64,000 nucleotides of DNA from Spartinivicinus marinus (GTDB taxonomy: Bacteria; Pseudomonadota; Gammaproteobacteria; Pseudomonadales; Zooshikellaceae): NCBI RefSeq assembly GCF_026309355.1, contig NZ_JAPJZK010000001.1, positions 4,484,501 through 4,548,500 on the forward strand. Reading direction: 5' to 3'. How positions within the stretch are numbered: position 1 is the stretch's first letter; the number at the start of each line of letters is the position of its first letter. The notes beneath the pieces were generated by a model that was not told the origin of the DNA, did not search any database, and saw only the letters and a list, made by a program, of their open reading frames with translations. A program made the position numbers and the translations under genes. Positions 1-64,000 of the stretch are shown here, piece by piece.

Positions 1-695
1 TTGACACTCATGGCTGAGGCAACAAAAGCAGAGTTTTGTAAATACAGAATATCGCCATCTAAATAAATGTGGGCCATGTCACCAGGTGCACCAGGGGCAA
101 TGCCTATTTCACCAGGGCCATGAGCGGCAGTAAATTCATTAATAAAGATCGATTCTCCAGTAACAAACCTGCCTAGGCCTCCTTTTAGTTTAGTTTTCAT
201 TTCAATATGGGTATCCATGGTTGCCATGGCTGAGGCTTCTACTTTCAGCGTTCGGTTAGCTGGTAATTGTACAGTAACAAAGCTGTAATCGGGTTTACCT
301 TCAATTTTAAACTGCAAGCCAGGATGATCAGCAGGCGGCTCGTAACTATCAATAGTGGTGCTAGCAATTGGGGTGCTATCAATTGAGGTGGAAGAAGAGG
401 GAGCTTTTTCGATTTGAATTTTTTTCTGTTGAGCAAGAGCAGCTAATTCAGCTGCGGCTTCTTGTGCGGTTAATATACGACAACCAATACCAATTTTATC
501 AAGTGCATTACGAATTTTCATAGCTGCTGTTTTATTGATATTTTTTTTAATAGTAACCGGGCCTTTTTGCAGGGTTTGTTTAGCTACATCAGGTGATGTT
601 TTAAATAATTGAGCAAACTCAGTGGCTGCTTGTTCTAGATGAGTGGATCCGGCTAGTTTGCCTGTTAGGGTGACTTGGTATTGGTTATCTGACAT
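1..695 (-). CDS. AIM24-family protein with N-terminal extension domain (3' end beyond window)
   Basis: This is the last visible gene of the minus-strand operon that starts with the M48 protease. It starts at the ATG complementary to 693-695 and is still open at position 1, so its C-terminus is missing. The first ~75 residues form a separate small alpha/beta-looking domain (VTLTGKLAGSTHLEQA, then a KIGIGC end). A low-complexity Ser/Thr linker follows (SSSSTSIDSTPIASTTIDS), and then the AIM24 beta-rich fold with the family signatures 'VEASAMATMDTHIEMKTKLKGG' shortened here as EASAMATM, plus 'GESIFINEF' and 'GPGEIGIAPGAPGD'. AIM24/TIGR00266 proteins have no known enzymatic activity in bacteria. 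The 29-bp gap to the upstream paralogue suggests co-transcription. Family assignment is firm; cellular role is unknown. Confidence 0.85.
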   Translation of the reverse strand, partial: MSDNQYQVTLTGKLAGSTHLEQAATEFAQLFKTSPDVAKQTLQKGPVTIKKNINKTAAMKIRNALDKIGIGCRILTAQEAAAELAALAQQKKIQIEKAPSSSTSIDSTPIASTTIDSYEPPADHPGLQFKIEGKPDYSFVTVQLPANRTLKVEASAMATMDTHIEMKTKLKGGLGRFVTGESIFINEFTAAHGPGEIGIAPGAPGDMAHIYLDGDILYLQNSAFVASAMSV

Positions 696-724
696 ATGCT
701 ATGTCCTTCGCCTTGGCTGTATTT

Positions 725-1402
725 TTAGCGGGGCTTAAGATCACTGCCAAGTAATGAGCCAAAACTGCTAGGGTTGTGAGATTGACACCAAACGGTCCCC
801 TTGCCATGAAACTTACACACTAAGCCTTCGCCACCTAAAAATGAATGTAACCAACTCTTACCAGCCTTAGTGATGGTAAAGTCTAACGTTTCATTAAAGG
901 CAACAATGTGGCCAGTATCAACAATGTATTCACCATCTACTTGAATGGGATAAATCGCACCAAAGGAGCTGACAATGACTTTTCCTGCTCCATGAAGGTG
1001 TACCCAAAATACTCGTTCGCCTGAAAATACTGATTTAAACCCCTGCCAGCCCAGGTCGATTTCAATATTATGTTCACAGGCTAGAAAAGAGCTACCTTGA
1101 ACAATCAGGGTTTCATTATCAAGCTGCATGACTTCCAAGTCGCCAGCCAATGCAGTACCAAACCATACTTCACCTGGTGTTTTTTGCGCCTCAAAATGGT
1201 TAATAAAAAGTGACTCACCTGCTACCATTCGTTTAACTGCTTTTAGAATACTGCCTTTCCCGCGTTTATGAGTTGTCGTGGTTATTTGAATATTATTACT
1301 CATTGCAATCATGGCACCTGACTCAGCAGTGCAAATTTCTGCAGGATTTAAGGTAACTTTGGCAGCAGTATTTCCTGGGCGATGTAATAGTTGTATATTC
1401 AT
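725..1402 (-). CDS. AIM24-family protein
   Basis: A 225-residue protein that is one AIM24 (TIGR00266-type) domain from end to end. The family landmarks are visible: TAESGAMIAMS near residue 30, GESLFINHF near residue 62, TPGEVWFGTALAGDL around residue 76, and DGEYIVDTGHIVAF near residue 157. No signal peptide or membrane segment is seen, so it is probably cytosolic or peripherally associated. It starts 13 bp downstream of the previous AIM24 gene and ends 29 bp before the next, so the three paralogues look like an operon made by local duplication. Compared with its neighbours it lacks the canonical MKxEIKGG start, so it is the most divergent at the N-terminus. The family is clear; the function is not known. 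Confidence 0.88.
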   Translation of the reverse strand: MNIQLLHRPGNTAAKVTLNPAEICTAESGAMIAMSNNIQITTTTHKRGKGSILKAVKRMVAGESLFINHFEAQKTPGEVWFGTALAGDLEVMQLDNETLIVQGSSFLACEHNIEIDLGWQGFKSVFSGERVFWVHLHGAGKVIVSSFGAIYPIQVDGEYIVDTGHIVAFNETLDFTITKAGKSWLHSFLGGEGLVCKFHGKGTVWCQSHNPSSFGSLLGSDLKPR

Positions 1403-1415
1403 CTGAATAAAAGCC

Positions 1416-2078
1416 CTAAGGTAATTTAGGGTTAATCCAGCCGGCTAAGCCCGCTAAACTGCGAGTTTGAATGGTGATTTTGCCTTTACCAACAACACGA
1501 GTGACGAGGCCTTCACCACCAAATAGGCTAGAGAAAATCCCTCCTGCCAATTGTAATTTGAGTTTAATAGAGGGTTCATAAGCAACTAAATGGCTGGTAT
1601 CAACAATATATTCACCATCAACTTGTTTTTCCAATAATGCACCAAATGCGCCGTACCAGACTTTACCATGCCCTTTAACTACTATTTTGAACAGACCTTC
1701 TTTCGCTAACCAAGAAACAATACCTGCCCATTTGACCCCAAGCTTAATGCCTTGGGTACAGGCGAGAAAGGCGCCAGGTTGCAAGTATAAGCGATTACCT
1801 TTTAACTCAATTTCTTTAATCTCACCGGGGGTTGGCTGAACCAGCGTTATTTGTCGATTATCTTGGCTGTTATTTGCAAATTCGTTAATAAATAAGGTTT
1901 CTCCTCCTAAAAAACGTCGGGCTAAGGCGGGTAAAAAACCGCCATTAAATTTTGATGTCAGGTCTAAATCGGCCGACATGGTTGCCATGGCATCGGATTC
2001 TGCCGTTATGGTTTCTTTGGGGGAAAGCTGAATGTCTAAATAGGAAAAAGCACGACCGCCTTTAATTTCAGTTTTCAT
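1416..2078 (-). CDS. AIM24/TIGR00266-family protein
   Basis: AIM24-family protein of about 220 residues. The longest reading frame begins at 2111, but I place the start at the ATG ending at 2078. This gives the classic family N-terminus MKTEIKGGRAFSYLDIQL and reduces the overlap with the upstream M48 protease gene from 44 bp to 11 bp. Motifs include TAESDAMATMSADLDL, GETLFINEF, TPGEIKEIEL, PGAFLACTQGIKLGVKW and DGEYIVDTSHLVAYEP. Translational coupling to the protease gene is likely from the overlap. No signal peptide is present. The protease-AIM24 linkage suggests a shared membrane or envelope role, which is inference. Confidence 0.88.
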   Translation of the reverse strand: MKTEIKGGRAFSYLDIQLSPKETITAESDAMATMSADLDLTSKFNGGFLPALARRFLGGETLFINEFANNSQDNRQITLVQPTPGEIKEIELKGNRLYLQPGAFLACTQGIKLGVKWAGIVSWLAKEGLFKIVVKGHGKVWYGAFGALLEKQVDGEYIVDTSHLVAYEPSIKLKLQLAGGIFSSLFGGEGLVTRVVGKGKITIQTRSLAGLAGWINPKLP

Positions 2079-3255
2079 CTGTAGTGGGGTCCGATGAAGT
2101 ATGAGTGACAAACTGTTGTACGGCTTGTTTCAATTGTTGAAACTCCTGGTTCAGGTTGCGGTACGAATGATCATTCTGTTGTGTTAATAATTTTAGCTGA
2201 CTAATTCGATCTGATGTGGCTGGGTGGCTACTTAATAATGCTAAAGATTGTTGAACAACTTCGTGGCTATCTTCATCAGCAATTTGTGCTAGGCGCTTGG
2301 TTTCTTCCTCTTGAATTTTTTTGAAGAATTGATGAAGTCCTTGTGGGTTGATATTGGCGGTTTTTAATAAAACCACGCCTTGTTCGTCTGCATCTGATTC
2401 AAACTGTCGGGAATAACTTTGGTTAATTAATAATGGGGCTGCATCAGCTAGGACGGCTAACAAACCTGACATATCACCTAGCAAAGCATCCACAATAATA
2501 AAAGTGCCGGTGGCACTAATAATGTTTCGTAACCCATGCTGCTCAGTAACATGAGCGATTTCGTGGGCAACAACACCTAATAATTCCTCGGCACTGTCTG
2601 CTTTTAAAATGAGTCCTGAATGGATCACAATATAGCCACCGGGTAATGCAAAAGCATTTACATCTTCATCTTTGACAACATAAAAGTGAAATTCATATGA
2701 GTTGCTTGGGATTGCATCGACTAGCGGTTTGGTGAGGGGGGGGAGTAACGCTTGTACCTGTTTGTCAGGCATAAATGTGCTGCTTAGTTGATATTGTTTT
2801 ATTGCTTGCTCTCCTAACGCTTGCTCCCAGCTAACCGGCACTTGCCTGGCAAGTAACGCAGCAATAGGGCCCATGGCAAAGTAGAGCGAAAAAGGGCTAG
2901 CAAGTATTAATAGCGCAACAGTAGTAAAAATAAGGTTGTTTTTGGTCCGTTTTCGTTTGGCACTGGTAAATTGAGCGGCTATAGCAGGCTGGTCGGTCAA
3001 TAAGGGGTTTTTGAGGATTCCAAGATCGTTGGTATAGCAAGTAAATTCAGGCTGATCAGGGTGAGAAATAAAGACTAGACGGTTACTTGCACCACCTAAT
3101 TTAAATTGACTGCCTTCTATAGGAATGCTGAGCTCATGTCCTCCACCTGCAAACAGAACTTTTCCTTTGCCAATTGATAGCGTACCTGAGCAACGACCAT
3201 TGGGGAGGTCTTTATAAAAGGCATGAGCAGTATAGCTGGACTGGGTATTAATCAT
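2068..3255 (-). CDS. M48-family membrane metalloprotease
   Basis: A 395-residue M48 (Ste24/HtpX/BepA-like) zinc peptidase. Residues 1-95 form a beta-rich N-terminal domain without a signal peptide. A single hydrophobic segment lies at about 108-130. The peptidase domain holds the zinc motif HEIAH at 231-235 and the third ligand in FESDADEQG (Glu286). The C-terminal part carries the usual SSHPATSDRI motif, followed by a polar tail. It is expected to cut proteins at or in the inner membrane. It heads an operon with three AIM24 genes, overlapping the first one by 11 bp. The ribosome-binding site before the ATG at 3255 is weak. The family is certain; the substrate is unknown. Confidence 0.92.
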   Translation of the reverse strand: MINTQSSYTAHAFYKDLPNGRCSGTLSIGKGKVLFAGGGHELSIPIEGSQFKLGGASNRLVFISHPDQPEFTCYTNDLGILKNPLLTDQPAIAAQFTSAKRKRTKNNLIFTTVALLILASPFSLYFAMGPIAALLARQVPVSWEQALGEQAIKQYQLSSTFMPDKQVQALLPPLTKPLVDAIPSNSYEFHFYVVKDEDVNAFALPGGYIVIHSGLILKADSAEELLGVVAHEIAHVTEQHGLRNIISATGTFIIVDALLGDMSGLLAVLADAAPLLINQSYSRQFESDADEQGVVLLKTANINPQGLHQFFKKIQEEETKRLAQIADEDSHEVVQQSLALLSSHPATSDRISQLKLLTQQNDHSYRNLNQEFQQLKQAVQQFVTHTSSDPTTDEN

Positions 3256-3394
3256 AAGGTTTCTACTTGGGGATTATTTGCTGAAATTTTAGCACTGAGT
3301 TGCTCTTAATAAACCAAGTGAGCTGGCAAGTTGGTTGCGAATCAGTCAATAGCTGGCTAAACTGTCAAGATTTTGTAGTAATAGAGTCATAATA

Positions 3395-4234
3395 ATGCAA
3401 GTACAAACTGTTGATTATTTAGCGCCTGATTGTGCCCAGCGATTTGTTGAATCTTTACGAACAACAGGGTTTGGGGTATTAAAAAACCACCCGATTTCGC
3501 AATCATTGGTAGAGTCTATTTATCAGAACTGGTACGAATTTTTTGTCAGTGATGAAAAACACCAGTATCAATACAATGTAGATAGCCAAGATGGTTATTT
3601 TCCTCCTGATGTATCGGAGGTAGCGAAAGGGCATCAGGTTAAAGACATTAAAGAGTATTACCATATTTACCCCTGGGGACAAACACCGCCTGAATTGAAA
3701 GCAGAAGCCATGAGTTACTATCAAATGGCTAACCAACTGGCCACTGAGTTATTGGGCTGGGTAGAGTCGAATACACCAGCTGAAATTGCACAACACTATT
3801 CAATGCCTTTATCAAAAATGATAGAAAACAGTCGTGGTACCTTGTTAAGGGTATTGCATTATCCGCCATTAACGGGTGAAGAAGAGCCAGGGGCAATTCG
3901 TGCAGCTGCTCATGAAGATATTAATTTGCTAACCATTTTGCCTGCAGCTAATGAGCCTGGTTTACAAGTGAAGGGCAGTAATGATGAATGGCTGGATGTT
4001 CCCTGTGACTTCGGCACATTAATTATTAACACTGGTGATATGCTTCAGGAAGCCTCACAAGGGTATTTTCCCTCTACTACTCATCGGGTGATTAACCCTA
4101 GTGGCGGCAGACGCGAAAAGTCGAGAATTTCGTTACCATTATTTTTGCACCCTAACCCAAATGTTGTATTGTCAGAACGTTATACAGCAGATGAATATCT
4201 GCAAGAAAGGCTGAGAGAGCTTGGAGTGATATAA
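3395..4234 (+). CDS. 2-oxoglutarate/Fe(II) oxygenase, isopenicillin N synthase-like
   Basis: A 279-residue non-heme iron oxygenase of the isopenicillin N synthase superfamily (DIOX_N plus 2OG-FeII_Oxy). The iron ligands are visible as His173 and Asp175 in AAHEDINLLT and His230 in STTHRVINP. The 2OG-binding Arg-x-Ser is at 244-246 (SRISLPLF). The N-terminal part has the typical GFGVLKNHPIS and a length normal for small bacterial members. Its substrate cannot be read from sequence; bacterial homologues are mostly uncharacterised. The stop codon overlaps the start of the DUF2288 gene by one base, so the two are translationally coupled. It is divergent from the M48 protease operon, with 139 bp between the two. 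Confidence 0.9.
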   Translation: MQVQTVDYLAPDCAQRFVESLRTTGFGVLKNHPISQSLVESIYQNWYEFFVSDEKHQYQYNVDSQDGYFPPDVSEVAKGHQVKDIKEYYHIYPWGQTPPELKAEAMSYYQMANQLATELLGWVESNTPAEIAQHYSMPLSKMIENSRGTLLRVLHYPPLTGEEEPGAIRAAAHEDINLLTILPAANEPGLQVKGSNDEWLDVPCDFGTLIINTGDMLQEASQGYFPSTTHRVINPSGGRREKSRISLPLFLHPNPNVVLSERYTADEYLQERLRELGVI

Positions 4235-4557
4235 TGACAGAGCTTGATCAACAGGAGTTGCTGAAAGCTAAATTAAATCTTGAAACCTCAACCATTGCCT
4301 GGAAAGACTTGCAACCTTTTTTTGCTGCAGGGCAGGTAATAGCGGTTACTGAAGCATTGGATTTAATTGAAGTTGCAGCGCAAGTATCTCAAGATAATAA
4401 AACTCAAGTTGAGACCTGGCTGGCTGAAGGCAAAATACATAAAGTCACTGATCAACAAGCCACGACTTGGTATGAAAATGACTGTACTTTATGGGCAGTG
4501 GTGGTAAGGCCTTGGGTGCTGGTGCAGGATAAAAAAGGTATTGAAGAAAATAAATAG
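4234..4557 (+). CDS. DUF2288 domain-containing protein
   Basis: A 107-residue acidic soluble protein matching the DUF2288 family, with the recognisable ETSTIAWKDLQPFFAAG start and the WVLVQ ending. DUF2288 proteins are short, widespread in gammaproteobacteria and of unknown function. The start overlaps the stop of the 2OG oxygenase (TAATG arrangement), so the two genes form one transcript. A perfect 12-bp hairpin follows after about 25 bp. There is no signal peptide or membrane segment. Confidence 0.85.
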   Translation: MTELDQQELLKAKLNLETSTIAWKDLQPFFAAGQVIAVTEALDLIEVAAQVSQDNKTQVETWLAEGKIHKVTDQQATTWYENDCTLWAVVVRPWVLVQDKKGIEENK

Positions 4558-4581
4558 GGAGTAACAGGGTATTCTTCCACC

Positions 4582-4611
4582 GCTCTAAAGGCCATCCTTG
4601 GCCTTTAGAGC
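4582..4611 (+). terminator. Perfect 12-bp hairpin, probable terminator between convergent genes
   Basis: GCTCTAAAGGCC and GGCCTTTAGAGC form a perfect 12-bp stem with a 6-base loop. It lies just after the DUF2288 stop and before the convergent gene ending at 4735. The run of T after the stem is only three bases, so termination efficiency is uncertain. Its position supports a bidirectional terminator. Confidence 0.6.
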
Positions 4612-4734
4612 TTTAGCTGTTCCCGACAGCAGCTCCAGAACACCCTATCACACCCTATTTTCCAGCTTTCGTGACATCTTTAGAAGGAGAGGGTGCTAAA
4701 AACTCTTTTTGTAGCAGTCTCTTAGAATGTAGTT

Positions 4735-6150
4735 TTAATCTAAAACAATAGTTAATTTTAAATCCCGATAGCCATCTGCAATCATGGTTACTAAATTATT
4801 TCCACTCATAAATCGATCCTGACTGAGAATACGAATAACACCGTTATTTATGGTATATTCGTAGTCCCAAAGTTGAGTGGCGCCAACTTTAATCCGCCGA
4901 ATTTTTTCCAACCAGAAAGGCGATTCGGTGCGAATTACAACATTACCAGTAGTGGCTTCAACTTCAATATCCACTGCTGGTGGGTCTACCGCAATAGCTT
5001 GATTAAATGCTACCGCTTCACCAAAATAGCCATCATTTAACATGAACTTCACTTGGTAGGGTCTGCCTAAATATTCATTGGGTTGAAGCGCCAAGAAAGC
5101 TTGAAAACTAAGGTAGTCACCGACTACTTCGGCTTCCATTGCTTCATAAGTGTAATTTTCCCAGCTATAAAATTGGGTTTGCCCGGTGGTTCTTACCATG
5201 GTTTTATCAGTATTTTCCCAGGCATCAATTATTTGAGTAACAGCCTGAGTTGCAAGCCCCAGTTTTTGTAAAATAAACGCATTACTGACCAAATCAAAAT
5301 TAAATACCACCGCCGCATTCATAAAAGGACCTGATTCAGTTGTTGTTGGCTCATGGGAAGCAGCATTTTCGGTCACTGTAACAGGTATTTCTGGTAGTGG
5401 ATGTTGACCAGAGCGAAATTTCAGAGTTCTTTTGGCTGTTTTATAGCCCCAGGCTTTAATGGTGATGGTGTGTAAACCTGGTGTACGAATGACATGTTTT
5501 TCAATAGTCACTAAGTTAGATATTACCCGGTGATCGCTACGACTTAAAACCTTGTCATCAACTGTTACTTCATAAACTGGATTGACAAAGCGATAGGAGA
5601 AATCTTTTAGTTTTAACCGTAGCTCTTCTCCAGTTACCGGTGTTCTTCCGTTAGAGACGTAAATGCGAGGTGCATTTTTTACGAGATGGATAGTAATAAA
5701 ACGGGGTTGATAACCATGGGCTCTTACAACTATTTTATGCTGGCCATTATAACCTGCTAAAGGGGCTGAAGACGCGTCAATAATAATTTTATTATCCTGC
5801 AAATGCCAATTAAGTTCTCTTTCTCGATTAGGGTTGCCCGAATCATCCGTTTTAGCCACTTTATAAATAGCGTTTTCCCATTCAGCATCTTGATCAAAAG
5901 TCACAACAATATCTTGACCAAGTGGTGTGTCATCAGCAAAAAGATATTGAATATCAGCTTCGTCGGCTGTTAAATCAATATGGGTTTGCCTGGGATAGAC
6001 TTTAACGTTGCCGTTTTCATCATAATAACGAGTGTGATATTCAAATACAGACATACGGAGGTAACCGTATATTTCATGAGGGGCACTAAAGGCTACAGAC
6101 TGACTGGTGAGTAATAAAAAAGCGATGAAATACTGTAGTTTGTTGATCAT
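4735..6150 (-). CDS. Secreted protein with hemoglobin-interacting (DUF1533-like) repeats
   Basis: Starting at the ATG complementary to 6148-6150, the protein has a clear signal peptide (MINKLQYFIAFLLLTSQSVAFSA, cleaved after about residue 23) and is about 471 residues long. The longest frame begins 48 bp upstream, but that start overlaps the preceding gene and lacks a signal peptide. The mature part has three beta-domains that end alike (HKIVVRAHGYQPRFITIHL, HTITIKAWGYKTAKRTLKF and NLVTMIADGYRDLKLTIVL). This is the pattern of DUF1533/hemoglobin-interacting domains, seen in surface proteins that bind hemoproteins. The gene lies 10 bp after a small secreted protein gene that has a strong Fur-box match upstream. 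An iron or heme-linked surface role is inferred; domain family confidence is moderate. Confidence 0.7.
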   Translation of the reverse strand: MINKLQYFIAFLLLTSQSVAFSAPHEIYGYLRMSVFEYHTRYYDENGNVKVYPRQTHIDLTADEADIQYLFADDTPLGQDIVVTFDQDAEWENAIYKVAKTDDSGNPNRERELNWHLQDNKIIIDASSAPLAGYNGQHKIVVRAHGYQPRFITIHLVKNAPRIYVSNGRTPVTGEELRLKLKDFSYRFVNPVYEVTVDDKVLSRSDHRVISNLVTIEKHVIRTPGLHTITIKAWGYKTAKRTLKFRSGQHPLPEIPVTVTENAASHEPTTTESGPFMNAAVVFNFDLVSNAFILQKLGLATQAVTQIIDAWENTDKTMVRTTGQTQFYSWENYTYEAMEAEVVGDYLSFQAFLALQPNEYLGRPYQVKFMLNDGYFGEAVAFNQAIAVDPPAVDIEVEATTGNVVIRTESPFWLEKIRRIKVGATQLWDYEYTINNGVIRILSQDRFMSGNNLVTMIADGYRDLKLTIVLD

Positions 6151-6160
6151 CTTAAGTCCC

Positions 6161-6595
6161 TTATAAGTCTTTAAATGTAAGTAATTGACGGATATCAATT
6201 TGTGGCCCGGTAATTTCGAGCCATTTATCCCTTACATTATCAACCTCACACTTTAATACAGTGCCTGCGGTATTGACCTTCTGGAATACCACGGCTTCAC
6301 CGTTTAGGGAGAACTGAACGTTTTTGGGTAGTGGTTTTTTTAAGCGAATAACGGCAAATGCAGTGTGCTCTATATTAAGAATGCCAGAGCCATCAGCCAC
6401 TAAATAGCCATCAGTGACTAAATATTCATCAGTAACAAGATAGGGATCTGCATCTTCCGATAAATTTTGCCGGTAGGCTTCATTTGGCACGGCAAAGCTA
6501 TTGTTTGTTTGAGGGTTCGCATAAAGTGGCAAAGCGGTGATTGTGGACATAATGACTATTCCACTCTTTACCTGCAAGGGTTTAAGAAAGCTCAT
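6161..6595 (-). CDS. Small secreted protein with YLVTDxYLV tandem repeat
   Basis: A 144-residue exported protein. Residues 1-26 look like a signal peptide ending ALPLYA, and a good ribosome-binding site (AAGGAG) lies 6-8 bases before the ATG. The mature N-terminal third contains three back-to-back copies of a 7-8 residue unit (DPYLVTDEYLVTDGYLVADG). A small beta-rich domain follows, containing IRLKKPLPKNVQFSLNGEAV. I do not recognise the family. It is the first gene of a two-gene unit with the DUF1533-like protein (10-bp gap), downstream of a Fur box at 6751-6769. The two may form a surface complex, which is inference. Confidence 0.75.
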   Translation of the reverse strand: MSFLKPLQVKSGIVIMSTITALPLYANPQTNNSFAVPNEAYRQNLSEDADPYLVTDEYLVTDGYLVADGSGILNIEHTAFAVIRLKKPLPKNVQFSLNGEAVVFQKVNTAGTVLKCEVDNVRDKWLEITGPQIDIRQLLTFKDL

Positions 6596-6750
6596 TCCGA
6601 CTCCTTTTCTGTTTGTTGTTAATTCCTGAAAGCATTAGTGCTTAAAAATAAAATGAGTAAGTGCTTATTATTAAGGATATATCTACTAAGTAAGCACAAT
6701 AGGCCTTTACATTATTATGATGAAGCCTATGGAGTGAATCCATTTTATGC

Positions 6751-6769
6751 GACAATAATAATCATTATC
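6751..6769 (-). promoter_or_regulatory. Fur box
   Basis: GACAATAATAATCATTATC matches the classical 19-bp Fur consensus GATAATGATAATCATTATC at 17 of 19 positions. It lies about 155 bp upstream of the small secreted protein start at 6595. On the minus strand a TAAAAT-like -10 hexamer follows it within a few bases. This suggests that iron-loaded Fur represses the 6595-4735 operon. No gene on the plus strand starts within 1.9 kb, so the minus-strand operon is the only sensible target. Confidence 0.7.
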
Positions 6770-7226
6770 ATTTGGTTTGAAAACCATTTTCTTTGTTTGA
6801 TGCAATCCCTGCCTACAGGCTGTATTTGTTTTACACTGAGGCCTGTTAACAGGCCCTAGATTGTCAAGCAAATATTGATAACTGGTTAATCTATGAAGCT
6901 TTTGTGTAAGGAAACCTTGTACTACCAGTAAGGTAGTTTATCTTGCCTGGCAAGCAAAGAGCATGCTGTGACTAATCATCTGCACTTTTGTATGATGGCT
7001 ATGTCCTTATTGTGGATTTATGTCGCACAGCGACCAGATAAACCCGTTCGGCGCTACTCGGTGATCAATGGTGGCTCATTCACTTTTTTAGGTATTAGAT
7101 GATTGTTTGCAGATGAAGTTGCGCAAGAAAAATTTAATGAGAGTTTAGGTGTTTCCCTAAAACCGACAATAATAATTTCATTAGCATCATGCTTAAGTTA
7201 GTAGCTTAATTGGAATGGTGAAACTT

Positions 7227-7268
7227 CGGTTTATGAATTACGGTTTATGAATTACGGTTTATGAATTA
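7227..7268. repeat. Three exact tandem copies of a 14-bp unit
   Basis: CGGTTTATGAATTA occurs at 7227-7240, 7241-7254 and 7255-7268 with no mismatch. It lies in a non-coding spacer upstream of the tRNA array. Function unknown; it may be a slippage-derived microsatellite. Confidence 0.9.
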
Positions 7269-7659
7269 ATAGCAATAGAGAGTTCGTTTAGTTATTGGTA
7301 GTTATCATGTATTGCATTTGATAGCTGCGGGACAGGAAAAATATTTTCACTATGTATTAGCTTCTTTTGCAGGTGGTACTGAGGTGAAACAATAGGCAGT
7401 AATGAGTAACAGTTGAATATAATTAATAGACAATAGTTTTCTTCTTTTCACATTAAATTTGCAACAAATAAAAACATACACGCCACTAGACTGAAGAGCT
7501 TGCTGGTAGTTTAGCTAAGTATTCATTGGTTTGGTTATCAAATCACAATAATTAAAATAGCTTTGATATAGTTAAATTAATATGAATGCAAGGAGATACA
7601 GGCAAGTGCAAGGTAGTAACTAATGAGTTCAGAAATGATGATTATAGAGACAAAATAAT

Positions 7660-7736
<77 letters not shown>

Positions 7737-7764
7737 CCAGAAAAAACATAACTTTGCAATAAAT

Positions 7765-7841
<77 letters not shown>

Positions 7842-7868
7842 CCAGAAAAACATAACTTTGCAATAAAA

Positions 7869-7945
<77 letters not shown>

Positions 7946-8219
7946 CCAACGTTATGAGGGTGCGAACTATATTGATTGCTAATGATAATGTCAATCTTTT
8001 TTGAAAAAATGATTAATTTTTTACTCAATAGACATTTATACTCAGCATGGAGGGTTATTTAACTGCAGCAGAAATCTAAGGCATCTAGCATGGTCTTAGC
8101 AGCGATACTAAAGGTAACTTTTTAAAAGGAGTTAAAGAATATTAAGAGTATTAGAGGGAATTTTAATCGATTGTAAACAGCAAAAAAGCCATCCATTATA
8201 GAATAGCTTTAGATATAAA

Positions 8220-8296
<77 letters not shown>

Positions 8297-8469
8297 TCAA
8301 TTTGGCAGCTATACTAGAGGCATTACAGCTAAATGTCAACGAATGCTACTGTGACAAAAATATTGTTTAGACAGTAAACAATGATGAAGGGTTAGTACTG
8401 ATATACTAGTTATATAGAGTTATATAGATAGAATGTTGTTATTTTAAGCATTCCACGTCACAACTGGTA

Positions 8470-8650
8470 TATAGCAAAGCAAATGGTTTCTAAAGGCGGC
8501 CGTCGAGTGAAGCGTTCCAGCCAGATCAATTAAGGATGTTGTCGTAAGTCTTGCAGTGGCAGACTTACTCCCATGAGTTTATGTTTTTAGAAATGATTGG
8601 GGGTACTTAGTGACGACAACAAACCCTAAAAATCATTCGAGATGGGTGTA
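8470..8650. mobile_element. MITE-like element, copy 1 (longer form)
   Basis: This stretch matches the reverse complement of 46569-46696. Shared blocks include GGCCGTCGAG near the left end, ATGAGTTTATGTTTTTA in the centre, and GACGACAACAAACCCTAAAA with ATCATTCG at the right end. Both ends are imperfect inverted repeats (TATAGCAAAGCAAATGG at the left; the right end reads TACACCCATCTCGAATG on the other strand). It carries about 53 extra bases (roughly 8516-8570) that the other copy lacks. No coding capacity is seen, so it is a non-autonomous repeat. Confidence 0.65.
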
Positions 8651-8700
8651 AAATGGAAAGTGGTCAAGGATAGAAGAGCTCATGGATAGAGCAAGTGGTT

Positions 8701-11577
8701 ATGAATAATAAGATTGGATACATCTTTCTGGTCAGCTTACTCATTGCATTAGGAGCTGGTTATTGGTTCAAGCACCAGCTGGGCTATGAAGATAGCTTGC
8801 ATGCTGACTTGCTGATGCAGGTTGAACGCAAGATAAGCCTGTTAATGGCTCAAGATCTTCAGCTTTCACCTAAGCAGCAGCGTAACATTAATAGCCAAAG
8901 TCGACAGTTGCTGGAGTTACAGCAGGTTATTGAGCAATATCAACTACAAGTCAATGACTTAGAAAAATGGCATGATAAAACTAAGCACCAGCAATTTTTA
9001 ACGGCAAGTTACCAATTTTTGGAACAATATAAACGCTTTTATCATTTGAAGCTTGATATTGATCAAGCCTTTTTACAATACTCTCAGTTAAGTACTCAAC
9101 TTAAGGGTAATAAACAATTAGCGCCCTACATTGTTCAGCTTTCCAGTAGTTTATTATTGTATCAATTACGTTTAATGCCTGCAGCTAAACAGCAAGCTCA
9201 GGAAGTGACTCAATTTTTAACGCGTTCTGCAGATGAGCCCATATTTCGTACGCTTGCTAGTAGTTTATGGCAAATGGCTTCTTATACAGGTTTTTTGTTG
9301 GAAAACTTAGAACTACAGGAAGCACAGTTGGTTAAATTAAAAAATAACCCAATGATGAGCCTGTTAGATCAAATCCTTAATTACCATGATAGAAAATTGC
9401 AGAGCTATCAACTCTTAGAAACTATATTAATCAGTTCATTTATTGTTGTTACATTGTTTTTAGTGTTATTAATTATTTTGCGAAAAAATCGTGAATTGGC
9501 TCAGAAAAGTTTTCAGGCTGAAGCCGCTACTCAAGCAAAAAGCCATTTTTTAGCCAATATGAGCCATGAAATACGCACGCCAATGAATGCCATTCTTGGG
9601 TTTACAGAATTAATTTTGCAGACCAGGCTAAACGAAAAGCAAGTTGATTTTATCCGAAAAATCAAAGTTTCTGCAGAGTCACTATTACTTATTATTAATG
9701 ATATTTTGGATTTCTCTAAGATTGAAGCAGGGAAGTTAGAAATAGATCAAGTTCCTTTTGACTTAACTAAACAACTTGATATTTTATGTAATATGTTCGC
9801 TCGCCGGTGTGAGCAAAAACAAATTGAAATGATCATTGATGATAAAACAAATTTGTCTCATCAGTTGATTGGAGATCCTCTAAGGCTAAATCAAGTACTC
9901 ATTAATTTGGTGAGTAATGCGATTAAATTTACTGATCAAGGGCAAGTCGTTATTAAAATTGAAAAACATACTCAGCCAGTGCTTGAGAAAGGAAGTCAAA
10001 GCAATAAATATATTAATGAAAATAGCACTTATTTTCAATTTACTGTCAGTGATACAGGGGTAGGTATTCCTTTAGATAAGCAGCATAAGTTATTTCAAGC
10101 GTTTGCCCAAGCTGATAGCTCAACTACTCGCCAATTTGGAGGAACGGGTTTAGGACTAAGTATTTGCAAAAGATTAGTTGAGTTAATGGGGGGATCGATT
10201 ACAGTAGCGAGTGAACCTGGTAAAGGTAGTGCGTTTAGTTTTTATTTACCACTAGAAATGGAGCTTACAAAAGAAATTAGTGAACTAGCGCCACAATTAT
10301 CAGATAAACATATAGTCCTTGTTGATGATAACCCTTTAGTTACTGGTGTTATAGAGCATATGTTAAAGTCAACAGAAGCCGATATTATAACATTTAACTC
10401 TGCTGCCGCTGCCTTGACTTATTTAGCTAAACAGCCAATGTGTGACTTACTGATTATTGATTGGTGTATGCCTGAAATGAATGGCATTGAACTAGTTAAA
10501 CATCTGCGATTAATTCCAGTTTTTCAGAAATTACCAGTAGTTGTTATAACTGCCTTTGGTAATGAAAAAGTTCAACAACAGGCTGCACAAGTAGGAGCGA
10601 AGGATTTTTTGGTTAAACCCTTTACGACTTATGGGCTTTGGCAGTCTGTTACTCAAGCGATTGGCTTATCTCCTAAAGTTCAATTAAGCCAGCCAAAAGC
10701 CAAGCAAATGAAAAGCTTGCAAGGGGTAAAAATATTATTAGTTGAAGATAATAAAATAAACCAGCTATTGGTAAAAGAGTTTTTAAGTGATTCGGGGGTA
10801 GTTTTATCTTTTGCTTTCAATGGCCAACAAGCTATTACTGCACTAAAAAAACAGACATTTGATGCAGTACTTATGGATGTACAAATGCCGGTGATGGATG
10901 GCTATGAGGCGACTCAGAAAATACGGCTTGAGTATTCTGCTAACTCATTACCCATTATTGCAATGACTGCCAATGCAATGAAAGGTGATAGAGAGCGCTG
11001 TTTGGCTGTGGGTATGAATGATTATCTGGCCAAACCGATAAAAAAAGACCAACTGTTGGAGGTATTGAAAAAGCAGTTAACGGCCGTTTCTCTCACAACG
11101 TCACAGCTAACCTTTCATCATGACAAGTACTGTAGTCTAAATAGTGGCTATGATCTAAATAATGGTAAGAACAGCCATACAGATGAAACCTATTCTAATA
11201 GCTCAAGTATTAAAATAGGCGAGTTATATCCTCTAGTCGATATAGAAGATGCGATTAATCGACTAGCAGGTGATCAAAGCATGTATTGTAATCTGCTGAA
11301 AATGTTTACTGCTGATTATGCACAAATGGCTGAAAAAATTGTTGATAATATTCACGCTAATGCTTTAACTGAGGCAGTGGATGATGCTCATTCATTGAAA
11401 GGTGTTGCTGCAAACCTTTCTGCAATTCAATTACAACAGGTCACGTCTATTATTGAGCATCAGTTAAGAGATGGGCAGATTCCAAGTGAAGCTACTTTAA
11501 CAGCCTTGATTGAAACTAGTAGGAAAACAGTGGAGGCAATTAATCAATATTGCTGTCAGCAGGAAATTGTTCATTAG
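8701..11577 (+). CDS. Hybrid sensor histidine kinase with two receiver domains and HPt
   Basis: A membrane hybrid kinase of about 958 residues. A GTG start 6 bp upstream is possible, but the ATG at 8701 is preferred. TM1 is near residues 5-22. An all-helical periplasmic sensor (about 25-235, DAHL-like in character) follows, then TM2 near 240-262. The kinase core has His289 in MSHEIRTPMNA, and N, G1 and G2 boxes (NLVSNAIKF, DTGVGIP, GGTGLGLSI). The first receiver has Asp587 (IIDWCMPEMNG), the second has Asp726 (LMDVQMPVMDG), and a C-terminal HPt carries His897 (AHSLKGVAAN). This is the BarA/ArcB-like phosphorelay layout. No partner regulator or DNA-binding output lies beside it, so it probably signals to a distant regulator. 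Signal unknown. Confidence 0.93.
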   Translation: MNNKIGYIFLVSLLIALGAGYWFKHQLGYEDSLHADLLMQVERKISLLMAQDLQLSPKQQRNINSQSRQLLELQQVIEQYQLQVNDLEKWHDKTKHQQFLTASYQFLEQYKRFYHLKLDIDQAFLQYSQLSTQLKGNKQLAPYIVQLSSSLLLYQLRLMPAAKQQAQEVTQFLTRSADEPIFRTLASSLWQMASYTGFLLENLELQEAQLVKLKNNPMMSLLDQILNYHDRKLQSYQLLETILISSFIVVTLFLVLLIILRKNRELAQKSFQAEAATQAKSHFLANMSHEIRTPMNAILGFTELILQTRLNEKQVDFIRKIKVSAESLLLIINDILDFSKIEAGKLEIDQVPFDLTKQLDILCNMFARRCEQKQIEMIIDDKTNLSHQLIGDPLRLNQVLINLVSNAIKFTDQGQVVIKIEKHTQPVLEKGSQSNKYINENSTYFQFTVSDTGVGIPLDKQHKLFQAFAQADSSTTRQFGGTGLGLSICKRLVELMGGSITVASEPGKGSAFSFYLPLEMELTKEISELAPQLSDKHIVLVDDNPLVTGVIEHMLKSTEADIITFNSAAAALTYLAKQPMCDLLIIDWCMPEMNGIELVKHLRLIPVFQKLPVVVITAFGNEKVQQQAAQVGAKDFLVKPFTTYGLWQSVTQAIGLSPKVQLSQPKAKQMKSLQGVKILLVEDNKINQLLVKEFLSDSGVVLSFAFNGQQAITALKKQTFDAVLMDVQMPVMDGYEATQKIRLEYSANSLPIIAMTANAMKGDRERCLAVGMNDYLAKPIKKDQLLEVLKKQLTAVSLTTSQLTFHHDKYCSLNSGYDLNNGKNSHTDETYSNSSSIKIGELYPLVDIEDAINRLAGDQSMYCNLLKMFTADYAQMAEKIVDNIHANALTEAVDDAHSLKGVAANLSAIQLQQVTSIIEHQLRDGQIPSEATLTALIETSRKTVEAINQYCCQQEIVH

Positions 11578-11604
11578 CCAATAGCTGAAAACAATGGCTA
11601 TAAC

Positions 11605-12192
11605 TTAAGCGCGACGACTGCTCTCACCTGTTTTTATTGCTGAGCCTATCAAGTGGGCGATGCGTAATGCTTCAGGTACATGCCCTTGATCTGTTAACTT
11701 TGCTAACGTTTGTGCTGCTGTATCTGGTGTTGTTCCCTGTACTTGAAAGTAAAAAGGCGCTACGGAATGAATTACCCCGGCGTTTTGGATTAGCTGCCAG
11801 CGTGCTTCCCAATTAGACAGATTCTGTAGTGCTTGTTTGATTGCCACTAAGTCTGGTTGTTTTCTCATTACGGCAATACAGGGGCGTTCAAGGTCACAGG
11901 CTAAACGAGGCAAGTCGATAATATTAAAACCACCAAAGGCAATGCCATCTAGCAAGACAACATTGATTTGTGAGTAAAATTTACTCGCTTTTATACAATC
12001 AATTAAAACCTCAGTTGAATCAAAGCCATCTTGTGTAATGGTTTGCCATAACATACCTTCGAAACGAGTATTGTTGCAAATAATACCACTGATATTTACC
12101 TGGTCTTGTTGATGCTTTTGAAACGGAGCATCATCGAACCCAATCACGCGAATATGTTTATTTAATGAGATGAGTTGTTCAAGTGTCTTCAT
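11605..12192 (-). CDS. DUF99 family protein (endonuclease V-like fold)
   Basis: A DUF99-family protein of about 195 residues, seen from IRVIGFDDAPF near the start, NVVLLDGIAFGGFNIIDL in the middle, and a RPCIAVMRKQPD segment. DUF99 is distantly related to endonuclease V, but its activity is not established. The open frame extends to 12294, but family members begin close to the RVIGFDD motif, so I place the start at the ATG complementary to 12190-12192. No good ribosome-binding site supports either choice. It is convergent with the hybrid kinase and divergent from the large transporter-kinase gene. It is not part of an operon. Confidence 0.75.
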   Translation of the reverse strand: MKTLEQLISLNKHIRVIGFDDAPFQKHQQDQVNISGIICNNTRFEGMLWQTITQDGFDSTEVLIDCIKASKFYSQINVVLLDGIAFGGFNIIDLPRLACDLERPCIAVMRKQPDLVAIKQALQNLSNWEARWQLIQNAGVIHSVAPFYFQVQGTTPDTAAQTLAKLTDQGHVPEALRIAHLIGSAIKTGESSRRA

Positions 12193-12378
12193 TGATTGTA
12201 AGTGGTTGCTATTTGATAGGATGTAGGTAACCAGTGTAACAGCCTGCAGACTTAGATGGGAGTCTAGTAGTGTCTTCACTAAATAAGACATCAACAGCCG
12301 TTAGACTATTACCTACTGGGATTTATCAGGTAGCTGTGTTATGTATACTGGCCATGTTTAAACCTGATAGTTAAGAAA

Positions 12379-15300
12379 ATGATTTCTGGATGGTCGCTCG
12401 CTACCATAACGATTTTATATGTGTCGTTTATATTCTTTATTGCCTACTTAGGGGACAGTAAGTTTAAGCACTGGCCAAAAAATCGTTGGTTGGTGTATAG
12501 CTTGTCATTAGCTGTGTACTGTAGTTCCTGGAGCTTTTATGGCGCAGTGGGACAAGCAGCAGAGAGTTTATGGTCTTTTTTACCATTATACTTAGGGCCA
12601 ATTCTAGTCTTTGGTTTAGGCTATTCACTACTCGCAAAAATTATTGCTGTTTCCAAAACCGAAAACATTACAACCATTGCAGACTTTATTGCTTTGCGAT
12701 ATGGCAAATCCCGGTCGCTGGCTGTCATGGTCACATTGCTCGCGGTGATAAGTATTCTGCCTTATATTGCTATGCAACTAAAATCGATAGTAATGGGGTA
12801 TACAATTTTAACGGAAGGGACTGCGCATGCCTCTGCAGAAAATCTAGCAGGCACCCAAACGGCTTTAATTATTACCATTATGCTGGCGATTTTTACAATT
12901 TTATTTGGTACTCGGCAGCTGGATGTGACTGAACATCACCCAGGAATGATGGTGGCGATTGCTTTTGAGTCTATTTTAAAGTTGGTTGCTTTTTTATTAG
13001 TGGGTGGGGTGATTACCTATTCTATTTATGGAGGGGTGAGTGAAGTATGGCAGCTGGCTAAAACTCACCAGGTGACATCTGACTTATTTCAACAAACGAC
13101 CAATCCTGTCACTTTTACTAGCCATATTTTATTAGCGATGGTGGCTATCATTTGTTTGCCAAGGCAGTTTCATGTCATGGTGGTTGAGCATACTTCTGAT
13201 CAGGATTTACGTCGAGCGCGTTGGTTGTTTCCATTATATTTATGTTTATTTCCGCTGTTTATTATTCCGTTAGCGTTAACGGGAGCTATGTACTTTGATG
13301 GTCAAGTATCACCCGATACATTTCTAATTAGCTTACCAATGGCATTAGGTTATGAGCAGCTATCATTGGTAGGCTTTATTGGGGGATCTTCTGCAGCCAT
13401 CAGTATGGTTATTATGGCAACCATTGCGTTAAGTACCATGATAAGTAACGATCTGATTAACCCTTTGTTGCTGCGAAATCAAGTATCACGTAACCGAGTG
13501 AATAACCATCATCAGCCTCTGGCAATGAACCGTTTATTGCTTAATACCCGGCGTGTGGCAATAGTACTTATCTTATTGCTGGCTTTTATATTTCAAATTT
13601 CACTGGGCAAAGTAGAAACTTTAGCATCAATTGGGTTAATTTCTCTCGCTGGGATAGGCCAGTTGGCTCCAGCATTGATTGGTATCATTTATTGGCATAA
13701 AGCCAATAAAAAGGGTGTCATTATTGGTTTGTCATTGGGAGCATTGACCTGGTTTTATACCTTAATTTTACCCTTATTTTTGGGGTGGGGGGGCGCCGCA
13801 GAAGCTCGTTGGTGGCTTGACTGGGTGCAGCATACTTGGTTGGATCCTAACCAGTTTTTATTTTATTCCTCTTTAGATCCATTAAATCATGGCATTTTGG
13901 TGAGTTTAGCAGTGAACTTGCTGGGCTTTTTACTGGGCTCATGGTTTTTTGAATCCGTTGTTAGTGAGCGCATACACTCGCCACTTTGTTTGCTAGAACA
14001 AAATACAACCAAGTGGCTACCTCCAAAAATGCAAACCAGTAAAGTCAGCTCTAATGATTTATTGGCATTAGCTGTACGGTTTGTTGGAGAGGAAAAAGCG
14101 AATGCCAGCTTTCAGTTTTTTGAAGCCATTAATCACGAAAAATTAAACTTAAGCCAGCCAGCCTCTTTAGAGCTAGTTGCTCATACTGAGCGATTGCTAG
14201 CCAGCTACATTGGCTCTGCCACTGCACGTTTAATTCTCGATTTGGCCACTAAGCGACAACATATTTATTTATCTGATGTAGCCATGATTGTAGATGAAGC
14301 ATCTGCAGCTATTCACTTTAGCCGGGAAATGTTGCATGTAGCTATAGAAAATATCAGTCAAGGTATTACTGTGCTTGATAAAGACTTGTGTTTAGTGGTT
14401 TGGAACAGTCGTTACTTGGAAATTTTTGACTACCCAGAAAGCTTTATTCATGTGGGTAAATCAGTTGCAGAGGTAATTCGTTATAATGCTGCTAGAGGGT
14501 TGTGCGGTCCTGTGGTAGTAGAAGACTATCTGACCAACCGAATCAATTACTTTAAAAAGGGACTCCCTCATCGAATTGAATTGTGCTGGGATAATGGCAC
14601 GGTAATAGAGGTGCAAATCAATCCATTATTTGGCGGAGGGTTTGTTTCTACTTATACAGATATTACGCCTTTCCGACGCGCAGAACAGGTATTAAAGGAA
14701 ACCAATGAGTCTTTGGAAATAAGGGTACAACAGCGCACTGAGGAGTTATCCACACTTAATCTTGCACTAATGCAGGCTAAAGCAGAAGCAGAGCAAGCTA
14801 ATCATAGTAAAACACGGTTTTTAGCAGCAGCCAGTCATGACTTAATGCAGCCCCTAAATGCGGCTCGCCTGTTTGCCGCTATGCTAACCCAACAGTTAAA
14901 AGACACAGAATATGAACAAACAGCAAATCATTTGGATAGCGCCTTAAAAAGTGCAGAAGGTATTTTATATGACTTGCTAGATATTTCGAAACTGGATGCG
15001 GGGGTTACAACAGCCAACAAAAATGTGTTTAGTTTGGCTGAGCTATTTCAGGAGTTAACCATTGAGTTTTCTGCAATGGCGCAAGAAAAACAGATAAGTT
15101 TTACCGTTGTTGTTTGCCATAGTTGCATTTACAGTGATAAACGACTATTACGACGGGTATTGCAGAATTATTTAACCAATGCTTTTCGTTACTCTCGTGG
15201 TCGAGTGCTACTGGGTGCGAGGCGGCAGGGTGCAATTCTCAGTTTGCAAGTATGGGATAATGGGGTGGGTATTCCTGATCATCAGCGGGATATTATATTC

Positions 15301-15924
15301 GAAGAATTTAAACAACTGAATCATCATCAGCATGAACAAGCAGAAGGTTTAGGGTTAGGCTTAGCGATTGCCAAACGCATTGCAACTGTGCTTGAGCATA
15401 ATTTATCCGTAGATTCATGGGTTAATAAAGGCACTGTATTTACAGTTGAAGTGCCAATACAAGCGCAAAGTGTTGTGACTTTGCCGTCTCAAAGCACTTC
15501 TACTAATAACTGGGTTAATACTTTAGCAGGTAAGCAAGTCATTTGTGTTGATAATGACTTATTAATTTTAGAAGGCATGATGGGGCTATTAGAAAAATGG
15601 GGTTTGAAGACAGTTGCAGCGCCTAACTGGCCATTATTACAAGAAGAGTTGGAAAGTGAGCCTGATTTTGCACCTGACTTGATTTTAGTCGATTACCACT
15701 TGGCAGACTCCACTAATGGACTGAAAGTAGTGGATAAACTGTGGGAGCACTATCAACAAACTATCCCAGCTATTTTGATTACGGCTGATAATGATGAAGG
15801 GGTAGTACAGCGAACAAAAAGTAAAGGTATAGGTTATTTAGCTAAACCGGTTAAGCCAGCTGCACTCCGTGCTTTAATGGCCAAACAGATAATGGAAGCA
15901 GAAGCAGCACTAATCATAGATTAA
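12379..15924 (+). CDS. SSF transporter-fused hybrid histidine kinase (CrbS-like)
   Basis: An 1181-residue protein. The first ~520 residues form a sodium/solute-symporter domain with about 13 membrane helices. A linker (about 545-650) and a PAS domain (about 655-770, VLDKDLCLVVWNSRYLEIFDYP) follow, then a coiled coil. The kinase has His820 in AASHDLMQPLNA, with NYLTNAFRYS, DNGVGIP and GLGLGLAI boxes. A C-terminal receiver has Asp1105 (LILVDYHLADS). This order is that of CrbS-type kinases, which with CrbR control acetate use (acetyl-CoA synthetase) in Vibrio and Pseudomonas. The convergent neighbour, 23 bp away, is a LuxR-type regulator like CrbR/ErdR, which supports this assignment. A related SSF-kinase with another signal cannot be excluded. 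Confidence 0.82.
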   Translation: MISGWSLATITILYVSFIFFIAYLGDSKFKHWPKNRWLVYSLSLAVYCSSWSFYGAVGQAAESLWSFLPLYLGPILVFGLGYSLLAKIIAVSKTENITTIADFIALRYGKSRSLAVMVTLLAVISILPYIAMQLKSIVMGYTILTEGTAHASAENLAGTQTALIITIMLAIFTILFGTRQLDVTEHHPGMMVAIAFESILKLVAFLLVGGVITYSIYGGVSEVWQLAKTHQVTSDLFQQTTNPVTFTSHILLAMVAIICLPRQFHVMVVEHTSDQDLRRARWLFPLYLCLFPLFIIPLALTGAMYFDGQVSPDTFLISLPMALGYEQLSLVGFIGGSSAAISMVIMATIALSTMISNDLINPLLLRNQVSRNRVNNHHQPLAMNRLLLNTRRVAIVLILLLAFIFQISLGKVETLASIGLISLAGIGQLAPALIGIIYWHKANKKGVIIGLSLGALTWFYTLILPLFLGWGGAAEARWWLDWVQHTWLDPNQFLFYSSLDPLNHGILVSLAVNLLGFLLGSWFFESVVSERIHSPLCLLEQNTTKWLPPKMQTSKVSSNDLLALAVRFVGEEKANASFQFFEAINHEKLNLSQPASLELVAHTERLLASYIGSATARLILDLATKRQHIYLSDVAMIVDEASAAIHFSREMLHVAIENISQGITVLDKDLCLVVWNSRYLEIFDYPESFIHVGKSVAEVIRYNAARGLCGPVVVEDYLTNRINYFKKGLPHRIELCWDNGTVIEVQINPLFGGGFVSTYTDITPFRRAEQVLKETNESLEIRVQQRTEELSTLNLALMQAKAEAEQANHSKTRFLAAASHDLMQPLNAARLFAAMLTQQLKDTEYEQTANHLDSALKSAEGILYDLLDISKLDAGVTTANKNVFSLAELFQELTIEFSAMAQEKQISFTVVVCHSCIYSDKRLLRRVLQNYLTNAFRYSRGRVLLGARRQGAILSLQVWDNGVGIPDHQRDIIFEEFKQLNHHQHEQAEGLGLGLAIAKRIATVLEHNLSVDSWVNKGTVFTVEVPIQAQSVVTLPSQSTSTNNWVNTLAGKQVICVDNDLLILEGMMGLLEKWGLKTVAAPNWPLLQEELESEPDFAPDLILVDYHLADSTNGLKVVDKLWEHYQQTIPAILITADNDEGVVQRTKSKGIGYLAKPVKPAALRALMAKQIMEAEAALIID

Positions 15925-15937
15925 ATTCAGTAGATTA

Positions 15938-15960
15938 AAATGCCCCGTTAGGAGGCATTT
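15938..15960 (-). terminator. Small hairpin between convergent crbS-like and crbR-like genes
   Basis: AAATGCC and GGCATTT form a 7-bp stem. On the minus strand it is followed by TTTTAATC, giving a short T-run. It overlaps the stop of the regulator gene, so it probably ends that transcript. Confidence 0.45.
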
Positions 15961-16622
15961 GCTGTATTAAGTTCAGGTAGTTTTACTGCTAGTTGCTTCA
16001 TTAAAATGACTGCTTGGGTGCGATTACGAACATTGAGCTTTTTAAAGATAGCGGTAGCATGGGCTTTAATGGTAGCTTCAGAAACGCCTAGATCAAATGC
16101 GATTTGTTTGTTCAATAAACCCTCGGTCATCATTATTAATACTCGATATTGCTGAGGAGTGAGGGAGGCTAACTTATCCGTTACGTTATGAATTTCGGGG
16201 CTAGTGCTAGTTGTTTGGTTGGCATATTGTTCAGGAAGCCATATTTCGCCATTAAAAATACAAGTCAGGGCCTTATTAATCAGGGGTAAGGGGGCTGACT
16301 TGGGAATAAACCCCGCGGCGCCTTGATTCATCACCTGTTGGATAACACTTTGATCCTCAGATGCTGAGACAACAGCAACGGGTATAGCAGGATGGTGGCT
16401 ACGCAAATAAATAAGTCCTGACAAACCGTCGGCACCAGGCATCATCAAGTCTAATAAAATTAAATCTAAATTCTGACATTGGCGCACTAATGTCTGCAGG
16501 CTTAGCATAGAGTCTGCTTCTAATAATGTTGCCTCTGGAAAACCTTGGCTTAAGGCTTGTTTTAACGCAGACCTGAATAAAGGATGGTCATCTGCAATGG
16601 CAATTGTATAAGGAGTTATCAT
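15948..16622 (-). CDS. LuxR/NarL-type response regulator (CrbR/ErdR-like)
   Basis: A 224-residue response regulator. The receiver domain has the acidic pair DD at 11-12, the phospho-acceptor Asp58 (LILLDLMMPGADG) and the conserved Lys of PKSAP. The C-terminal LuxR helix-turn-helix spans about 150-215 (LTPQQYRVLIMMTEGLLNK, then VSEATIKAHATAIFKKLNV). The KAHATAIFKKLNVRNRTQAV style matches the CrbR/ErdR/AgmR group, the partners of SSF-fused kinases that switch on acetyl-CoA synthetase. It sits tail to tail with such a kinase. AGAAGG directly before the ATG gives a close ribosome-binding site. Target genes are not in this window. Confidence 0.85.
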   Translation of the reverse strand: MITPYTIAIADDHPLFRSALKQALSQGFPEATLLEADSMLSLQTLVRQCQNLDLILLDLMMPGADGLSGLIYLRSHHPAIPVAVVSASEDQSVIQQVMNQGAAGFIPKSAPLPLINKALTCIFNGEIWLPEQYANQTTSTSPEIHNVTDKLASLTPQQYRVLIMMTEGLLNKQIAFDLGVSEATIKAHATAIFKKLNVRNRTQAVILMKQLAVKLPELNTANAS

Positions 16623-16859
16623 CCTTCTTACCTCTAATATCGTGTCCTATCGCCAGTTAGTCCATGGGTAGTGAGTTTTGCTATGGTAAGCTTAAATAAA
16701 CAAAGGTTACTACTTATAGACTATGGGGCACCTTTAACAATTCTCAGGATGCCCTTTTAAAGGCATTATGCGTTTTATTTTAGAAAATAGATAGTAGTGG
16801 GAATCGGTTTAATTTTGCAACAGTTTATCGTAAACCTAATTTAGTTGGTAACAAGTGTA

Positions 16860-17963
16860 GTGCAACGGAAAATTATTCATTTAGATTGTGATTGTTTTTT
16901 TGCCGCTATTGAGGTGAGAGATAATCCGCGACTAACAGGAAAGCCTGTTGCTGTCGGTGGGGCACCTGAAAAACGGGGGGTAATAGCAACTTGTAATTAT
17001 GAAGCACGCCAATACGGTGTGCGTTCAGCTATTGCTTCTGCTTATGCGAAAAAACTGTGCCCTGAGCTGATTATTATAAACCCACGAATGTCGTATTATC
17101 GCGAAATATCTTGTTCTATTCAGACAATTTTTCATGAATATACGGATTTAGTCGAGCCTCTCTCGTTAGATGAGGCCTTCTTAGATGTGTCCAACAGTAC
17201 CTATTGTAAAGGCAGTGCCACACTGATAGCAGAAGAAATTCGCCAGCGAGTCTATGATACACAACATATTACAATCTCTGCAGGCGTTGCTCCCAATAAA
17301 TTTTTAGCCAAAATTGCCAGTGATTGGCGTAAGCCTAATGGCTTGTTTGTTATTGCACCAAACCAAGTCGCTGAGTTTGTGCTCAAGCTGCCAGTCAACA
17401 AAATATATGGGGTAGGTAAAGTGACGGCAGCAAAGCTGAAGGCAATGGGGATTGCAACTTGCGGAGATCTGCAACAGTTTTCGTTGGATACGCTGATTAA
17501 TAAGTTTGGAATATTTGGTGAGCGTTTATATGAGCTAGCGCAAGGTATTGATCATCGACAAGTGCAGTCTATTAGAAGGCGTAAGTCACTTAGTGTAGAG
17601 CACACTTATCCAGATGATTTAGGCGACTGGTCAGCTATTCAAATACACATTCCGACATTACTAGCAGACTTAGAAGTAAGGTTGGCTCCCAAGCTGGGGG
17701 AAGGGTATGCCATCAGTAAGCGATTAGTAAAGATTAAGTTTCATGACTTTACCCAAACTACACTGGCAGAAGCTTGTCAGCCTCAATCTATACAAGAAGT
17801 GCTTACTGTTGATGATTATAAGAGATTATTTTCTAGTGCATTTCAAAGAGGTAAAAAGCCAGTAAGGCTCTTAGGCGTTGGCGTTGGTTTAATGGACTTG
17901 TATGAGAGGAACCCTGTTGAGCAGTTGGAGTTGTTTCCAGGAGGGACTTCTGATAAACAATGA
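16860..17963 (+). CDS. dinB: DNA polymerase IV (Y-family translesion polymerase)
   Basis: A Y-family polymerase of about 367 residues. The catalytic acidic residues are in HLDCDCFFAAIE near the start and SLDEAFLDVS near residue 100. The palm, thumb and little-finger regions are complete, with the helix-hairpin-helix segment KLPVNKIYGVGKVTAAKL. It inserts bases opposite damaged templates and extends mismatched ends. The start is not an ATG: a TTG at 16845 gives five extra residues, and the GTG at 16860 gives MQRKIIHLDCDCFF, which fits the family better. Neither has a strong ribosome-binding site. I could not find a LexA box (CTGT-N8-ACAG) in the 220-bp upstream gap, so SOS control is not evident. 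Confidence 0.93.
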   Translation: MQRKIIHLDCDCFFAAIEVRDNPRLTGKPVAVGGAPEKRGVIATCNYEARQYGVRSAIASAYAKKLCPELIIINPRMSYYREISCSIQTIFHEYTDLVEPLSLDEAFLDVSNSTYCKGSATLIAEEIRQRVYDTQHITISAGVAPNKFLAKIASDWRKPNGLFVIAPNQVAEFVLKLPVNKIYGVGKVTAAKLKAMGIATCGDLQQFSLDTLINKFGIFGERLYELAQGIDHRQVQSIRRRKSLSVEHTYPDDLGDWSAIQIHIPTLLADLEVRLAPKLGEGYAISKRLVKIKFHDFTQTTLAEACQPQSIQEVLTVDDYKRLFSSAFQRGKKPVRLLGVGVGLMDLYERNPVEQLELFPGGTSDKQ

Positions 17964-17990
17964 CACCCGCTTAACAATTAAGCAGGTGTC
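17962..17990 (+). terminator. Hairpin overlapping the dinB stop codon
   Basis: GACACCCGCTTA and TAAGCAGGTGTC form a 12-bp stem with one mismatch and a 5-base loop. It begins inside the TGA stop of dinB, between that gene and the convergent DUF3461 gene. There is no long T-run. Confidence 0.5.
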
Positions 17991-18030
17991 TTGCGCAAAA
18001 AGATCTGAATAATATTACCAAAATGTGCAG

Positions 18031-18408
18031 TTAAAGATGTTTAAGCTGCTCTTCAATTTCGGTGATTTTATTGCTAACGACCTTTTCTAGGTGTTTTAAA
18101 TCTTGAAGAATTTTTTTCTTGTGATCAATTATTTCTTTGTCATGTTTGGTGACTCGATCTAATTCATCAACAACATGCCTTAAAATAGGCGAAATTTCTG
18201 TAACATCTTTATATTTGTGAGTACCGCTATCAACTAATACTGTTTTCTTTTGGCGGGGGTACTTAAACTTTTCACTACGGGCAAATAATGAGCCTTTTTC
18301 TTTTTTGTAGTAAATTTTAAGTATATCGTATTCTGCTTCTGAACGAAGGCTATAGCGATCGATATTTTCGATAGCTATAATGCCCATGCTTTTTAAATGA
18401 TCGTACAT
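18031..18408 (-). CDS. DUF3461 family protein
   Basis: A 125-residue soluble protein that matches DUF3461 along its entire length, including [10 protein letters not shown], the [19 protein letters not shown] segment, [14 protein letters not shown] and a C-terminal coiled coil (about 85-125). DUF3461 proteins are short, conserved across gammaproteobacteria and of unknown function. Pol IV lies convergent downstream and the universal stress protein gene lies about 300 bp upstream in the same direction. No operon partner is evident. Confidence 0.88.
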
Positions 18409-18722
18409 AGTCCTACCTGATCTAATTGCTAAATTATTAAAGTTGCCTTTAATAAGTGTACTGCCTAACGGTCTTTTGTCACTCCGGACTAATACGAAAA
18501 ATTATTTGGCGTTGATGCTAAGGGTACTTATAACGTAGGTAAGTTTAGCTAGTGAGTTGTTATTAGGGGACGATGCTAACGAGGAATATACTTATAAACC
18601 AGGACTCAGTCATAAGTGTTTGATGAAGAAACTATTGTGAAGAAATTACTGTGAAGAAACCACTGCTATCTTTTTGCGGAAGGAGCAGTAGTTTCTATTA
18701 GATAAAGGTGAAAAGCAAGTAA
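18409..18722. other. 314-bp spacer with a 14-bp degenerate triple repeat
   Basis: At 18623-18664 three 14-bp units occur in tandem (ATGAAGAAACTATT, GTGAAGAAATTACT, GTGAAGAAACCACT). The last unit overlaps the left arm of a 12-bp imperfect inverted repeat (18656-18667 with 18684-18695) just after the universal stress protein stop. That hairpin may terminate the stress-protein transcript, but it lacks a T-run. No gene is seen. Confidence 0.5.
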
Positions 18723-19148
18723 TTACTTAATAACGAGTACACTTGTGTTGCAGTGTTCTACTACTTTAGCCGTAACCGAGCCAAGGAAAAAGTGATTTAG
18801 CTTGCTGTTATGGGTGGCAATGACTACCAGGTCGATATCGCTTTGGCTGATTTTTTTAAGAATTTTTTTATAAGCTTTACCTTCAGCTACATCTACTTCG
18901 TAATTGATCCCTTCAGGTAGTTGCTGTTTTGCATATTCGTTTAGTCGAGTTTGTAAGTCCGCTAATGCTTCTCGCATCACTTCCGTCGGGAAGTGGTTTG
19001 ATACGATTGGCATATTAAAGCCAGGAATAACAGTGAACAGATGTAAAGTGGCATTATTCGACTGGGCAAGGAAAATGGCGGTATCGATTGCTTTTTGAGC
19101 TAGCGCAGTTTCATTTAAGTCGACAGGAAGTAAGATATTTTTATACAT
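18723..19148 (-). CDS. Universal stress protein (UspA family), TRAP-associated
   Basis: A 141-residue UspA-fold protein with NILLPVDLNE at the start and the nucleotide-contact region VVIATHNSKLNHFFLGSVTA, shown here in part as FFLGSVTAKVVEHC, near the end. The G-S-V-T sequence fits the ATP-binding type. Single-domain Usp proteins are often encoded beside TRAP transporters (the TeaD type), where they bind ATP and tune transport. Here the gene follows the fused TRAP permease in the same direction after 175 bp. A strong hairpin at 19263-19298 lies between them, so it may be only partly co-transcribed. Confidence 0.88.
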   Translation of the reverse strand: MYKNILLPVDLNETALAQKAIDTAIFLAQSNNATLHLFTVIPGFNMPIVSNHFPTEVMREALADLQTRLNEYAKQQLPEGINYEVDVAEGKAYKKILKKISQSDIDLVVIATHNSKLNHFFLGSVTAKVVEHCNTSVLVIK

Positions 19149-19262
19149 AGGACACCTTGAATAACTACCTCAGTGTTAGTCGGGCTTAAGTAGGCCTCAC
19201 TAACGTAGGTAGAGAGGTTGTCAAAGTAGAAAAACTTCTGCAATGACATGTGTCATTTAAAA

Positions 19263-19298
19263 GCCAAACTTTATTGCTCTCTAGCAATAAAGTTTGGC
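19263..19298 (-). terminator. Perfect 16-bp hairpin terminator after the TRAP permease
   Basis: GCCAAACTTTATTGCT and AGCAATAAAGTTTGGC form a perfect 16-bp stem with a 4-base loop. On the minus strand it is followed by TTTTAAAT. It lies 26 bp after the permease stop. It should end most TAXI-TRAP transcripts before the stress-protein gene. Confidence 0.75.
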
Positions 19299-19323
19299 CA
19301 TGTTTTACTGCTCTGAAAAATGC

Positions 19324-22002
19324 TTAAGCAGTTGTTGATTGGTTCTGTTTTCGGCGGCGTTGCATTAAGAAAATACCGCCGAGCAATAATAATGCAGGAA
19401 TAAACATCCACTGCTTATTGGGGCGGTCAGTATTTTCTTGCTCAATGCGTATAATTTGCCAGTCGAAGTCGACCCCTTGTCTGCCAATAGCAGAGCTAAG
19501 ATCAACTGAATCAACTGTAACAGTTCCTTTTACGTCGTCAATGAGTAGCTCTAAACCACCGGCGCGAATCATTGCTTCACCACTATCACCTTTTGGTAAG
19601 CGTAAGAGAACGGTTTTTTCTTTATGCTGACCATCAATGGTTTCACCACCTACTCTCAGTCGAAGGTCTTTCCCTTCACCTACTTGCTCTGCCATTTGGT
19701 AGATTTCTTTGGCAGGGATGAAGTTAGTTGGCTCGTAGAGGTAGTCCCACCAGAAGCCTGGACGGAACAAAGTAAAGGCTACCAGCAATAAACCAACGGT
19801 TTCATACCAGCGGTTTTTTACAAACCAAAACCCTTGGGTAGCGGCAGAGAAAACTAACATAGCCCCTAGTGCGCTAAGTATCACTAGTGTCAGATCCAAT
19901 GGGCCGCCAATGTCTATTAACAACAATTGTGTGTTAAAAATAAACATAAAGGGCAGGATAGCTGTGCGAATATCATAGATAAAGCCTTGAATACCGGTCT
20001 TGATCGGATCGCTTTGAGCAATCGCTGCTGCTGCATAAGCCGCAAGCCCTACAGGAGGTGTATCATCAGCTAATATCCCAAAATAGAACACAAATAAATG
20101 CACAGCAATCAGTGGCACAATTAAGCCGTTTTCAGCGCCTAAGGAGACAATGACAGGCGCCATTAAGCTTGAAACTACAATGTAGTTAGCGGTTGTGGGC
20201 AAGCCCATACCTAAAATTAGGCTGATAATGGCGGTAAAGATCAGTACTAATAAAATGCTACCTTGAGAGAGTAACCCAATCACCTCAGTTAGCTTTTGAC
20301 CAATACCGGTTAAGGTTACAACGCCTACGATAATACCGGCTGCCGCCGTTGCCACACCAATTCCGATCATGTTGCGTGCGCCAGTTGCAAAGCCAAGCAT
20401 TAAATCACTAAAGCCGAGTTTGGTTTTCTCCCGAAGTTCTTTAGCGTAATCACTTACAGTGGCTGTGGTCGTTGCAGCGCTTGCTTCACGCTTGTGAGCA
20501 AAAAATACCTTCAATGGCCGATGGGTAACCACTATAAAAATCATAAAGACAGTTGCCCAAAAAGCAGATAAAGAGGCAGATAAACGCTCAACAGTTAAAC
20601 ACCAAACCAAAATCACGATGGGTAATAGAAAGTACAGGCCACTTTTAACAGTAGGGCCAACAGGTGGCATTTCAATGACATCCTGGTCTGGATTTTCTAA
20701 ATGAGGGGCCGGGTATTTAGTGGAATAAGCTACCAGTGCAACATAAGCAATAAATGTGATCGCACCTATTACCCAAATGGCAGCATCGCCCAGTAATGAT
20801 TTAGACCAGCCAATGCCATAGTAAACAATCAGGCTTAATGCACATAGGCCAAGAATTGTGCCTATAAAGGTAAGCAGTGACTGTACTAAAGTTGGTTTGT
20901 AAGGCCTTGGTAATCCTTCCATGCCGGATTTTAGTGCTTCCAAGTGCACAATGTAAAACAGCGCAATGTAAGAGATCAGTGCAGGCAAAATGGCATGTTT
21001 GATGACTTCTATATAATCAATACCTACGTATTCCACCATCAAAAAGGCTGCAGCCCCCATAACTGGTGGTGTAAGCTGACCATTGGTAGACGCTGCTACT
21101 TCAATTGCACCTGCTTTGCTGGCGGGGAAGCCAACTCTTTTCATCAGGGGAATAGTGAAAGTACCCGTTGTTACCACATTGGCAATAGAAGAGCCGGAGA
21201 CAATGCCACTTAATCCAGAAGAAACAACAGCTGCTTTGGCAGGCCCACCTTTTAAGTGTCCCAACAGTGAAAAGGCGACTTGAATAAAGTAGCTGCCTGC
21301 ACCTGCTCGATCAAGCAATGCACCAAAAAGAACAAATAAGAATACGAAATCGGTAGCAACGCCTAAGGCGACGCCAAACACACCTTCTGATGTAATCCAA
21401 AAATGGGAAAGGGCTTTTTGTAAGCTGGCACCTTTATAGGCAATAACATCTGGCATGTAGGGGCCAGCAAAGGTGTAAACCAAAAATACACCCGCCACAA
21501 TCATTAAGGGTGGCCCAAGTGCTCGCCGGGTTGCTTCCAGTAACAGCAGCATACCAATACCAGCTGTCACTAGGTCAGCTGTTGTTGGTGCACCTGCACG
21601 ATTGGCTAGGTCATCTTTGAATACTACCAAGTAAAGCGTACATGCGACCCCAACAAGGGCAAAAAACCAATCCTGAATAGGGATGTAGTAACGCGGTGAT
21701 CGTTTAAATGCGGGGTAAGCGGTAAAGGCCAAAAATAGCGCAAAACCTAAGTGGATAGCTCGTGACTCGGTGCTGTTGAATAAGCCAAAACTGAAGTCTT
21801 GAGTGATATTGTTGTATATAAACGTGTTAATGCCGCTGGGTAACGGGGAAGCAATCCATAACTGGAATAGCGACCAACAGATAGGGACCAGTAACAGCAC
21901 ATAAGCAGGAATTCCTCTTGGTGCTCTGGCTCCACTATCAGCTTCGGCGATCATTTGCTCTAGGTTTTGGTCTAGAGGAAGATCCTGGTCTTTCGAGGTC
22001 AT
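19324..22002 (-). CDS. TRAP transporter permease, fused DctQ-DctM type with DUF3394 tail
   Basis: A TRAP permease of about 892 residues in which the small (4TM) and large (12TM) subunits are fused, the type that works with TAXI receptors. Many membrane helices are visible, with typical large-subunit motifs such as GLSGIVSGSSIANVVTTGTF and GMGLPTTANYIVVSSL. The last ~180 residues are a soluble segment followed by one more helix (WMFIPALLLLGGIFLM). I place the start at the ATG complementary to 22000-22002 (MTSKDQDLPLDQNLEQM); the frame is open for 27 more codons, but they do not look like a TRAP N-terminus. It imports an unknown solute using a sodium gradient. It is preceded by its TAXI receptor, with about 255 bp between them. 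Confidence 0.93.
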   Translation of the reverse strand: MTSKDQDLPLDQNLEQMIAEADSGARAPRGIPAYVLLLVPICWSLFQLWIASPLPSGINTFIYNNITQDFSFGLFNSTESRAIHLGFALFLAFTAYPAFKRSPRYYIPIQDWFFALVGVACTLYLVVFKDDLANRAGAPTTADLVTAGIGMLLLLEATRRALGPPLMIVAGVFLVYTFAGPYMPDVIAYKGASLQKALSHFWITSEGVFGVALGVATDFVFLFVLFGALLDRAGAGSYFIQVAFSLLGHLKGGPAKAAVVSSGLSGIVSGSSIANVVTTGTFTIPLMKRVGFPASKAGAIEVAASTNGQLTPPVMGAAAFLMVEYVGIDYIEVIKHAILPALISYIALFYIVHLEALKSGMEGLPRPYKPTLVQSLLTFIGTILGLCALSLIVYYGIGWSKSLLGDAAIWVIGAITFIAYVALVAYSTKYPAPHLENPDQDVIEMPPVGPTVKSGLYFLLPIVILVWCLTVERLSASLSAFWATVFMIFIVVTHRPLKVFFAHKREASAATTTATVSDYAKELREKTKLGFSDLMLGFATGARNMIGIGVATAAAGIIVGVVTLTGIGQKLTEVIGLLSQGSILLVLIFTAIISLILGMGLPTTANYIVVSSLMAPVIVSLGAENGLIVPLIAVHLFVFYFGILADDTPPVGLAAYAAAAIAQSDPIKTGIQGFIYDIRTAILPFMFIFNTQLLLIDIGGPLDLTLVILSALGAMLVFSAATQGFWFVKNRWYETVGLLLVAFTLFRPGFWWDYLYEPTNFIPAKEIYQMAEQVGEGKDLRLRVGGETIDGQHKEKTVLLRLPKGDSGEAMIRAGGLELLIDDVKGTVTVDSVDLSSAIGRQGVDFDWQIIRIEQENTDRPNKQWMFIPALLLLGGIFLMQRRRKQNQSTTA

Positions 22003-22258
22003 ATCAGTATTTGCCTTTAGATACGAAAGAGAACAAGCTGGTAGGGCTGCTGAGCCATTGACAGCAGCACAGGGAGATGCCACGTAAACTAACAGCTGCT
22101 TTATATAAAGATAATAAAATTTTCATATTTAGCCGCTATATTTTAGTCCTGGGTATCTTAAGAAATAACATTAAATACTGTGGACTAATGTACTTCATAA
22201 CATACCCAGGTTGGTGGCATCTAAATGATGCTTTCAGGCTAACTCATAAAAGCCGAAA

Positions 22259-23239
22259 TTATTTAATTAAGCCGGCTTCTTTAAAGTACTTTTTAGCACC
22301 TTCGTGCAGTGGTGCGGAAAGTCCATCAGTGACCATGCTTTCTTTATTCAGGTGGGAGAAAGCCTGGTGTAGAGAGGTAAAGTCAGTGAAGTTACTAAAT
22401 ACAGCTTTAACTAAGTTGTATACTACTTCTGGTTTGGTTTTTGTTGAGCTAACTAGCGTAGCCGCGACACCAAATGTAGGAATATCTTTGTCGTTGCCTG
22501 CATATAAACCGCCAGGAATCACTGTTTTAGCATAATAGCTGTTATCAGCAACTAACTTGTCGATTTCTTTACCTTGAACGGGAACAATTGTGGTGTCACA
22601 GGTGGTGGTTGCTTCTTTGATTGATCCACTAGGATGACCAGCGACAAACACGAATGCATCTATTTTGTTGTCACATAAGGCTTTTGCTTGTTCAGCTGAC
22701 TTTAATTCAGACACTAAAGAGAAAGCTTTCTTGTTCCACCCGTACTGCTTCATTAACACTTCCATGTTGGCCCGTTGACCAGAGCCTGGGTTGCCAATAT
22801 TAATGCGTTTGCCTTTTAAGTCAGCAAAGTTCTTAATGTTAGCGTCTTTTCGTGCAACTACTGTAAAAGCTTCTACATGTAAAGAGAAAACAGCGCGTAA
22901 ATCTTTGTATGCACCTTGATCTTTAAATTGGCTGCTACCGTTGTAAGCGTGATACTGCCAGTCAGACTGGACAACGCCTAAATCCAGCTCGCCAGCACGC
23001 ATCGTATTAAGGTTGTAGATTGATCCACCAGTACTTTCTACAGAGCAACGAATACCATGCTCTTTGCGGCCCTTGTTAACTAAACGACAAATAGCACCAC
23101 CAGTAGGGTAATACACGCCAGTAACACCACCAGTACCGATGGTAATAAATTGTTGTTCAGCAGCATGGCTTGCTGATATGCCCACTACACTTAAGCTAAC
23201 ACCCACTAAACCATAGGAAAGTTTTTTCAATACGGACAT
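22259..23239 (-). CDS. TAXI-family TRAP transporter solute-binding protein
   Basis: A periplasmic receptor of about 326 residues from the TAXI group. The start at 23237-23239 has a GAGGT ribosome-binding site and gives a classic signal peptide ([20 protein letters not shown]..., cleaved after SHAAE). The mature protein opens with [20 protein letters not shown], the TAXI signature, and has the [20 protein letters not shown] segment. The longest frame begins at 23326 but would bury the signal peptide. It delivers an unknown ligand (glutamate-like in some family members) to the fused permease downstream. An inverted repeat 125 bp upstream may be an operator. Confidence 0.93.
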
Positions 23240-23328
23240 GTTTACCTCGTCTCTTTTACTTTTATGTAGGTATACCTTTAAACAAACAGGTATACTGGTT
23301 GTTTTTTTGTTAAAACAGTAGTGCAATG

Positions 23329-23388
23329 ACTATACAAATACGGCTTTAACTATAGTCAAATCCTTGTCAATTGCAGCCTGTTTGACAA
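23329..23388 (-). promoter_or_regulatory. Possible promoter and operator of the TAXI-TRAP genes
   Basis: TTGTCAA (23364-23370) and TTGACAA (23382-23388) are perfect inverted arms with an 11-bp spacer, a typical repressor-site shape. On the minus strand a TTGACT hexamer (23354-23359) and a TATAGT hexamer (23329-23334) could serve as -35 and -10, although the 19-bp spacing is long. This is inferred from pattern only. Confidence 0.35.
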
Positions 23389-23710
23389 AAAAGGAACAAT
23401 TTAATTACCAAATACCCCGTATAACTATAAGTATTTTTACCTACATAAATGATTTTAATTGCTATCACATGATGAAAAATACTTAAAATCAAGGTAGTTA
23501 GGCCTAATTAGCGGCCAAGTATTTTTTTTGCTGATTAATTGAACAGGCTAGTAGTACTGACCTTTTTGAATATAATTCAATCGTTTTCTTTTTAACAGAA
23601 ACTTGCTTAAGATACCGCACCACAATGGGTGAGTGGGGTGGTTTAATTGTGGACAAAAATCGGGGTTGAAAAATGTGGAGTGGAAAAGTGTGGGGTGAAA
23701 AACATAAACC

Positions 23711-24727
23711 ATGGCGGTGAAGGTTGGGATATATGGGTTTAATGGCCTAAGCCGACTGGCAATTAGAGCTGCCTGGGAGTGGCCGGAAGTCGAATTTGTT
23801 TTAGTCAATGATGCCTCGGTTACACCAGAGCAGGTTGCTTGGATGCTAAAACAGGACAGTACCCGTGGCTGTTGGCAAAAGTCGATAGTGGCTGAAGAAA
23901 AAGCGATCAGGATTGATAACACCTCTGTTGCTTGCACTCAGTTCGCTAAAATATCTGAAATTCCTTGGCGAAAGCTGGGTGTCGATATTGTACTGGTTGC
24001 TGAGCCCTGGCCTGAAGAAGTTAGCTTGCATGCCTTGAAAATGCTGTTGCCCAAAGCAATATTAACTCGCCCAGTTGAACAGGTATTGGCTTTAGTGATG
24101 GGGGTTAATGACCATTTATACTCCCCTCATGATCACTCACTGATTTCGGCCTTGTCAGCTAGTTGTCATATGGTTGCACCGGTGTTTAATGTATTACTTA
24201 ACGGGCTGGGAATAAAATATGCGTCTTTTTACTATCAGCCAGGAAATAATACGGCAAGTCATCACTTATCCCCCCAACACTTTAAGCAGCGTCTGAGTTA
24301 TGAAGAAGCCTCGGTTTACAGTCAGCCTACCTGGTTAGCAGATGAACTCTTATCAGTTTTTCCTGGCTTTAAACATCAGCTTGCTGCAAGTGCGCATTTT
24401 TTGCCAAGTGCAAAGTTATCCCAAGTACATGGTACTTTTTTGGTTGAGTGTAAAACGACAGTCGCAGAAGTGAATAGCTTGTTGGAAAAAGCGGCAAAAG
24501 GGCGCTACCGACAACTGTTGTCTGTTAATAATGAGCCTTTATGGGTAAATGACCTATGGCAACAGCCTTATTCAGTAAGCCTGGAAGCCGCCGCTACACA
24601 AGTGGTTGGCAGTGAGATGGTTAGCTTAACCCTATGGGCTGATGAGCAATGGATGTATGCACACCGGTTAATGGAATTAGTTCGAAAAGTAGGAGTAGCG
24701 ACAACAAACCATCCAGCTGTTACTTAA
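23711..24727 (+). CDS. Glyceraldehyde-3-phosphate dehydrogenase-like protein, catalytic motifs degenerate
   Basis: A 338-residue protein with the GAPDH layout: an N-terminal Rossmann domain (KVGIYGFNGLSRLAIRAAWEWPEVEFV) and a C-terminal domain. The nucleotide loop GxGxxGR is altered to YGFNGLSR. The active-site SCTTN is changed to SCHMV: Cys152 remains in SALSASCHMVAP, but the T-T-N after it is lost. The catalytic His region, expected in KYASFYYQPGNNTASHH, shows no TxHxxT. The protein may therefore be a divergent or non-catalytic relative. GAPDH homologues linked to the arsenate exporter ArsJ share the RAAWEWPEVEF style, but no ars gene is present. It stands alone, with no operon partner. Confidence 0.75.
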   Translation: MAVKVGIYGFNGLSRLAIRAAWEWPEVEFVLVNDASVTPEQVAWMLKQDSTRGCWQKSIVAEEKAIRIDNTSVACTQFAKISEIPWRKLGVDIVLVAEPWPEEVSLHALKMLLPKAILTRPVEQVLALVMGVNDHLYSPHDHSLISALSASCHMVAPVFNVLLNGLGIKYASFYYQPGNNTASHHLSPQHFKQRLSYEEASVYSQPTWLADELLSVFPGFKHQLAASAHFLPSAKLSQVHGTFLVECKTTVAEVNSLLEKAAKGRYRQLLSVNNEPLWVNDLWQQPYSVSLEAAATQVVGSEMVSLTLWADEQWMYAHRLMELVRKVGVATTNHPAVT

Positions 24728-24827
24728 GGGATCTTTGATAGTGCAGAAATATCCGAGAGAGTTTGAATATTTCTGCAGTTCCAAATAGAGCTAACAAAAA
24801 TCAATAAACAATTATTAGAGGTGCCCT

Positions 24828-25337
24828 TTAGGTGTTTTGTTGTAAACAACATTTTTTGTATTTTTTGCCGCTACCACAAGGGCATGGCGCATTACGATTA
24901 ATTTTTGTTTGTACTTTAAATGGTGCGGTTGGGTCAATGTAATACCAGCGCTGATCAATTTTTACAAAACGAGAGTTTTCAGATAATACTTGAGTTTTAG
25001 GGTTACTGGTCAATTGGTAATAAGCACTAAAAGTAACTTCTCCTACCTCATCTGATGCTTGGCCTGCCCACACTTTATTCACTTCCAGCTTTACCCAATG
25101 ACACTGATCGGCCCAGGATGTTATTGCTTCTTTCTTTAAGCCTGCTTGTTGTTGGGGGTGGGTAGTAGCAATTAAATAATCCAATGCATTTACCGCATAG
25201 GCTGAATAACGAGAGCGCATTAGCTGTTCAGCTGTTGCAGCAGATTGACTACCTTCAATTAGTGGTTGGCAACAATTGATAAAGTCTTGATTGCTTCCAC
25301 AAGGGCATGATGCAGGGTTATTCATTTGCTCGCTCAT
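24828..25337 (-). CDS. ychJ: YchJ-family protein with two SEC-C zinc motifs
   Basis: A 169-residue protein of the UPF0225/YchJ family. It has a cysteine-rich SEC-C motif at each end: PASCPCGSNQDFINCC near residue 12 and NAPCPCGSGKKYKKCC near residue 150. A central NTF2-like domain (YSAYAVNALDYLIATTHP) lies between. SEC-C motifs bind zinc, as in the SecA tail. The role of YchJ is not established. It stands alone, divergent from the DUF4360 pair. Confidence 0.9.
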   Translation of the reverse strand: MSEQMNNPASCPCGSNQDFINCCQPLIEGSQSAATAEQLMRSRYSAYAVNALDYLIATTHPQQQAGLKKEAITSWADQCHWVKLEVNKVWAGQASDEVGEVTFSAYYQLTSNPKTQVLSENSRFVKIDQRWYYIDPTAPFKVQTKINRNAPCPCGSGKKYKKCCLQQNT

Positions 25338-25425
25338 CTTTTAAATAATGTTTGACAATAATAACATGAATTTTAGTGAATTTTTTATTGTGATTTATTA
25401 GGCGAGGTGCTAGATTCGAACCGCT

Positions 25426-25486
25426 CTAGCTCGAATATTTCACCAGATATCAAGGACTCTATGGTCTAGTGAAATATTCGGGCTAG
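25426..25486. repeat. 22-bp near-perfect inverted repeat
   Basis: Arms at 25426-25447 and 25465-25486 are complementary at 20 of 22 positions, and both exceptions can form G:U pairs in RNA. The loop is 17 bases. It lies between ychJ (minus) and the first DUF4360 gene (plus), about 57 bp before the latter. There is no T-run, so it may be a leader structure or a protein-binding palindrome rather than a terminator. Confidence 0.75.
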
Positions 25487-25543
25487 TTCAATAGTATAAA
25501 ACAGTTATGAAGTAATTTAGCTTTTAAAAGGATTTTATTTCCA

Positions 25544-26227
25544 ATGGAAAAAAAATATTTAGCTCACTTGTTCGGAGCATCCATTTGTACCTTTGCGTTA
25601 CTGCCTGTTATTTCTGCATCGGCAAATCCTGCGATATCTCTGCAAGATCCACCTGAAAACTCAGTTTATATAGAGGACATTGTTTACGGTGGTACTGGTT
25701 GTCCTAATGGAACAGTTGGTACTTCGGTGGCACCAAACGGGTTAAATTTTGGTGTGTCTTTTGATCAATATATAGCGGGTATTGGTGATGGATATAATCG
25801 TGCAGATAAAAGAAAATACTGCGAACTAAGGATTAACTTACATATCCCTTCAGGTTATTCCTATGCAATTGCCGATATAATTTATCGCGGTTATGCCGAG
25901 TTAGATAAAGGAATAGTCGGTACGCTTAAATCACGCTATCGCTTCCAAGGAGAATTACTGGAAGCGGGTTTTTCGAAAACTATTCGAGGACAGGTAGATA
26001 AAGACTTTGCCTATGAAGATACGCTAGACCTTGAATCTTATGTGTGGTCTGACTGTGGAGCCACTGCACCTGTTGTACTAAATACGCAAATTCGCTTAAA
26101 TGCCACACCTGTAGCAGCACCAGAGGCGGGCGGTACAATTGGTGTTGATAGTGTTGAAGGTAAGCTGACTCAGGAATATGGCTTGGTTTGGCGTCGTTGT
26201 GGAGAAGTGGCTGGTACTTTTGAATAA
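25544..26227 (+). CDS. Secreted DUF4360 protein, copy 1
   Basis: A 227-residue exported protein with a signal peptide (HLFGASICTFALLPVISASA, cut near residue 27) and a ribosome-binding site AAAGGA. The mature part is a DUF4360 domain: VYGGTGCPNGTVGTS, SFDQYIAGIGDG, RKYCELRINLHIPSGYSY and IYRGYAELDKG are the recognisable blocks. There are four cysteines after cleavage. DUF4360 proteins are secreted in fungi and bacteria and have no established function. A paralogue follows after 78 bp, and a possible hairpin (AGCCTATC, GATAGGCT) lies in that gap. Confidence 0.87.
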   Translation: MEKKYLAHLFGASICTFALLPVISASANPAISLQDPPENSVYIEDIVYGGTGCPNGTVGTSVAPNGLNFGVSFDQYIAGIGDGYNRADKRKYCELRINLHIPSGYSYAIADIIYRGYAELDKGIVGTLKSRYRFQGELLEAGFSKTIRGQVDKDFAYEDTLDLESYVWSDCGATAPVVLNTQIRLNATPVAAPEAGGTIGVDSVEGKLTQEYGLVWRRCGEVAGTFE

Positions 26228-26305
26228 TGCAAAACAGCCTATCATGCTGCGTTTAGATAAAATCAAAGGCAGATAGGCTTAAAAGGAATTTGTAAGGAAT
26301 TAATA

Positions 26306-26962
26306 ATGCTAACAATAAAATCATTAAGAGTAGGCCTTATCAGCAGTGTCTTTTTTGTTACTGGACAGAGTGCTCAGGCGACTGATTTTGAGTATGTCAC
26401 TCCCCCTGAAGGTCAGGTAAAAGTTAAAAGTATTATTTATGGTGGATCAGGTTGTCCGCAAAACACCATTGCCACATCGGTAGCGAAAAGTGGCTTAAAT
26501 TTTGGTATTTCTTTTGACAATTATGTTGCAGGTATTGGCGATGGATTTGCTCGCCATGATAAACGAAAAAATTGCGAGTTACGGGTTGAATTGGCTGTAC
26601 CCAGTGGCTATTCCTATAGCATTGTTGATGCTAATTATCGTGGTTATGCTGATCTTGATAATGGAATTAATGGTACCTTTGTCAGTCGCTATCACTTTCA
26701 AGGGGAATTATCTGAGGCAACCCTAGCGCGCTCAGTGCGTGGCCCGATTAATCGAGACTTTACTGTATCAGATAGTTTGGATGTGGAATCTTTTGTTTGG
26801 TCTGATTGTGGCGCTATGGCACCTGTAGTACTAACCACCCAGCTAAACCTGAAAAAGACCCATATGGCAGGCACTAATGCAGAAGGGGTCGTTGGGTTGG
26901 ATAGTGTTGAAGGCAAGTTAACCCATCGTTACGGTTTAAAGTGGAAACGCTGTAATAATTGA
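26306..26962 (+). CDS. Secreted DUF4360 protein, copy 2
   Basis: A 218-residue paralogue of the preceding gene, sharing IIYGGSGCPQNTIATSVA, ISFDNYVAGIGDGF, RKNCELRVELAVPSGYSYS and ANYRGYADLDNG. The signal peptide is residues 1-25 (ending AQA). The four cysteines are at the same places as in copy 1. The two proteins look to be more than half identical, so the pair is a local duplication, with divergence concentrated near the ends. Function unknown. Confidence 0.87.
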   Translation: MLTIKSLRVGLISSVFFVTGQSAQATDFEYVTPPEGQVKVKSIIYGGSGCPQNTIATSVAKSGLNFGISFDNYVAGIGDGFARHDKRKNCELRVELAVPSGYSYSIVDANYRGYADLDNGINGTFVSRYHFQGELSEATLARSVRGPINRDFTVSDSLDVESFVWSDCGAMAPVVLTTQLNLKKTHMAGTNAEGVVGLDSVEGKLTHRYGLKWKRCNN

Positions 26963-27008
26963 GATAAGTATTGAAGGGGTTGTTTTTAGCTTTTATAAAA
27001 TCACGTAT

Positions 27009-27036
27009 CATCACCTTCTAGTAAAAGAGGGTGATG
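27009..27036 (+). promoter_or_regulatory. Hairpin spanning the dinG ribosome-binding site
   Basis: CATCACC (27009-27015) can pair with GGTGATG (27030-27036). The AGAGG ribosome-binding site (27026-27030) sits at the right arm and loop, and the likely ATG (27037) follows at once. Folding would limit access to the start, so translation of dinG may be restrained. This is a 7-bp stem only. Confidence 0.35.
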
Positions 27037-29223
27037 ATGTTAAATAAAGAACTCAAGCAAACCATTCAGCGTGCCTATAGCCAGTTTTTAGAGCAACAGT
27101 CGCTAAAGCCCCGTTATGGGCAAAAGTTGATGATTGCTGAGATTGCTAAGTCATTAGCTGCGGTTCAAGTTGATGATGAAGGTAACCGTGAGTCAGACCC
27201 TGCCGTTTGTGCAGTGGAGGCGGGCACAGGCACCGGTAAAACAGTCGCCTATGCAGTTGCGGCTATTCCTATTGCTCAATACAGTGAAAAAACACTGATT
27301 GTTTCTACTGCAACAGTTGCCTTACAAGAGCAAATTGTTCTGAAAGATCTCCCTCAAATTCGTCAACAAAGTGGTTTGTCATTTAACTTTTGCCTGGCTA
27401 AAGGCCGGGGGCGATATGTGTGTTTAACAAAGCTAGACCATCAAGTGCAAAGTGCTGATGACATGCAGAGTACAGTCGAGCTGTTTGCTGAAGTAGGCTA
27501 TAAGGTTGACTTGGATAACAGCAAACAGCCTATTTTCCAAGACATGCTGAACCGACTAGCAACAGGTAAGTGGGATGGAGACCGTGATAATTGGCTTCAA
27601 CCAGTAGATGATGAGGTTTGGCGAGCTGTCACCACAGATCATCACCAATGTACCAACCGGCGCTGTGAGTTTTTTAATCAATGTGCTTTTTTTAAAGCAC
27701 GGGAAGCATTAGGTAAAGTTGATGTGGTTGTCACCAACCATGATTTAGTGCTTGCCGATTTAGCTTTGGGAGGAGGCGCGGTTTTACCTGCACCAAAAGA
27801 TGCTATTTATATCTTTGATGAAGGACATCACTTACCGGATAAAGCGGTTAACCATTTTTCTCATGGAGCACGTATTAAAGCGACTGGGCAGTGGTTAGAT
27901 AGTTTAGCTAAACAATTGAGTAAATGGTTACAACAGCATGCTTTACCTGGAGAAATTGGGCGGCTCATGGAAAAGGCTGGTCTTTTGGCACCTGAGCTGC
28001 AAAAGCTGTTGGATGAAAGCTACCAGCTATTAGCACAACTGCTCACTCAGCAAACAGCCAATAATCAAGCTTCTTCTGGGTATCAAAAAAACAAACCCAC
28101 AGCAGGTTCTCAACAACAAGAACTGACGATTAATTATCGATTTCCAATGGGAGTGATCCCTGAGCTATTAAAAACACAGGCTGAACAACTTAAACAGCAA
28201 TTCAGTCAGTTAACTGATGTGTTGGACCAGGTGGCTGAGTTATTAAAAGAAGCCATTGATGGCAAGCTAACTGGGGTAGATAAGCAGGAGGCAGAGCAGT
28301 GGTATCCCTTGGTTGGAGTACACTTAACCCGCTCAATGGCCAACCTGGCCTTATGGCAGAGTTATGCGGCAACTGATCCCACTACCAGCCCACCCTGGGC
28401 CCGTTGGTTGGTCGGCATTGATATCGGTGGGCGGCTTGAGGTGGAGATAGCCTCAAGCCCTATTTTAGCGGCAGAAACCTTGCGTCAGTCGTTATGGAAT
28501 CGAGCACATGCTGCTGTAATAACCTCTGCCACTTTGACGGCGTTAGGAACCTTTGACCGATTTCGAATGCGTGCCGGCATTCCCAAAAATAGTGCCACAC
28601 TTGTTGTACCCAGCCCTTTTGATTACGCAACAGCGGGCCAGTTAGTAGTACCTGCAATGAAAAGTGGGCCAAAGGACCAGCAGGGCCATACAGAAGAAAT
28701 TATCCAACAGTTGCCGGCTTTAGTTAGCAAATATTCGGGTAATTTGGTGCTATTTGCTTCTCGTAAACAGATGTTGGCTGTGTATTATGGTTTAGCTGAA
28801 AAAGACCGTCGTCTAGTGATGATGCAGGGAGACTTGGCAAAACATGAAATCATTAAACGACATAAGCAGGCAATTGATAAGAAGCAACCAAGCGTAATTT
28901 TTGGTCTTGCCAGCTTTGCAGAAGGTATCGATTTGCCTGGCGAATACTGTCAGCATGTGATTATTGCCAAAATCCCTTTTGCAACTCCAGATGACCCGAT
29001 AGAGTCAGCACTCGCGGAATGGATTGAAAATCAAGGGCGCAATGCATTTATGGAAATTACCATTCCTGATGCAGCTGTTAAATTAGTGCAAGCCTGTGGT
29101 CGCCTTTTAAGGACTGAAGCAGACCATGGTCAAGTCACTTTATTAGATCGGCGATTGGTAACTCAGCGCTATGGGGCAATGCTATTAAATAGTTTGCCCC
29201 CTTTTATGCGAGTAATTGAGTAA
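27037..29223 (+). CDS. dinG: ATP-dependent DNA helicase DinG (XPD-like, Fe-S)
   Basis: A superfamily 2 helicase of about 728 residues. Walker A is EAGTGTGKTVAYA (63-69) and the Walker B-type box is IFDEGHHLPD. The four Fe-S cysteines are one in RGRYVCLTK and three in CTNRRCEFFNQC. Motif VI is QACGRLLR near the C-terminus. The enzyme unwinds damaged DNA and R-loops 5'-3'. Three in-frame starts sit together (GTG 27031, ATG 27034, ATG 27037). I use the last because it has the best spacing from AGAGG. It is convergent with the Sel1-repeat gene, with about 35 bp between. Confidence 0.94.
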   Translation: MLNKELKQTIQRAYSQFLEQQSLKPRYGQKLMIAEIAKSLAAVQVDDEGNRESDPAVCAVEAGTGTGKTVAYAVAAIPIAQYSEKTLIVSTATVALQEQIVLKDLPQIRQQSGLSFNFCLAKGRGRYVCLTKLDHQVQSADDMQSTVELFAEVGYKVDLDNSKQPIFQDMLNRLATGKWDGDRDNWLQPVDDEVWRAVTTDHHQCTNRRCEFFNQCAFFKAREALGKVDVVVTNHDLVLADLALGGGAVLPAPKDAIYIFDEGHHLPDKAVNHFSHGARIKATGQWLDSLAKQLSKWLQQHALPGEIGRLMEKAGLLAPELQKLLDESYQLLAQLLTQQTANNQASSGYQKNKPTAGSQQQELTINYRFPMGVIPELLKTQAEQLKQQFSQLTDVLDQVAELLKEAIDGKLTGVDKQEAEQWYPLVGVHLTRSMANLALWQSYAATDPTTSPPWARWLVGIDIGGRLEVEIASSPILAAETLRQSLWNRAHAAVITSATLTALGTFDRFRMRAGIPKNSATLVVPSPFDYATAGQLVVPAMKSGPKDQQGHTEEIIQQLPALVSKYSGNLVLFASRKQMLAVYYGLAEKDRRLVMMQGDLAKHEIIKRHKQAIDKKQPSVIFGLASFAEGIDLPGEYCQHVIIAKIPFATPDDPIESALAEWIENQGRNAFMEITIPDAAVKLVQACGRLLRTEADHGQVTLLDRRLVTQRYGAMLLNSLPPFMRVIE

Positions 29224-29258
29224 ATGCAGGAAGTGATAGGTAGTCTCTTCTAATTAAT

Positions 29259-29807
29259 TTATTGCTCGTACATGCCTTTAAACTGCTCAACTAAAATATT
29301 GGCATTATTTAGTTGAGCAGGGGTCATTAGCTTGGCAACTTCTTGCTGGGTTTGCTTGGCTTCAGGCTGTTTAGAGTGGGCTTGATGACTGGATAAGGTG
29401 AGCCAGATATAGGCGGATATAATATTGGCGTCGGTACCCTTCCCTTTTAAGTAAGCCTGGCCTAGATAATATTGCGCTTCACCATCTTTACTACGAGAGG
29501 CCTCTGCAAACAATTGGAAGGCTTGTTCTAGATTTTTTTTAACACCATGACCAGAGGTGAGTGCCAGACCCATCAGCGTTTTTGCCTGAGGGTTATCTGA
29601 TCTTAATGCTTGTTTTAACCATTTGATGGCGGTTGGGTAATCTTGCTGGATATCACGACCGTAGTAGTATGCTTTGGCAAGATCAAACTGTGCACGAGAG
29701 TTTCCTGCATTGGCCGATGTTTCAAGTGCGGTGATATTGGGGTTGGCTACTATTAGACTAGGAAATAATAAACTAAGTAATAAAATAGCTAAAAATTGCG
29801 CTTTCAC
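29259..29807 (-). CDS. Exported Sel1-like (TPR) repeat protein
   Basis: A 182-residue protein with a signal peptide (MKAQFLAILLLSLLFPSLIVA) and three Sel1-like repeats: AQFDLAKAYYYGRDIQQDYP, then AKTLMGLALTSGHGVKKN and AQYYLGQAYLKGKGTD. These form a helical protein-binding solenoid in the periplasm. A short C-terminal helix follows (KLMTPAQLNNANILVEQF). No partner gene is evident. It sits tail to tail with dinG. Confidence 0.88.
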   Translation of the reverse strand: MKAQFLAILLLSLLFPSLIVANPNITALETSANAGNSRAQFDLAKAYYYGRDIQQDYPTAIKWLKQALRSDNPQAKTLMGLALTSGHGVKKNLEQAFQLFAEASRSKDGEAQYYLGQAYLKGKGTDANIISAYIWLTLSSHQAHSKQPEAKQTQQEVAKLMTPAQLNNANILVEQFKGMYEQ

Positions 29808-30085
29808 TTGATGTCCTTCAAAAACTAACTATGCAGAAGAGTAGAGCCTTAAGTAGGCTATTGTTTAAATGCTATTGCCAGGGTGGGTAATTTGCAAGTA
29901 TCGCATGATTGAAGATCGTCCCTAGCCGTTACTCATAGCCATTCTAGTGGGTTGATACATGAGTCAAAACTACTTTTAAAATGAATAACCTGACTGGCAA
30001 ATACCAATTTGGATAAACGATTTGGATAAAACTGTGCTAGGATTTGCCGCCAGAATTAACCGTAGCGAACTACCTTAGAGTGTGT

Positions 30086-31243
30086 ATGGATAAATACGAA
30101 GAGATTAGACCTTACCACGATCATGAAGTAAGAGAAGTTGTTGATCGCCTGCTTTACGATGACGGCTTTCTTGAATCAATGGCAAAGTTTAAGCTGGGTA
30201 AGCTGGCAACTAAGTTAGGCCCTGTGATTAATCCTTGCGTGCGTTGGCTATTACGTCGGGAGCTGAAGCCGGTCAATGATGTTACAAGCTTGCAAGATGC
30301 CGTAGAAAAATATGTAGATCGAGTCATTCATTTAACTACAACGGATGTCACTTTCTCTGGGGCTGAAAAATTAAATAAGCAGCAGAGTTATTTATTTATC
30401 AGTAACCACCGAGATATTGTGCTTGATCCTGCGTTCGTCAATTTTGCTTTATACCATAACAATATTAAGACACCACGTTTGGCAATTGGTGACAACTTGT
30501 TAACTCGCCCCTTTGTCAGTGATTTAATGCGGTTAAATAAAAGCTTTATTGTCCGTCGCTCCGTGCAGGGTAAGCGAGAAAAACTAGCTGCTTATCAGCA
30601 GCTTTCCAGCTATATCAATGATTCACTGGCTGAAAATGAGTCAATCTGGATTGCACAACGAGAAGGGCGAGCGAAAGATGGCAATGACTTTTCTGAAGCT
30701 GCCATTATTAAAATGTTGCAGTTAAGCCAGCGGGGAAAAGACATCAGTTTTAGTGATTTCATTAATAATCTGAGGCTTGTACCGGTTGCTATTTCTTATG
30801 AGTATGATCCGTGCGACTGGCTAAAAGCAAGGGAGCTTTACCAGACTGAGCGCGATGGCCATTACCAAAAAGCCAGTAACGAAGATGTGCAAAGTATTGT
30901 CAAAGGCATTCGTGGCTTTAAAGGGCATGTCCATATTGCTTTTGGTGAGCCATTAACGGGACAGCTTGATACACCTCAGCAGGTGGTTGATGCAATGGAT
31001 AGACAGATTTTAACCCATTATCGGCTCTATCCAGCTAACTACTTTGCTTATGAAAAACTGGAAGAAGCGCAACAGCCATTGGACTGGGACAAGATAGGGA
31101 CAGAATTTCCCAACATTGATTTAGCCGCGCGACGTCAGCGCTTTGAAGAGCGTTTAGCTAGTTGTAATGCTGCATGGCGCCCATGGTTATTGCGAATGTA
31201 CGCAAACCCCGTCATTAATAAGTTAAAGCTGCAGCAAAGCTAA
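30086..31243 (+). CDS. 1-acyl-glycerol-3-phosphate acyltransferase-like protein (PlsC domain)
   Basis: A PlsC-type acyltransferase of about 385 residues. The catalytic motif I (NHxxxxD) is SNHRDIVLDP, the substrate-binding block is IWIAQREGRAKDG, and a later PVAISYEYDP resembles the fourth motif. A frame open from 30044 would add 14 residues, but the ATG at 30086 gives the natural MDKYEEIRPYHDHEV start. There is no membrane helix at the N-terminus, so it is likely a peripheral enzyme that moves acyl chains in phospholipid or related lipid synthesis. It stands alone; the exact acceptor is unknown. Confidence 0.85.
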   Translation: MDKYEEIRPYHDHEVREVVDRLLYDDGFLESMAKFKLGKLATKLGPVINPCVRWLLRRELKPVNDVTSLQDAVEKYVDRVIHLTTTDVTFSGAEKLNKQQSYLFISNHRDIVLDPAFVNFALYHNNIKTPRLAIGDNLLTRPFVSDLMRLNKSFIVRRSVQGKREKLAAYQQLSSYINDSLAENESIWIAQREGRAKDGNDFSEAAIIKMLQLSQRGKDISFSDFINNLRLVPVAISYEYDPCDWLKARELYQTERDGHYQKASNEDVQSIVKGIRGFKGHVHIAFGEPLTGQLDTPQQVVDAMDRQILTHYRLYPANYFAYEKLEEAQQPLDWDKIGTEFPNIDLAARRQRFEERLASCNAAWRPWLLRMYANPVINKLKLQQS

Positions 31244-31265
31244 ACGGTTTTGAAATGGATTTTTC

Positions 31266-31296
31266 GGCCCTAACTCATGGTTTTATGCTTAGGGCC
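31266..31296 (+). terminator. Possible terminator after the acyltransferase
   Basis: GGCCCTAA and TTAGGGCC form a perfect 8-bp stem with a 15-base loop, 22 bp after the stop. No strong T-run follows. Confidence 0.35.
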
Positions 31297-31376
31297 TGCT
31301 CTATTTGTGATTATTTCAGCCATACAAGAAAGTTGCTACAAAGTGTCAATCCTCTCTTAACAGTCATCTGGCTTAT

Positions 31377-31682
31377 TTAGCTAAAAAAGCAGAGCCCTAC
31401 AAAAATTGAGCCTCCAGCCATGGCACCACAAAACAAGGCTGCCCCTGTAAATAATCGGTTCCAGGTGTGTTGAATCGTGCTGTAATCAAAATGGCTAGAG
31501 ATTGGGAGGTGCTCTTCATGGCTAGTAACTATGGAGGGGGCCGATGCCAAGCGGGCATTGGCACGGATTCGCACACTTAAACTCAATAGCCCACCTAGTA
31601 TCCCGTATATGGTTGCCAGAATAAATAAGCTTTGTTGTGGGTGAAGGCTGATATACTCCCAGGCTGCTTGGGCAATAGGCAT
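31377..31682 (-). CDS. Small two-helix membrane protein
   Basis: Start chosen at the ATG complementary to 31680-31682, because AAAGGAG lies six bases before it. The longer frame from 31721 lacks such a site. The ~101-residue protein has two hydrophobic helices: SLFILATIYGILGGLLSLSV near residue 18 and LFTGAALFCGAMAGGSIFVG near the C-terminus. A polar loop of about 45 residues lies between. I do not recognise the family. It is not in an operon. Confidence 0.65.
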   Translation of the reverse strand: MPIAQAAWEYISLHPQQSLFILATIYGILGGLLSLSVRIRANARLASAPSIVTSHEEHLPISSHFDYSTIQHTWNRLFTGAALFCGAMAGGSIFVGLCFFS

Positions 31683-31941
31683 GGATACTCCTTTAAATAC
31701 TGGCATGGCCCGCTTGGGCATCTAAAAATTGCATAAATTGGGTAAAAAAAAGCCAGTATTGTAAAGGCTTAACAAAACAACTCAATAGGGAATTGTTTTT
31801 ATTGCTGCTTGCCCGTTCACAATAAGTGCGTGAGGCAGAGTGCAAATTGCCTGTTTTTCCTGCTGAACTTTGGGATGAGATGTGCTTCTAATATACACGC
31901 TAATTATGTGATTTTATTCATTCAAGTGAGGCTAACGGGTT

Positions 31942-32436
31942 ATGTATAGTAATACCGTTATGTGGCGGGAGCTGATTCACCGAGGTGGAGAAGCTTTTCA
32001 GCAGGAGCAATATTTATTGGCAAAAGAGCGTTTTCAACAAGCGCTTAATTTAGCCGAAGTTGCTCTAAATAAGGCTCAAACAATACCTGCCTTTGTTGAA
32101 CAACTAACAGAGCAGCCAGTTGAACCACCAGCAGAACAAGTAGTGCAACAATTTTTAATTGCTTGTTGTAATCTGGCTGATACCCACAACATGATGGGGG
32201 ATAGTGAAGTGGCTGATTATTACTATCAGTGTGCTTGGCAATCGCTGCAAAGCCTGATTAGTGCCACTAATATAGCGCCTTGCTTGAGGCAGCAGGCGAT
32301 TATTCAACTTGAAAAAGCCGCTAAGGAGTTTACTGAGTTGGCAGAATACCCTGTCAACTCAATAATGGATGCACCTTGGCATCATGCTAATGAACAACAT
32401 TACGGCCAGTCAAAAATAACACCCATCTATCATTAA
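31942..32436 (+). CDS. Helical TPR-like protein of unknown function
   Basis: A 164-residue soluble, helix-rich protein. Residues 10-45 (GGEAFQQEQYLLAKERFQQALNLAE, in part) and 83-110 (CCNLADTHNMMGDSEVADYYYQCAW, in part) look like TPR helices. A Gln/Pro/Glu-rich insertion lies between them (EQLTEQPVEPPAEQVVQQF). The start has GAGG about 12 bases upstream; an internal ATG at residue 7 is a second choice. It is expected to act as an adaptor in the cytosol. No neighbour suggests a partner. Confidence 0.65.
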   Translation: MYSNTVMWRELIHRGGEAFQQEQYLLAKERFQQALNLAEVALNKAQTIPAFVEQLTEQPVEPPAEQVVQQFLIACCNLADTHNMMGDSEVADYYYQCAWQSLQSLISATNIAPCLRQQAIIQLEKAAKEFTELAEYPVNSIMDAPWHHANEQHYGQSKITPIYH

Positions 32437-32703
32437 ATATCCAGCTGTTGCATTAATTATCTGTACTTGGCATTTGTTTGCTTGTTTTTAAAGTAAGCCG
32501 ATCTAGAAAATGTTGTTACAAGTGCAGATAATTTTTCAATGGCTATAGTTTTTTTCTCAAGCAATAATAAAAAGAAGTTATCTGCATAATTTCTTGCTTT
32601 GGCATAGAGTATTTTGCGGTAAGCAAAGTCTAACTCTATTAAAAGTGCTCAGTTGCACATCCGTTTGCGGTAATGCTACTGATGAGACTAGTAAGTCTAG
32701 TGA
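32437..32703. other. Spacer upstream of the 11-bp repeat
   Basis: I see no gene in this AT-rich stretch. Together with the repeat at 32704-32769 it makes a spacer of about 350 bp before the lipoprotein gene. It may hold the promoter, but no clear pair of hexamers stands out. Confidence 0.4.
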
Positions 32704-32769
32704 GAAAGCAGCGAGAAAGTATCTAGAAAGTATCTAGAAAGTATCTAGAAAGTATCTAGAAAGTAGCGA
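32704..32769 (+). repeat. Six tandem 11-bp units directly upstream of a lipoprotein gene
   Basis: Units start every 11 bp: GAAAGCAGCGA (32704), then four exact GAAAGTATCTA copies (32715, 32726, 32737, 32748), then GAAAGTAGCGA (32759). The next bases, GAAAGG (32770-32775), form the ribosome-binding site of the lipoprotein. The array lies in the 5' leader, about 16 bp before the ATG. Its period is close to one DNA helical turn. Confidence 0.92.
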
Positions 32770-32784
32770 GAAAGGTATTTTGTG

Positions 32785-33243
32785 ATGAGATATGTAATAG
32801 CTTGTATGATGTCTGGTTTGTTTGTGATGCTGACAGGCTGTGTATCAAACCTGTCAGGAGAGTCTTACTCAAGAAATGAAGCAAGACAGTTACAGACAGT
32901 AAAAATGGGAACAGTGATTGATGTGAAGTTGGTGCAGATTGAAGGCACAAAAAGTGGTGTTGGAGCTATTGCCGGTGCGGCTGCAGGTGGTATTGCTGGC
33001 TCAACTGTTGGTGGTGGGCGTGGTAGTGATATCGCTGCTATTGCGGGTGCTGTAGCAGGTGGGTTGTTAGGTGGTAAAGCTGAAGAAGCGTACACTCGCT
33101 CACAAGGGGTTCAGCTAACCATTGAGCTATATGATGGTTCTTATGTTTCTGTTGTCCAACAGGTGTCTCCCAATGTTCGGTTCCGCCCAGGTGATCGAGT
33201 CAGAATCCTAACTCAAAATGGTGTGTCTCGCGTTGTTCAATAA
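32785..33243 (+). CDS. Outer-membrane glycine-zipper lipoprotein (SlyB/Pcp family)
   Basis: A lipoprotein precursor of about 152 residues. The signal ends in the lipobox LTGC (Cys19). Residues about 55-95 are a glycine-zipper segment (GAIAGAAAGGIAGSTVGGG, AGAVAGGLLGG) that forms a paired helix in the membrane. The C-terminal region RPGDRVRILTQNG is typical of the SlyB/Pcp group. The family stabilises the outer membrane, and SlyB itself is PhoP-regulated in enterics. GTG at 32782 is a possible alternative start. The leader holds six tandem 11-bp units that end at the ribosome-binding site, so expression may vary with copy number. Confidence 0.88.
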   Translation: MRYVIACMMSGLFVMLTGCVSNLSGESYSRNEARQLQTVKMGTVIDVKLVQIEGTKSGVGAIAGAAAGGIAGSTVGGGRGSDIAAIAGAVAGGLLGGKAEEAYTRSQGVQLTIELYDGSYVSVVQQVSPNVRFRPGDRVRILTQNGVSRVVQ

Positions 33244-33348
33244 ACCCCAGGCGCAAACCTTGCTCTCTAGTGGTGCTGTTAGCTTATTTCGCATATGTAC
33301 CACTAGCTATAATGAAAGTTTTTGCTTTTTACACAGGTCTATTTGTAT

Positions 33349-33867
33349 ATGAAGAATAAGGACCAGCAGTTTCAGGCTTTGGTGGAGGCCTACCACAAGC
33401 CTTTGTACCGTTATGCGTATTGGTTGACAAGTGATGAATCCGTTGCCGAAGACTTAGTGCAAGAGACTTTTATGAGAGCGTGGCGAGCTTTAGATAGCTT
33501 ACAGAACGTTGAAGCGGCAAAGTCGTGGTTGATAACGATATTACGGCGTGAGAATGCTCGTCGTTTTCAACGTAAGTCATTGGAATACACTGATATAGAA
33601 GCAGATGAACTACCTGATAACAGCGGCCATTATGCTTTTTCTACTAATTTGGAAGCACTCAGAAACTGCATGGGGAGACTTTCAGAAAAATACCGTGAAC
33701 CGATAGTGATGCAATTGGTTTTAGGCTATTCACAGGATGAAATTGCACAGGCTTTGGACATTCCAGCAAATACAGTAGCAACTCGGTTACGTCGTGCACG
33801 GCAACAGTTGCAAGCAATGTTAGGTGGTAATGATGAGCAAGGATATTCACGAGGTGTAGGAGTATGA
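33349..33867 (+). CDS. ECF-type RNA polymerase sigma factor
   Basis: A sigma-70-family ECF factor of about 172 residues. Region 2 is near residues 10-75 (YHKPLYRYAYWL, VAEDLVQETFMRAWRAL). Region 4 is near 115-165 (LSEKYREPIVMQLVLGYSQ, DEIAQALDIPANTVATRLRRAR). The ATG at 33349 is used; a TTG at 33322 would add nine residues. The anti-sigma gene follows with a 4-bp ATGA overlap, so the pair is coupled, as in RpoE-like systems. The promoter upstream may be self-recognised, but I could not identify the motif with confidence. Confidence 0.92.
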   Translation: MKNKDQQFQALVEAYHKPLYRYAYWLTSDESVAEDLVQETFMRAWRALDSLQNVEAAKSWLITILRRENARRFQRKSLEYTDIEADELPDNSGHYAFSTNLEALRNCMGRLSEKYREPIVMQLVLGYSQDEIAQALDIPANTVATRLRRARQQLQAMLGGNDEQGYSRGVGV

Positions 33868-34619
33868 ACTGCTTAGAATTTCGCCGAGTGGTATTAGAAG
33901 AGCCGCAGCAACTCCCACCAGCACTTAGTGAGCATAAACAGCAGTGTAAGGATTGCCAACGCTACTATACCCAGTTGCAAGAGCAGGAGGCGTTGTTAAT
34001 GGAGGCTCTTGCAGTGCCGGTGCCGGAGGATTTAGCGGCAAAAATTATGCTCCAGTGCAGCTTTGATCAAACTGCTGATCAGGAAGTTTCAGAAGCGGAG
34101 CCAAAAATTGTACCTCTCAAAAGTAAAAGCAAAACTTTTCGTCAGTTTATTGGGGGCTTTGCAGTAGCCGCTTCTGTGATGATGGGAGTGGTATTCTGGC
34201 AGGCCCATTTGAACTCTGAGCAGCAGCAGCTGACAGAAATGTTTGTTCAACATATGGAACATGAAGCTCACTCTTTAGTTTTAGAGGAACCTATTTCTGT
34301 TGGCCGGGTTGGGTTTACCTTAAATAATGTGGGAATTAAACCCATGGCTGAGTTGGCCAATGTCACTTATGCTGCAAATTGTGTTATTGAAGATAAAATG
34401 GTGGCGCATTTGGTAGTTAAAACCGATCAAGGCCCAGTGACAGTTCTACTAATGCCACACAAGCAGTTTGGCGATGAGTTTGCTGAGGAAGCTAAACAGT
34501 GGCAAGTGGCTTTAACTAATATGAAGCAAGGAAGTGTCGCTTTTATCGGGCCTAAGTCACTTAACTTGGAGCCTATCCAGCAACAAGTGATGCAGTCAGT
34601 TGACGTGCTTCAGATATAG
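33864..34619 (+). CDS. DUF3379 anti-sigma factor, membrane-anchored
   Basis: A 251-residue protein that overlaps the sigma factor gene by four bases. The N-terminal domain carries a zinc-type H-x3-C-x2-C motif (SEHKQQCKDCQRYY), as in ZAS-type anti-sigma factors. One membrane helix is near residues 92-112 (FIGGFAVAASVMMGVVFWQA). The C-terminal part is periplasmic. It matches DUF3379, a family that pairs with ECF sigma factors. Stress-triggered loss of this protein would free the sigma factor. The ribosome-binding site (TAGGAG) is inside the end of the sigma gene. Confidence 0.88.
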   Translation: MNCLEFRRVVLEEPQQLPPALSEHKQQCKDCQRYYTQLQEQEALLMEALAVPVPEDLAAKIMLQCSFDQTADQEVSEAEPKIVPLKSKSKTFRQFIGGFAVAASVMMGVVFWQAHLNSEQQQLTEMFVQHMEHEAHSLVLEEPISVGRVGFTLNNVGIKPMAELANVTYAANCVIEDKMVAHLVVKTDQGPVTVLLMPHKQFGDEFAEEAKQWQVALTNMKQGSVAFIGPKSLNLEPIQQQVMQSVDVLQI

Positions 34620-34649
34620 GTGTGTTGCATATATAAAAGCTGAAAGTCT

Positions 34650-34683
34650 AGCAACTGGCTTCTATTATCAGAAGCCAGTTGCT
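34650..34683. terminator. Perfect 14-bp hairpin between convergent genes
   Basis: AGCAACTGGCTTCT and AGAAGCCAGTTGCT form a 14-bp perfect stem with a 6-base loop (ATTATC). It lies 30 bp after the anti-sigma stop and 56 bp before the end of the DUF2489 gene. It can act in both directions but has no clean T-run. Confidence 0.6.
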
Positions 34684-34739
34684 GTATACTATTAATTAAA
34701 TGAATTTGGTAAATGTAATAATTTTGTAGTAAGACGCTA

Positions 34740-35180
34740 TTAAAACCGGGTTGATAGTAATTTCTTTGCAGCCGCTTTTATTGCTTCTCCATACTGTTCT
34801 TCTAGATCGGTCCGTTCCGAATCCTGCTGGATTTTTAAACTCAGTTGCATTGCTTCACGAGCATCATGGGTTGCCATGTGTTTAGTTGCATTATAAATAG
34901 TATCAAATACAGCTAAGTCGGGCTGCTTCACCAAGTTGACATCAATGTTATCCAGAAGGATTTTGAGACGAATTGCTCCTTCTGTGAGGTCGAGTTGGTC
35001 GTTAGCGATGGCTAATGCCAGAATTTTTATACTAGAAGCAAGAAAGTCTTTTTGTTGTTTTTCAAACTGCTTTAATTTGGCCTGATTCGCGAATACCTCG
35101 CGCCACAAGACAACTGCCCATGCACTAAGTCCTAAGATAATCAATATGCCAAAAATAAGAAAAATATTTGTATACAGCAT
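34740..35180 (-). CDS. DUF2489 domain-containing membrane-anchored protein
   Basis: A 146-residue protein with a single N-terminal helix (residues 5-26, IFLIFGILIILGLSAWAVVL). The rest is a soluble, helix-rich DUF2489 domain (DQLDLTEGAIRLKILLDNID). Such proteins are common in gammaproteobacteria and have no known role. It stands alone and is convergent with the sigma/anti-sigma operon. Confidence 0.82.
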   Translation of the reverse strand: MLYTNIFLIFGILIILGLSAWAVVLWREVFANQAKLKQFEKQQKDFLASSIKILALAIANDQLDLTEGAIRLKILLDNIDVNLVKQPDLAVFDTIYNATKHMATHDAREAMQLSLKIQQDSERTDLEEQYGEAIKAAAKKLLSTRF

Positions 35181-35309
35181 GCGATAGTAAGCTTATGTCG
35201 TAGATCGTGAAATGACGCGGTTTGGGCTAAGGAGCACTTTTTATAGGACGCTGCACTAGGTTAGCATGAATCAACATGAAAGGGCAGTTTAAGGGTACCT
35301 ATAAAGCTC

Positions 35310-36137
35310 TTAAGTACAAGCGTTCTTTGCCGTAGATTTATAGTTTCTGGTTGCGTCATATTGGTCAAGAAAGTCGAGTAGCGCTTGGTTGACTTGGGCA
35401 GGTTGGTCTAATGGAGACGCATGGCCAGAGTCTTCGATCACTACTAGTTTGGCATTAGCGAGTTGCTGACAATAGTCTGCTTTATAGCTGATAGGGGTAT
35501 AGTCTCTATCACCCGTTAAAATTAAGCAGGGACACTTGATATTATTGAGAGGGACCGCAACTGACCAGTTAATAATAGCTTTAAAAGCATTGACATAGGC
35601 CGCTTTATCATTAGCTGCCCATTTTTCAACCCCTTGTTGTCGAAGCGCATGTTGCTCTGGTTTAGGAAACAGTTTTTGCATAATAAACTTGCCTGTTATT
35701 CGCATACCCAATAGCTGAGTAATGAGTAGCCGCTGGTATATTAAGCAGCGAATTTTCCAAGAGCGGGCAATAAGGTGAGGGCCACTGTTAATAATAGATA
35801 ATGACAGGACTTGCGGAGGCTGATCGACAGCTAATTGAAAGGCGATCATTCCTCCCATGGAAATACCAATTAGATGGTATTGATGAAGACCCAGTTGTTT
35901 TGCGAAACACCTGACATCATCTGCCAACATTTTAATGCTATAGGGGCCTGGTGGTTTGCTGGACTGGCCATGACCTCTCAAGTCTAATGTAATAACCTGA
36001 AAGTCGCTTTGTAGTGCTGATACTTGATGAGGCCAATCCTGACTACTGGAACCCAAACCATGGAGGAGCAATACAGGCTCTCCTGAGCCTTGCATTTCAT
36101 AATACAGTCGTTGCTGATTAGCAGTAATAAAAGGCAT
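35310..36137 (-). CDS. Alpha/beta-fold hydrolase
   Basis: A 275-residue alpha/beta hydrolase. The nucleophile elbow is GISMGG near residue 92. The acid is in LTGDRDYTP near 212, and the His is in EDSGHASPLDQP near 239. The oxyanion region is LLHGLGSS. The family includes esterases and 3-oxoadipate enol-lactonase-like enzymes, but the substrate is not readable from sequence. It follows trmJ in the same direction with a gap of about 57 bp, so the two may be co-transcribed. Confidence 0.88.
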   Translation of the reverse strand: MPFITANQQRLYYEMQGSGEPVLLLHGLGSSSQDWPHQVSALQSDFQVITLDLRGHGQSSKPPGPYSIKMLADDVRCFAKQLGLHQYHLIGISMGGMIAFQLAVDQPPQVLSLSIINSGPHLIARSWKIRCLIYQRLLITQLLGMRITGKFIMQKLFPKPEQHALRQQGVEKWAANDKAAYVNAFKAIINWSVAVPLNNIKCPCLILTGDRDYTPISYKADYCQQLANAKLVVIEDSGHASPLDQPAQVNQALLDFLDQYDATRNYKSTAKNACT

Positions 36138-36194
36138 GGGTTGGCTTCATCCTTGAAGTGTAATATTTGCTGTAGTACTACATTAAATTAAAGA

Positions 36195-36962
36195 CTACTC
36201 ATCCTTTGGTTGTGTTTTTTCTGGCAACAGCTCTTTTGATTGTGGCTTCTCGATACTGCTTAAAATCCCTCTAAGAATACTAAGCTCTTGCCTTTCAGGC
36301 CTTGCCCGGTTAAATAGGCGGCGTAATTTCAGCATGGTTTGCCCTGGGTGTTGCTTAAGAATAAAGCCTGTATCGGCTAATACCTGTTCCAGGTGCTGGT
36401 AAAAATACTCCATTTGCTGATTACTGGGGTGAGCCGGTGCGTTGGTCGTTGATTGATCATCAGGGTATTGTTGGGCAGCAAGATAAGCCTGGTAAATTTC
36501 ATAGCTGATGGTTTGAACAGCGGTTGCCAGGTTGAGTACGGGGTATTCTGGGTTAGCAGGAATATATGCATGATAATTACACTGCTGTAATTCTTCGTTG
36601 TGTAACCCCATAGTTTCACGGCCAAATACTAATGCAACGGGTTGGTGGGGAGCTTCAGTGATTACTTTTTCACCACACTCTCGGGCGCTGAGCATAGGCC
36701 AACTGTGGGTGCGTTGGCGTGCACTGGTGCCAATCACTAATGAGCAGTCTTGAATCGCTTCTGCCAGGGTTTCAGTAATGACTACATTGGCTAACACATC
36801 TTTGGCACCAGCAGCCATTGCAGTGGCCTCTGTGGCAGGAAACTGTTGGGGATCTACCAGATAGAGTTGTGATAACCCCATATTTTTCATTGCCCGAGCG
36901 GCGGAACCAATATTGCCGGGATGAAATGTGTTAATTAAAACAATGCGAATATTTTCTAACAT
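36195..36962 (-). CDS. trmJ: tRNA (cytidine/uridine-32-2'-O)-methyltransferase TrmJ
   Basis: A 255-residue SPOUT-class methyltransferase. The landmark motifs are [20 protein letters not shown] (residues 11-30), then [14 protein letters not shown] and [14 protein letters not shown], which form the knotted SAM-binding site. It methylates the ribose at position 32 of several tRNAs. The C-terminal helices (residues about 175-245) are typical. In many gammaproteobacteria this gene lies beside iscR; here it is instead next to sanA and a hydrolase. Confidence 0.94.
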
Positions 36963-37107
36963 GTTAACTACATATACCTGAAATTTTGGCCTATTATACC
37001 AAGTTTCAATGTGGGTTGCTGATCATATATTTTTACCAAGATGCTCTTCAGAGAGGGGTAAAAGGAGGCAGAAATAGCTTCCATCATTAGGATAAGGGTG
37101 CGTAGAA

Positions 37108-37755
37108 GTGAAAATATTCAAGCGGTTGTTCTGGTTAGGTATACTGATGACGTGCATGTTGTTAAGTATTGATCGATACATTAGCTGGCAGGCAAAAGGG
37201 CGTTTATTCATCCAGCCAGAGCACTTGCCCAGTAACTCGGTGGCTCTGATATTAGGCACCGCTAAATATTTTCATGGGCAGCCCAATTTATTTTATATCG
37301 CCAGAATTGAAGCGGCAGTAGAGTTATATCAAGCAGGTAAGGTGAAAGGCTTTCTGGTCAGTGGTGATAATTCTCGACAGGATTATAACGAACCAGAAAT
37401 GATTAAAGCAGATTTAGTCGCCAGAGGCGTTCCTGCTGAATTGATAGGGCTGGATTTTGCCGGATTCCGTACCTTAGACTCAGTAGTGCGAGCCAAGCAG
37501 GTGTTTGGCCTGAATAAACTAGTGATTGTCTCTCAACCCTTTCATGTTGAAAGGGCTTTATTTATTGCAGACCACTATCAACTGGATGCAGTAGGGTATG
37601 CGGCGGCGGATGTCACTGTCTGGCGTTGGCACATTAAAGTGCGCAGCCGAGAAGTCTTGGCCAGATTATCCGCCTGGTTAGATGTAAAAATAATCAATCG
37701 CTCACCAAAATACTTAGGTAATAAAGAGCCCCTGGAGTTTTTGGCAGGGCTGTAA
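37108..37755 (+). CDS. sanA: SanA-like DUF218 membrane protein
   Basis: A 215-residue protein starting at a GTG with AAGGG 10-12 bases upstream. One N-terminal helix (FKRLFWLGILMTCMLLSI) is followed by a DUF218 domain with ALILGTAKY, VKGFLVSGDN, DFAGFRTLDSVVRA and VIVSQPFHVERA. This is the SanA pattern; SanA affects envelope barrier and vancomycin exclusion in E. coli. Its enzymatic activity is unclear. It is divergent from trmJ. Confidence 0.88.
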   Translation: MKIFKRLFWLGILMTCMLLSIDRYISWQAKGRLFIQPEHLPSNSVALILGTAKYFHGQPNLFYIARIEAAVELYQAGKVKGFLVSGDNSRQDYNEPEMIKADLVARGVPAELIGLDFAGFRTLDSVVRAKQVFGLNKLVIVSQPFHVERALFIADHYQLDAVGYAAADVTVWRWHIKVRSREVLARLSAWLDVKIINRSPKYLGNKEPLEFLAGL

Positions 37756-37770
37756 TGCTAAATAAAAATG

Positions 37771-39651
37771 TTATGAGTAAAGAGATAACGTACGTTTCGC
37801 ATTAAATAATATAATCTTCCAACGGTTTTTAGCCTCTGGTATTTGAATAGCAGGGGTATTTAAATTATTAAAGTTAGCACTATAGGGTACTTCATTCTCA
37901 GCAATAAAGTTCAGGCGTTCCTGGCTTGCATCATATTGTGACACCATAAAGTCAATAATTTCATTGGTTAGTGGTACCCGGTAAAAACGAATCAGGTTTT
38001 GTGCTAGTCGCTCTGCGGCTGCTGATAAATTATTTTGTACATCTTCTGCCAAGGCTTTTGCTTCTGTAACACGCTCTTGTACACTGGCATCAGGTTCCAA
38101 TGCATCAATTAACATAGCATGGGAACTGTAGATGGCTCGCTGGATTTTGGGCGAATGAAGCTTGGTATATTTATCCAACATAATTGTCAGCTCTACTGCC
38201 AGCTCTTTCACTTTTAGTAAAGGTAATTGTTTGGCAGTAGCACCCTGTTTAGGCGACTGATTTAAAGCGCGCTTGGTTTCTTTTAGTAATAAATTAAGGG
38301 TTTTAGCTAACGCAGCCTTTTCATCTAAATCCAGTTTGATGGATTGCTCAGTAAATACAATATTGCGCTTTAAGCCACCCACATTAGTCAACATTTGTTG
38401 TTTTTTCTGAGCAATATGCTGCCAACGCTGCAATGCGCGGCGAAAATGCACTAAGTCTCTTCCGAGTTTTAAATAAGCTTTACGAGCTTGCTCATATAGC
38501 TCTAAGGCTGACTCTAGCTGCTGGGTTCGCTCTTGTAAGTTTAATGTGTACTTAATATGGCGATCAGTCAGTTGCCGGTTGTTATTGACGTCTTTTGCAA
38601 GCTGCTCAATACCATTAATCGCTGACGTCAGTAGTGCCTGGGCGGTTAACCCTTCGTCTGCATGAATATCTTCGTTGACATTACATAAGCTTAGATAACT
38701 GGTTAATGCCTTTAGGCGGCTGAGTACTTTAGCCCGACTAATTCGGTAATCATTGCGCTCTTCTTCTAAGCGGGTAATGGCTTTTGCAATATCTTGGGTA
38801 CCTTGATACTCAATTTTTAGATAGCTGATTTCTCGATCACAAAGTAGTTCAAGTGCTAAGATAAATAACTCTTCGGTATCAGCCAGGGTCATCAACTCAT
38901 AGTTATCCTGCTCAATGGCAGATAATATCCTTTCAATAAATAAGGGAGAGCGTTGTCGACCATGCTCAGGGCTGGGTGCGATACCTTTCAGGCGCTCAAA
39001 TAGCTGATCGGCAAGTTGTGGATAATTGGCCCGTAACTTTTCGTTTACTTCATTTGCTTGGACTGTTACTTGTTGGATTAAGTCTTCCATGCGTGAAAAC
39101 AAACCCGCTTGTCGTAACACTTCAATTCGCTTTGCCTGCAAAGCCAGCTGATGGTCTTCAGTTAACTCATAAACAGCTACTTCAATACCTTCTGCACCCA
39201 AGCTTGCCTGTTGGAGTAAATAGCTTGCTGCTTGATATTTTCTAGCCTCTTCAGTCAGGCTGGCTAATGATAGATCTCTAACTTGCCATACCAGTAGAGG
39301 TAGCGCTGCAATGGCTTGTTTAATCGCTTTTTGTTGCTGCTTTATTTTACTGCCAGTAGTTAGGTGGTATAGGTATTTAGATAGAATACCCAGCACACCA
39401 GCAACGACTGAGTAACCAATAAAGTAGATACCTTTATCCGCTGGCATCCAAGTACCATAGCCAGCATAGTAACCAGCCAGAGCAGCCAAATAGGTGACAG
39501 GGCCTGCTGTCCAGGCGAAACTGACCATAGTGATGCTCCAGGGTTCGTCCTGGGTTTTGATATGTAGCCGTTCTAACCAGTGGCGAGGCCGATTGGTTAG
39601 CTGAACAGGGGGGCTATTACCGTCTTTCTTGGGATTTTTACGCTGCCACAT
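37771..39651 (-). CDS. Large coiled-coil inner-membrane protein of unknown function
   Basis: A 626-residue protein. Two hydrophobic helices are near the N-terminus (residues 45-67, FAWTAGPVTYLAALAGYYAG, and 75-96, IYFIGYSVVAGVLGILSKYL). The remaining 520 residues are almost all helix, with many Gln, Lys, Glu and Leu heptads, so a long coiled-coil or helical-bundle cytoplasmic domain is likely. I do not recognise a named family. It is convergent with sanA, only 15 bp apart. It could be a scaffold or envelope-stress protein, but nothing seen proves that. Confidence 0.72.
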   Translation of the reverse strand: MWQRKNPKKDGNSPPVQLTNRPRHWLERLHIKTQDEPWSITMVSFAWTAGPVTYLAALAGYYAGYGTWMPADKGIYFIGYSVVAGVLGILSKYLYHLTTGSKIKQQQKAIKQAIAALPLLVWQVRDLSLASLTEEARKYQAASYLLQQASLGAEGIEVAVYELTEDHQLALQAKRIEVLRQAGLFSRMEDLIQQVTVQANEVNEKLRANYPQLADQLFERLKGIAPSPEHGRQRSPLFIERILSAIEQDNYELMTLADTEELFILALELLCDREISYLKIEYQGTQDIAKAITRLEEERNDYRISRAKVLSRLKALTSYLSLCNVNEDIHADEGLTAQALLTSAINGIEQLAKDVNNNRQLTDRHIKYTLNLQERTQQLESALELYEQARKAYLKLGRDLVHFRRALQRWQHIAQKKQQMLTNVGGLKRNIVFTEQSIKLDLDEKAALAKTLNLLLKETKRALNQSPKQGATAKQLPLLKVKELAVELTIMLDKYTKLHSPKIQRAIYSSHAMLIDALEPDASVQERVTEAKALAEDVQNNLSAAAERLAQNLIRFYRVPLTNEIIDFMVSQYDASQERLNFIAENEVPYSANFNNLNTPAIQIPEAKNRWKIILFNAKRTLSLYS

Positions 39652-39982
39652 GGTCGGTTATAACTACTATGTACTATTTTAATTATTGCTTAGAGGCCTG
39701 CTGCTGTAAGTATTTTTCATCTGTCAGCTTCATTCCTAAATGGGGTGGTCAGATGAGCTTTCACTTGCAGCAAGCCGGTGGCAAATGGGTACTTGCGTAT
39801 TGCTGTACGGGTAGGTTTGCTTGGCCGCTAGTCTATGAAATTATTTGTATTTAAAAAGTAGTAGAGTTACCTATTTTCAGTCGTATTTCCGCAGCCAGGA
39901 ACGTGATGACTTTCTCTATTTGAAGCGCGTTGTAAAGTAAAAGGATTTTGGAAAGCATGTCTCTTGGTTTGTAATAGGCTTT
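39652..39982. other. 331-bp spacer without a convincing gene
   Basis: A 61-codon open frame on the plus strand (39669-39854) has no recognisable family or ribosome-binding site and is probably chance. I see no repeat or clear promoter. Confidence 0.4.
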
Positions 39983-40471
39983 TTAATGGTTAAGTTGAAT
40001 CTGTCCAGTTTCGACAACTGTAGTAGAGCTAAATAAATTGCTACCTTGCATTTTTGCTTTTAACTCATAATTCAGTTGTTTTTTGGGGTGCTGTAAAACA
40101 TCACTAATAAACCGAATGCTATTGATCAAGTTGGTTGAGGTTTCGACAGTAAAGTCTGTGCTGCTATAGCCTGGCACACTAGGAATTTGATTGGTAACAC
40201 CTGAAATGACTTCATAACCTTCAAGACTAATACTGTAAAACATGCCGCTGAGTTGTAAAGAGGTGCTGTTAGGGTTAATCAGTCGTAAACCTACTGAAAA
40301 CTTTTGAGTAAACCCATCAGGTTCTAGCACTTGGATAGAGGTAATGTGTATTTTAGGCTTTTCATAGTTGGGTGCTAGTGTTGCACAGCCTGTTAGCCAT
40401 AACATAAGAACAGAGATACTTAGATAGCGAAAAATAGCAAGGTGGTGCAAACAAGTCGCTCGACTCATCAT
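39983..40471 (-). CDS. LEA14/WHy-domain lipoprotein
   Basis: A lipoprotein of about 162 residues. The start at 40471 has AGAGG six bases upstream and gives MMSRATCLHHLAIF, followed by a hydrophobic core and lipobox LTGC. The mature part is a LEA type-2 (WHy) beta domain with ITSIQVLEPDGFTQKFSVGL and LINPNSTSLQLSGM. The frame is open further to 40492. These proteins are stress-linked in plants and are found in bacterial envelopes; their role is unknown. It follows the DUF2959 lipoprotein gene by 70 bp in the same direction. Confidence 0.82.
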   Translation of the reverse strand: MMSRATCLHHLAIFRYLSISVLMLWLTGCATLAPNYEKPKIHITSIQVLEPDGFTQKFSVGLRLINPNSTSLQLSGMFYSISLEGYEVISGVTNQIPSVPGYSSTDFTVETSTNLINSIRFISDVLQHPKKQLNYELKAKMQGSNLFSSTTVVETGQIQLNH

Positions 40472-40541
40472 GAAAAGCCTCTGGATTATCAATAGGATGA
40501 CTTTCTGGACACTTTTTAAAAAGTGGGTTTTAAGAGGTGTC

Positions 40542-41204
40542 CTACTGACTTCGCCGCATTTGTTGGATAAACACCTGTGATTCTCTAATAGCCTGCTGCA
40601 TTGACTTTAATAAACGATCTACGTCTTTTTGTACGGTTTTTAATTCACCTCGTAGTGCTGCAATTGCCCGAGCATTTAAATTATGTTTTAAGTACAAAAC
40701 CTGGTCATGTAAGGTGGTTAGGACGGGGGCAATGGTTTTTTCAGCTCGCCACATGGAGGCAATTAGCTTTTTATACTGTCGTTTGGTTTCTTGTAGCTTA
40801 CGGGTACTGTCTCTTTTTAGCGTGGCATTGGAATAGAGTGCCAGCTCTTCTTCCCACTCATCAAATAGTGCTTCTGCCACATCTTCTACTTTCTCAATAT
40901 GGCTGCGTAAGTTCTCTGCTGTGGTTTTACTGTCTTCATATTCAGTATTGAGTTTGTCGTAAGTCTCCTGAAGGTTACCACCATCAAACTGAACCACAGC
41001 CTTAAACTGCTCCAAAGCATCCTTAAACTGTTGTTGAGTTTCTTGTTGGGCTTTTTGGGTGTCTTCTACACGGTTAATTAAAATATCGCGTTTGTGATAG
41101 CCAAGTTTTTCCATGGAAGCATAGTAGGCCGTTTGGCAACCAGATAGTAGCCCAAGCGTTAATAGCAGCAGGAAGAGCGAACGGACGTGAATAAATAATG
41201 TCAT
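40542..41204 (-). CDS. DUF2959 lipoprotein
   Basis: A protein of about 220 residues. The start complementary to 41202-41204 has GAGG upstream and yields MTLFIHVRSLFLLLLTLGLL, followed by lipobox LSGC. The mature protein is nearly all coiled coil (residues 45-215) and matches DUF2959, with the typical ASMEKLGYHKRDILINRVED block. DUF2959 proteins are predicted periplasmic lipoproteins of unknown role. Only 70 bp separate it from the WHy lipoprotein downstream, so the two are probably one transcript. Confidence 0.85.
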   Translation of the reverse strand: MTLFIHVRSLFLLLLTLGLLSGCQTAYYASMEKLGYHKRDILINRVEDTQKAQQETQQQFKDALEQFKAVVQFDGGNLQETYDKLNTEYEDSKTTAENLRSHIEKVEDVAEALFDEWEEELALYSNATLKRDSTRKLQETKRQYKKLIASMWRAEKTIAPVLTTLHDQVLYLKHNLNARAIAALRGELKTVQKDVDRLLKSMQQAIRESQVFIQQMRRSQ

Positions 41205-41324
41205 TCTAGCCTCATAGCAAACAGGAAACACAAGTCTGCATTATGGCTGAAGTTATTGTGCAAAGCCAACGAGATCAGTGTTCGACCCTGTTGGCTGCTA
41301 GGCTTGCTAAGTTTTACACCACAG

Positions 41325-42560
41325 TTATCGAATATTTTGTAAGGACTCTAGAGGAGCGCCGACTAACTTTTCAGTAATTTTTTGTGCTTCTTGTAAAGTG
41401 ATTGCAATGTTAGGGTTAGCTAACGCTCTGATCACATTATCTAAGCTGGCTTTATTATGAGTACGCTGGCGAATCTCTTGATCAACTTTATATAAAATAC
41501 CAACAGCCTTGGCTGTGATTGGACCGTAAGAGCGAGCTACTTTTAGTTTGGATATTTTTTTCCCTCTACTGACTTGCTCTTTAATGGATTTTTCAAAACG
41601 CTCTTGAGTAATAGTGCCTGACCGACGCATGATTTCTAGCGAGTAGTATTCTGCAAGCCCTTCAACTAACCAGTCATGACCAGGCTCTGCTCGGGCAGAC
41701 ATGGCAACATGAATCAGCTCATGAATCGGGGGGCTGGTGCCATCTTCTGTGATTAGAGGCCTGTCTGCATGAAGAAACAAAGAGCTGGGACCAGATAGCG
41801 CTCCTCGCCACATAGGGTCATTAGCACTGACAATATTGATACGCTTAGGGAAATCAGGAAAAATATCGAGAAAGACGGGCAGGTTCCAGTTAAGCATAGC
41901 GAGAATATCGAGTCGCCGGGCTGACTGTTTTTTAGGAGCCCCTACGGCTACTTTAATACCTTTAATCGTTTCCCGCTTAACCCCAATATCGCCTGCTACA
42001 ATCCATCCTTTGGGTCGGTCAAATGCACTTTTAGGGTGGTCTACCTTATAAGCTCCACTGGTATAGCGAATATAGGGCGTGGCTATTGACCAGCTTTTTG
42101 GCATTTTAAAGAGCAGCTTTGCCTTAGATTGAGTGCCATCCTGCATGTCGACACGGAGTTGTGGAATAATATCGAACCCTCTGAACAGTGCCCAGCTGTC
42201 AGTAATGATTGAGTCATAACGGCCTGACTTGCGTTGATGGTTCATTTTTACGGTATAGGTTAAGGAGCCAGGCTTACCATTGGGCTGCCAAAGCACGAAG
42301 TCTTCCTTAACTTTTACTTGTCCGGAACCTTTAAAGTTAAGGTAACGTTGTGAGTCGACTTTCAAGCGAATTGAACGAATGAACTGGGCATTTTTACGCA
42401 GGTTAATAGCGACCTGTGCAGTTTTGGTCGCTGGCTGGAGATTAACCTCATAGTCAACATAATAATAGTTATTATTTTTTGAGGCTGCTGTGACTAAACT
42501 CCAAGAGAAAAAGAGCATTCCCAAGATGATTCGATGAACAATTAAGGAGGTCAGTTTCAT
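41325..42560 (-). CDS. Secreted M61-like metallopeptidase
   Basis: A 411-residue exported protein with signal peptide residues 1-26 (ending LVTAA). The N-terminal beta-sandwich (about 30-200) resembles that of M61 glycyl-aminopeptidases. The zinc motif is HELIH at 280-284, with a downstream glutamate in WLVEGLAEYYS (Glu300) as third ligand. It is predicted to be a periplasmic peptidase. It is the last gene of a four-gene minus-strand operon, 29 bp after the RimK-like ligase. It may trim the product or target of the ligase, which is inference. The family match is by architecture, so moderate. Confidence 0.78.
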   Translation of the reverse strand: MKLTSLIVHRIILGMLFFSWSLVTAASKNNNYYYVDYEVNLQPATKTAQVAINLRKNAQFIRSIRLKVDSQRYLNFKGSGQVKVKEDFVLWQPNGKPGSLTYTVKMNHQRKSGRYDSIITDSWALFRGFDIIPQLRVDMQDGTQSKAKLLFKMPKSWSIATPYIRYTSGAYKVDHPKSAFDRPKGWIVAGDIGVKRETIKGIKVAVGAPKKQSARRLDILAMLNWNLPVFLDIFPDFPKRINIVSANDPMWRGALSGPSSLFLHADRPLITEDGTSPPIHELIHVAMSARAEPGHDWLVEGLAEYYSLEIMRRSGTITQERFEKSIKEQVSRGKKISKLKVARSYGPITAKAVGILYKVDQEIRQRTHNKASLDNVIRALANPNIAITLQEAQKITEKLVGAPLESLQNIR

Positions 42561-42589
42561 AATATGGTTAGTGTTTTTTAGAGAAAAGT

Positions 42590-43537
42590 TTAAAGAATGC
42601 CAAATTGTTGTTGAGAATACTGAACTCGTTGATCGACAGAAAAACCATGCTTTTTCATGGTTTCGATGTGCTTAAGCCTGGGTTCCAAACCAGTATTATT
42701 TGCTACTTGTATAGCAAGTCCTGGTCTTGCATTGAGCTCTAGTAACAACGGCCCCAGCTGTTGGTCTAGAACAATATCAGCACCAAGGTAGCCAAGTCGT
42801 GTCATATCATAGCAGGAAGAGGCTAAATGAAGAATTTTATCCCAGTGTGGAACTTGTAATGCTTCAAAATGGCTGCCTGTATCAGGGTGTTCGTCAACAG
42901 GGCGGTTACTTTGTACGGCACATAATGCTTTACCATTGGCCAGGTTAAGTCCAACCCCAACAGCACCTTGGTGTAAGTTGGCTTTACCGTCCGATTCGTG
43001 AGTTGATAAGCGGAGCATAGCCATTACTGGGAAGCCCTTAAAGACAATAACCCGGATGTCGGGTACACCTTCATAGCTGTACCGATCGAACACCGGATCA
43101 AATTGGACCAGCGCCTCAATCATTGCTACATCCGTTTTGCCACCCAAGCTGTGTAAGCCACTTAGAATATTTGATACATGTCGTTTAATATCAGAAAGAG
43201 TCAGTGTTTCACCACTGGGCTTAAAGAAGCCTTCCGCTGTTCTTTCGGTGATGACTAAAATTCCTTTACCGCCACTACCTTGCGATGGCTTGATGACAAA
43301 ACCATCATATTTATTGACGACATCTCCCAGTTGTTTTATTTCATGCTGGTATTCAATAGTGTGCAACAGCTTTGGCGTGGATACCTTAGCCGTTTCAGCA
43401 ACCAGCTTAGTTTTTAGTTTATTATCAACTAGAGGATAAAGGCTGCGTTGATTGTATTTGGCAATATACGACACGTTACGCTTATTCATGCCGAGAATGC
43501 CTTTTTGCCTTAATTTGCTAGGTCTAGCAAAAAACAT
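42590..43537 (-). CDS. RimK-like ATP-grasp ligase (alpha-L-glutamate ligase-related)
   Basis: A 315-residue ATP-grasp protein. The glycine-rich loop is KPSQGSGGKGILVITE near residue 103. The C-terminal catalytic block is LLELNARPGLAIQVANNTGL near residue 270. It fits the TIGR02291-type family, related to RimK, which adds glutamate to ribosomal protein S6. Here it is encoded with a retropepsin-like protease and a membrane inactive-transglutaminase protein, a conserved gene neighbourhood described for amidoligase systems. The amino acid and acceptor are unknown. The gaps to both neighbours are short (5 and 29 bp). Confidence 0.88.
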   Translation of the reverse strand: MFFARPSKLRQKGILGMNKRNVSYIAKYNQRSLYPLVDNKLKTKLVAETAKVSTPKLLHTIEYQHEIKQLGDVVNKYDGFVIKPSQGSGGKGILVITERTAEGFFKPSGETLTLSDIKRHVSNILSGLHSLGGKTDVAMIEALVQFDPVFDRYSYEGVPDIRVIVFKGFPVMAMLRLSTHESDGKANLHQGAVGVGLNLANGKALCAVQSNRPVDEHPDTGSHFEALQVPHWDKILHLASSCYDMTRLGYLGADIVLDQQLGPLLLELNARPGLAIQVANNTGLEPRLKHIETMKKHGFSVDQRVQYSQQQFGIL

Positions 43538-43542
43538 CGTGA

Positions 43543-45066
43543 TTAATCCTCGGCTAATGGTTGAAACCGGCGTAACTCTGTTAATCGATAGCCAGTATAT
43601 TGGCCTAACAGGATGATACAGCCTAGTAGCGCTAGCAATAGTTCAGGAAAGTTAAAGGTTAAGTGTTCAACATACTGATTGGTCATCAATAGGTAGGCAA
43701 GCGTTGCTACCAGTAAACTACCTCCCCCTTGAGTAAATACTTCTTTGGGGCCTTCTTCCTCCCATAAAATAGACATTCTTTCTATTGTCCAAGCTAGAAT
43801 GATCATTGGGAAGAAGGTGACGGACATAGCCTCGCTGATACCCAATTTGTGACTAAGAATGCTCATGCCCGCCATAATACTAATTACAACGATAACTACA
43901 GCGGATATTCGTGCCACCAGTAACAAGTTGAGTCGACTTAAATAGGATCGAATAAATAACCCAATCGTGACAATCACCAGGAAAATAATCAGGCCAGTAA
44001 ACAGGGTGGTTTCAATGAACGCAATGGCGATCAGAATCGGCATGAAGGTACCCGATGTTTTTACCCCCACTAAGATGCGCATTAATACCACAACGATAGC
44101 ACCGATAGGGACGAGCAAAATCGATTTAAAAACGTTTTGCTGCTCAATTGGCAGGCTGTAAATCGAAAAGTCAACCAGAGCTGCCTGGTTTTCAGCACCA
44201 TGCAAAATAGCAAAAGACTTGGCTGGCTGAGAGTTTTTAATAATTGAAAATGATACTTTAGAGTTATCACCACCTTCCACATCTAGCAGTGAGCTGCCTC
44301 CTCGTTGCCAAAGAATAAAATTATCTGGCAGCCCTTTTTGGCCCGTTTTAGGGTTTAAGAAGACCCAGTGATCAGTATCAAAAATTTCAATTAACGTTGT
44401 AAGCTTTTGGTTGCGACGGCCATCTTCTAGCCGCAGACCTTTAGCAACCCTCGCAGGTACATTGGCTAACGCTAATGCATTTAAGGCCAGCCGAGTTTTA
44501 CTTAACCCTTGATTGCCTAATAAAAGCTGAACATCTTCAATGGGTTCTTTATCATTGATCAGGCGTATTAGTTCTGTGGCAAATGTTGTGTTGTCAGCAG
44601 AACGGTTATACACATAAGTGACTAACTGACTGATAGTGGTTTTCAAACTGGGCGACAGGTCGGGTGCTTTGGTCTCAGTTGGTGGAATAGCATCTTCAAC
44701 TGGATATGTATCAGACTGTTTGAAAACCTGCACCTTGTAGAACAAAACCTGCTTGCCTTTGGCTTTTCGTTTGGCCCACTGCGCTCGACGCTCTTGCTGG
44801 TTGCTGTCCCAGCCAAAACCATAACCAGAGGCAGTAAAGTCTTCATCTAAAATACCCATTTCTGGTGGGTTATGAGGTAAAGCAAACGAGACCGTGACAG
44901 GTTTATCGGTGGCTTTAAATTCAATTTTTGCTTCCACAGTCCAGATAGTTTTGCGCTCACCAGGCAATAGCGGGAACTCAAGCTCTGAGTTCTTATAAAT
45001 GGTAAGGCCTATGCCAATAAAAATGAAAATGAAAGATAGTAAATAAACTTGTGCTCTTGATGACAT
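43543..45066 (-). CDS. Inactive-transglutaminase/7TM membrane protein
   Basis: A 507-residue protein with an N-terminal anchor (residues 8-24), a periplasmic inactive-transglutaminase domain (about 35-290) and seven membrane helices (about 300-500; for example IVLMRILVGVKTSGTFMPIL is part of that block). This is the Transglut_i_TM plus 7TM_transglut architecture, usually next to RimK-like ligases. The periplasmic domain probably binds a peptide or a polymer. The start overlaps the upstream stop by one base (TAATG), and the gap to the ligase is 5 bp, so the genes are coupled. The function is unproven. Confidence 0.88.
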   Translation of the reverse strand: MSSRAQVYLLSFIFIFIGIGLTIYKNSELEFPLLPGERKTIWTVEAKIEFKATDKPVTVSFALPHNPPEMGILDEDFTASGYGFGWDSNQQERRAQWAKRKAKGKQVLFYKVQVFKQSDTYPVEDAIPPTETKAPDLSPSLKTTISQLVTYVYNRSADNTTFATELIRLINDKEPIEDVQLLLGNQGLSKTRLALNALALANVPARVAKGLRLEDGRRNQKLTTLIEIFDTDHWVFLNPKTGQKGLPDNFILWQRGGSSLLDVEGGDNSKVSFSIIKNSQPAKSFAILHGAENQAALVDFSIYSLPIEQQNVFKSILLVPIGAIVVVLMRILVGVKTSGTFMPILIAIAFIETTLFTGLIIFLVIVTIGLFIRSYLSRLNLLLVARISAVVIVVISIMAGMSILSHKLGISEAMSVTFFPMIILAWTIERMSILWEEEGPKEVFTQGGGSLLVATLAYLLMTNQYVEHLTFNFPELLLALLGCIILLGQYTGYRLTELRRFQPLAED

Positions 45067-45797
45067 TATTGCTGCTCATCTACGGCCAAATTAGGCGTTT
45101 GCTCAGGGGTAGGGTTTTTTTGGGTAAATTGTTTGCTGACATCAACAACGGCCATATCCTTTAGAAAGTTACGACCAATTAAAACTGAAATGTCATAGTT
45201 GCTGCGGTCTGTCAGGCTGAATGAAATCCGTTGCTCAATTGAGCCCAGACGAACATTCATTTTTACGATATAAGCCTTTTGGCCATCGGAGTCTGGCTGT
45301 TTAGATTTCACTTTTTTGACAACTTGGCGACTGATTTCAGTAACCTCACCCGACCCTGGATCTTTCACCTTGAATTTAACCCATTTTTTACCATCCCGTT
45401 CAAAGGGAGTGATATCAATAGCATGTAAGACAGACGTCGACAGCCCCGTATCAATCCGTGCATCATAAGTGATACCTGGTGGGGTTAGGGTTATTTTTTC
45501 TAACTCACCAACAACCAGCTTTTGATCAGCGGGTTCTTTTTCCTCTCCATTGGCCTCTGCCTTTTCTGCTGGCTTAGCCTGTGGGCAGTAAACGATAGTC
45601 TGCACTTTGGTTTTAACTTGCTTACCTGTAGGCTTTACTTGTTTAGTCGCTTGTTCAGATGTAGTCGCAGGAGCAGTACAGTTTTCAATGGTGGTGACTA
45701 CGGGCTGAATGGCCTGTTCTGGCCCCTCCTGGCCAAAGCTGACTGAATTGATGCTCCAAATAACTGATATCAATACCAGACACTGCAAATATTTCAT
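45066..45797 (-). CDS. Retropepsin-like aspartic protease, RimK-associated (Zn_protease family)
   Basis: A 243-residue exported protein. A signal peptide (MKYLQCLVLISVIWSINSVS) is followed by a low-complexity segment to about residue 90, and then a retropepsin-like domain. The active-site motif is DARIDTGLSTSVLHA, and the later LIGRNFL is typical of the fold. The Pfam family was once named ATP-dependent zinc protease, but the motif is that of aspartic proteases. It is the first gene of the four-gene operon, so it probably acts with the ligase and the 7TM protein in the periplasm. Confidence 0.87.
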   Translation of the reverse strand: MKYLQCLVLISVIWSINSVSFGQEGPEQAIQPVVTTIENCTAPATTSEQATKQVKPTGKQVKTKVQTIVYCPQAKPAEKAEANGEEKEPADQKLVVGELEKITLTPPGITYDARIDTGLSTSVLHAIDITPFERDGKKWVKFKVKDPGSGEVTEISRQVVKKVKSKQPDSDGQKAYIVKMNVRLGSIEQRISFSLTDRSNYDISVLIGRNFLKDMAVVDVSKQFTQKNPTPEQTPNLAVDEQQ

Positions 45798-46157
45798 ATC
45801 ACTCCCTAGCTGTAGAGATGAATGGCCTTATTATAGGTGTTACCTATGGTTGCTAATGCTTATATTCTTCACGAATGACTATAGTCAACCATCGCTGATC
45901 TTAGGGCTTAAGCATACTTTCTATTTCAACAGTAGACTAATAAAGTATTACTCAGACCGTGTGATTGTTTAATCAGTTCAGAGAATTAGCTCTCATTCTT
46001 ATCAACTATTGTATGGCTTCCCTTAATATCAGAGCTATCAGTAATTGTCAGGGGTGAACTTTGACTCATGTTGATTTGAGGTTCAGCCTCAGCCTCTTAG
46101 ACAGTCACTTGCTCCTGTGCTGGATGGCTTGAAATATGTCAGGCGGTCCAGCCAGGG

Positions 46158-46183
46158 CAGCTCCTCTTTATGAGTAGGAGCTG
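46158..46183 (+). terminator. Orphan terminator-like hairpin
   Basis: CAGCTCCT and AGGAGCTG form a perfect 8-bp GC-rich stem with a 10-base loop, followed by TTTAACC. No gene ends just before it on the plus strand, so it may terminate a small RNA or mark a lost gene. Confidence 0.4.
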
Positions 46184-46221
46184 TTTAACCATGTTAGATG
46201 ATAAATGAAGACGGAAGTATT

Positions 46222-46398
46222 ATGCAGGGTTTTTGTAGCTAGAGAATCCTAAAACCTTGAGTTTGTGATCTTTTAGCAGCTTGGTAAGTACTTCAGGTGT
46301 GCACTTGTGAACAATATCTAGTCGATGAAAAGAAAGTTTTTGCTCCTCTGGTGTGTGCTTATTGACAGAAGGCTTGGATGAGTAGTTGTCCTATTGTA
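46222..46398 (-). pseudogene. Possible C-terminal gene fragment
   Basis: About 58 codons are open on the minus strand between a TAG and a TAA. They have natural-looking composition (EEQKLSFHRLDIVHKCTP, then EVLTKLLKDHKLKVLGFSS) but no Met or alternative start with a ribosome-binding site. I do not recognise the family. It could be a remnant of a mobile-element or helical protein gene. Confidence 0.25.
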
Positions 46399-46568
46399 GT
46401 TATTACAGCTAGCCACGCTGAATAACTTTTATAACATTGTTAGCGCAGAATGCCTGCAAATTCACTGTAGTGGCTGTTACTACGATACAATTATTATGCT
46501 AAGGGCTTTTACGGGTTTTTTCGTCAGAGTAATGCTGTTCACTAAGGGGGGGTAAAAAGCGCTGTTAA

Positions 46569-46696
46569 TATACCCTTCGCGAATGATTTTTAGGGTTTGT
46601 TGTCGTCGCTCTTCACCCTAATCATTTATAAAAACATAAACTCATAGGGATTCATCGCTCGACGGCCTCCCCTAAAAACCATTCGCTTTGGCTATA
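46569..46696. mobile_element. MITE-like element, copy 2 (128 bp)
   Basis: The two ends are imperfect inverted repeats over 27 bp (22 matches): the left end reads TATACCCTTCGCGAATGATT, and the right end, on the other strand, TATAGCCAAAGCGAATGGTT; both continue TTTAGGG. The middle contains a 35-40 bp core shared with the copy at 8470-8650 in the opposite orientation. Ends in TATA suggest insertion at TA-rich sites. There is no coding capacity. Confidence 0.7.
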
Positions 46697-47072
46697 GATT
46701 GCCTATCTTGTAAACAAGAAATTAGCTATGCGTATTTTCCGAATTTTTAATGGGGTATAATCTTTAATTATAGATGCATAATAAAATGTCATCTGTTAAT
46801 TGTTCCACCATTCCTACGCTTAGTATATCCTTCTGCTTCTTTTCTTATTGGTCATATAAGACAGTTGTGTTCTGGCTTGTGAATGGCAACCTTGCCTAGT
46901 ATGTAGGGTACGCTTATAGAATAGGAGGAGCTGGTTATTTATTAGCCGGCGCACTACTAGGGTAATAGTTGCCATTAAATATTTTAGGTTATATTCACTA
47001 ATGGTACATGCGTGAAGTCGTTGCCTTATTATTTTCCGCGTGGACTACTAGTTATTTAGGTGAGTTATTAAG

Positions 47073-48431
47073 ATGGAAAAACAAACTGGTAGTTTTATAG
47101 CATTACTACCTATATTGCTATTTTTAGGCATATTTATTGGTAGCGGGGTCTATTACCACCAACAGGCGGTAGATTTTGCTTTTTATCAAATCAAAGCCCC
47201 AGTGGCTATTTTGCCTGCCATTATTTTAGCTTTTATCCTGGCTAAAGGGAAAGCTAATAGCAAAATTGAAACTTTTGTTAAAGGTGTGGGTGACCAAAAT
47301 ATAATCTTAATGTGCCTTGTATTTTTACTTGCAGGTGCATTTGCCAGCGTTACTAAATCCATTGGTGGTGTCGATGCAACCGTCAATATTGGGTTAAGCA
47401 TTATTCCTGCTAGCTTGTTACTGCCAGGTATTTTTATAATTTCAGCGTTTATTGCCACTGCGATGGGAACGTCCATGGGTACGATAGCAGCTGTAGCGCC
47501 TTTAGCGTTACAAGTGGCGGTAACAGCTGGGTTGCCTGAAGCAGTCTGTATTGGTGCTGTTATTGGCGGCGCTATGTTTGGTGATAATTTATCCGTTATT
47601 TCTGACACCACAATAGCGGCGACACGAACCCAAGGTTGTGATTTAAAAGATAAATTCAGAGAAAATATTAAAATTGCAGCACCTGCAGCCGTACTTACCA
47701 TTATTTTATTATTTGTGATGGGTGAGCCAGGTCAGGCGATAGAAGCTAAATCGGTGAATGGGTGGTTGGCTTTACCTTATCTTATCGTATTAGCCCTCGC
47801 AGTAATGGGGTTGAATGTACTGGCTGTCTTAATGATTGGTATTGCCGTATCAGGTGTTATGGGGATGCTGATTGCGCCTGATTATGGTTTAGAAACGCTT
47901 AGCAAAAACATTTATGCAGGTTATGAGGGAATGCTGGAAATTATGGTCCTGTCCATGTTGATTGGTGGGTTGGCCATGATTATGAAACAGCAAGGTGGCA
48001 TGCAGTGGGTTATTGATAAGATTACTCTGCTAGGCAGAAACTCTGCCAATAAAAGCCAAAAAGCCGGTGAAGCATCTGTTGGTTTATTAGCCGCAATCAG
48101 TGGAATATTTACTGCTAATAATACCATTGCGATTATTATTGCTGGGGGTGTAGCTAAAGATGTTAGCCAGCATTATGGCATTACCAGTAAACGAAGTGCC
48201 AGTTTGCTAGATATTTTTGCTTGTGTGGTGCAAGGCTTATTGCCTTATGGGGCGCAGATTTTATTGGCGGGATCAATTGCTGGGCTTTCTCCCTTGGCCT
48301 TGATCGGTAATGTTTATTATTGCTGGGTATTAGGTGGAGTGGCTATGTTGGTGATAGGGTTAGGCTTGTTTTCCAGTAAAACAGCTGCTACTCAGCCTGA
48401 GGCGTTAAAAGAGCAGCCTGCTTCTTCGTAA
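47073..48431 (+). CDS. NhaC-family Na+/H+ antiporter
   Basis: A 452-residue integral membrane protein with about 11-12 helices. The family block GGAMFGDNLSVISDTTIAAT lies near residue 163, and a second NNTIAIIIAGG block near 348. The first helix is residues 8-28 (IALLPILLFLGIFIGSGVYY). Members exchange sodium ions or organic anions for protons, and the actual ion is not certain. There is no clear ribosome-binding site beyond TGAG. It stands alone, convergent with the RND operon. Confidence 0.85.
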   Translation: MEKQTGSFIALLPILLFLGIFIGSGVYYHQQAVDFAFYQIKAPVAILPAIILAFILAKGKANSKIETFVKGVGDQNIILMCLVFLLAGAFASVTKSIGGVDATVNIGLSIIPASLLLPGIFIISAFIATAMGTSMGTIAAVAPLALQVAVTAGLPEAVCIGAVIGGAMFGDNLSVISDTTIAATRTQGCDLKDKFRENIKIAAPAAVLTIILLFVMGEPGQAIEAKSVNGWLALPYLIVLALAVMGLNVLAVLMIGIAVSGVMGMLIAPDYGLETLSKNIYAGYEGMLEIMVLSMLIGGLAMIMKQQGGMQWVIDKITLLGRNSANKSQKAGEASVGLLAAISGIFTANNTIAIIIAGGVAKDVSQHYGITSKRSASLLDIFACVVQGLLPYGAQILLAGSIAGLSPLALIGNVYYCWVLGGVAMLVIGLGLFSSKTAATQPEALKEQPASS

Positions 48432-48563
48432 CTTTCTTTTAGTAAGTCATTTTAGAGAAAGATACCTGCTATATGGCGGGTATCGATGTTGATTCTAAAA
48501 GCTAACCATAAACAGGCTTTTCCCCACGCTCTGTTAGCTTGTGAGTTAACTTCATTCATTCAA

Positions 48564-51500
48564 CTACTCACTTTTGATTTGTTTTTCTGAGACGCTTGAG
48601 TCTAAGGTATTTGCTTGCAATGCTGTTTCTAATTTACGGGCAGTATCGCCTGGTGCCCCTGTATATCTTGCTAGCAAATGATAGGCAACAGGGATGACGA
48701 ATAGAGTAAATACGGTGGCAACCGTTACCCCAAAAAATAAGGTAATCCCCAACACTTGTCGGGTTTCAGCCCCTGCACCAAAAGATATAATCAATGGAAT
48801 TGAGCCTGCTGTTGTGGTAATGCTGGTCATTATAATTGGTCGTAATCGTACTTGTGCTGCTTCGGTAATGGCTTCTTTTATTGTTGCCCCTTGGTCTCGC
48901 ATTTGGTTAGCAAACTCCACAATAAGAATACCATTTTTTGCAGCCAGGCCAATTAACATGATTAAACCGACTTGGCTGTAAAGGTTGAGCGTATTGTCGG
49001 TTAGTATTAGCCCAATTAATCCACCGGCAATAGCCAATGGTACAGTAAGGGTGATGATAAAAGGGGTAATATAGCTTTCGAATTGAGCCGCCAGCACTAA
49101 AAACATGACTAAAATACCTAACCCAAAGGTGAAATAACTGGCACCGGCAGAGTTTTTATAATCCAATGATTGGCCTTTGTAATCAAAAACAGCGCTATCA
49201 GGCAGATGTTTTCTAACTAGATTTTCCAGATAGGAGAGAGCTTCCCCCAACAATAAATGGTCTTCTAAATTAGCATCAATAGTAATAGCGCGAGTGCGGT
49301 TGTAGCGATTTAAGGTTTTCGATCCTGCATATTCTTCCAGTTTAACTAGGTTTGAAAGAGGAATCAGCTGGCCGGATCGTTCAGATCTCACATAGATATT
49401 AGTTAAGTCATTAGGACTATTCTGCTGGTCGCGCTTGCCTTCAACCAGTACATCATATTCTTCGCCATCTTCTATATAAGTAGTCACACGTCGTGATGCG
49501 AGCATACTTTCCAAGGTGTGGCCAATATTTTGAATGGAAACGCCCAGCTCTGCTGCTCGGTTGTAATTAATCATAACATGGATTTGTGGGCTGGTTTCTT
49601 TATAATCACTATCAAGGCCAGTAAACCCAGGGTTATTTTTGTTAATTTCAGTAAATAGAATGTTGCGCCATTTGGCGAGTTCTTCGTAAGTACCACCGCC
49701 AATGACAAATTGAATGGGTTTTGCTGTGCGGCTTCTGATGCCTTGTCGCATGATAGGGTAAATTTTTACGCCTGCAAGATCGGCTGTGTTTTTACGCATT
49801 TCTGCCATTATTTTCCAGGCTGAACGGCGTTTGCTCCATTCACTAAGTACCATAATTACTATACCTGAATTAAAACTACCTCTTGGAGTACGTACTAATA
49901 TTCTTTGAGCTTCACCTTTTTCTGCCAAAGGCATCAAGCGTCGTTCAAGTTCATCCATATACTGCTTCATATATGCATAAGTAGCGCCTTCAGGGCCGTT
50001 GACTAAGATAAAAAATGCCCCGCGATCTTCTTTAGGTACGTATTCGGTAGGAATTTTATTAGCTAAAAATACAGACAATGTAATCATTAAAATAAACAAT
50101 GAAATGACTATATAGGGTTTTTTGAGACAGGTTAGTACCCAATGTTTATAGTGTTTTTTAAACCAATTAAAAAAACTATCAACTTTTTTAACCAGGAAAA
50201 AGGAGCCATTTGTAGGTTTTAATACCATTGATGCTAAAACGGGGGACAGGGTGAGGGCAACTAAGCTGGAAAAAATTACAGCAGCACTCATCGTAACCGC
50301 GAATTCTGAAAATAAACGACCTATGTCTCCTTCTAATACGGTAATAGGCGCGAAGACTGCAACCAAAACTAGTGTAGTAGCAATAACCGCAAAACCCACT
50401 TGACGAGTGCCTCTAAAAGCGGCAACTAAAGCCGGTTCACTATATTCTTCCATGCGACGGTGAATATTTTCTAACACGACAATAGCATCATCAACCACTA
50501 AGCCAATTGCCAATACTAAAGCGAGTAAGGTCAATAAATTGACCGTAAAACCCATTATCATCAGCACAATAAATGTAGCAATTAATGAAATAGGGACAGT
50601 GACCGCAGGTACCAACATGGCACGTACACTGCCTAAAAATAAATAAATGGTAAAAATAACCAAGGACATAGCAATAGTAAGGGTTTTATAAACTTCGTTA
50701 ATTGCTTCTTCAATAAATACGGAAGAATCATAACTTTGATGAATGTACATGCCATCTGGTAAATCTTTATTGATCCGATCTGCTTGTAATGTTGCCGCAC
50801 GGGCGACTTCAATAGTATTGGCGGTGGATTGTTTGGTGATGCCGATGCCTACCATACTTTCCCCATTACCACGAAATAGGGTGCGATATTCGGTGGTGCC
50901 TTTTTCTACTGTCGCCACATCACCTAATCTAACCAAGTAACCATCAGTACCGCGGGATAATACTAACTGTTTAAAGTCTTCTGGCTTAAGAAAAAGCCGT
51001 TTTACCCTTACGGTAAACTCTTGGTTAATTGACTCAATGTTGCCAGCAGGTAATTCTACATTTTCTGAGCGCAGTGCTTTTTCTACATCACTTACCGTCA
51101 AGTTGTGAGCAGCCAGTTTGGCACGATCAATCCAAATGCGCATAGCAAAACTCTGGCCACCACCAACACGTACCCGTGCAACACCTTTGAGAATAGAAAA
51201 ACGGTCTACTAGATAGCGCTCAGCATAATCAGTTAACTCAGGTACTGACAGGCGATCACTGGTTAAATTAAGCCACATAATCACATCTTCGTTAGAATCA
51301 ACCTTTTGTACATCAGGAAGTTCGGCTTCTTGAGGAATGTCATCTAAGATACGTGATACTCTGTCTCGTACATCATTAGCAGCTGCATCAATATCTCGGG
51401 TTAAGCTAAATTCAATATTGATTTGTGATCGACCATCAGAGCTATCTGATTCGATGTATTTAATGCCTGCTAAACCAGAAATACGATCTTCAATTAATTG

Positions 51501-51692
51501 GGTAATTCGGGTTTCTACGACATTAGCGGCAGCCCCTGGATAGCGAGTATCAATTGATACAATTGGCGAGTCGATATCTGGGTACTCTCGTAATGGCAGT
51601 CGTTCAAAGGCAATGATGCCAAATGCAATCAGCAGGATAGAAATAACTGAAGCAAAAACAGGTCGTTTAATACAAATATCAGATAGGAACAT
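48564..51692 (-). CDS. RND efflux transporter permease (HAE1 type)
   Basis: A 1042-residue inner-membrane pump with the normal RND layout of 12 helices and two large periplasmic loops. The N-terminus is MFLSDICIKRPVFASVISIL. The proton-relay aspartates are in GLVVDDAIVVLENIHRRMEE near residue 400. The signature SGLAGIKYIESDSSDGRSQI lies near residue 74. It extrudes drugs or other amphiphiles together with the adaptor encoded just upstream (8-bp gap) and an outer-membrane channel that is not in this window. The sequence resembles the MdtC/MuxB and VexF-like groups more than AcrB, but the drug set is not readable. Confidence 0.93.
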   Translation of the reverse strand: MFLSDICIKRPVFASVISILLIAFGIIAFERLPLREYPDIDSPIVSIDTRYPGAAANVVETRITQLIEDRISGLAGIKYIESDSSDGRSQINIEFSLTRDIDAAANDVRDRVSRILDDIPQEAELPDVQKVDSNEDVIMWLNLTSDRLSVPELTDYAERYLVDRFSILKGVARVRVGGGQSFAMRIWIDRAKLAAHNLTVSDVEKALRSENVELPAGNIESINQEFTVRVKRLFLKPEDFKQLVLSRGTDGYLVRLGDVATVEKGTTEYRTLFRGNGESMVGIGITKQSTANTIEVARAATLQADRINKDLPDGMYIHQSYDSSVFIEEAINEVYKTLTIAMSLVIFTIYLFLGSVRAMLVPAVTVPISLIATFIVLMIMGFTVNLLTLLALVLAIGLVVDDAIVVLENIHRRMEEYSEPALVAAFRGTRQVGFAVIATTLVLVAVFAPITVLEGDIGRLFSEFAVTMSAAVIFSSLVALTLSPVLASMVLKPTNGSFFLVKKVDSFFNWFKKHYKHWVLTCLKKPYIVISLFILMITLSVFLANKIPTEYVPKEDRGAFFILVNGPEGATYAYMKQYMDELERRLMPLAEKGEAQRILVRTPRGSFNSGIVIMVLSEWSKRRSAWKIMAEMRKNTADLAGVKIYPIMRQGIRSRTAKPIQFVIGGGTYEELAKWRNILFTEINKNNPGFTGLDSDYKETSPQIHVMINYNRAAELGVSIQNIGHTLESMLASRRVTTYIEDGEEYDVLVEGKRDQQNSPNDLTNIYVRSERSGQLIPLSNLVKLEEYAGSKTLNRYNRTRAITIDANLEDHLLLGEALSYLENLVRKHLPDSAVFDYKGQSLDYKNSAGASYFTFGLGILVMFLVLAAQFESYITPFIITLTVPLAIAGGLIGLILTDNTLNLYSQVGLIMLIGLAAKNGILIVEFANQMRDQGATIKEAITEAAQVRLRPIIMTSITTTAGSIPLIISFGAGAETRQVLGITLFFGVTVATVFTLFVIPVAYHLLARYTGAPGDTARKLETALQANTLDSSVSEKQIKSE

Positions 51693-51700
51693 GATTTAGG

Positions 51701-52840
51701 TTACTCTTGTTTATCTGATGATTTAAGCTGATGGACGGGACGGTATGGTTGAGTAGATGATTGATTAGGAGGCAGCTGTTGTAAAAGGTCAGTGATAGAT
51801 TGATTAGCCTTCGTTCGCTGCTTAGCCAATATTTTTACTGGACTACCATTATTTAACCGCATTAGGCCGTGAGTGACGACTATTTCTCCGGGTTGCAGCC
51901 CGCGTTGTACAACAATAGCGCCTGGCCGTCGGGGACCAGTGGTTAATTTGCGCTTTTCAACGGTTGGTGGCGTAGTGGTTGTATTCACGACAAAAGCGTA
52001 TTTATTAAAACCCTCTTGCACTAGAGCCTCTTCTGGCAACATTAAACTTTCTTTAACAGGCTTGCGTAGTTCAACCAACATTAACATACCAGGTTTTAGT
52101 CGTTGTTGCTGATTGGGTAATATCGCGCGCACAATGATGGAGCGGGTGATAGGGTTGATGCGAGAGTCAATGCTGGTAATCTTTCCTTGAAAAATATTGT
52201 CATTCACTTCTCTTGATTTGGTTGTGATCTCAAGACCAGGTTTTAAGGTGCCTAAAAATATTGCAGGTACAGTAATATCTAATTTCATTACACTATCGTC
52301 ATCAAGTGTAGTAATTGGATCACCTGGTGTTACCAGTGATCCGGCACTGATATTACGTAACCCCACCACACCATTAAAAGGTGCAATAATTAGTCGATCG
52401 GCTAGTCGGGATTGGGTTGCAAAAAACTTAGCCTGGGCAGTTTCATATGTTACTCGTCGTTGATCTAATAGTGATTTAGAGGCTAAGTTAGATTTCACTA
52501 ACGATTGGACACGTTCATACTGCCGTTTGGATTCTTCCAAAGTAGAGCGAGCCTCTTCTAGTTGAGCATGTTCTTCAGTACTGGTCATTTCAACTAAGAC
52601 ATCACCTTTTTTAACTCGTTGGTTGTCATTAAAATGAATAGCAGTAATTGTTTCAGTAACAGTAGAAGATAATGTGACTGCCTCATTAGCTCTGAGGGTG
52701 CCTAATGCTTCAATTTTTTCAACAAAAGGTTCTAGTTGTACTGGTTTTGTAAAGACCGGAATAGGCGCAGAGTTAACATTTACTTTAAAGAAAAATAACA
52801 AACTCGTAATAACTATGTTGAATACTGCTTTATAAAGCAT
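51701..52840 (-). CDS. RND efflux periplasmic adaptor (membrane fusion protein)
   Basis: A protein of about 379 residues. The start at the ATG complementary to 52838-52840 has AGGGA upstream and puts the hydrophobic segment (VFNIVITSLLFFFKVNVNSA) at the very N-terminus. The longest frame begins at 52873. The domains are barrel-sandwich (VVEMTSTEEHAQ region), an alpha-helical hairpin of coiled coil (about 75-130), and a beta-barrel (LKPGLEITTKSREV). It bridges the pump and the outer-membrane channel. The stop is 8 bp before the permease start, so it is one operon. No outer-membrane factor follows. Confidence 0.9.
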   Translation of the reverse strand: MLYKAVFNIVITSLLFFFKVNVNSAPIPVFTKPVQLEPFVEKIEALGTLRANEAVTLSSTVTETITAIHFNDNQRVKKGDVLVEMTSTEEHAQLEEARSTLEESKRQYERVQSLVKSNLASKSLLDQRRVTYETAQAKFFATQSRLADRLIIAPFNGVVGLRNISAGSLVTPGDPITTLDDDSVMKLDITVPAIFLGTLKPGLEITTKSREVNDNIFQGKITSIDSRINPITRSIIVRAILPNQQQRLKPGMLMLVELRKPVKESLMLPEEALVQEGFNKYAFVVNTTTTPPTVEKRKLTTGPRRPGAIVVQRGLQPGEIVVTHGLMRLNNGSPVKILAKQRTKANQSITDLLQQLPPNQSSTQPYRPVHQLKSSDKQE

Positions 52841-53267
52841 AGAGAGGTATCCCTGGTTTACCTGAAGGCTCATCTGCTTGCACAGAGGCCGTAATCATTA
52901 GAGGTGCCCTAAATAGAGAATAGATGAACAAAAGCTAGGAATAAACAAGTAGTTGACACATAAATATACGCCATGAAAAGGGTATAAGCTAACAATGTTG
53001 CATCAACGATGAGTTGTAAAGGCGGTTGTATCAAATCAAGGCCTTTATACTACAAGAAGCAAAGATAACGACATTGTAGCATTAATTACGACAGTAGCAG
53101 TTGATTAAATTATAAAATACAGCAACACTATAACTATTTTATCGGAATTATACGAAGGCCATCTAATATTATGGCGTTGGGTAAACTTTTACTCAGCTTT
53201 GTAAATTTATTTGTGATATCAGTGTAATGTTTAATCACAGTGGTCTTTTGTAGTAAGGAGACAGTAA
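52841..53267. other. Divergent spacer between the RND and pgs operons
   Basis: A 427-bp AT-rich region that should contain promoters for both operons. It holds TGTGAT and ATCACA arms near 53212-53239, but they are 16 bp apart, wider than a CRP site. No other clear motif is seen. Confidence 0.35.
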
Positions 53268-55313
53268 ATGAAGAGTGAATGGCTAATCCTATTATTTATA
53301 ATTGCTGAGTCAGTTAGTGCTAGTCATTTAATTTCGGGAAAAATTATTAATGAACAGGGAGAGGGCATTCAAAGTAAGGTCCAGGTGAATGATTACTTCT
53401 TGGAAACATCAAAAAATGGAAAATATAGCGCGACAGTGCCAGTAAATAGTATATATAAAGTACTAGTTTCAGCTAAAGGCTACTATCCCTCGCTACACTA
53501 TTTCTCTAAAACTGATATTTCAAAAGGAACAATACCTGATATTGAGCTGGTTGCTCGTAAAAAGGGGAGAGCACTACTGCTATTTACAGGAGATGTGATG
53601 ATGGGAAGACGCTTTTTAACCCCTGCGGACCCTGGAACGGCAATAATACACTCTACAGCTGCTTATGAAGACAGTAAGAAAATTTTATCTACTATTAAAC
53701 CCTATTTAGAAATAGCTGATTATACCAGTGTTAACCTGGAGTCACCCATAATAAAGAATGAGCCTGAAATAAAAAGTATTAAGCCTTATACCTTTTATAG
53801 TCGGCCAGAAAGTTTAAAAGCATTGAAGTGGGCAGGCGTTGATTTTGTTAACCTTGGTAATAATCATATTTATGACTATTTGGATATCGGCTTAACAAGT
53901 ACCCTGGAAGCCATTAATAAACTCTCGTTTGACTATGTAGGGGCTGGGTTAAATGATAAGTTGGCACTATCACCTAAATATTTAGATATAAACAAACAGA
54001 ATTTTGCATTTACAGGATTTGTGGGGTGGCCAGGAAAAGTCACCCCAAATCAAGTAGCTTCTTTTGATAAAGGAGGGGCTGCTTGGGGCAATGAAAACAA
54101 TATAGTCGATACATTTAGAAAGTTAGCTGATCATCAAGGCCCTTCCATTATTCAATACCATGGTAGTCGTGAATATGGTGAGAACCCTGATGAGAGTACG
54201 AAATTACGATTACAATTAGCGATTGATCAAGGAGCTGATTTAGCTATTGGTCATCATCCTCATGTTATTCAAGGGTTTGACCTATATAAAGGGAAACTAG
54301 TAGCCTATTCATTAGGGAATTTTATTTTTGATCAGTATCATTATGGTACCCAGGCGTCTATGATTTTGTATGTGTGGATGGATGGAGAGTCATTTCATCG
54401 AGCTGAAGTTGTTCCTATTTATATTGATAAATATCAGCCTAAGCCAGCAATATCTGATATTAACCACTATGTGCTGAATCGAGTAAGATATTTGTCTGCA
54501 GTTAATGAAGTGTATATTTATAAATCGGGGGCTCATGGAGTGATTACAGCCAGACAAGATGAACTGATTACGACAGTATCAAAACGCACCATACAAAATA
54601 ACAATGGTAGCCACCTTTTCTTAAGATTTTCTAAAGAAACTGATGGGCTTACATACCTTAGTCAATTGTCTTCAGCTGGAGTAATGCAGGTTAATCAAGG
54701 TAATATTTTATTGCCTTTGGATAGCTTTGAATGGATTGATCATGATAAATCCACTCAAAATCATTGGAAGGCCATTGATGGAGACCTTATTATTTCACCA
54801 CAAGCAGCTAAACATGGACAGTTTGGTATCGTTGTCAAATCTAATCAACCTCAAATACAGCTGATACGGAAAGTAAGAATTTATAAGGATAATGGCAGTA
54901 TTTCGTTGAATGCTTGGGTAAAGCCACAACATTCAGGGAAGCTACAATTTTCCATTGATTACGATGAGATGAATGGTACTGTAGTTAAGGAAAGAAAGAG
55001 GCAAACCCTATCTTCCGTAGGGATAAAGGCAAATCAGTGGCAACAAGTGTCATTTGAATTTAATCCACCAGCGTATAAAAATCGAGGTTTTTCGGCTAAC
55101 CTTAGTTTTTTTCCAGAATCAAATGAGTCAATAACTGAAATGATGTTAGACGATATTTATTTTACTAATTGGATAAAAAATGAATACATAGGCCATGATA
55201 TTCTCTTAGAGACTGGCAGCTCTTATATAGACACTATTAAGCTATTATCGTTAAAAACGCCAAATAAAATAAATGCAGTTTATAAGACAATTAAGAGAAG
55301 ATATACTATGTGA
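53268..55313 (+). CDS. pgsA: Poly-gamma-glutamate synthesis protein PgsA/CapA, with extra domains
   Basis: A 681-residue exported protein with a strong ribosome-binding site (AAGGAG, nine bases before the ATG) and a signal peptide to about residue 19. Residues 20-95 form a carboxypeptidase-regulatory-like beta domain. The CapA metallophosphatase-fold domain spans about 102-400, with GDVMMGRRF (108-116), NLGNNHIYD (196-204) and GHHPHVIQGF (328-337). The C-terminal ~250 residues add a beta-sandwich (carbohydrate-binding-like), which makes it longer than the usual 350-400 residue CapA. PgsA acts in export or tethering of poly-gamma-glutamate. It is first in the pgsA-B-C-W operon. Confidence 0.88.
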   Translation: MKSEWLILLFIIAESVSASHLISGKIINEQGEGIQSKVQVNDYFLETSKNGKYSATVPVNSIYKVLVSAKGYYPSLHYFSKTDISKGTIPDIELVARKKGRALLLFTGDVMMGRRFLTPADPGTAIIHSTAAYEDSKKILSTIKPYLEIADYTSVNLESPIIKNEPEIKSIKPYTFYSRPESLKALKWAGVDFVNLGNNHIYDYLDIGLTSTLEAINKLSFDYVGAGLNDKLALSPKYLDINKQNFAFTGFVGWPGKVTPNQVASFDKGGAAWGNENNIVDTFRKLADHQGPSIIQYHGSREYGENPDESTKLRLQLAIDQGADLAIGHHPHVIQGFDLYKGKLVAYSLGNFIFDQYHYGTQASMILYVWMDGESFHRAEVVPIYIDKYQPKPAISDINHYVLNRVRYLSAVNEVYIYKSGAHGVITARQDELITTVSKRTIQNNNGSHLFLRFSKETDGLTYLSQLSSAGVMQVNQGNILLPLDSFEWIDHDKSTQNHWKAIDGDLIISPQAAKHGQFGIVVKSNQPQIQLIRKVRIYKDNGSISLNAWVKPQHSGKLQFSIDYDEMNGTVVKERKRQTLSSVGIKANQWQQVSFEFNPPAYKNRGFSANLSFFPESNESITEMMLDDIYFTNWIKNEYIGHDILLETGSSYIDTIKLLSLKTPNKINAVYKTIKRRYTM

Positions 55314-55383
55314 CTTAGTTGGGTAAATGACCTTATGTTGTAGATGAATTCTTAACAGAGTAACGAATAGTTGAGCTTTGTAA

Positions 55384-56604
55384 ATGGATATTATCGTTAT
55401 AATGATATTATTGCTTTTTCTTATTGCTATCACTTATCTGGAGCGACGAAAGCATAATCGTTATCTTCAAAGTATTCCTATTCGAATTCATATCAATGGT
55501 ACCCGAGGTAAGTCATCGGTAGCTCGATTGATTGCTGCGGGATTACGTCAGGCGGGCTTGAAAACATTATGTAAAACAACTGGCTCAGAAGCGAAGCTCG
55601 TGTTAGGGAATAAAGATGAGATTACGATTAAAAGGGGCTGTATTCCAAATATAATTGAGCAGTGTAAAGTAGTTGAGTTTGCAGAAAGCTATCGAGCAGA
55701 TGTATTAATAGTAGAGTGTATGGCATTAAAGCCTGAGTTGCAGGCTTATTCTGAGCTTTCATTAGTTAAGTCAACCCATGGGGTAATTACCAATAGTGGT
55801 CCTGATCATTTGGATGTGATGGGGCCAACAGAACGAGATGTGGCAAAAGCATTAGCGGGTACAGTACCTGTTAACGGAAAGCTGTATACCAATGAGAAAA
55901 AATATTTAAATATATTTAAAAAGGCAGCAGCTGACCGTAACTCTCAGCTAGTTGCACTTATTGCTTCAAATAGTATTAGTTCTGCAGATATGAATGGCTT
56001 CAGCTATATAGAACATCAAGAGAATGTAGCGCTGGCATTGAGTGTGTGTCGAGATTTAGGAGTGGATCGCCAAACGGCTTTACAGGGAATGTGGCAGTCA
56101 ACGCCTGATCTAGGCGCAATGGATATTAAACAGTTAACCTGGCAAGAAACACAATTAATTTTAGTGAATGCTTTTGCTGCAAATGATCCATTATCTTCTA
56201 AGCTTTGTTGGGAACAGGCTTTAGAACGACTAGTAGATAATAGTCATAAAATTATGCTGGTTAACTGTCGTGCAGATCGTCGAGAGCGCTCTATCCAGCT
56301 TGGTAAAATGTGCGCTTCGCTGACTGATATAGATAAACTGTTTGTATTGGGAACTGGTAGGCAGGCATTTATCAAAACGGCTATGCAACATGGGGTAGCA
56401 GCTGAATTGATTGAGGTACCTATTGATCAAACATCTAAGTCACTAGTAGAACAATTTACCCTGTTAGGTGGGCACAAGTTGTTAGTGGTGGGGATTGGTA
56501 ATATTAAAGGGGTTGCAGCTGATTTATTAGCTTTTTTTTCTCGCCGGTCTTCTTCTTCTTCATCTTCTAATATTGTCGACGTTCTAGAGGTTAATTTTGG
56601 TTAG
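55384..56604 (+). CDS. pgsB: Poly-gamma-glutamate synthase PgsB/CapB (Mur-ligase-like)
   Basis: A 406-residue enzyme with an N-terminal helix (residues 2-19) and a Mur-ligase-like ATP domain. The P-loop is HINGTRGKSSVARL (G39 to S44). EMuch of the middle follows CapB: VIVECMALKPELQ, GVITNSGPDHLDVMGPT and LVNAFAANDP. It links glutamate through the gamma-carboxylate, using ATP, at the inner membrane. It is 70 bp after pgsA and one base before pgsC. The length matches the family. A Ser-rich tract (SRRSSSSSSSN) near the C-terminus is unusual. Confidence 0.92.
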   Translation: MDIIVIMILLLFLIAITYLERRKHNRYLQSIPIRIHINGTRGKSSVARLIAAGLRQAGLKTLCKTTGSEAKLVLGNKDEITIKRGCIPNIIEQCKVVEFAESYRADVLIVECMALKPELQAYSELSLVKSTHGVITNSGPDHLDVMGPTERDVAKALAGTVPVNGKLYTNEKKYLNIFKKAAADRNSQLVALIASNSISSADMNGFSYIEHQENVALALSVCRDLGVDRQTALQGMWQSTPDLGAMDIKQLTWQETQLILVNAFAANDPLSSKLCWEQALERLVDNSHKIMLVNCRADRRERSIQLGKMCASLTDIDKLFVLGTGRQAFIKTAMQHGVAAELIEVPIDQTSKSLVEQFTLLGGHKLLVVGIGNIKGVAADLLAFFSRRSSSSSSSNIVDVLEVNFG

Positions 56605-56605
56605 T

Positions 56606-57070
56606 ATGTTAACGATATCCATTGGGGTAGGGTTAGTTGTTGGTCTGCTATTTATTGAGTTATTTTCATTATTTTGTGGTGGCGTTATTGTTCCAGGCTA
56701 CATCGCTTTACATTTACATAATCCTTTCAGTGTATTGATTACTTTAATAATTAGTATCTTTACTTATATGCTGGTTAAAGCACTTTCCATATTTGTGATG
56801 TTATATGGTCGCCGACAATATGTTGCTATGCTATTGGTTGCTTTTTTATTAGGCGGGATATTTGAGCATGTCGCATCAGTGAATTTTGTTGGAGATCAGT
56901 TACCATTTGTATTACCTGGAAGTAATAATGATATTTTTGGTGTTATTGGATATGTTATTCCTGGTTTAGTGGCTAATTGGTATGAGCGGCAAGGGGTTGT
57001 TACTACGATTTGCACTGTTATCACTGGCTCAATTTTAGTCAGGCTTGTTCTATTAGCTATTGGTAATTAA
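56606..57070 (+). CDS. pgsC: Poly-gamma-glutamate system membrane protein PgsC/CapC
   Basis: A membrane protein of about 154 residues and 4-5 helices, including the family signature FCGGVIVPGYIALHLHNP and a C-terminal FGVIGYVIPGLVANWYERQG block. A TTG frame from 56597 is possible, but the ATG at 56606 starts one base after the pgsB stop. PgsC forms the synthase membrane complex with PgsB. The length is typical. The next gene starts 7 bp later. Confidence 0.92.
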   Translation: MLTISIGVGLVVGLLFIELFSLFCGGVIVPGYIALHLHNPFSVLITLIISIFTYMLVKALSIFVMLYGRRQYVAMLLVAFLLGGIFEHVASVNFVGDQLPFVLPGSNNDIFGVIGYVIPGLVANWYERQGVVTTICTVITGSILVRLVLLAIGN

Positions 57071-57077
57071 AGGTATA

Positions 57078-58166
57078 ATGAAATCTATCTATCGGCGCCC
57101 GTATCAAATTCATACTGTAGCTCTATTATTAGTGACATTACTAGCCGTTGTTACTCTTTATATTGTCGAGTGGCGATTGCTAGTGAATTATAAAATAGAA
57201 ATGAAGCAAGCTGTTGAGCTGGCTAAGCAAGGAAGTAATCTGATAAAAAAGGAAAAACAACGATTAGGATTAATGGCACCAATTAATGTTGACCTGAAAC
57301 AAACAGGATTAATTGGTACATGGGAGTCAACTCCGATAACCTCTATTTTTGGTCATCTAAGTGCAAAACAAGCTTCTTTAAATCCAGATATAACATTATT
57401 AATATATCGGTGGTTGAAAGAGATAGGTGTTGAAAAAGGTGACTATGTGGCTATTAGTGCAACCGGTTCATTTCCTGCATTAAACTTGTATACTTATGCA
57501 GCATTACAAACAATTGGTGCAAAACCACTAATAATGCTGAGTTTAACTGCATCACAGTGGGGAGCCAATCAGCCAGAAATGTTATGGATTGATATGGGGT
57601 CGTTACTTTATAAAGCAGGATTAATTAACTTTATACCAATGGCTGTATCTTATGGTGCAAAAAATGACCTAGCTATAAACCTTTCGCCACAAGGTATACA
57701 GCTATTGCAAAAAGCAATTCAACGTAATAACAACCCTTCACTTATATATACAGGTTCGCTTGATGGAAATATTGAAGAAAAGTGGCTGCGTTTCAATGCA
57801 GCTGCTGGAGATAAGCCAATAAAAGCATTTATTAATATTGGTGGTGGGAAAGCCTCTGTTGGTTCAATTAATGATAAAAAAAAGCTGTTTAAACCAGGCT
57901 TAAATCGCTCACTTTCTGATGAGTCATCACCTGAAATCACTTCATTGATGTGGAAGTTTATTAGTACAAAGGTACCAGTGATTCACTTGTCAAATATTGA
58001 GAAAATAATTGCAAAAAATCAACTGACTGCTCTCAGTACACATCATCTCTATCAGGATAATTTTTATCAACGGCTATTTGCAGTAATAGGATTTATTGTT
58101 ATTGTGTTTTCATTATTAATAGCAGCTAATCACTTTAAAAGAAAACAGCAAGTGGATGTCTTGTAG
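57078..58166 (+). CDS. pgsW: Poly-gamma-glutamate system protein PgsW-like
   Basis: A protein of about 362 residues. It starts at the ATG at 57078 with AAAGG upstream. One N-terminal helix (HTVALLLVTLLAVVTLYIVEW) and one C-terminal helix (LFAVIGFIVIVFSLLIAA) frame a periplasmic domain with VEKGDYVAISATGSFPALN and KAFINIGGGKASVGS. This matches the poly-gamma-glutamate system protein of TIGR04332, which is seen next to pgsBCA outside Firmicutes. It replaces the small PgsE of Bacillus. Its activity is unknown. It is the last gene of the operon. Confidence 0.87.
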   Translation: MKSIYRRPYQIHTVALLLVTLLAVVTLYIVEWRLLVNYKIEMKQAVELAKQGSNLIKKEKQRLGLMAPINVDLKQTGLIGTWESTPITSIFGHLSAKQASLNPDITLLIYRWLKEIGVEKGDYVAISATGSFPALNLYTYAALQTIGAKPLIMLSLTASQWGANQPEMLWIDMGSLLYKAGLINFIPMAVSYGAKNDLAINLSPQGIQLLQKAIQRNNNPSLIYTGSLDGNIEEKWLRFNAAAGDKPIKAFINIGGGKASVGSINDKKKLFKPGLNRSLSDESSPEITSLMWKFISTKVPVIHLSNIEKIIAKNQLTALSTHHLYQDNFYQRLFAVIGFIVIVFSLLIAANHFKRKQQVDVL

Positions 58167-58173
58167 TTAATTG

Positions 58174-58220
58174 GAGGGTGTCGCAAAACTACTGCGCTTT
58201 TGACCTTTTGCAACATCCTC
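58174..58220. terminator. 15-bp imperfect inverted repeat between convergent genes
   Basis: GAGGGTGTCGCAAAA and TTTTGCAACATCCTC form a 15-bp stem with two wobble pairs and a 17-base loop. It lies 8 bp after pgsW and about 40 bp before the sulfatase end. It may be a bidirectional terminator or a dispersed palindrome; the sequence resembles ends of some insertion elements. Confidence 0.5.
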
Positions 58221-58261
58221 GTTGTGGCGTAAGACAAAAAAACTCTAAGTAACTATTGAGG

Positions 58262-60395
58262 TTAGGCCATTTCTTTGTCAGCTTTTACCTTTTTCTGCTT
58301 TGAGGCTTGTTTGGATGGGTCCGGTGAAGTCTGTGTGGGTGCAGTCCAACCGTTTAACCACTCAAATTCTAAAGATTCCAGTAGGGTAAGCATGGCGTTT
58401 GCTTGATCTACTACAGTTGTCCTGCTACCAAATTCCTCAGGTACTGTTTCAATGACATTAAAGTTAGGGTCATTTACATCCAGTAAATTAACTTCCTCGG
58501 CTGGATCAATATTGAGATTGTAGAGTTCAAATTGTTGAGGCTCAAAAACAGCATCATCAATTAGCCACGCTGGATCCCAGTAGCGGACTAGTTTCCAATT
58601 ATCATTACTGACTGCACAATGCACTAGATTGGGTTGCCTGACTGACCCAGAACCTAGCGTTTCTGCTAGATTAGGTTGCTGTGCTTTAAGCTTGGCAATT
58701 GCTTCAACGAAAACACTATAGGGATTTAGATTTCCATCTTTGTCAGTGATGGGTGGTGGGTTATCACCATCGTAAACGACTTTTTTGAATGGCTCTGTGA
58801 TGGTATCGTAAGTGACAAACAATACCCCTTCACGTGGCTGGTCACTATTTGGTTTATTAATATCACCTAGTCTTTGAATGGCCTGACTAAAATCTGAACC
58901 TACTGGCATGGCTGTGTTGTCTGTAATATGCCCAGAAATTTTTGCTAACAGTTCTTGCTGTTGTTCGGTGGTGTTGATGCCTGTTAATCCGAGAATCGAT
59001 GGCAATATGTCTGCATGGCTCGTCGCTTGCTCAAATTGTTGCAAGCCGCCTTCAACACGGTAATAATTTTCTGGGAAACGCACCACCAAGGGTACATGTA
59101 TCATTTCTTCATAGCCAGTATGCCATTTTTCCATCATCATGTGGTGAGAGCCACTATATTCACCGTGATCTGGACAAAATATAACAATCGTATTTTCTGC
59201 TTGCCCACTGGCTTCCAGCTCAGTAAGCACAGTATGGATATGTTGATCTACATGATGTAATAGAAAGCCATAATATTGAATAAAAGCAGAAGTGGTGAGA
59301 TAAGGGTTCGAAGTAAGCGCAAAGGGCAGTCCTAACATATCTGCATTTAGGGTAAGATTAGCGGCAGAATCTAGCCTCTCTTCTGGGGCTGTTGCATTGC
59401 CAAGTGAAGAGTCTGTAACACTTTGTGCTGTGAGGGAATTAAATGCCAGCCCTATTTTGTAGGAATAATCGAACTGGCAACCAGGTTTATTATTATTAAC
59501 AAGATCTTCATTCCAGGTTGCCATTGTCGTCGCATTGTCTTGAGGAAAATTGAACGGATTAAGCGGAAGTTCGATAGTACCCCCTTGTACCCCCTTCAGG
59601 GATTTTTGCATTAGTGTCCTGCGATGGCACGGCCAACGCCAAAGGTTCACTAGAAATCACCTGATCACAGGCTTGCTGTGGAACACCAGGGTATAGGCCA
59701 ATGTCGTGAGGGTTATTAAAAGATACGACAGTAAACCAAGGGTTCTGAACTTTCGCACTTGTATCTGGGTCTTCCTCTTGCACAACCGCTTGAATATAGG
59801 GAACACCTAATCCCATGCGGCGAAAAAAAGTACGTGATAAATCAGCAAATTGGAAGTCGCGGTAGTAGCCTAAATTATTATAAAGCCCGCCGTAGGGCTC
59901 TGGGTAACTCCATTCCCAGTTAGAAAATCCATACTCTTCCAATGAGTCGAGTGATTCATTAGAAATATGCCATTTTCCGATATAATGCGTGTTGTAGTCG
60001 TTTGCCCTCATCCAGTCACCAATTGTCGGGTATCCTGTTGGGTCCAACCAAGGATAGTTTTTACTAGAGCCATCTTTAAATATACCGTCTGTGTATTTAA
60101 CCTCGGTTTTGTTAGGGTATTGGCCAGTAAACAAAGCCGCTCGACTGGGAACACAGGCAGAAGAAGAAATACGATGTTGGTTAAGTACCACGGCATTATT
60201 ACGCAGGGCCATTAATCCTGGGAAAAAATCTTTAAAGGTATTATCTTCCCCTAGATTATCTTGAAAACCAATAATTGACTTAAGTTCTTGGTTAAAACCA
60301 CCCTCTTTTCCCAGCATGGGAAAACGCATTTGGTCTACCATGATCAAAAGAATATTTGGTCTGTTTTCGCTTTTTATTTTTTTTGAATCCGACAT
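58262..60395 (-). pseudogene. Sulfatase gene broken by a 10-bp tandem duplication
   Basis: Two frames that together make one sulfatase. The 5' frame (60395-59559) starts MSDSKKIKSENRPNILLIM and holds the formylglycine motif CVPSR (Cys81), and GKWHI further on. The 3' frame (to 58262) holds FCPDHGEYSG, the typical aspartate/histidine metal region, and ends in a Lys-rich tail. They join in KIPEGGTIELPLNP. GTACCCCCTT is present twice in tandem (59577-59586, 59587-59596), and removing one copy restores one ~700-residue frame. As read, the protein would stop soon after the duplication and lose half the active site. An assembly error or phase-variation must be considered. No sulfatase-maturing enzyme is nearby. 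Confidence 0.85.
59577..59596. repeat. 10-bp tandem duplication causing a frameshift
   Basis: GTACCCCCTT occurs twice without a gap inside the sulfatase gene. A 10-bp insertion shifts the frame by one. One copy alone gives an open reading frame that continues smoothly into the 3' part. Confidence 0.95.
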
Positions 60396-60978
60396 GTAAA
60401 GTACTCATTTTTTTATAATTAGTTAAAGTGTACTATTAAATCCGTATTAATAATTGTCAGTATAAACTCCAAGTTAATTAGGTGTTACAGTAAACCTAAT
60501 CGTTGGGCTGCCCAATTTTAAAATACAGTAAAGCTCACAGTTCCATGTGCAAATTTAGGGTAGAAAATAATTAAAAGCAAATAATAGAGTATAGTTTATG
60601 TGCAATGACTGCTTACTAAGACATGAACCTGTGATGTATTGATTTGCTATTTGACTGTTAATGAAACAAGAATTGCCATAAATATAAATGGTTGATATTA
60701 ATAAAAGTTAAAAAATAATTAACTGTTTGGCAATTGGCTCTATTATGCGCAAAGAGTATACCTGCACTCAGTGCTGTTGGTGTTCTATGTGCTTCAACAT
60801 GTCTTCAAGGCCAGAGACTGTAAACAATGATTAGAGGTGTATTTAAGTAATAACTTACTTCACTAAATATTACATTTTAAATATAGGATTTAGTGTACAT
60901 AAGGTGTATAAAGCTATAGTAGTTTAACATATACTCTTCATGTATGAATATAGTGCTAAGAATGGAGGCTTAAATCCA
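60396..60978. other. 583-bp AT-rich spacer
   Basis: No gene is evident. An 8-bp inverted repeat (CACTAAAT and ATTTAGTG, near 60858-60894) may be an operator or leader element for the small-protein gene that follows. A frame open from ATG 60940 would add 13 residues to that gene, but GGAGG at 60963-60968 favours the later start. Confidence 0.4.
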
Positions 60979-61356
60979 ATGAATAACAGCCAGTCAGTGT
61001 TTGGTAATGAAATAGAGCTTGATGGTGTGTTGTATGTGTCTGTGAACTTTCTAAAGCAATATCCTGAATATTTAGATAATGAATTTAATAACGCTGTTGA
61101 TGTAGCCAATGATAGGGTGGTAGATATAGAAGATGGAATGCCAGAAGAAGGTGACGACTCACCCAGTGTCCATAAAAGTGAGGTTGTATTGAATGGTACG
61201 ACTTACCTAGCCGCACCTATTTTACGGACTAACCCTAATTATGTGGAATTAAAGTATAATCAACAGGTAGAAGTTGCTTTACCACAATTTATTCCCAATA
61301 ATGTACTTGATGAAAGTAAAGCGGCAATTTCATTCTATCGTCGCCGATCCATCTAA
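60979..61356 (+). CDS. Small duplicated-motif protein next to cupin oxygenases
   Basis: A protein of about 125 residues. I use the ATG at 60979 because GGAGG lies 10 bases upstream. It contains two copies of one motif: EIELDGVLYVSVNFLKQYPE (near residues 11-30), then NEFNNAVDVA; and EVVLNGTTYLAAPILRTNPN (near 68-87), then LKYNQQVEVAL. The shared pattern is E-[IV]-x-L-[DN]-G-x-x-Y, then L-[KR]-x-x-P, then Y-[LV], then N-x-x-V-[DE]-V-A. An acidic linker (VVDIEDGMPEEGDDSP) joins them. There is no Cys, signal peptide or membrane helix, and the end is basic (FYRRRSI). I do not recognise a family. Three cupin_8 genes follow on the same strand, so it may be their substrate or partner. Confidence 0.75.
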   Translation: MNNSQSVFGNEIELDGVLYVSVNFLKQYPEYLDNEFNNAVDVANDRVVDIEDGMPEEGDDSPSVHKSEVVLNGTTYLAAPILRTNPNYVELKYNQQVEVALPQFIPNNVLDESKAAISFYRRRSI

Positions 61357-61394
61357 TCTAGAAGCAAGCCTACTCTTTCATAAGCTATAGGTTG

Positions 61395-61447
61395 AAGTAC
61401 GCTACTAAAGGCTATCTATTTAGTAGTGTACTTAATAAAGTACACTA
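61395..61447 (+). promoter_or_regulatory. Two mutually exclusive hairpins in the leader of the cupin genes
   Basis: AAGTACGCTACTAAA (61395-61409) can pair with TTTAGTAGTGTACTT (61419-61433) over 15 bp with one G:U. The right arm's TAGTGTACTT can pair instead with AAGTACACTA (61438-61447) over 10 bp. Only one can form at a time, as in attenuators. No T-run follows, so a protein-binding or RNA-stability role is possible too. Confidence 0.45.
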
Positions 61448-61460
61448 TCCTGATTAACTA

Positions 61461-61487
61461 TATACCCTTCATAAATAACTTTTAGAG
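61461..61487. repeat. Degenerate half of the MITE-like end
   Basis: TATACCCTTCATAAATAACT followed by TTTAGAG matches the left end of the element at 46569 at about 20 of 27 positions. Only one end is visible. It lies 30 bp before the first cupin gene. Weak on its own. Confidence 0.3.
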
Positions 61488-61516
61488 GATGCCATTAATG
61501 ATTTGGAAGAACTAAC

Positions 61517-62602
61517 ATGCAGTATAAGGATATTGCTGAGTTTGACACCATCACTGCCGATGAGTTTTATGAAAACTTCTTTCTAAAAAATACACCATGT
61601 GTAGTTCGCGAAGGGGTCACTCACTGGCAAGCAGTGAAAGTGTGGGAGGATGACAATTACTTATGCCAAATAGCGGGTAATCGCCAAGTGTTTCAGACCA
61701 CTTCCGTACGCTCTGACCTAGGCTTTGATCATCAATCGCCAATCATTCAAGTACGCTTTGCAGACTTCTTAGACTCTTACCAAGAAAATCCCCGTCTTTA
61801 TGTAAATGACTCCAACATGCCTTCTATTTTAGTACAAGACTTGGGCACTCACTCAATGTTGGAAGGATTTAAAAAAGTCGAGCCTAATGTAAAGCGAGTG
61901 GGAATGTTTATGGGGGCAGGGGAGCAGCTGGCACCACTCCATTATGATGATGAAGAAAATATTTACATATTGATTAATGGTCAAAAAGAGTTTTTATTAT
62001 TTGATATTGCTGACTTCAATAGCTTGTATCCTTATGATGATACAAAAGCACCTGATTTTTCTGCAGTCAATCTAGATAATATTGACTACGATCAGTTTCC
62101 TGCATTAAAAACAATAACATGTTATCGAGTAAAGCTTAACGCAGGGGATATGTTATTTGTTCCAGGGTATTGGTGGCATGCAGTCAAAGCCCTTGGACGT
62201 TCCATTGCATTATCATGGGTACGGTTGGATCGACGGGGGCAGTTCATGGCATTTGCAAAGCTTGCTCGTAATAATGTGTTTCCTATGGATAAAAGTCGTT
62301 TGGAAAATATATTGGATAACCCAACTGAAACGATTGTTAACACAAGGGCTGAACTAGGTACTGACTCTATTTTAGAACATAATTTGTTTGAGACCTATCT
62401 TAGACTAAGCTTTTTGTACTTTCATGCTAGCCAACATAACGAAGATGTCACTCCAATAGAACGAGAATTTAAGCGCTTACGCCAAACTGTATTTAATACT
62501 TTACGTGAAAATAAAAATAACTATAGTTATCCTGTTTTGTTTTTAATGCAAAACTTTTTCCGTATAAATCTTGGTTTATTCAATTTAAATGAAGCTAACT
62601 AA
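61517..62602 (+). CDS. Cupin_8/JmjC-like Fe(II)/2OG oxygenase 1
   Basis: A 361-residue protein of the cupin-like JmjC group. The iron ligands are His142 and Asp144 in APLHYDDEEN and His221 in VPGYWWHAV. The Lys of NGQKEFLLFDIADF (near 157) could bind 2OG. The N-terminal block PCVVREGVTHWQAVKVW is typical of HSPBAP1/tyw5-like and FIH-like proteins, which hydroxylate residues in proteins or peptides. The start has no strong ribosome-binding site. Its stop overlaps the start of the next paralogue by 14 bp, so the genes are coupled. The substrate is unknown; the small duplicated protein upstream is a candidate. Confidence 0.88.
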   Translation: MQYKDIAEFDTITADEFYENFFLKNTPCVVREGVTHWQAVKVWEDDNYLCQIAGNRQVFQTTSVRSDLGFDHQSPIIQVRFADFLDSYQENPRLYVNDSNMPSILVQDLGTHSMLEGFKKVEPNVKRVGMFMGAGEQLAPLHYDDEENIYILINGQKEFLLFDIADFNSLYPYDDTKAPDFSAVNLDNIDYDQFPALKTITCYRVKLNAGDMLFVPGYWWHAVKALGRSIALSWVRLDRRGQFMAFAKLARNNVFPMDKSRLENILDNPTETIVNTRAELGTDSILEHNLFETYLRLSFLYFHASQHNEDVTPIEREFKRLRQTVFNTLRENKNNYSYPVLFLMQNFFRINLGLFNLNEAN

Positions 62603-63557
62603 AATACCTATTGCAGTAGATGAAGTAAATGATATTTTGCCTGCAGAATTTAAAAGCTGTTATGTAGATAGACATCGACCATTGATTATTCGTGGAGGTG
62701 TGAAACACTGGTCAGCCATGCAATGGAGCAGTGATGAATATTTGCTGAAAATAGCAGGTGATCAGAGAGTAAAAGTAGATGTTTTTCCTTTGTCTGAACA
62801 GGGGGAAATATTATTAGAATCTGGTAATGAGGCAGTAATGTCAATTAAAGACTTTACTATAAAATTTTTTCAAGAAACCCACGGTTACTATATTTTAGAT
62901 CAAAATCTACCTCCACCGCTTTACCAAGACCTAAATGAGCACTGTGTTTCCTCAGTATTTCCTGTTGAAAGGCGACGGACATTTTGGTGGGGAAAAAGTG
63001 GTCAAAGATCCTTCCTGCACTATGACGATAATGAAAACTTGATGTGTCAGTTTGATGGAGAAAAAGAGTTTTTATTATTCGATATTACAGATTTCAACTA
63101 TTTATACCCAAAAGATACAATAGATTATCGCTCTTTAGTGAACTTGGAACAGTACGAGCTAAGCCAATTTCCGTATTTGGCAAAAGCTACTCCTTATGTA
63201 GCGCGTATTAGAGCAGGAGACATACTCTATGTGCCTTGTTATTGGTGGCATCAAGTGAAGTCTTATGGCCGTAATATCGCTGTTTCTTACATTATTAATG
63301 AGTCTATGGAGCAGAGGGTACGAGTAACAGGTAGGTTAATTGAAGCAGGGATATTGCCAGTATCAGATTCAATTCGAGATGACCTTCTGAATATTATTGC
63401 ACTGGATGAAACCCCTTCCCGACGAAATGCATTACTAAAGAAATATCATAGAGAATACCAGCAGCAACAAGGTAAATCCTACTATCCTCATAGTCTTTTC
63501 CATCGCTTAATTGAAGAAAATTTATTTGATATCCTTTATGGGCATGCTACTTACTGA
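62589..63557 (+). CDS. Cupin_8/JmjC-like Fe(II)/2OG oxygenase 2
   Basis: A 322-residue paralogue of the preceding protein. The N-terminal block is PLIIRGGVKHWSAMQW. The iron ligands are His144 and Asp146 in SFLHYDDNEN and His221 in VPCYWWHQV. The conserved EKEFLLFDITDFNYLYP block matches the first copy (QKEFLLFDIADFNSLYP). It overlaps its predecessor by 14 bp, and a third copy starts 23 bp after its end. All metal ligands are intact, so it is likely active. The C-terminal ~100 residues are helical, as in dimeric JmjC hydroxylases. Confidence 0.88.
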   Translation: MKLTKIPIAVDEVNDILPAEFKSCYVDRHRPLIIRGGVKHWSAMQWSSDEYLLKIAGDQRVKVDVFPLSEQGEILLESGNEAVMSIKDFTIKFFQETHGYYILDQNLPPPLYQDLNEHCVSSVFPVERRRTFWWGKSGQRSFLHYDDNENLMCQFDGEKEFLLFDITDFNYLYPKDTIDYRSLVNLEQYELSQFPYLAKATPYVARIRAGDILYVPCYWWHQVKSYGRNIAVSYIINESMEQRVRVTGRLIEAGILPVSDSIRDDLLNIIALDETPSRRNALLKKYHREYQQQQGKSYYPHSLFHRLIEENLFDILYGHATY

Positions 63558-63580
63558 GCTCACAATAGGGAGTTATATTT

Positions 63581-64000
63581 GTGCTAAGAGTCAGTGAATT
63601 AAATATTAAGGGAAGTAAGCTGAAACCTATCGATAGTATTAAAAATATTTCAGTGAGTGCATTTAATCGAGATTATGTCGCTCAAAATCGCCCATTATTA
63701 ATAAAAGGAGGTATTGCTTATTGGGATGCGCTGTCATTGTGGGATAATGAATACTTAAATAGAAATGCTGGTCATAATGTAGTAGATGTAGAGACATCCC
63801 GCGATCAATTTGAAGGAAATTTATTTGATGATGCAGAAAAAGTATGGATGCCCTTTTCCCGCTTTCTTGAGCGTTTAACATTATCAGAAGGGGAGACGGA
63901 CTATTTTGTAGGGAGCTGGTTATTTCCTACGCTTGTTGCTGATGCACCAGATATTCCTACCTTTAAAGCATTCAGCATGCCTATAAAGCGTGGGATGATT
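63581..64000 (+). CDS. Cupin_8/JmjC-like oxygenase 3 (3' end beyond window)
   Basis: The first 140 codons of a third paralogue, starting at a GTG (63581) with AGGGAG seven or eight bases upstream. The N-terminal block PLLIKGGIAYWDALSLWDNEY matches in order the REGVTHW and RGGVKHW blocks of copies 1 and 2 (shown here as PLLIKGGIAYWDALSLW). The iron ligands would lie past the window end, so activity cannot be judged. It is 23 bp after copy 2, so it is in the same operon. Confidence 0.85.
   Translation, partial: MLRVSELNIKGSKLKPIDSIKNISVSAFNRDYVAQNRPLLIKGGIAYWDALSLWDNEYLNRNAGHNVVDVETSRDQFEGNLFDDAEKVWMPFSRFLERLTLSEGETDYFVGSWLFPTLVADAPDIPTFKAFSMPIKRGMI

Follow-up and report, generated by a model that had tools for sequence, protein, structure and literature searches.

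A small two-repeat protein and five JmjC/Cupin_8 domains form a recurring cassette that looks like a rare protein-oxidation pathway

The 64,000-nucleotide stretch of Spartinivicinus marinus DNA analysed here (the window) ends inside a gene cassette in which a small two-repeat protein is followed by JmjC/Cupin_8 enzymes. Since the small protein and five hydroxylase domains recur together in distant bacteria, the cassette looks like a rare pathway for oxidising a ribosomally synthesised protein or peptide of its own. With a probability judged slightly better than even, it would constitute a self-contained RiPP-like protein/peptide-oxidation pathway that hydroxylates several sites of the small protein. 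The 125-aa protein would be the ribosomally made substrate, of which the two repeats, and perhaps also the Arg-rich tail, would be bound by five JmjC/Cupin_8 Fe(II)/2OG domains and hydroxylated by them on their side chains. These domains, three of them on separate enzymes and two on one double enzyme, may have arisen via duplication and then specialised for separate sites. In Moorena and in a MAG, trimming and export of the product would fall to an ulilysin-like metallopeptidase and to ABC transporters; the host of the window may lack these two steps, perform them by unlinked genes, or not need them. The substrate, the residues hit, the order of the steps, processing, export and biological role are what we infer in this scheme. 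Overall, the earlier sequence-only reading of this DNA was partly supported.

The gene of the small protein is located at 60979..61356 (+). Its start is likely at 60979, where an ATG preceded by GGAGG opens a frame of 125 aa; the longest ORF runs from 60940 and would encode 138 aa. The N-half and the C-half align without gaps over 38 residues with a local score of 69, against a shuffle maximum of 46 (n=5,000), and are joined by the acidic linker EDGMPEEGDD, which confirms the two-copy motif and acidic linker that had been read from the letters. Repeat 1 (core motif EIELDGVLYVSVNFLKQYPEY, residues 11-31, 61009..61071, +) and repeat 2 (core motif EVVLNGTTYLAAPILRTNPNY, residues 68-88, 61180..61242, +) were delimited by half-versus-half alignment and homologue comparison, and the residues common to both and kept across six small-protein homologues read E-x3-[DN]-G-x2-Y-x5-L-x3-P-[EN]-Y. 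Among 159 fetched sequences, some of them overlapping, this pattern is confined to small-protein genes, and no DNA-level repeat was reported within the small gene itself. In the six-sequence alignment, 52 columns are invariant and conservation spans the whole length, the acidic linker being the variable stretch; the protein is under strong constraint, with a dN/dS of 0.07 versus the sister species. The low dN/dS, together with tandem copies of the gene in one Moorena locus, counts in favour of the pathway. Neither Pfam nor NCBIfam gave a significant match (best E 0.11 in each), and such a precursor would therefore be missed by family-based genome mining. An AlphaFold2 prediction from 5 sequences was too poor for use (mean pLDDT 42); the low-confidence model has what may be a short hairpin per repeat, which was not relied on.

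The three adjacent cupin genes, two of them overlapping, that the sequence-only reading had described were all recovered as Cupin_8 members by Pfam. Cupin 1 (61517..62602, +; 361 aa; Pfam E 8e-42; nearest PDB entries FIH and JMJD5) and cupin 2 (62589..63557, +; 322 aa; Pfam E 3e-39; nearest PDB entry JMJD5, E 1e-22) overlap by 14 bases, and both carry the expected HxD...H ligands plus a Lys. Cupin 3 (63581..64000, +; Pfam E 2e-43; nearest PDB entry JMJD5) has its first 140 residues in the window and the rest outside (L002:8081-9028); complete in the genome at 315 aa, it keeps HxD...H too. The ATG of a two-domain cupin (L002:9058-10803, outside the window; 581 aa; two Cupin_8 domains by Pfam; nearest PDB entries JMJD6 and JMJD5) follows 29 bases 3' of cupin 3. 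A further enzyme had been anticipated past the window edge and is thus present, whereas the protease and transporter also anticipated there were found in the Moorena and MAG cassettes and not in the window's own, where neither gene stands directly after the two-domain cupin.

All four enzymes match the Cupin_8 profile above its cut-off; by Pfam they match cupin/JmjC-type families only, and the same database assigned neither an RRE nor a PqqD domain. They are assigned to the Cupin_8/JmjC Fe(II)/2OG oxygenases, and their activity is predicted. The HxD...H metal ligands and the 2OG-binding Lys, the roles of which were assigned from excerpts of the JMJD5 literature, are intact in 26/26 cupin domains from five loci. 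Genome-wide, five Cupin_8 domains were found, every one inside the cassette, which, together with the intact catalytic residues, argues for the pathway. The nearest solved structures are mostly JMJD5, JMJD7, FIH and JMJD6, which are protein hydroxylases, and this, together with the adjacency of the paralogues, points the same way.

The tRNA enzyme C2orf60/TYW5 is also among the solved relatives, and Cupin_8 relatives occur in NRPS/PKS clusters (e.g., Nostoc locus L141), as would be expected if the cupins tailored a small molecule, an NRPS/PKS product or a tRNA, with the small protein as a helper or unrelated passenger. This is considered improbable, as no NRPS/PKS gene was seen beside the cassette among the ORFs at the five loci (by eye, with Pfam on part) and the small gene stands first in the unit and is retained at 5/5 loci. 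A profile of the two-domain cupin matched 16 of 273 cyanobacteria, 15 over one domain and one (G751) over both; a match on a Nostoc plasmid was rejected as a one-domain protein amid PKS/NRPS genes.

In the tree of cupin domains, cupin 1, cupin 2, cupin 3 and the N-terminal half of the double enzyme each form a single clade with 97-100% bootstrap, and, with 9 generic cupins as outgroup, the first three join with 95/92 support (9/11 tried outgroup loci were kept by length; L053 and L097 were dropped). The paralogues therefore appear to have stayed adjacent since before the lineages parted. The C-half of the double enzyme forms a weak clade (79/75) in a tree with long-branch warnings. Between the small gene and cupin 1 lies a hairpin with a 15-pair stem (61395..61433, +), reached in 0/500 shuffles, which has no terminator-like T tail. 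The sister species has a dissimilar 14-pair hairpin at this position, likewise reached in 0/500 shuffles; the corresponding hairpin in Moorena is not significant by shuffles.

Outside the window's genome, the cassette was found in the sister species (small protein 88% identical to the window copy), two Cyanobacteriota genomes of the genus Moorena (59-61%) and one MAG (51%). This gives five loci in all, four of which fall into two closely related pairs. At every locus (5/5) the cassette starts with the small gene, and all six copies adjoin the same four enzyme types, with two tandem copies at Moorena locus L043. It had been expected that homologues would lie beside cupin_8 genes and vary in repeat number; they were found only beside cupins, but the repeats are always two, and homologues commonly occurring without cupins, which would have spoken against the idea, were not seen among the sampled genomes. 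Profile searches of genome samples of 398, 386 and 282 gave no convincing stray copy, 80 kept cupin loci held no additional small protein without cassette cupins, and the plasmids searched gave no match. Weak matches (2 per sample in three samples, E 0.005-0.06) were judged to be due to chance; those of two samples were short or patchy stretches inside longer ORFs, and those at L041 and L042 were not recovered at E 1 by the profile of six sequences. That the small protein was never found without cupins in the sampled genomes supports the pathway. Two neighbours were rejected as parts of the unit: the downstream orphan gene P0006 (L002:11298-11909), present in 5/5 family genomes at 3-5 matching places each, one genome being cassette-less at that site, and the FAD oxidoreductase of the sister species (L005:13259-14386), of which no copy was found in L002, L043, L044 or L045 (best E 0.02).

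The site of the cassette is accessory, its contents differ between sister species, and in a third species of the genus the cassette is missing from it. Such a setting would suit a defence or toxin-antitoxin island with a small protein whose activity is switched by its oxidation, but this is very unlikely: PADLOC models match neither the small protein nor the four enzymes, PHROGs matches to the cupins are of unknown function only, and viral contigs gave 4 and 52 pattern matches with 0 small-protein relatives.

At three of the five loci, those of Moorena and the MAG, the cassette includes an ulilysin-like metallopeptidase and ABC transporters. The C-terminal part of this HExxH protein matches ulilysin (E 4e-5), which we take to be an M43 metzincin; the first ~300 residues gave no match, and no Pfam family was found at E <=0.04. 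HExxHxxxxxH is present in L043 and L045, and the motif in L044 reads HDLGH. Assignment as an alpha-ketoglutarate-dependent HExxH peptide hydroxylase was also considered (no NCBIfam match at E <=0.1; the profile matches ulilysin instead), and AlphaFold2 on the Moorena protein was too poor for use (mean pLDDT 37, 3 sequences). The metallopeptidase was found in 1/259 sampled cyanobacteria, namely the cassette-bearing one, and in 0/5 genomes of the window's genus in a search without a positive control. The transporter types differ between Moorena and the MAG; for the MAG transporters a cyclic-peptide export model ranks best or second best, the TIGR01194 scores (261, 252) falling short of its cut-off, 286. 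In the window's genus no cassette-specific exporter was found, and RND-type pump genes (named by eye) adjoining the cassette of the sister species were rejected, as they occupy the same place in a cassette-less species. The peptidase at 3/5 loci and the export-model match count for the pathway; the differing transporter types, the sub-cut-off scores, HDLGH in L044, the lack of an RRE/PqqD call, the few loci and the weak C-half clade count against it.

These data also bear on whether the small protein is an adaptor or scaffold, the repeats of which bind the cupins and present another host protein or the ribosome. Whole-length conservation and two repeats suit a binding protein, neither a protease nor an exporter particular to the cassette was found in the window's genus, and JMJD5, FIH and JMJD6 target other cell proteins. 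Nevertheless, the tandem small gene in L043 and the linked metallopeptidase (3/5 loci) are easier to explain by processing, and a housekeeping target is less expected for a rare accessory cassette; an adaptor role is therefore regarded as rather unlikely. For the oxidation pathway, the RiPP-like label holds in that a precursor-like small gene is kept together with modifying enzymes across hosts at 5/5 loci, but it fits in part only because the small protein is conserved over its whole length, with no conserved leader followed by a variable core; this, and the window copy having no cassette-specific protease or exporter, counts against a classical RiPP.

JmjC/Cupin_8 enzymes are common in bacteria, and to our knowledge few of them have a known substrate. 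The linkage of five domains to one small protein in distant bacteria makes the substrate question testable. If the pathway is real, its enzymes would be side-chain hydroxylases akin to human JMJD5/FIH, and its product would belong to a RiPP-like class, with a precursor that Pfam and NCBIfam do not match significantly. More tentatively, and with somewhat less than even probability, JmjC-type protein hydroxylases may be the only enzymes that make this product, which would then represent a new class of ribosomal products: five specialised paralogous domains would hydroxylate side chains of a conserved two-repeat precursor in a set order, and the cassette would travel as one block among cyanobacteria, gammaproteobacteria and a further lineage. 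In the open PubMed Central literature, the cassette was described in no title or abstract beginning among the matches listed.

Among known systems, a likeness is proposed to the biphenomycin-type RiPP clusters pbs, bpm and bip, in which, according to excerpts of the literature, the cupin/JmjC ornithine hydroxylases PbsQ, BpmG and BipG act on precursors (PMC12257519, PMC12707348) and a metalloprotease frees the product. This precedent of single JmjC/cupin Orn hydroxylases acting on RiPP precursors argues for the pathway. In the same excerpts, one JmjC enzyme is accessory to MNIO, arginase and B12-radical-SAM enzymes, the core is short and FRF-type, and the protease is TldD-type. The cassette, in contrast, has none of these partners, its five JmjC domains being the sole modifying enzymes seen, a conserved two-repeat protein without FRF (translation checked), and an ulilysin-like peptidase that is not at every locus. 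Side-chain hydroxylation, a single accessory step in those excerpts, would thus be the sole chemistry here. The likeness to ulilysin concerns the C-terminal part of the Moorena/MAG HExxH protein, and no such protein was found in the genome of the window. With the human-type hydroxylases JMJD5, JMJD7, FIH and JMJD6, the cassette cupins share HxD...H plus Lys, and their H-to-Lys spacing of 15 is that of JMJD5 (H321/K336), for which excerpts of the literature describe Arg C3-hydroxylation. The cassette cupins are about 25-30% related to these enzymes at best in the alignment shown and, unlike them, stand in bacterial gene clusters together with a small protein of their own.

The window corresponds to 4484501-4548500 on contig C1, and the genome measures 6.88 Mb. 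The cassette is a run of forward-strand genes, opening at window position 60979 with a gene for a small protein of 125 aa, which is followed by cupin 1 (361 aa), cupin 2 (322 aa, with a 14-base overlap with cupin 1), and cupin 3 (315 aa). The pairing of a small two-repeat protein with adjacent cupins, as described in the sequence-only reading, was confirmed, and the unit was extended past the window by a double cupin of 581 aa with two Cupin_8 domains, on the same strand. A whole-genome search gave five PF13621 matches, every one in the cassette, and the HxD...H ligands and the 2OG-holding lysine are kept in all five domains. The nearest solved relatives are JMJD5, JMJD7, FIH, and C2orf60/TYW5 for cupins 1-3, and JMJD6 and JMJD5 for the double cupin; for JMJD5, residue roles and arginine C3-hydroxylation are described in passages of PMC9712658.

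The two halves of the small protein give an ungapped alignment of 38 residues (score 69 vs a best of 46 in 5,000 shuffles), and the pattern E-x3-[DN]-G-x2-Y-x5-L-x3-P-[EN]-Y is present in both repeat copies of every homologue and was found in none of the other sequences among 159 fetched, some of them overlapping. The protein gave nothing significant against Pfam and NCBIfam (best E 0.11 in each). At E 0.01 it was matched by neither PADLOC nor PHROGs, and a PDB search was negative (best E 0.34).

The small protein occurs in two of the five genomes of the family, and profile searches found it in 1/398 genomes of the phylum sample (its own genome), 1/386 of the Moorena phylum (Cyanobacteriota), and 1/282 of the phylum of a MAG, in the latter two samples likewise only in the cassette-bearing genome. 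Two further matches in the 398-genome sample (E about 0.06), and two weak ones each in the 386- and 282-genome samples, were judged to be chance. Cupin relatives were collected by a pattern scan based on the cupin alignment, with one genome per species, and the best 80 of 270 were kept; three of these (Moorena loci L043 and L044, and MAG locus L045) are 56-57% identical to cupin 2, and the other 77 are 22-36% identical. Among these best 80 of 270 loci, the small protein was found at L043, L044, and L045 only. The sister species' copy is 88% identical to the window's, the Moorena copies 59-61%, and the MAG copy 51%; L043 carries the gene in two tandem copies. Generic Cupin_8 relatives are common: within the class, 22 of 369 genomes, the own one included, have a match to cupin 3 at E 1e-10. 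A relative of the double enzyme, a cupin hydroxylase with one domain, lies among PKS/NRPS genes on plasmid pn1 of Nostoc sp. UHCC 0926 (L141:12164-12802).

Gene order, from the small protein through cupins 1, 2, and 3 to the double cupin, is shared by the window's genus and Moorena; the MAG carries the genes for cupin 1, cupin 3, and the double cupin together with two genes of the cupin 2 type. Over the five loci, no enzyme type is lost and no catalytic residue is changed. In a tree that included nine generic cupins, and for which the tool warns of long branches, single clades were formed by cupin 1 (100), cupin 2 (98), cupin 3 (97), and the N-half of the double enzyme (99), and a weak one by its C-half (79/75). 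Since each single-domain type forms one clade and the three group together (95/92), the duplication of these enzymes is placed by the tree before the lineages came to hold the cassette separately. The constant core is one small protein plus five predicted hydroxylase domains.

The block aligned between the sister species starts at window 60845, a short way ahead of the small gene, and extends almost to the end of the double cupin. The genus's third species has a clean empty site, compatible with gain or loss: there, the two genes that flank the cassette are separated by ~470 bases, which contain no cassette DNA. The insertion site, which has an RND-type pump operon on one side and a P0006-family gene on the other (window 52859-64000 and beyond, L005, and L140), is variable: it is empty in the third species, holds the cassette and an FAD oxidoreductase in the sister species, and holds capsule genes, a sulfatase, and the cassette in the window's genome. 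Only in the sister species does the oxidoreductase-like gene (L005:13259-14386; DAO, below cut-off) adjoin the cassette. The poly-gamma-glutamate-capsule-like genes (window 53268-58166, +) encode PGA_cap, a Mur-ligase middle domain, CapC, and a protein of 368 aa that matched no Pfam family; window 52860-60844, which includes them, was matched by nothing in the stretches fetched from the genus's two other species. The sulfatase (58262-60395, minus strand) spans two overlapping ORFs that match N- and C-terminal parts of PF00884, and looks disrupted, or else is two genes. P0006 itself (203 aa; L002:11298-11909, where L002 position = window position - 55500) has no match in Pfam or NCBIfam, and its family has 3-5 matching places in each of the five family genomes.

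A peptidase and an exporter accompany the cassette at some loci and lie outside its core. The Moorena and MAG loci encode a 454-457-aa protein with HExxHxxxxxH, whose C-terminal part matches ulilysin (E 4e-5). It was found in one of 259 cyanobacteria sampled, the cassette-bearing genome, and in 0/5 genomes of the window's family in a search run without positive control. At L044 (9075-10448), its motif reads HDLGH, Asp replacing Glu, vs HELGH at L043, and dN/dS between these two copies is 0.44, above that of the cassette genes. Moorena has a convergent ABC transporter closest to MsbA models, and the MAG has two for which TIGR01194 (cyclic peptide export) is the best and second-best match (scores of 261 and 252 bits, short of the cut-off of 286 bits). 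The RND-type pump adjoining the sister's cassette was rejected as its exporter, being present also where the cassette is absent.

In the simplest and most probable account, the small protein would serve all five hydroxylase domains as a shared substrate, with its repeats for docking and modification, and the paralogous enzymes would each be specialised for different residues. The dN/dS of the small protein vs the sister species is 0.07, only a rough value because dS is near 1, and those of the cassette enzymes are higher (0.10-0.21); the orphan gene P0006, outside the cassette, has 0.03. Unlike ordinary RiPPs, the small protein is conserved along its full length, which leaves room for it being a scaffold rather than a substrate. 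AlphaFold models of it and of the Moorena HExxH protein were both uninformative. Between the small gene and cupin 1, both sister species have a hairpin whose stem was reached by none of 500 shuffles in either case, and which could raise the ratio of substrate to enzyme; it has no terminator-like T tail, its sequence differs between the two species, its folding z-scores are only modest (-1.7 and -1.4), and in Moorena no significant hairpin was found in this interval. For the sequence-only proposal of the small protein as a cupin substrate, the genomic predictions are borne out, and the chemistry is putative.

Among the open PubMed Central papers listed, no description of a five-domain JmjC set as sole modifying enzymes was found. 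There is a fair chance that the cassette is a new class. As precedent, ornithine in a RiPP precursor is the target of the hydroxylases PbsQ and BpmG (PMC12257519), BipG acts as a gamma-ornithine hydroxylase (PMC12707348), and bacterial JmjC homologues are placed in RiPP-like contexts by an RRE paper (PMC12710340). The chemistry proposed for the cassette would resemble that of the PbsQ/BpmG systems in that a JmjC/cupin-type hydroxylase acts on a ribosomal precursor.
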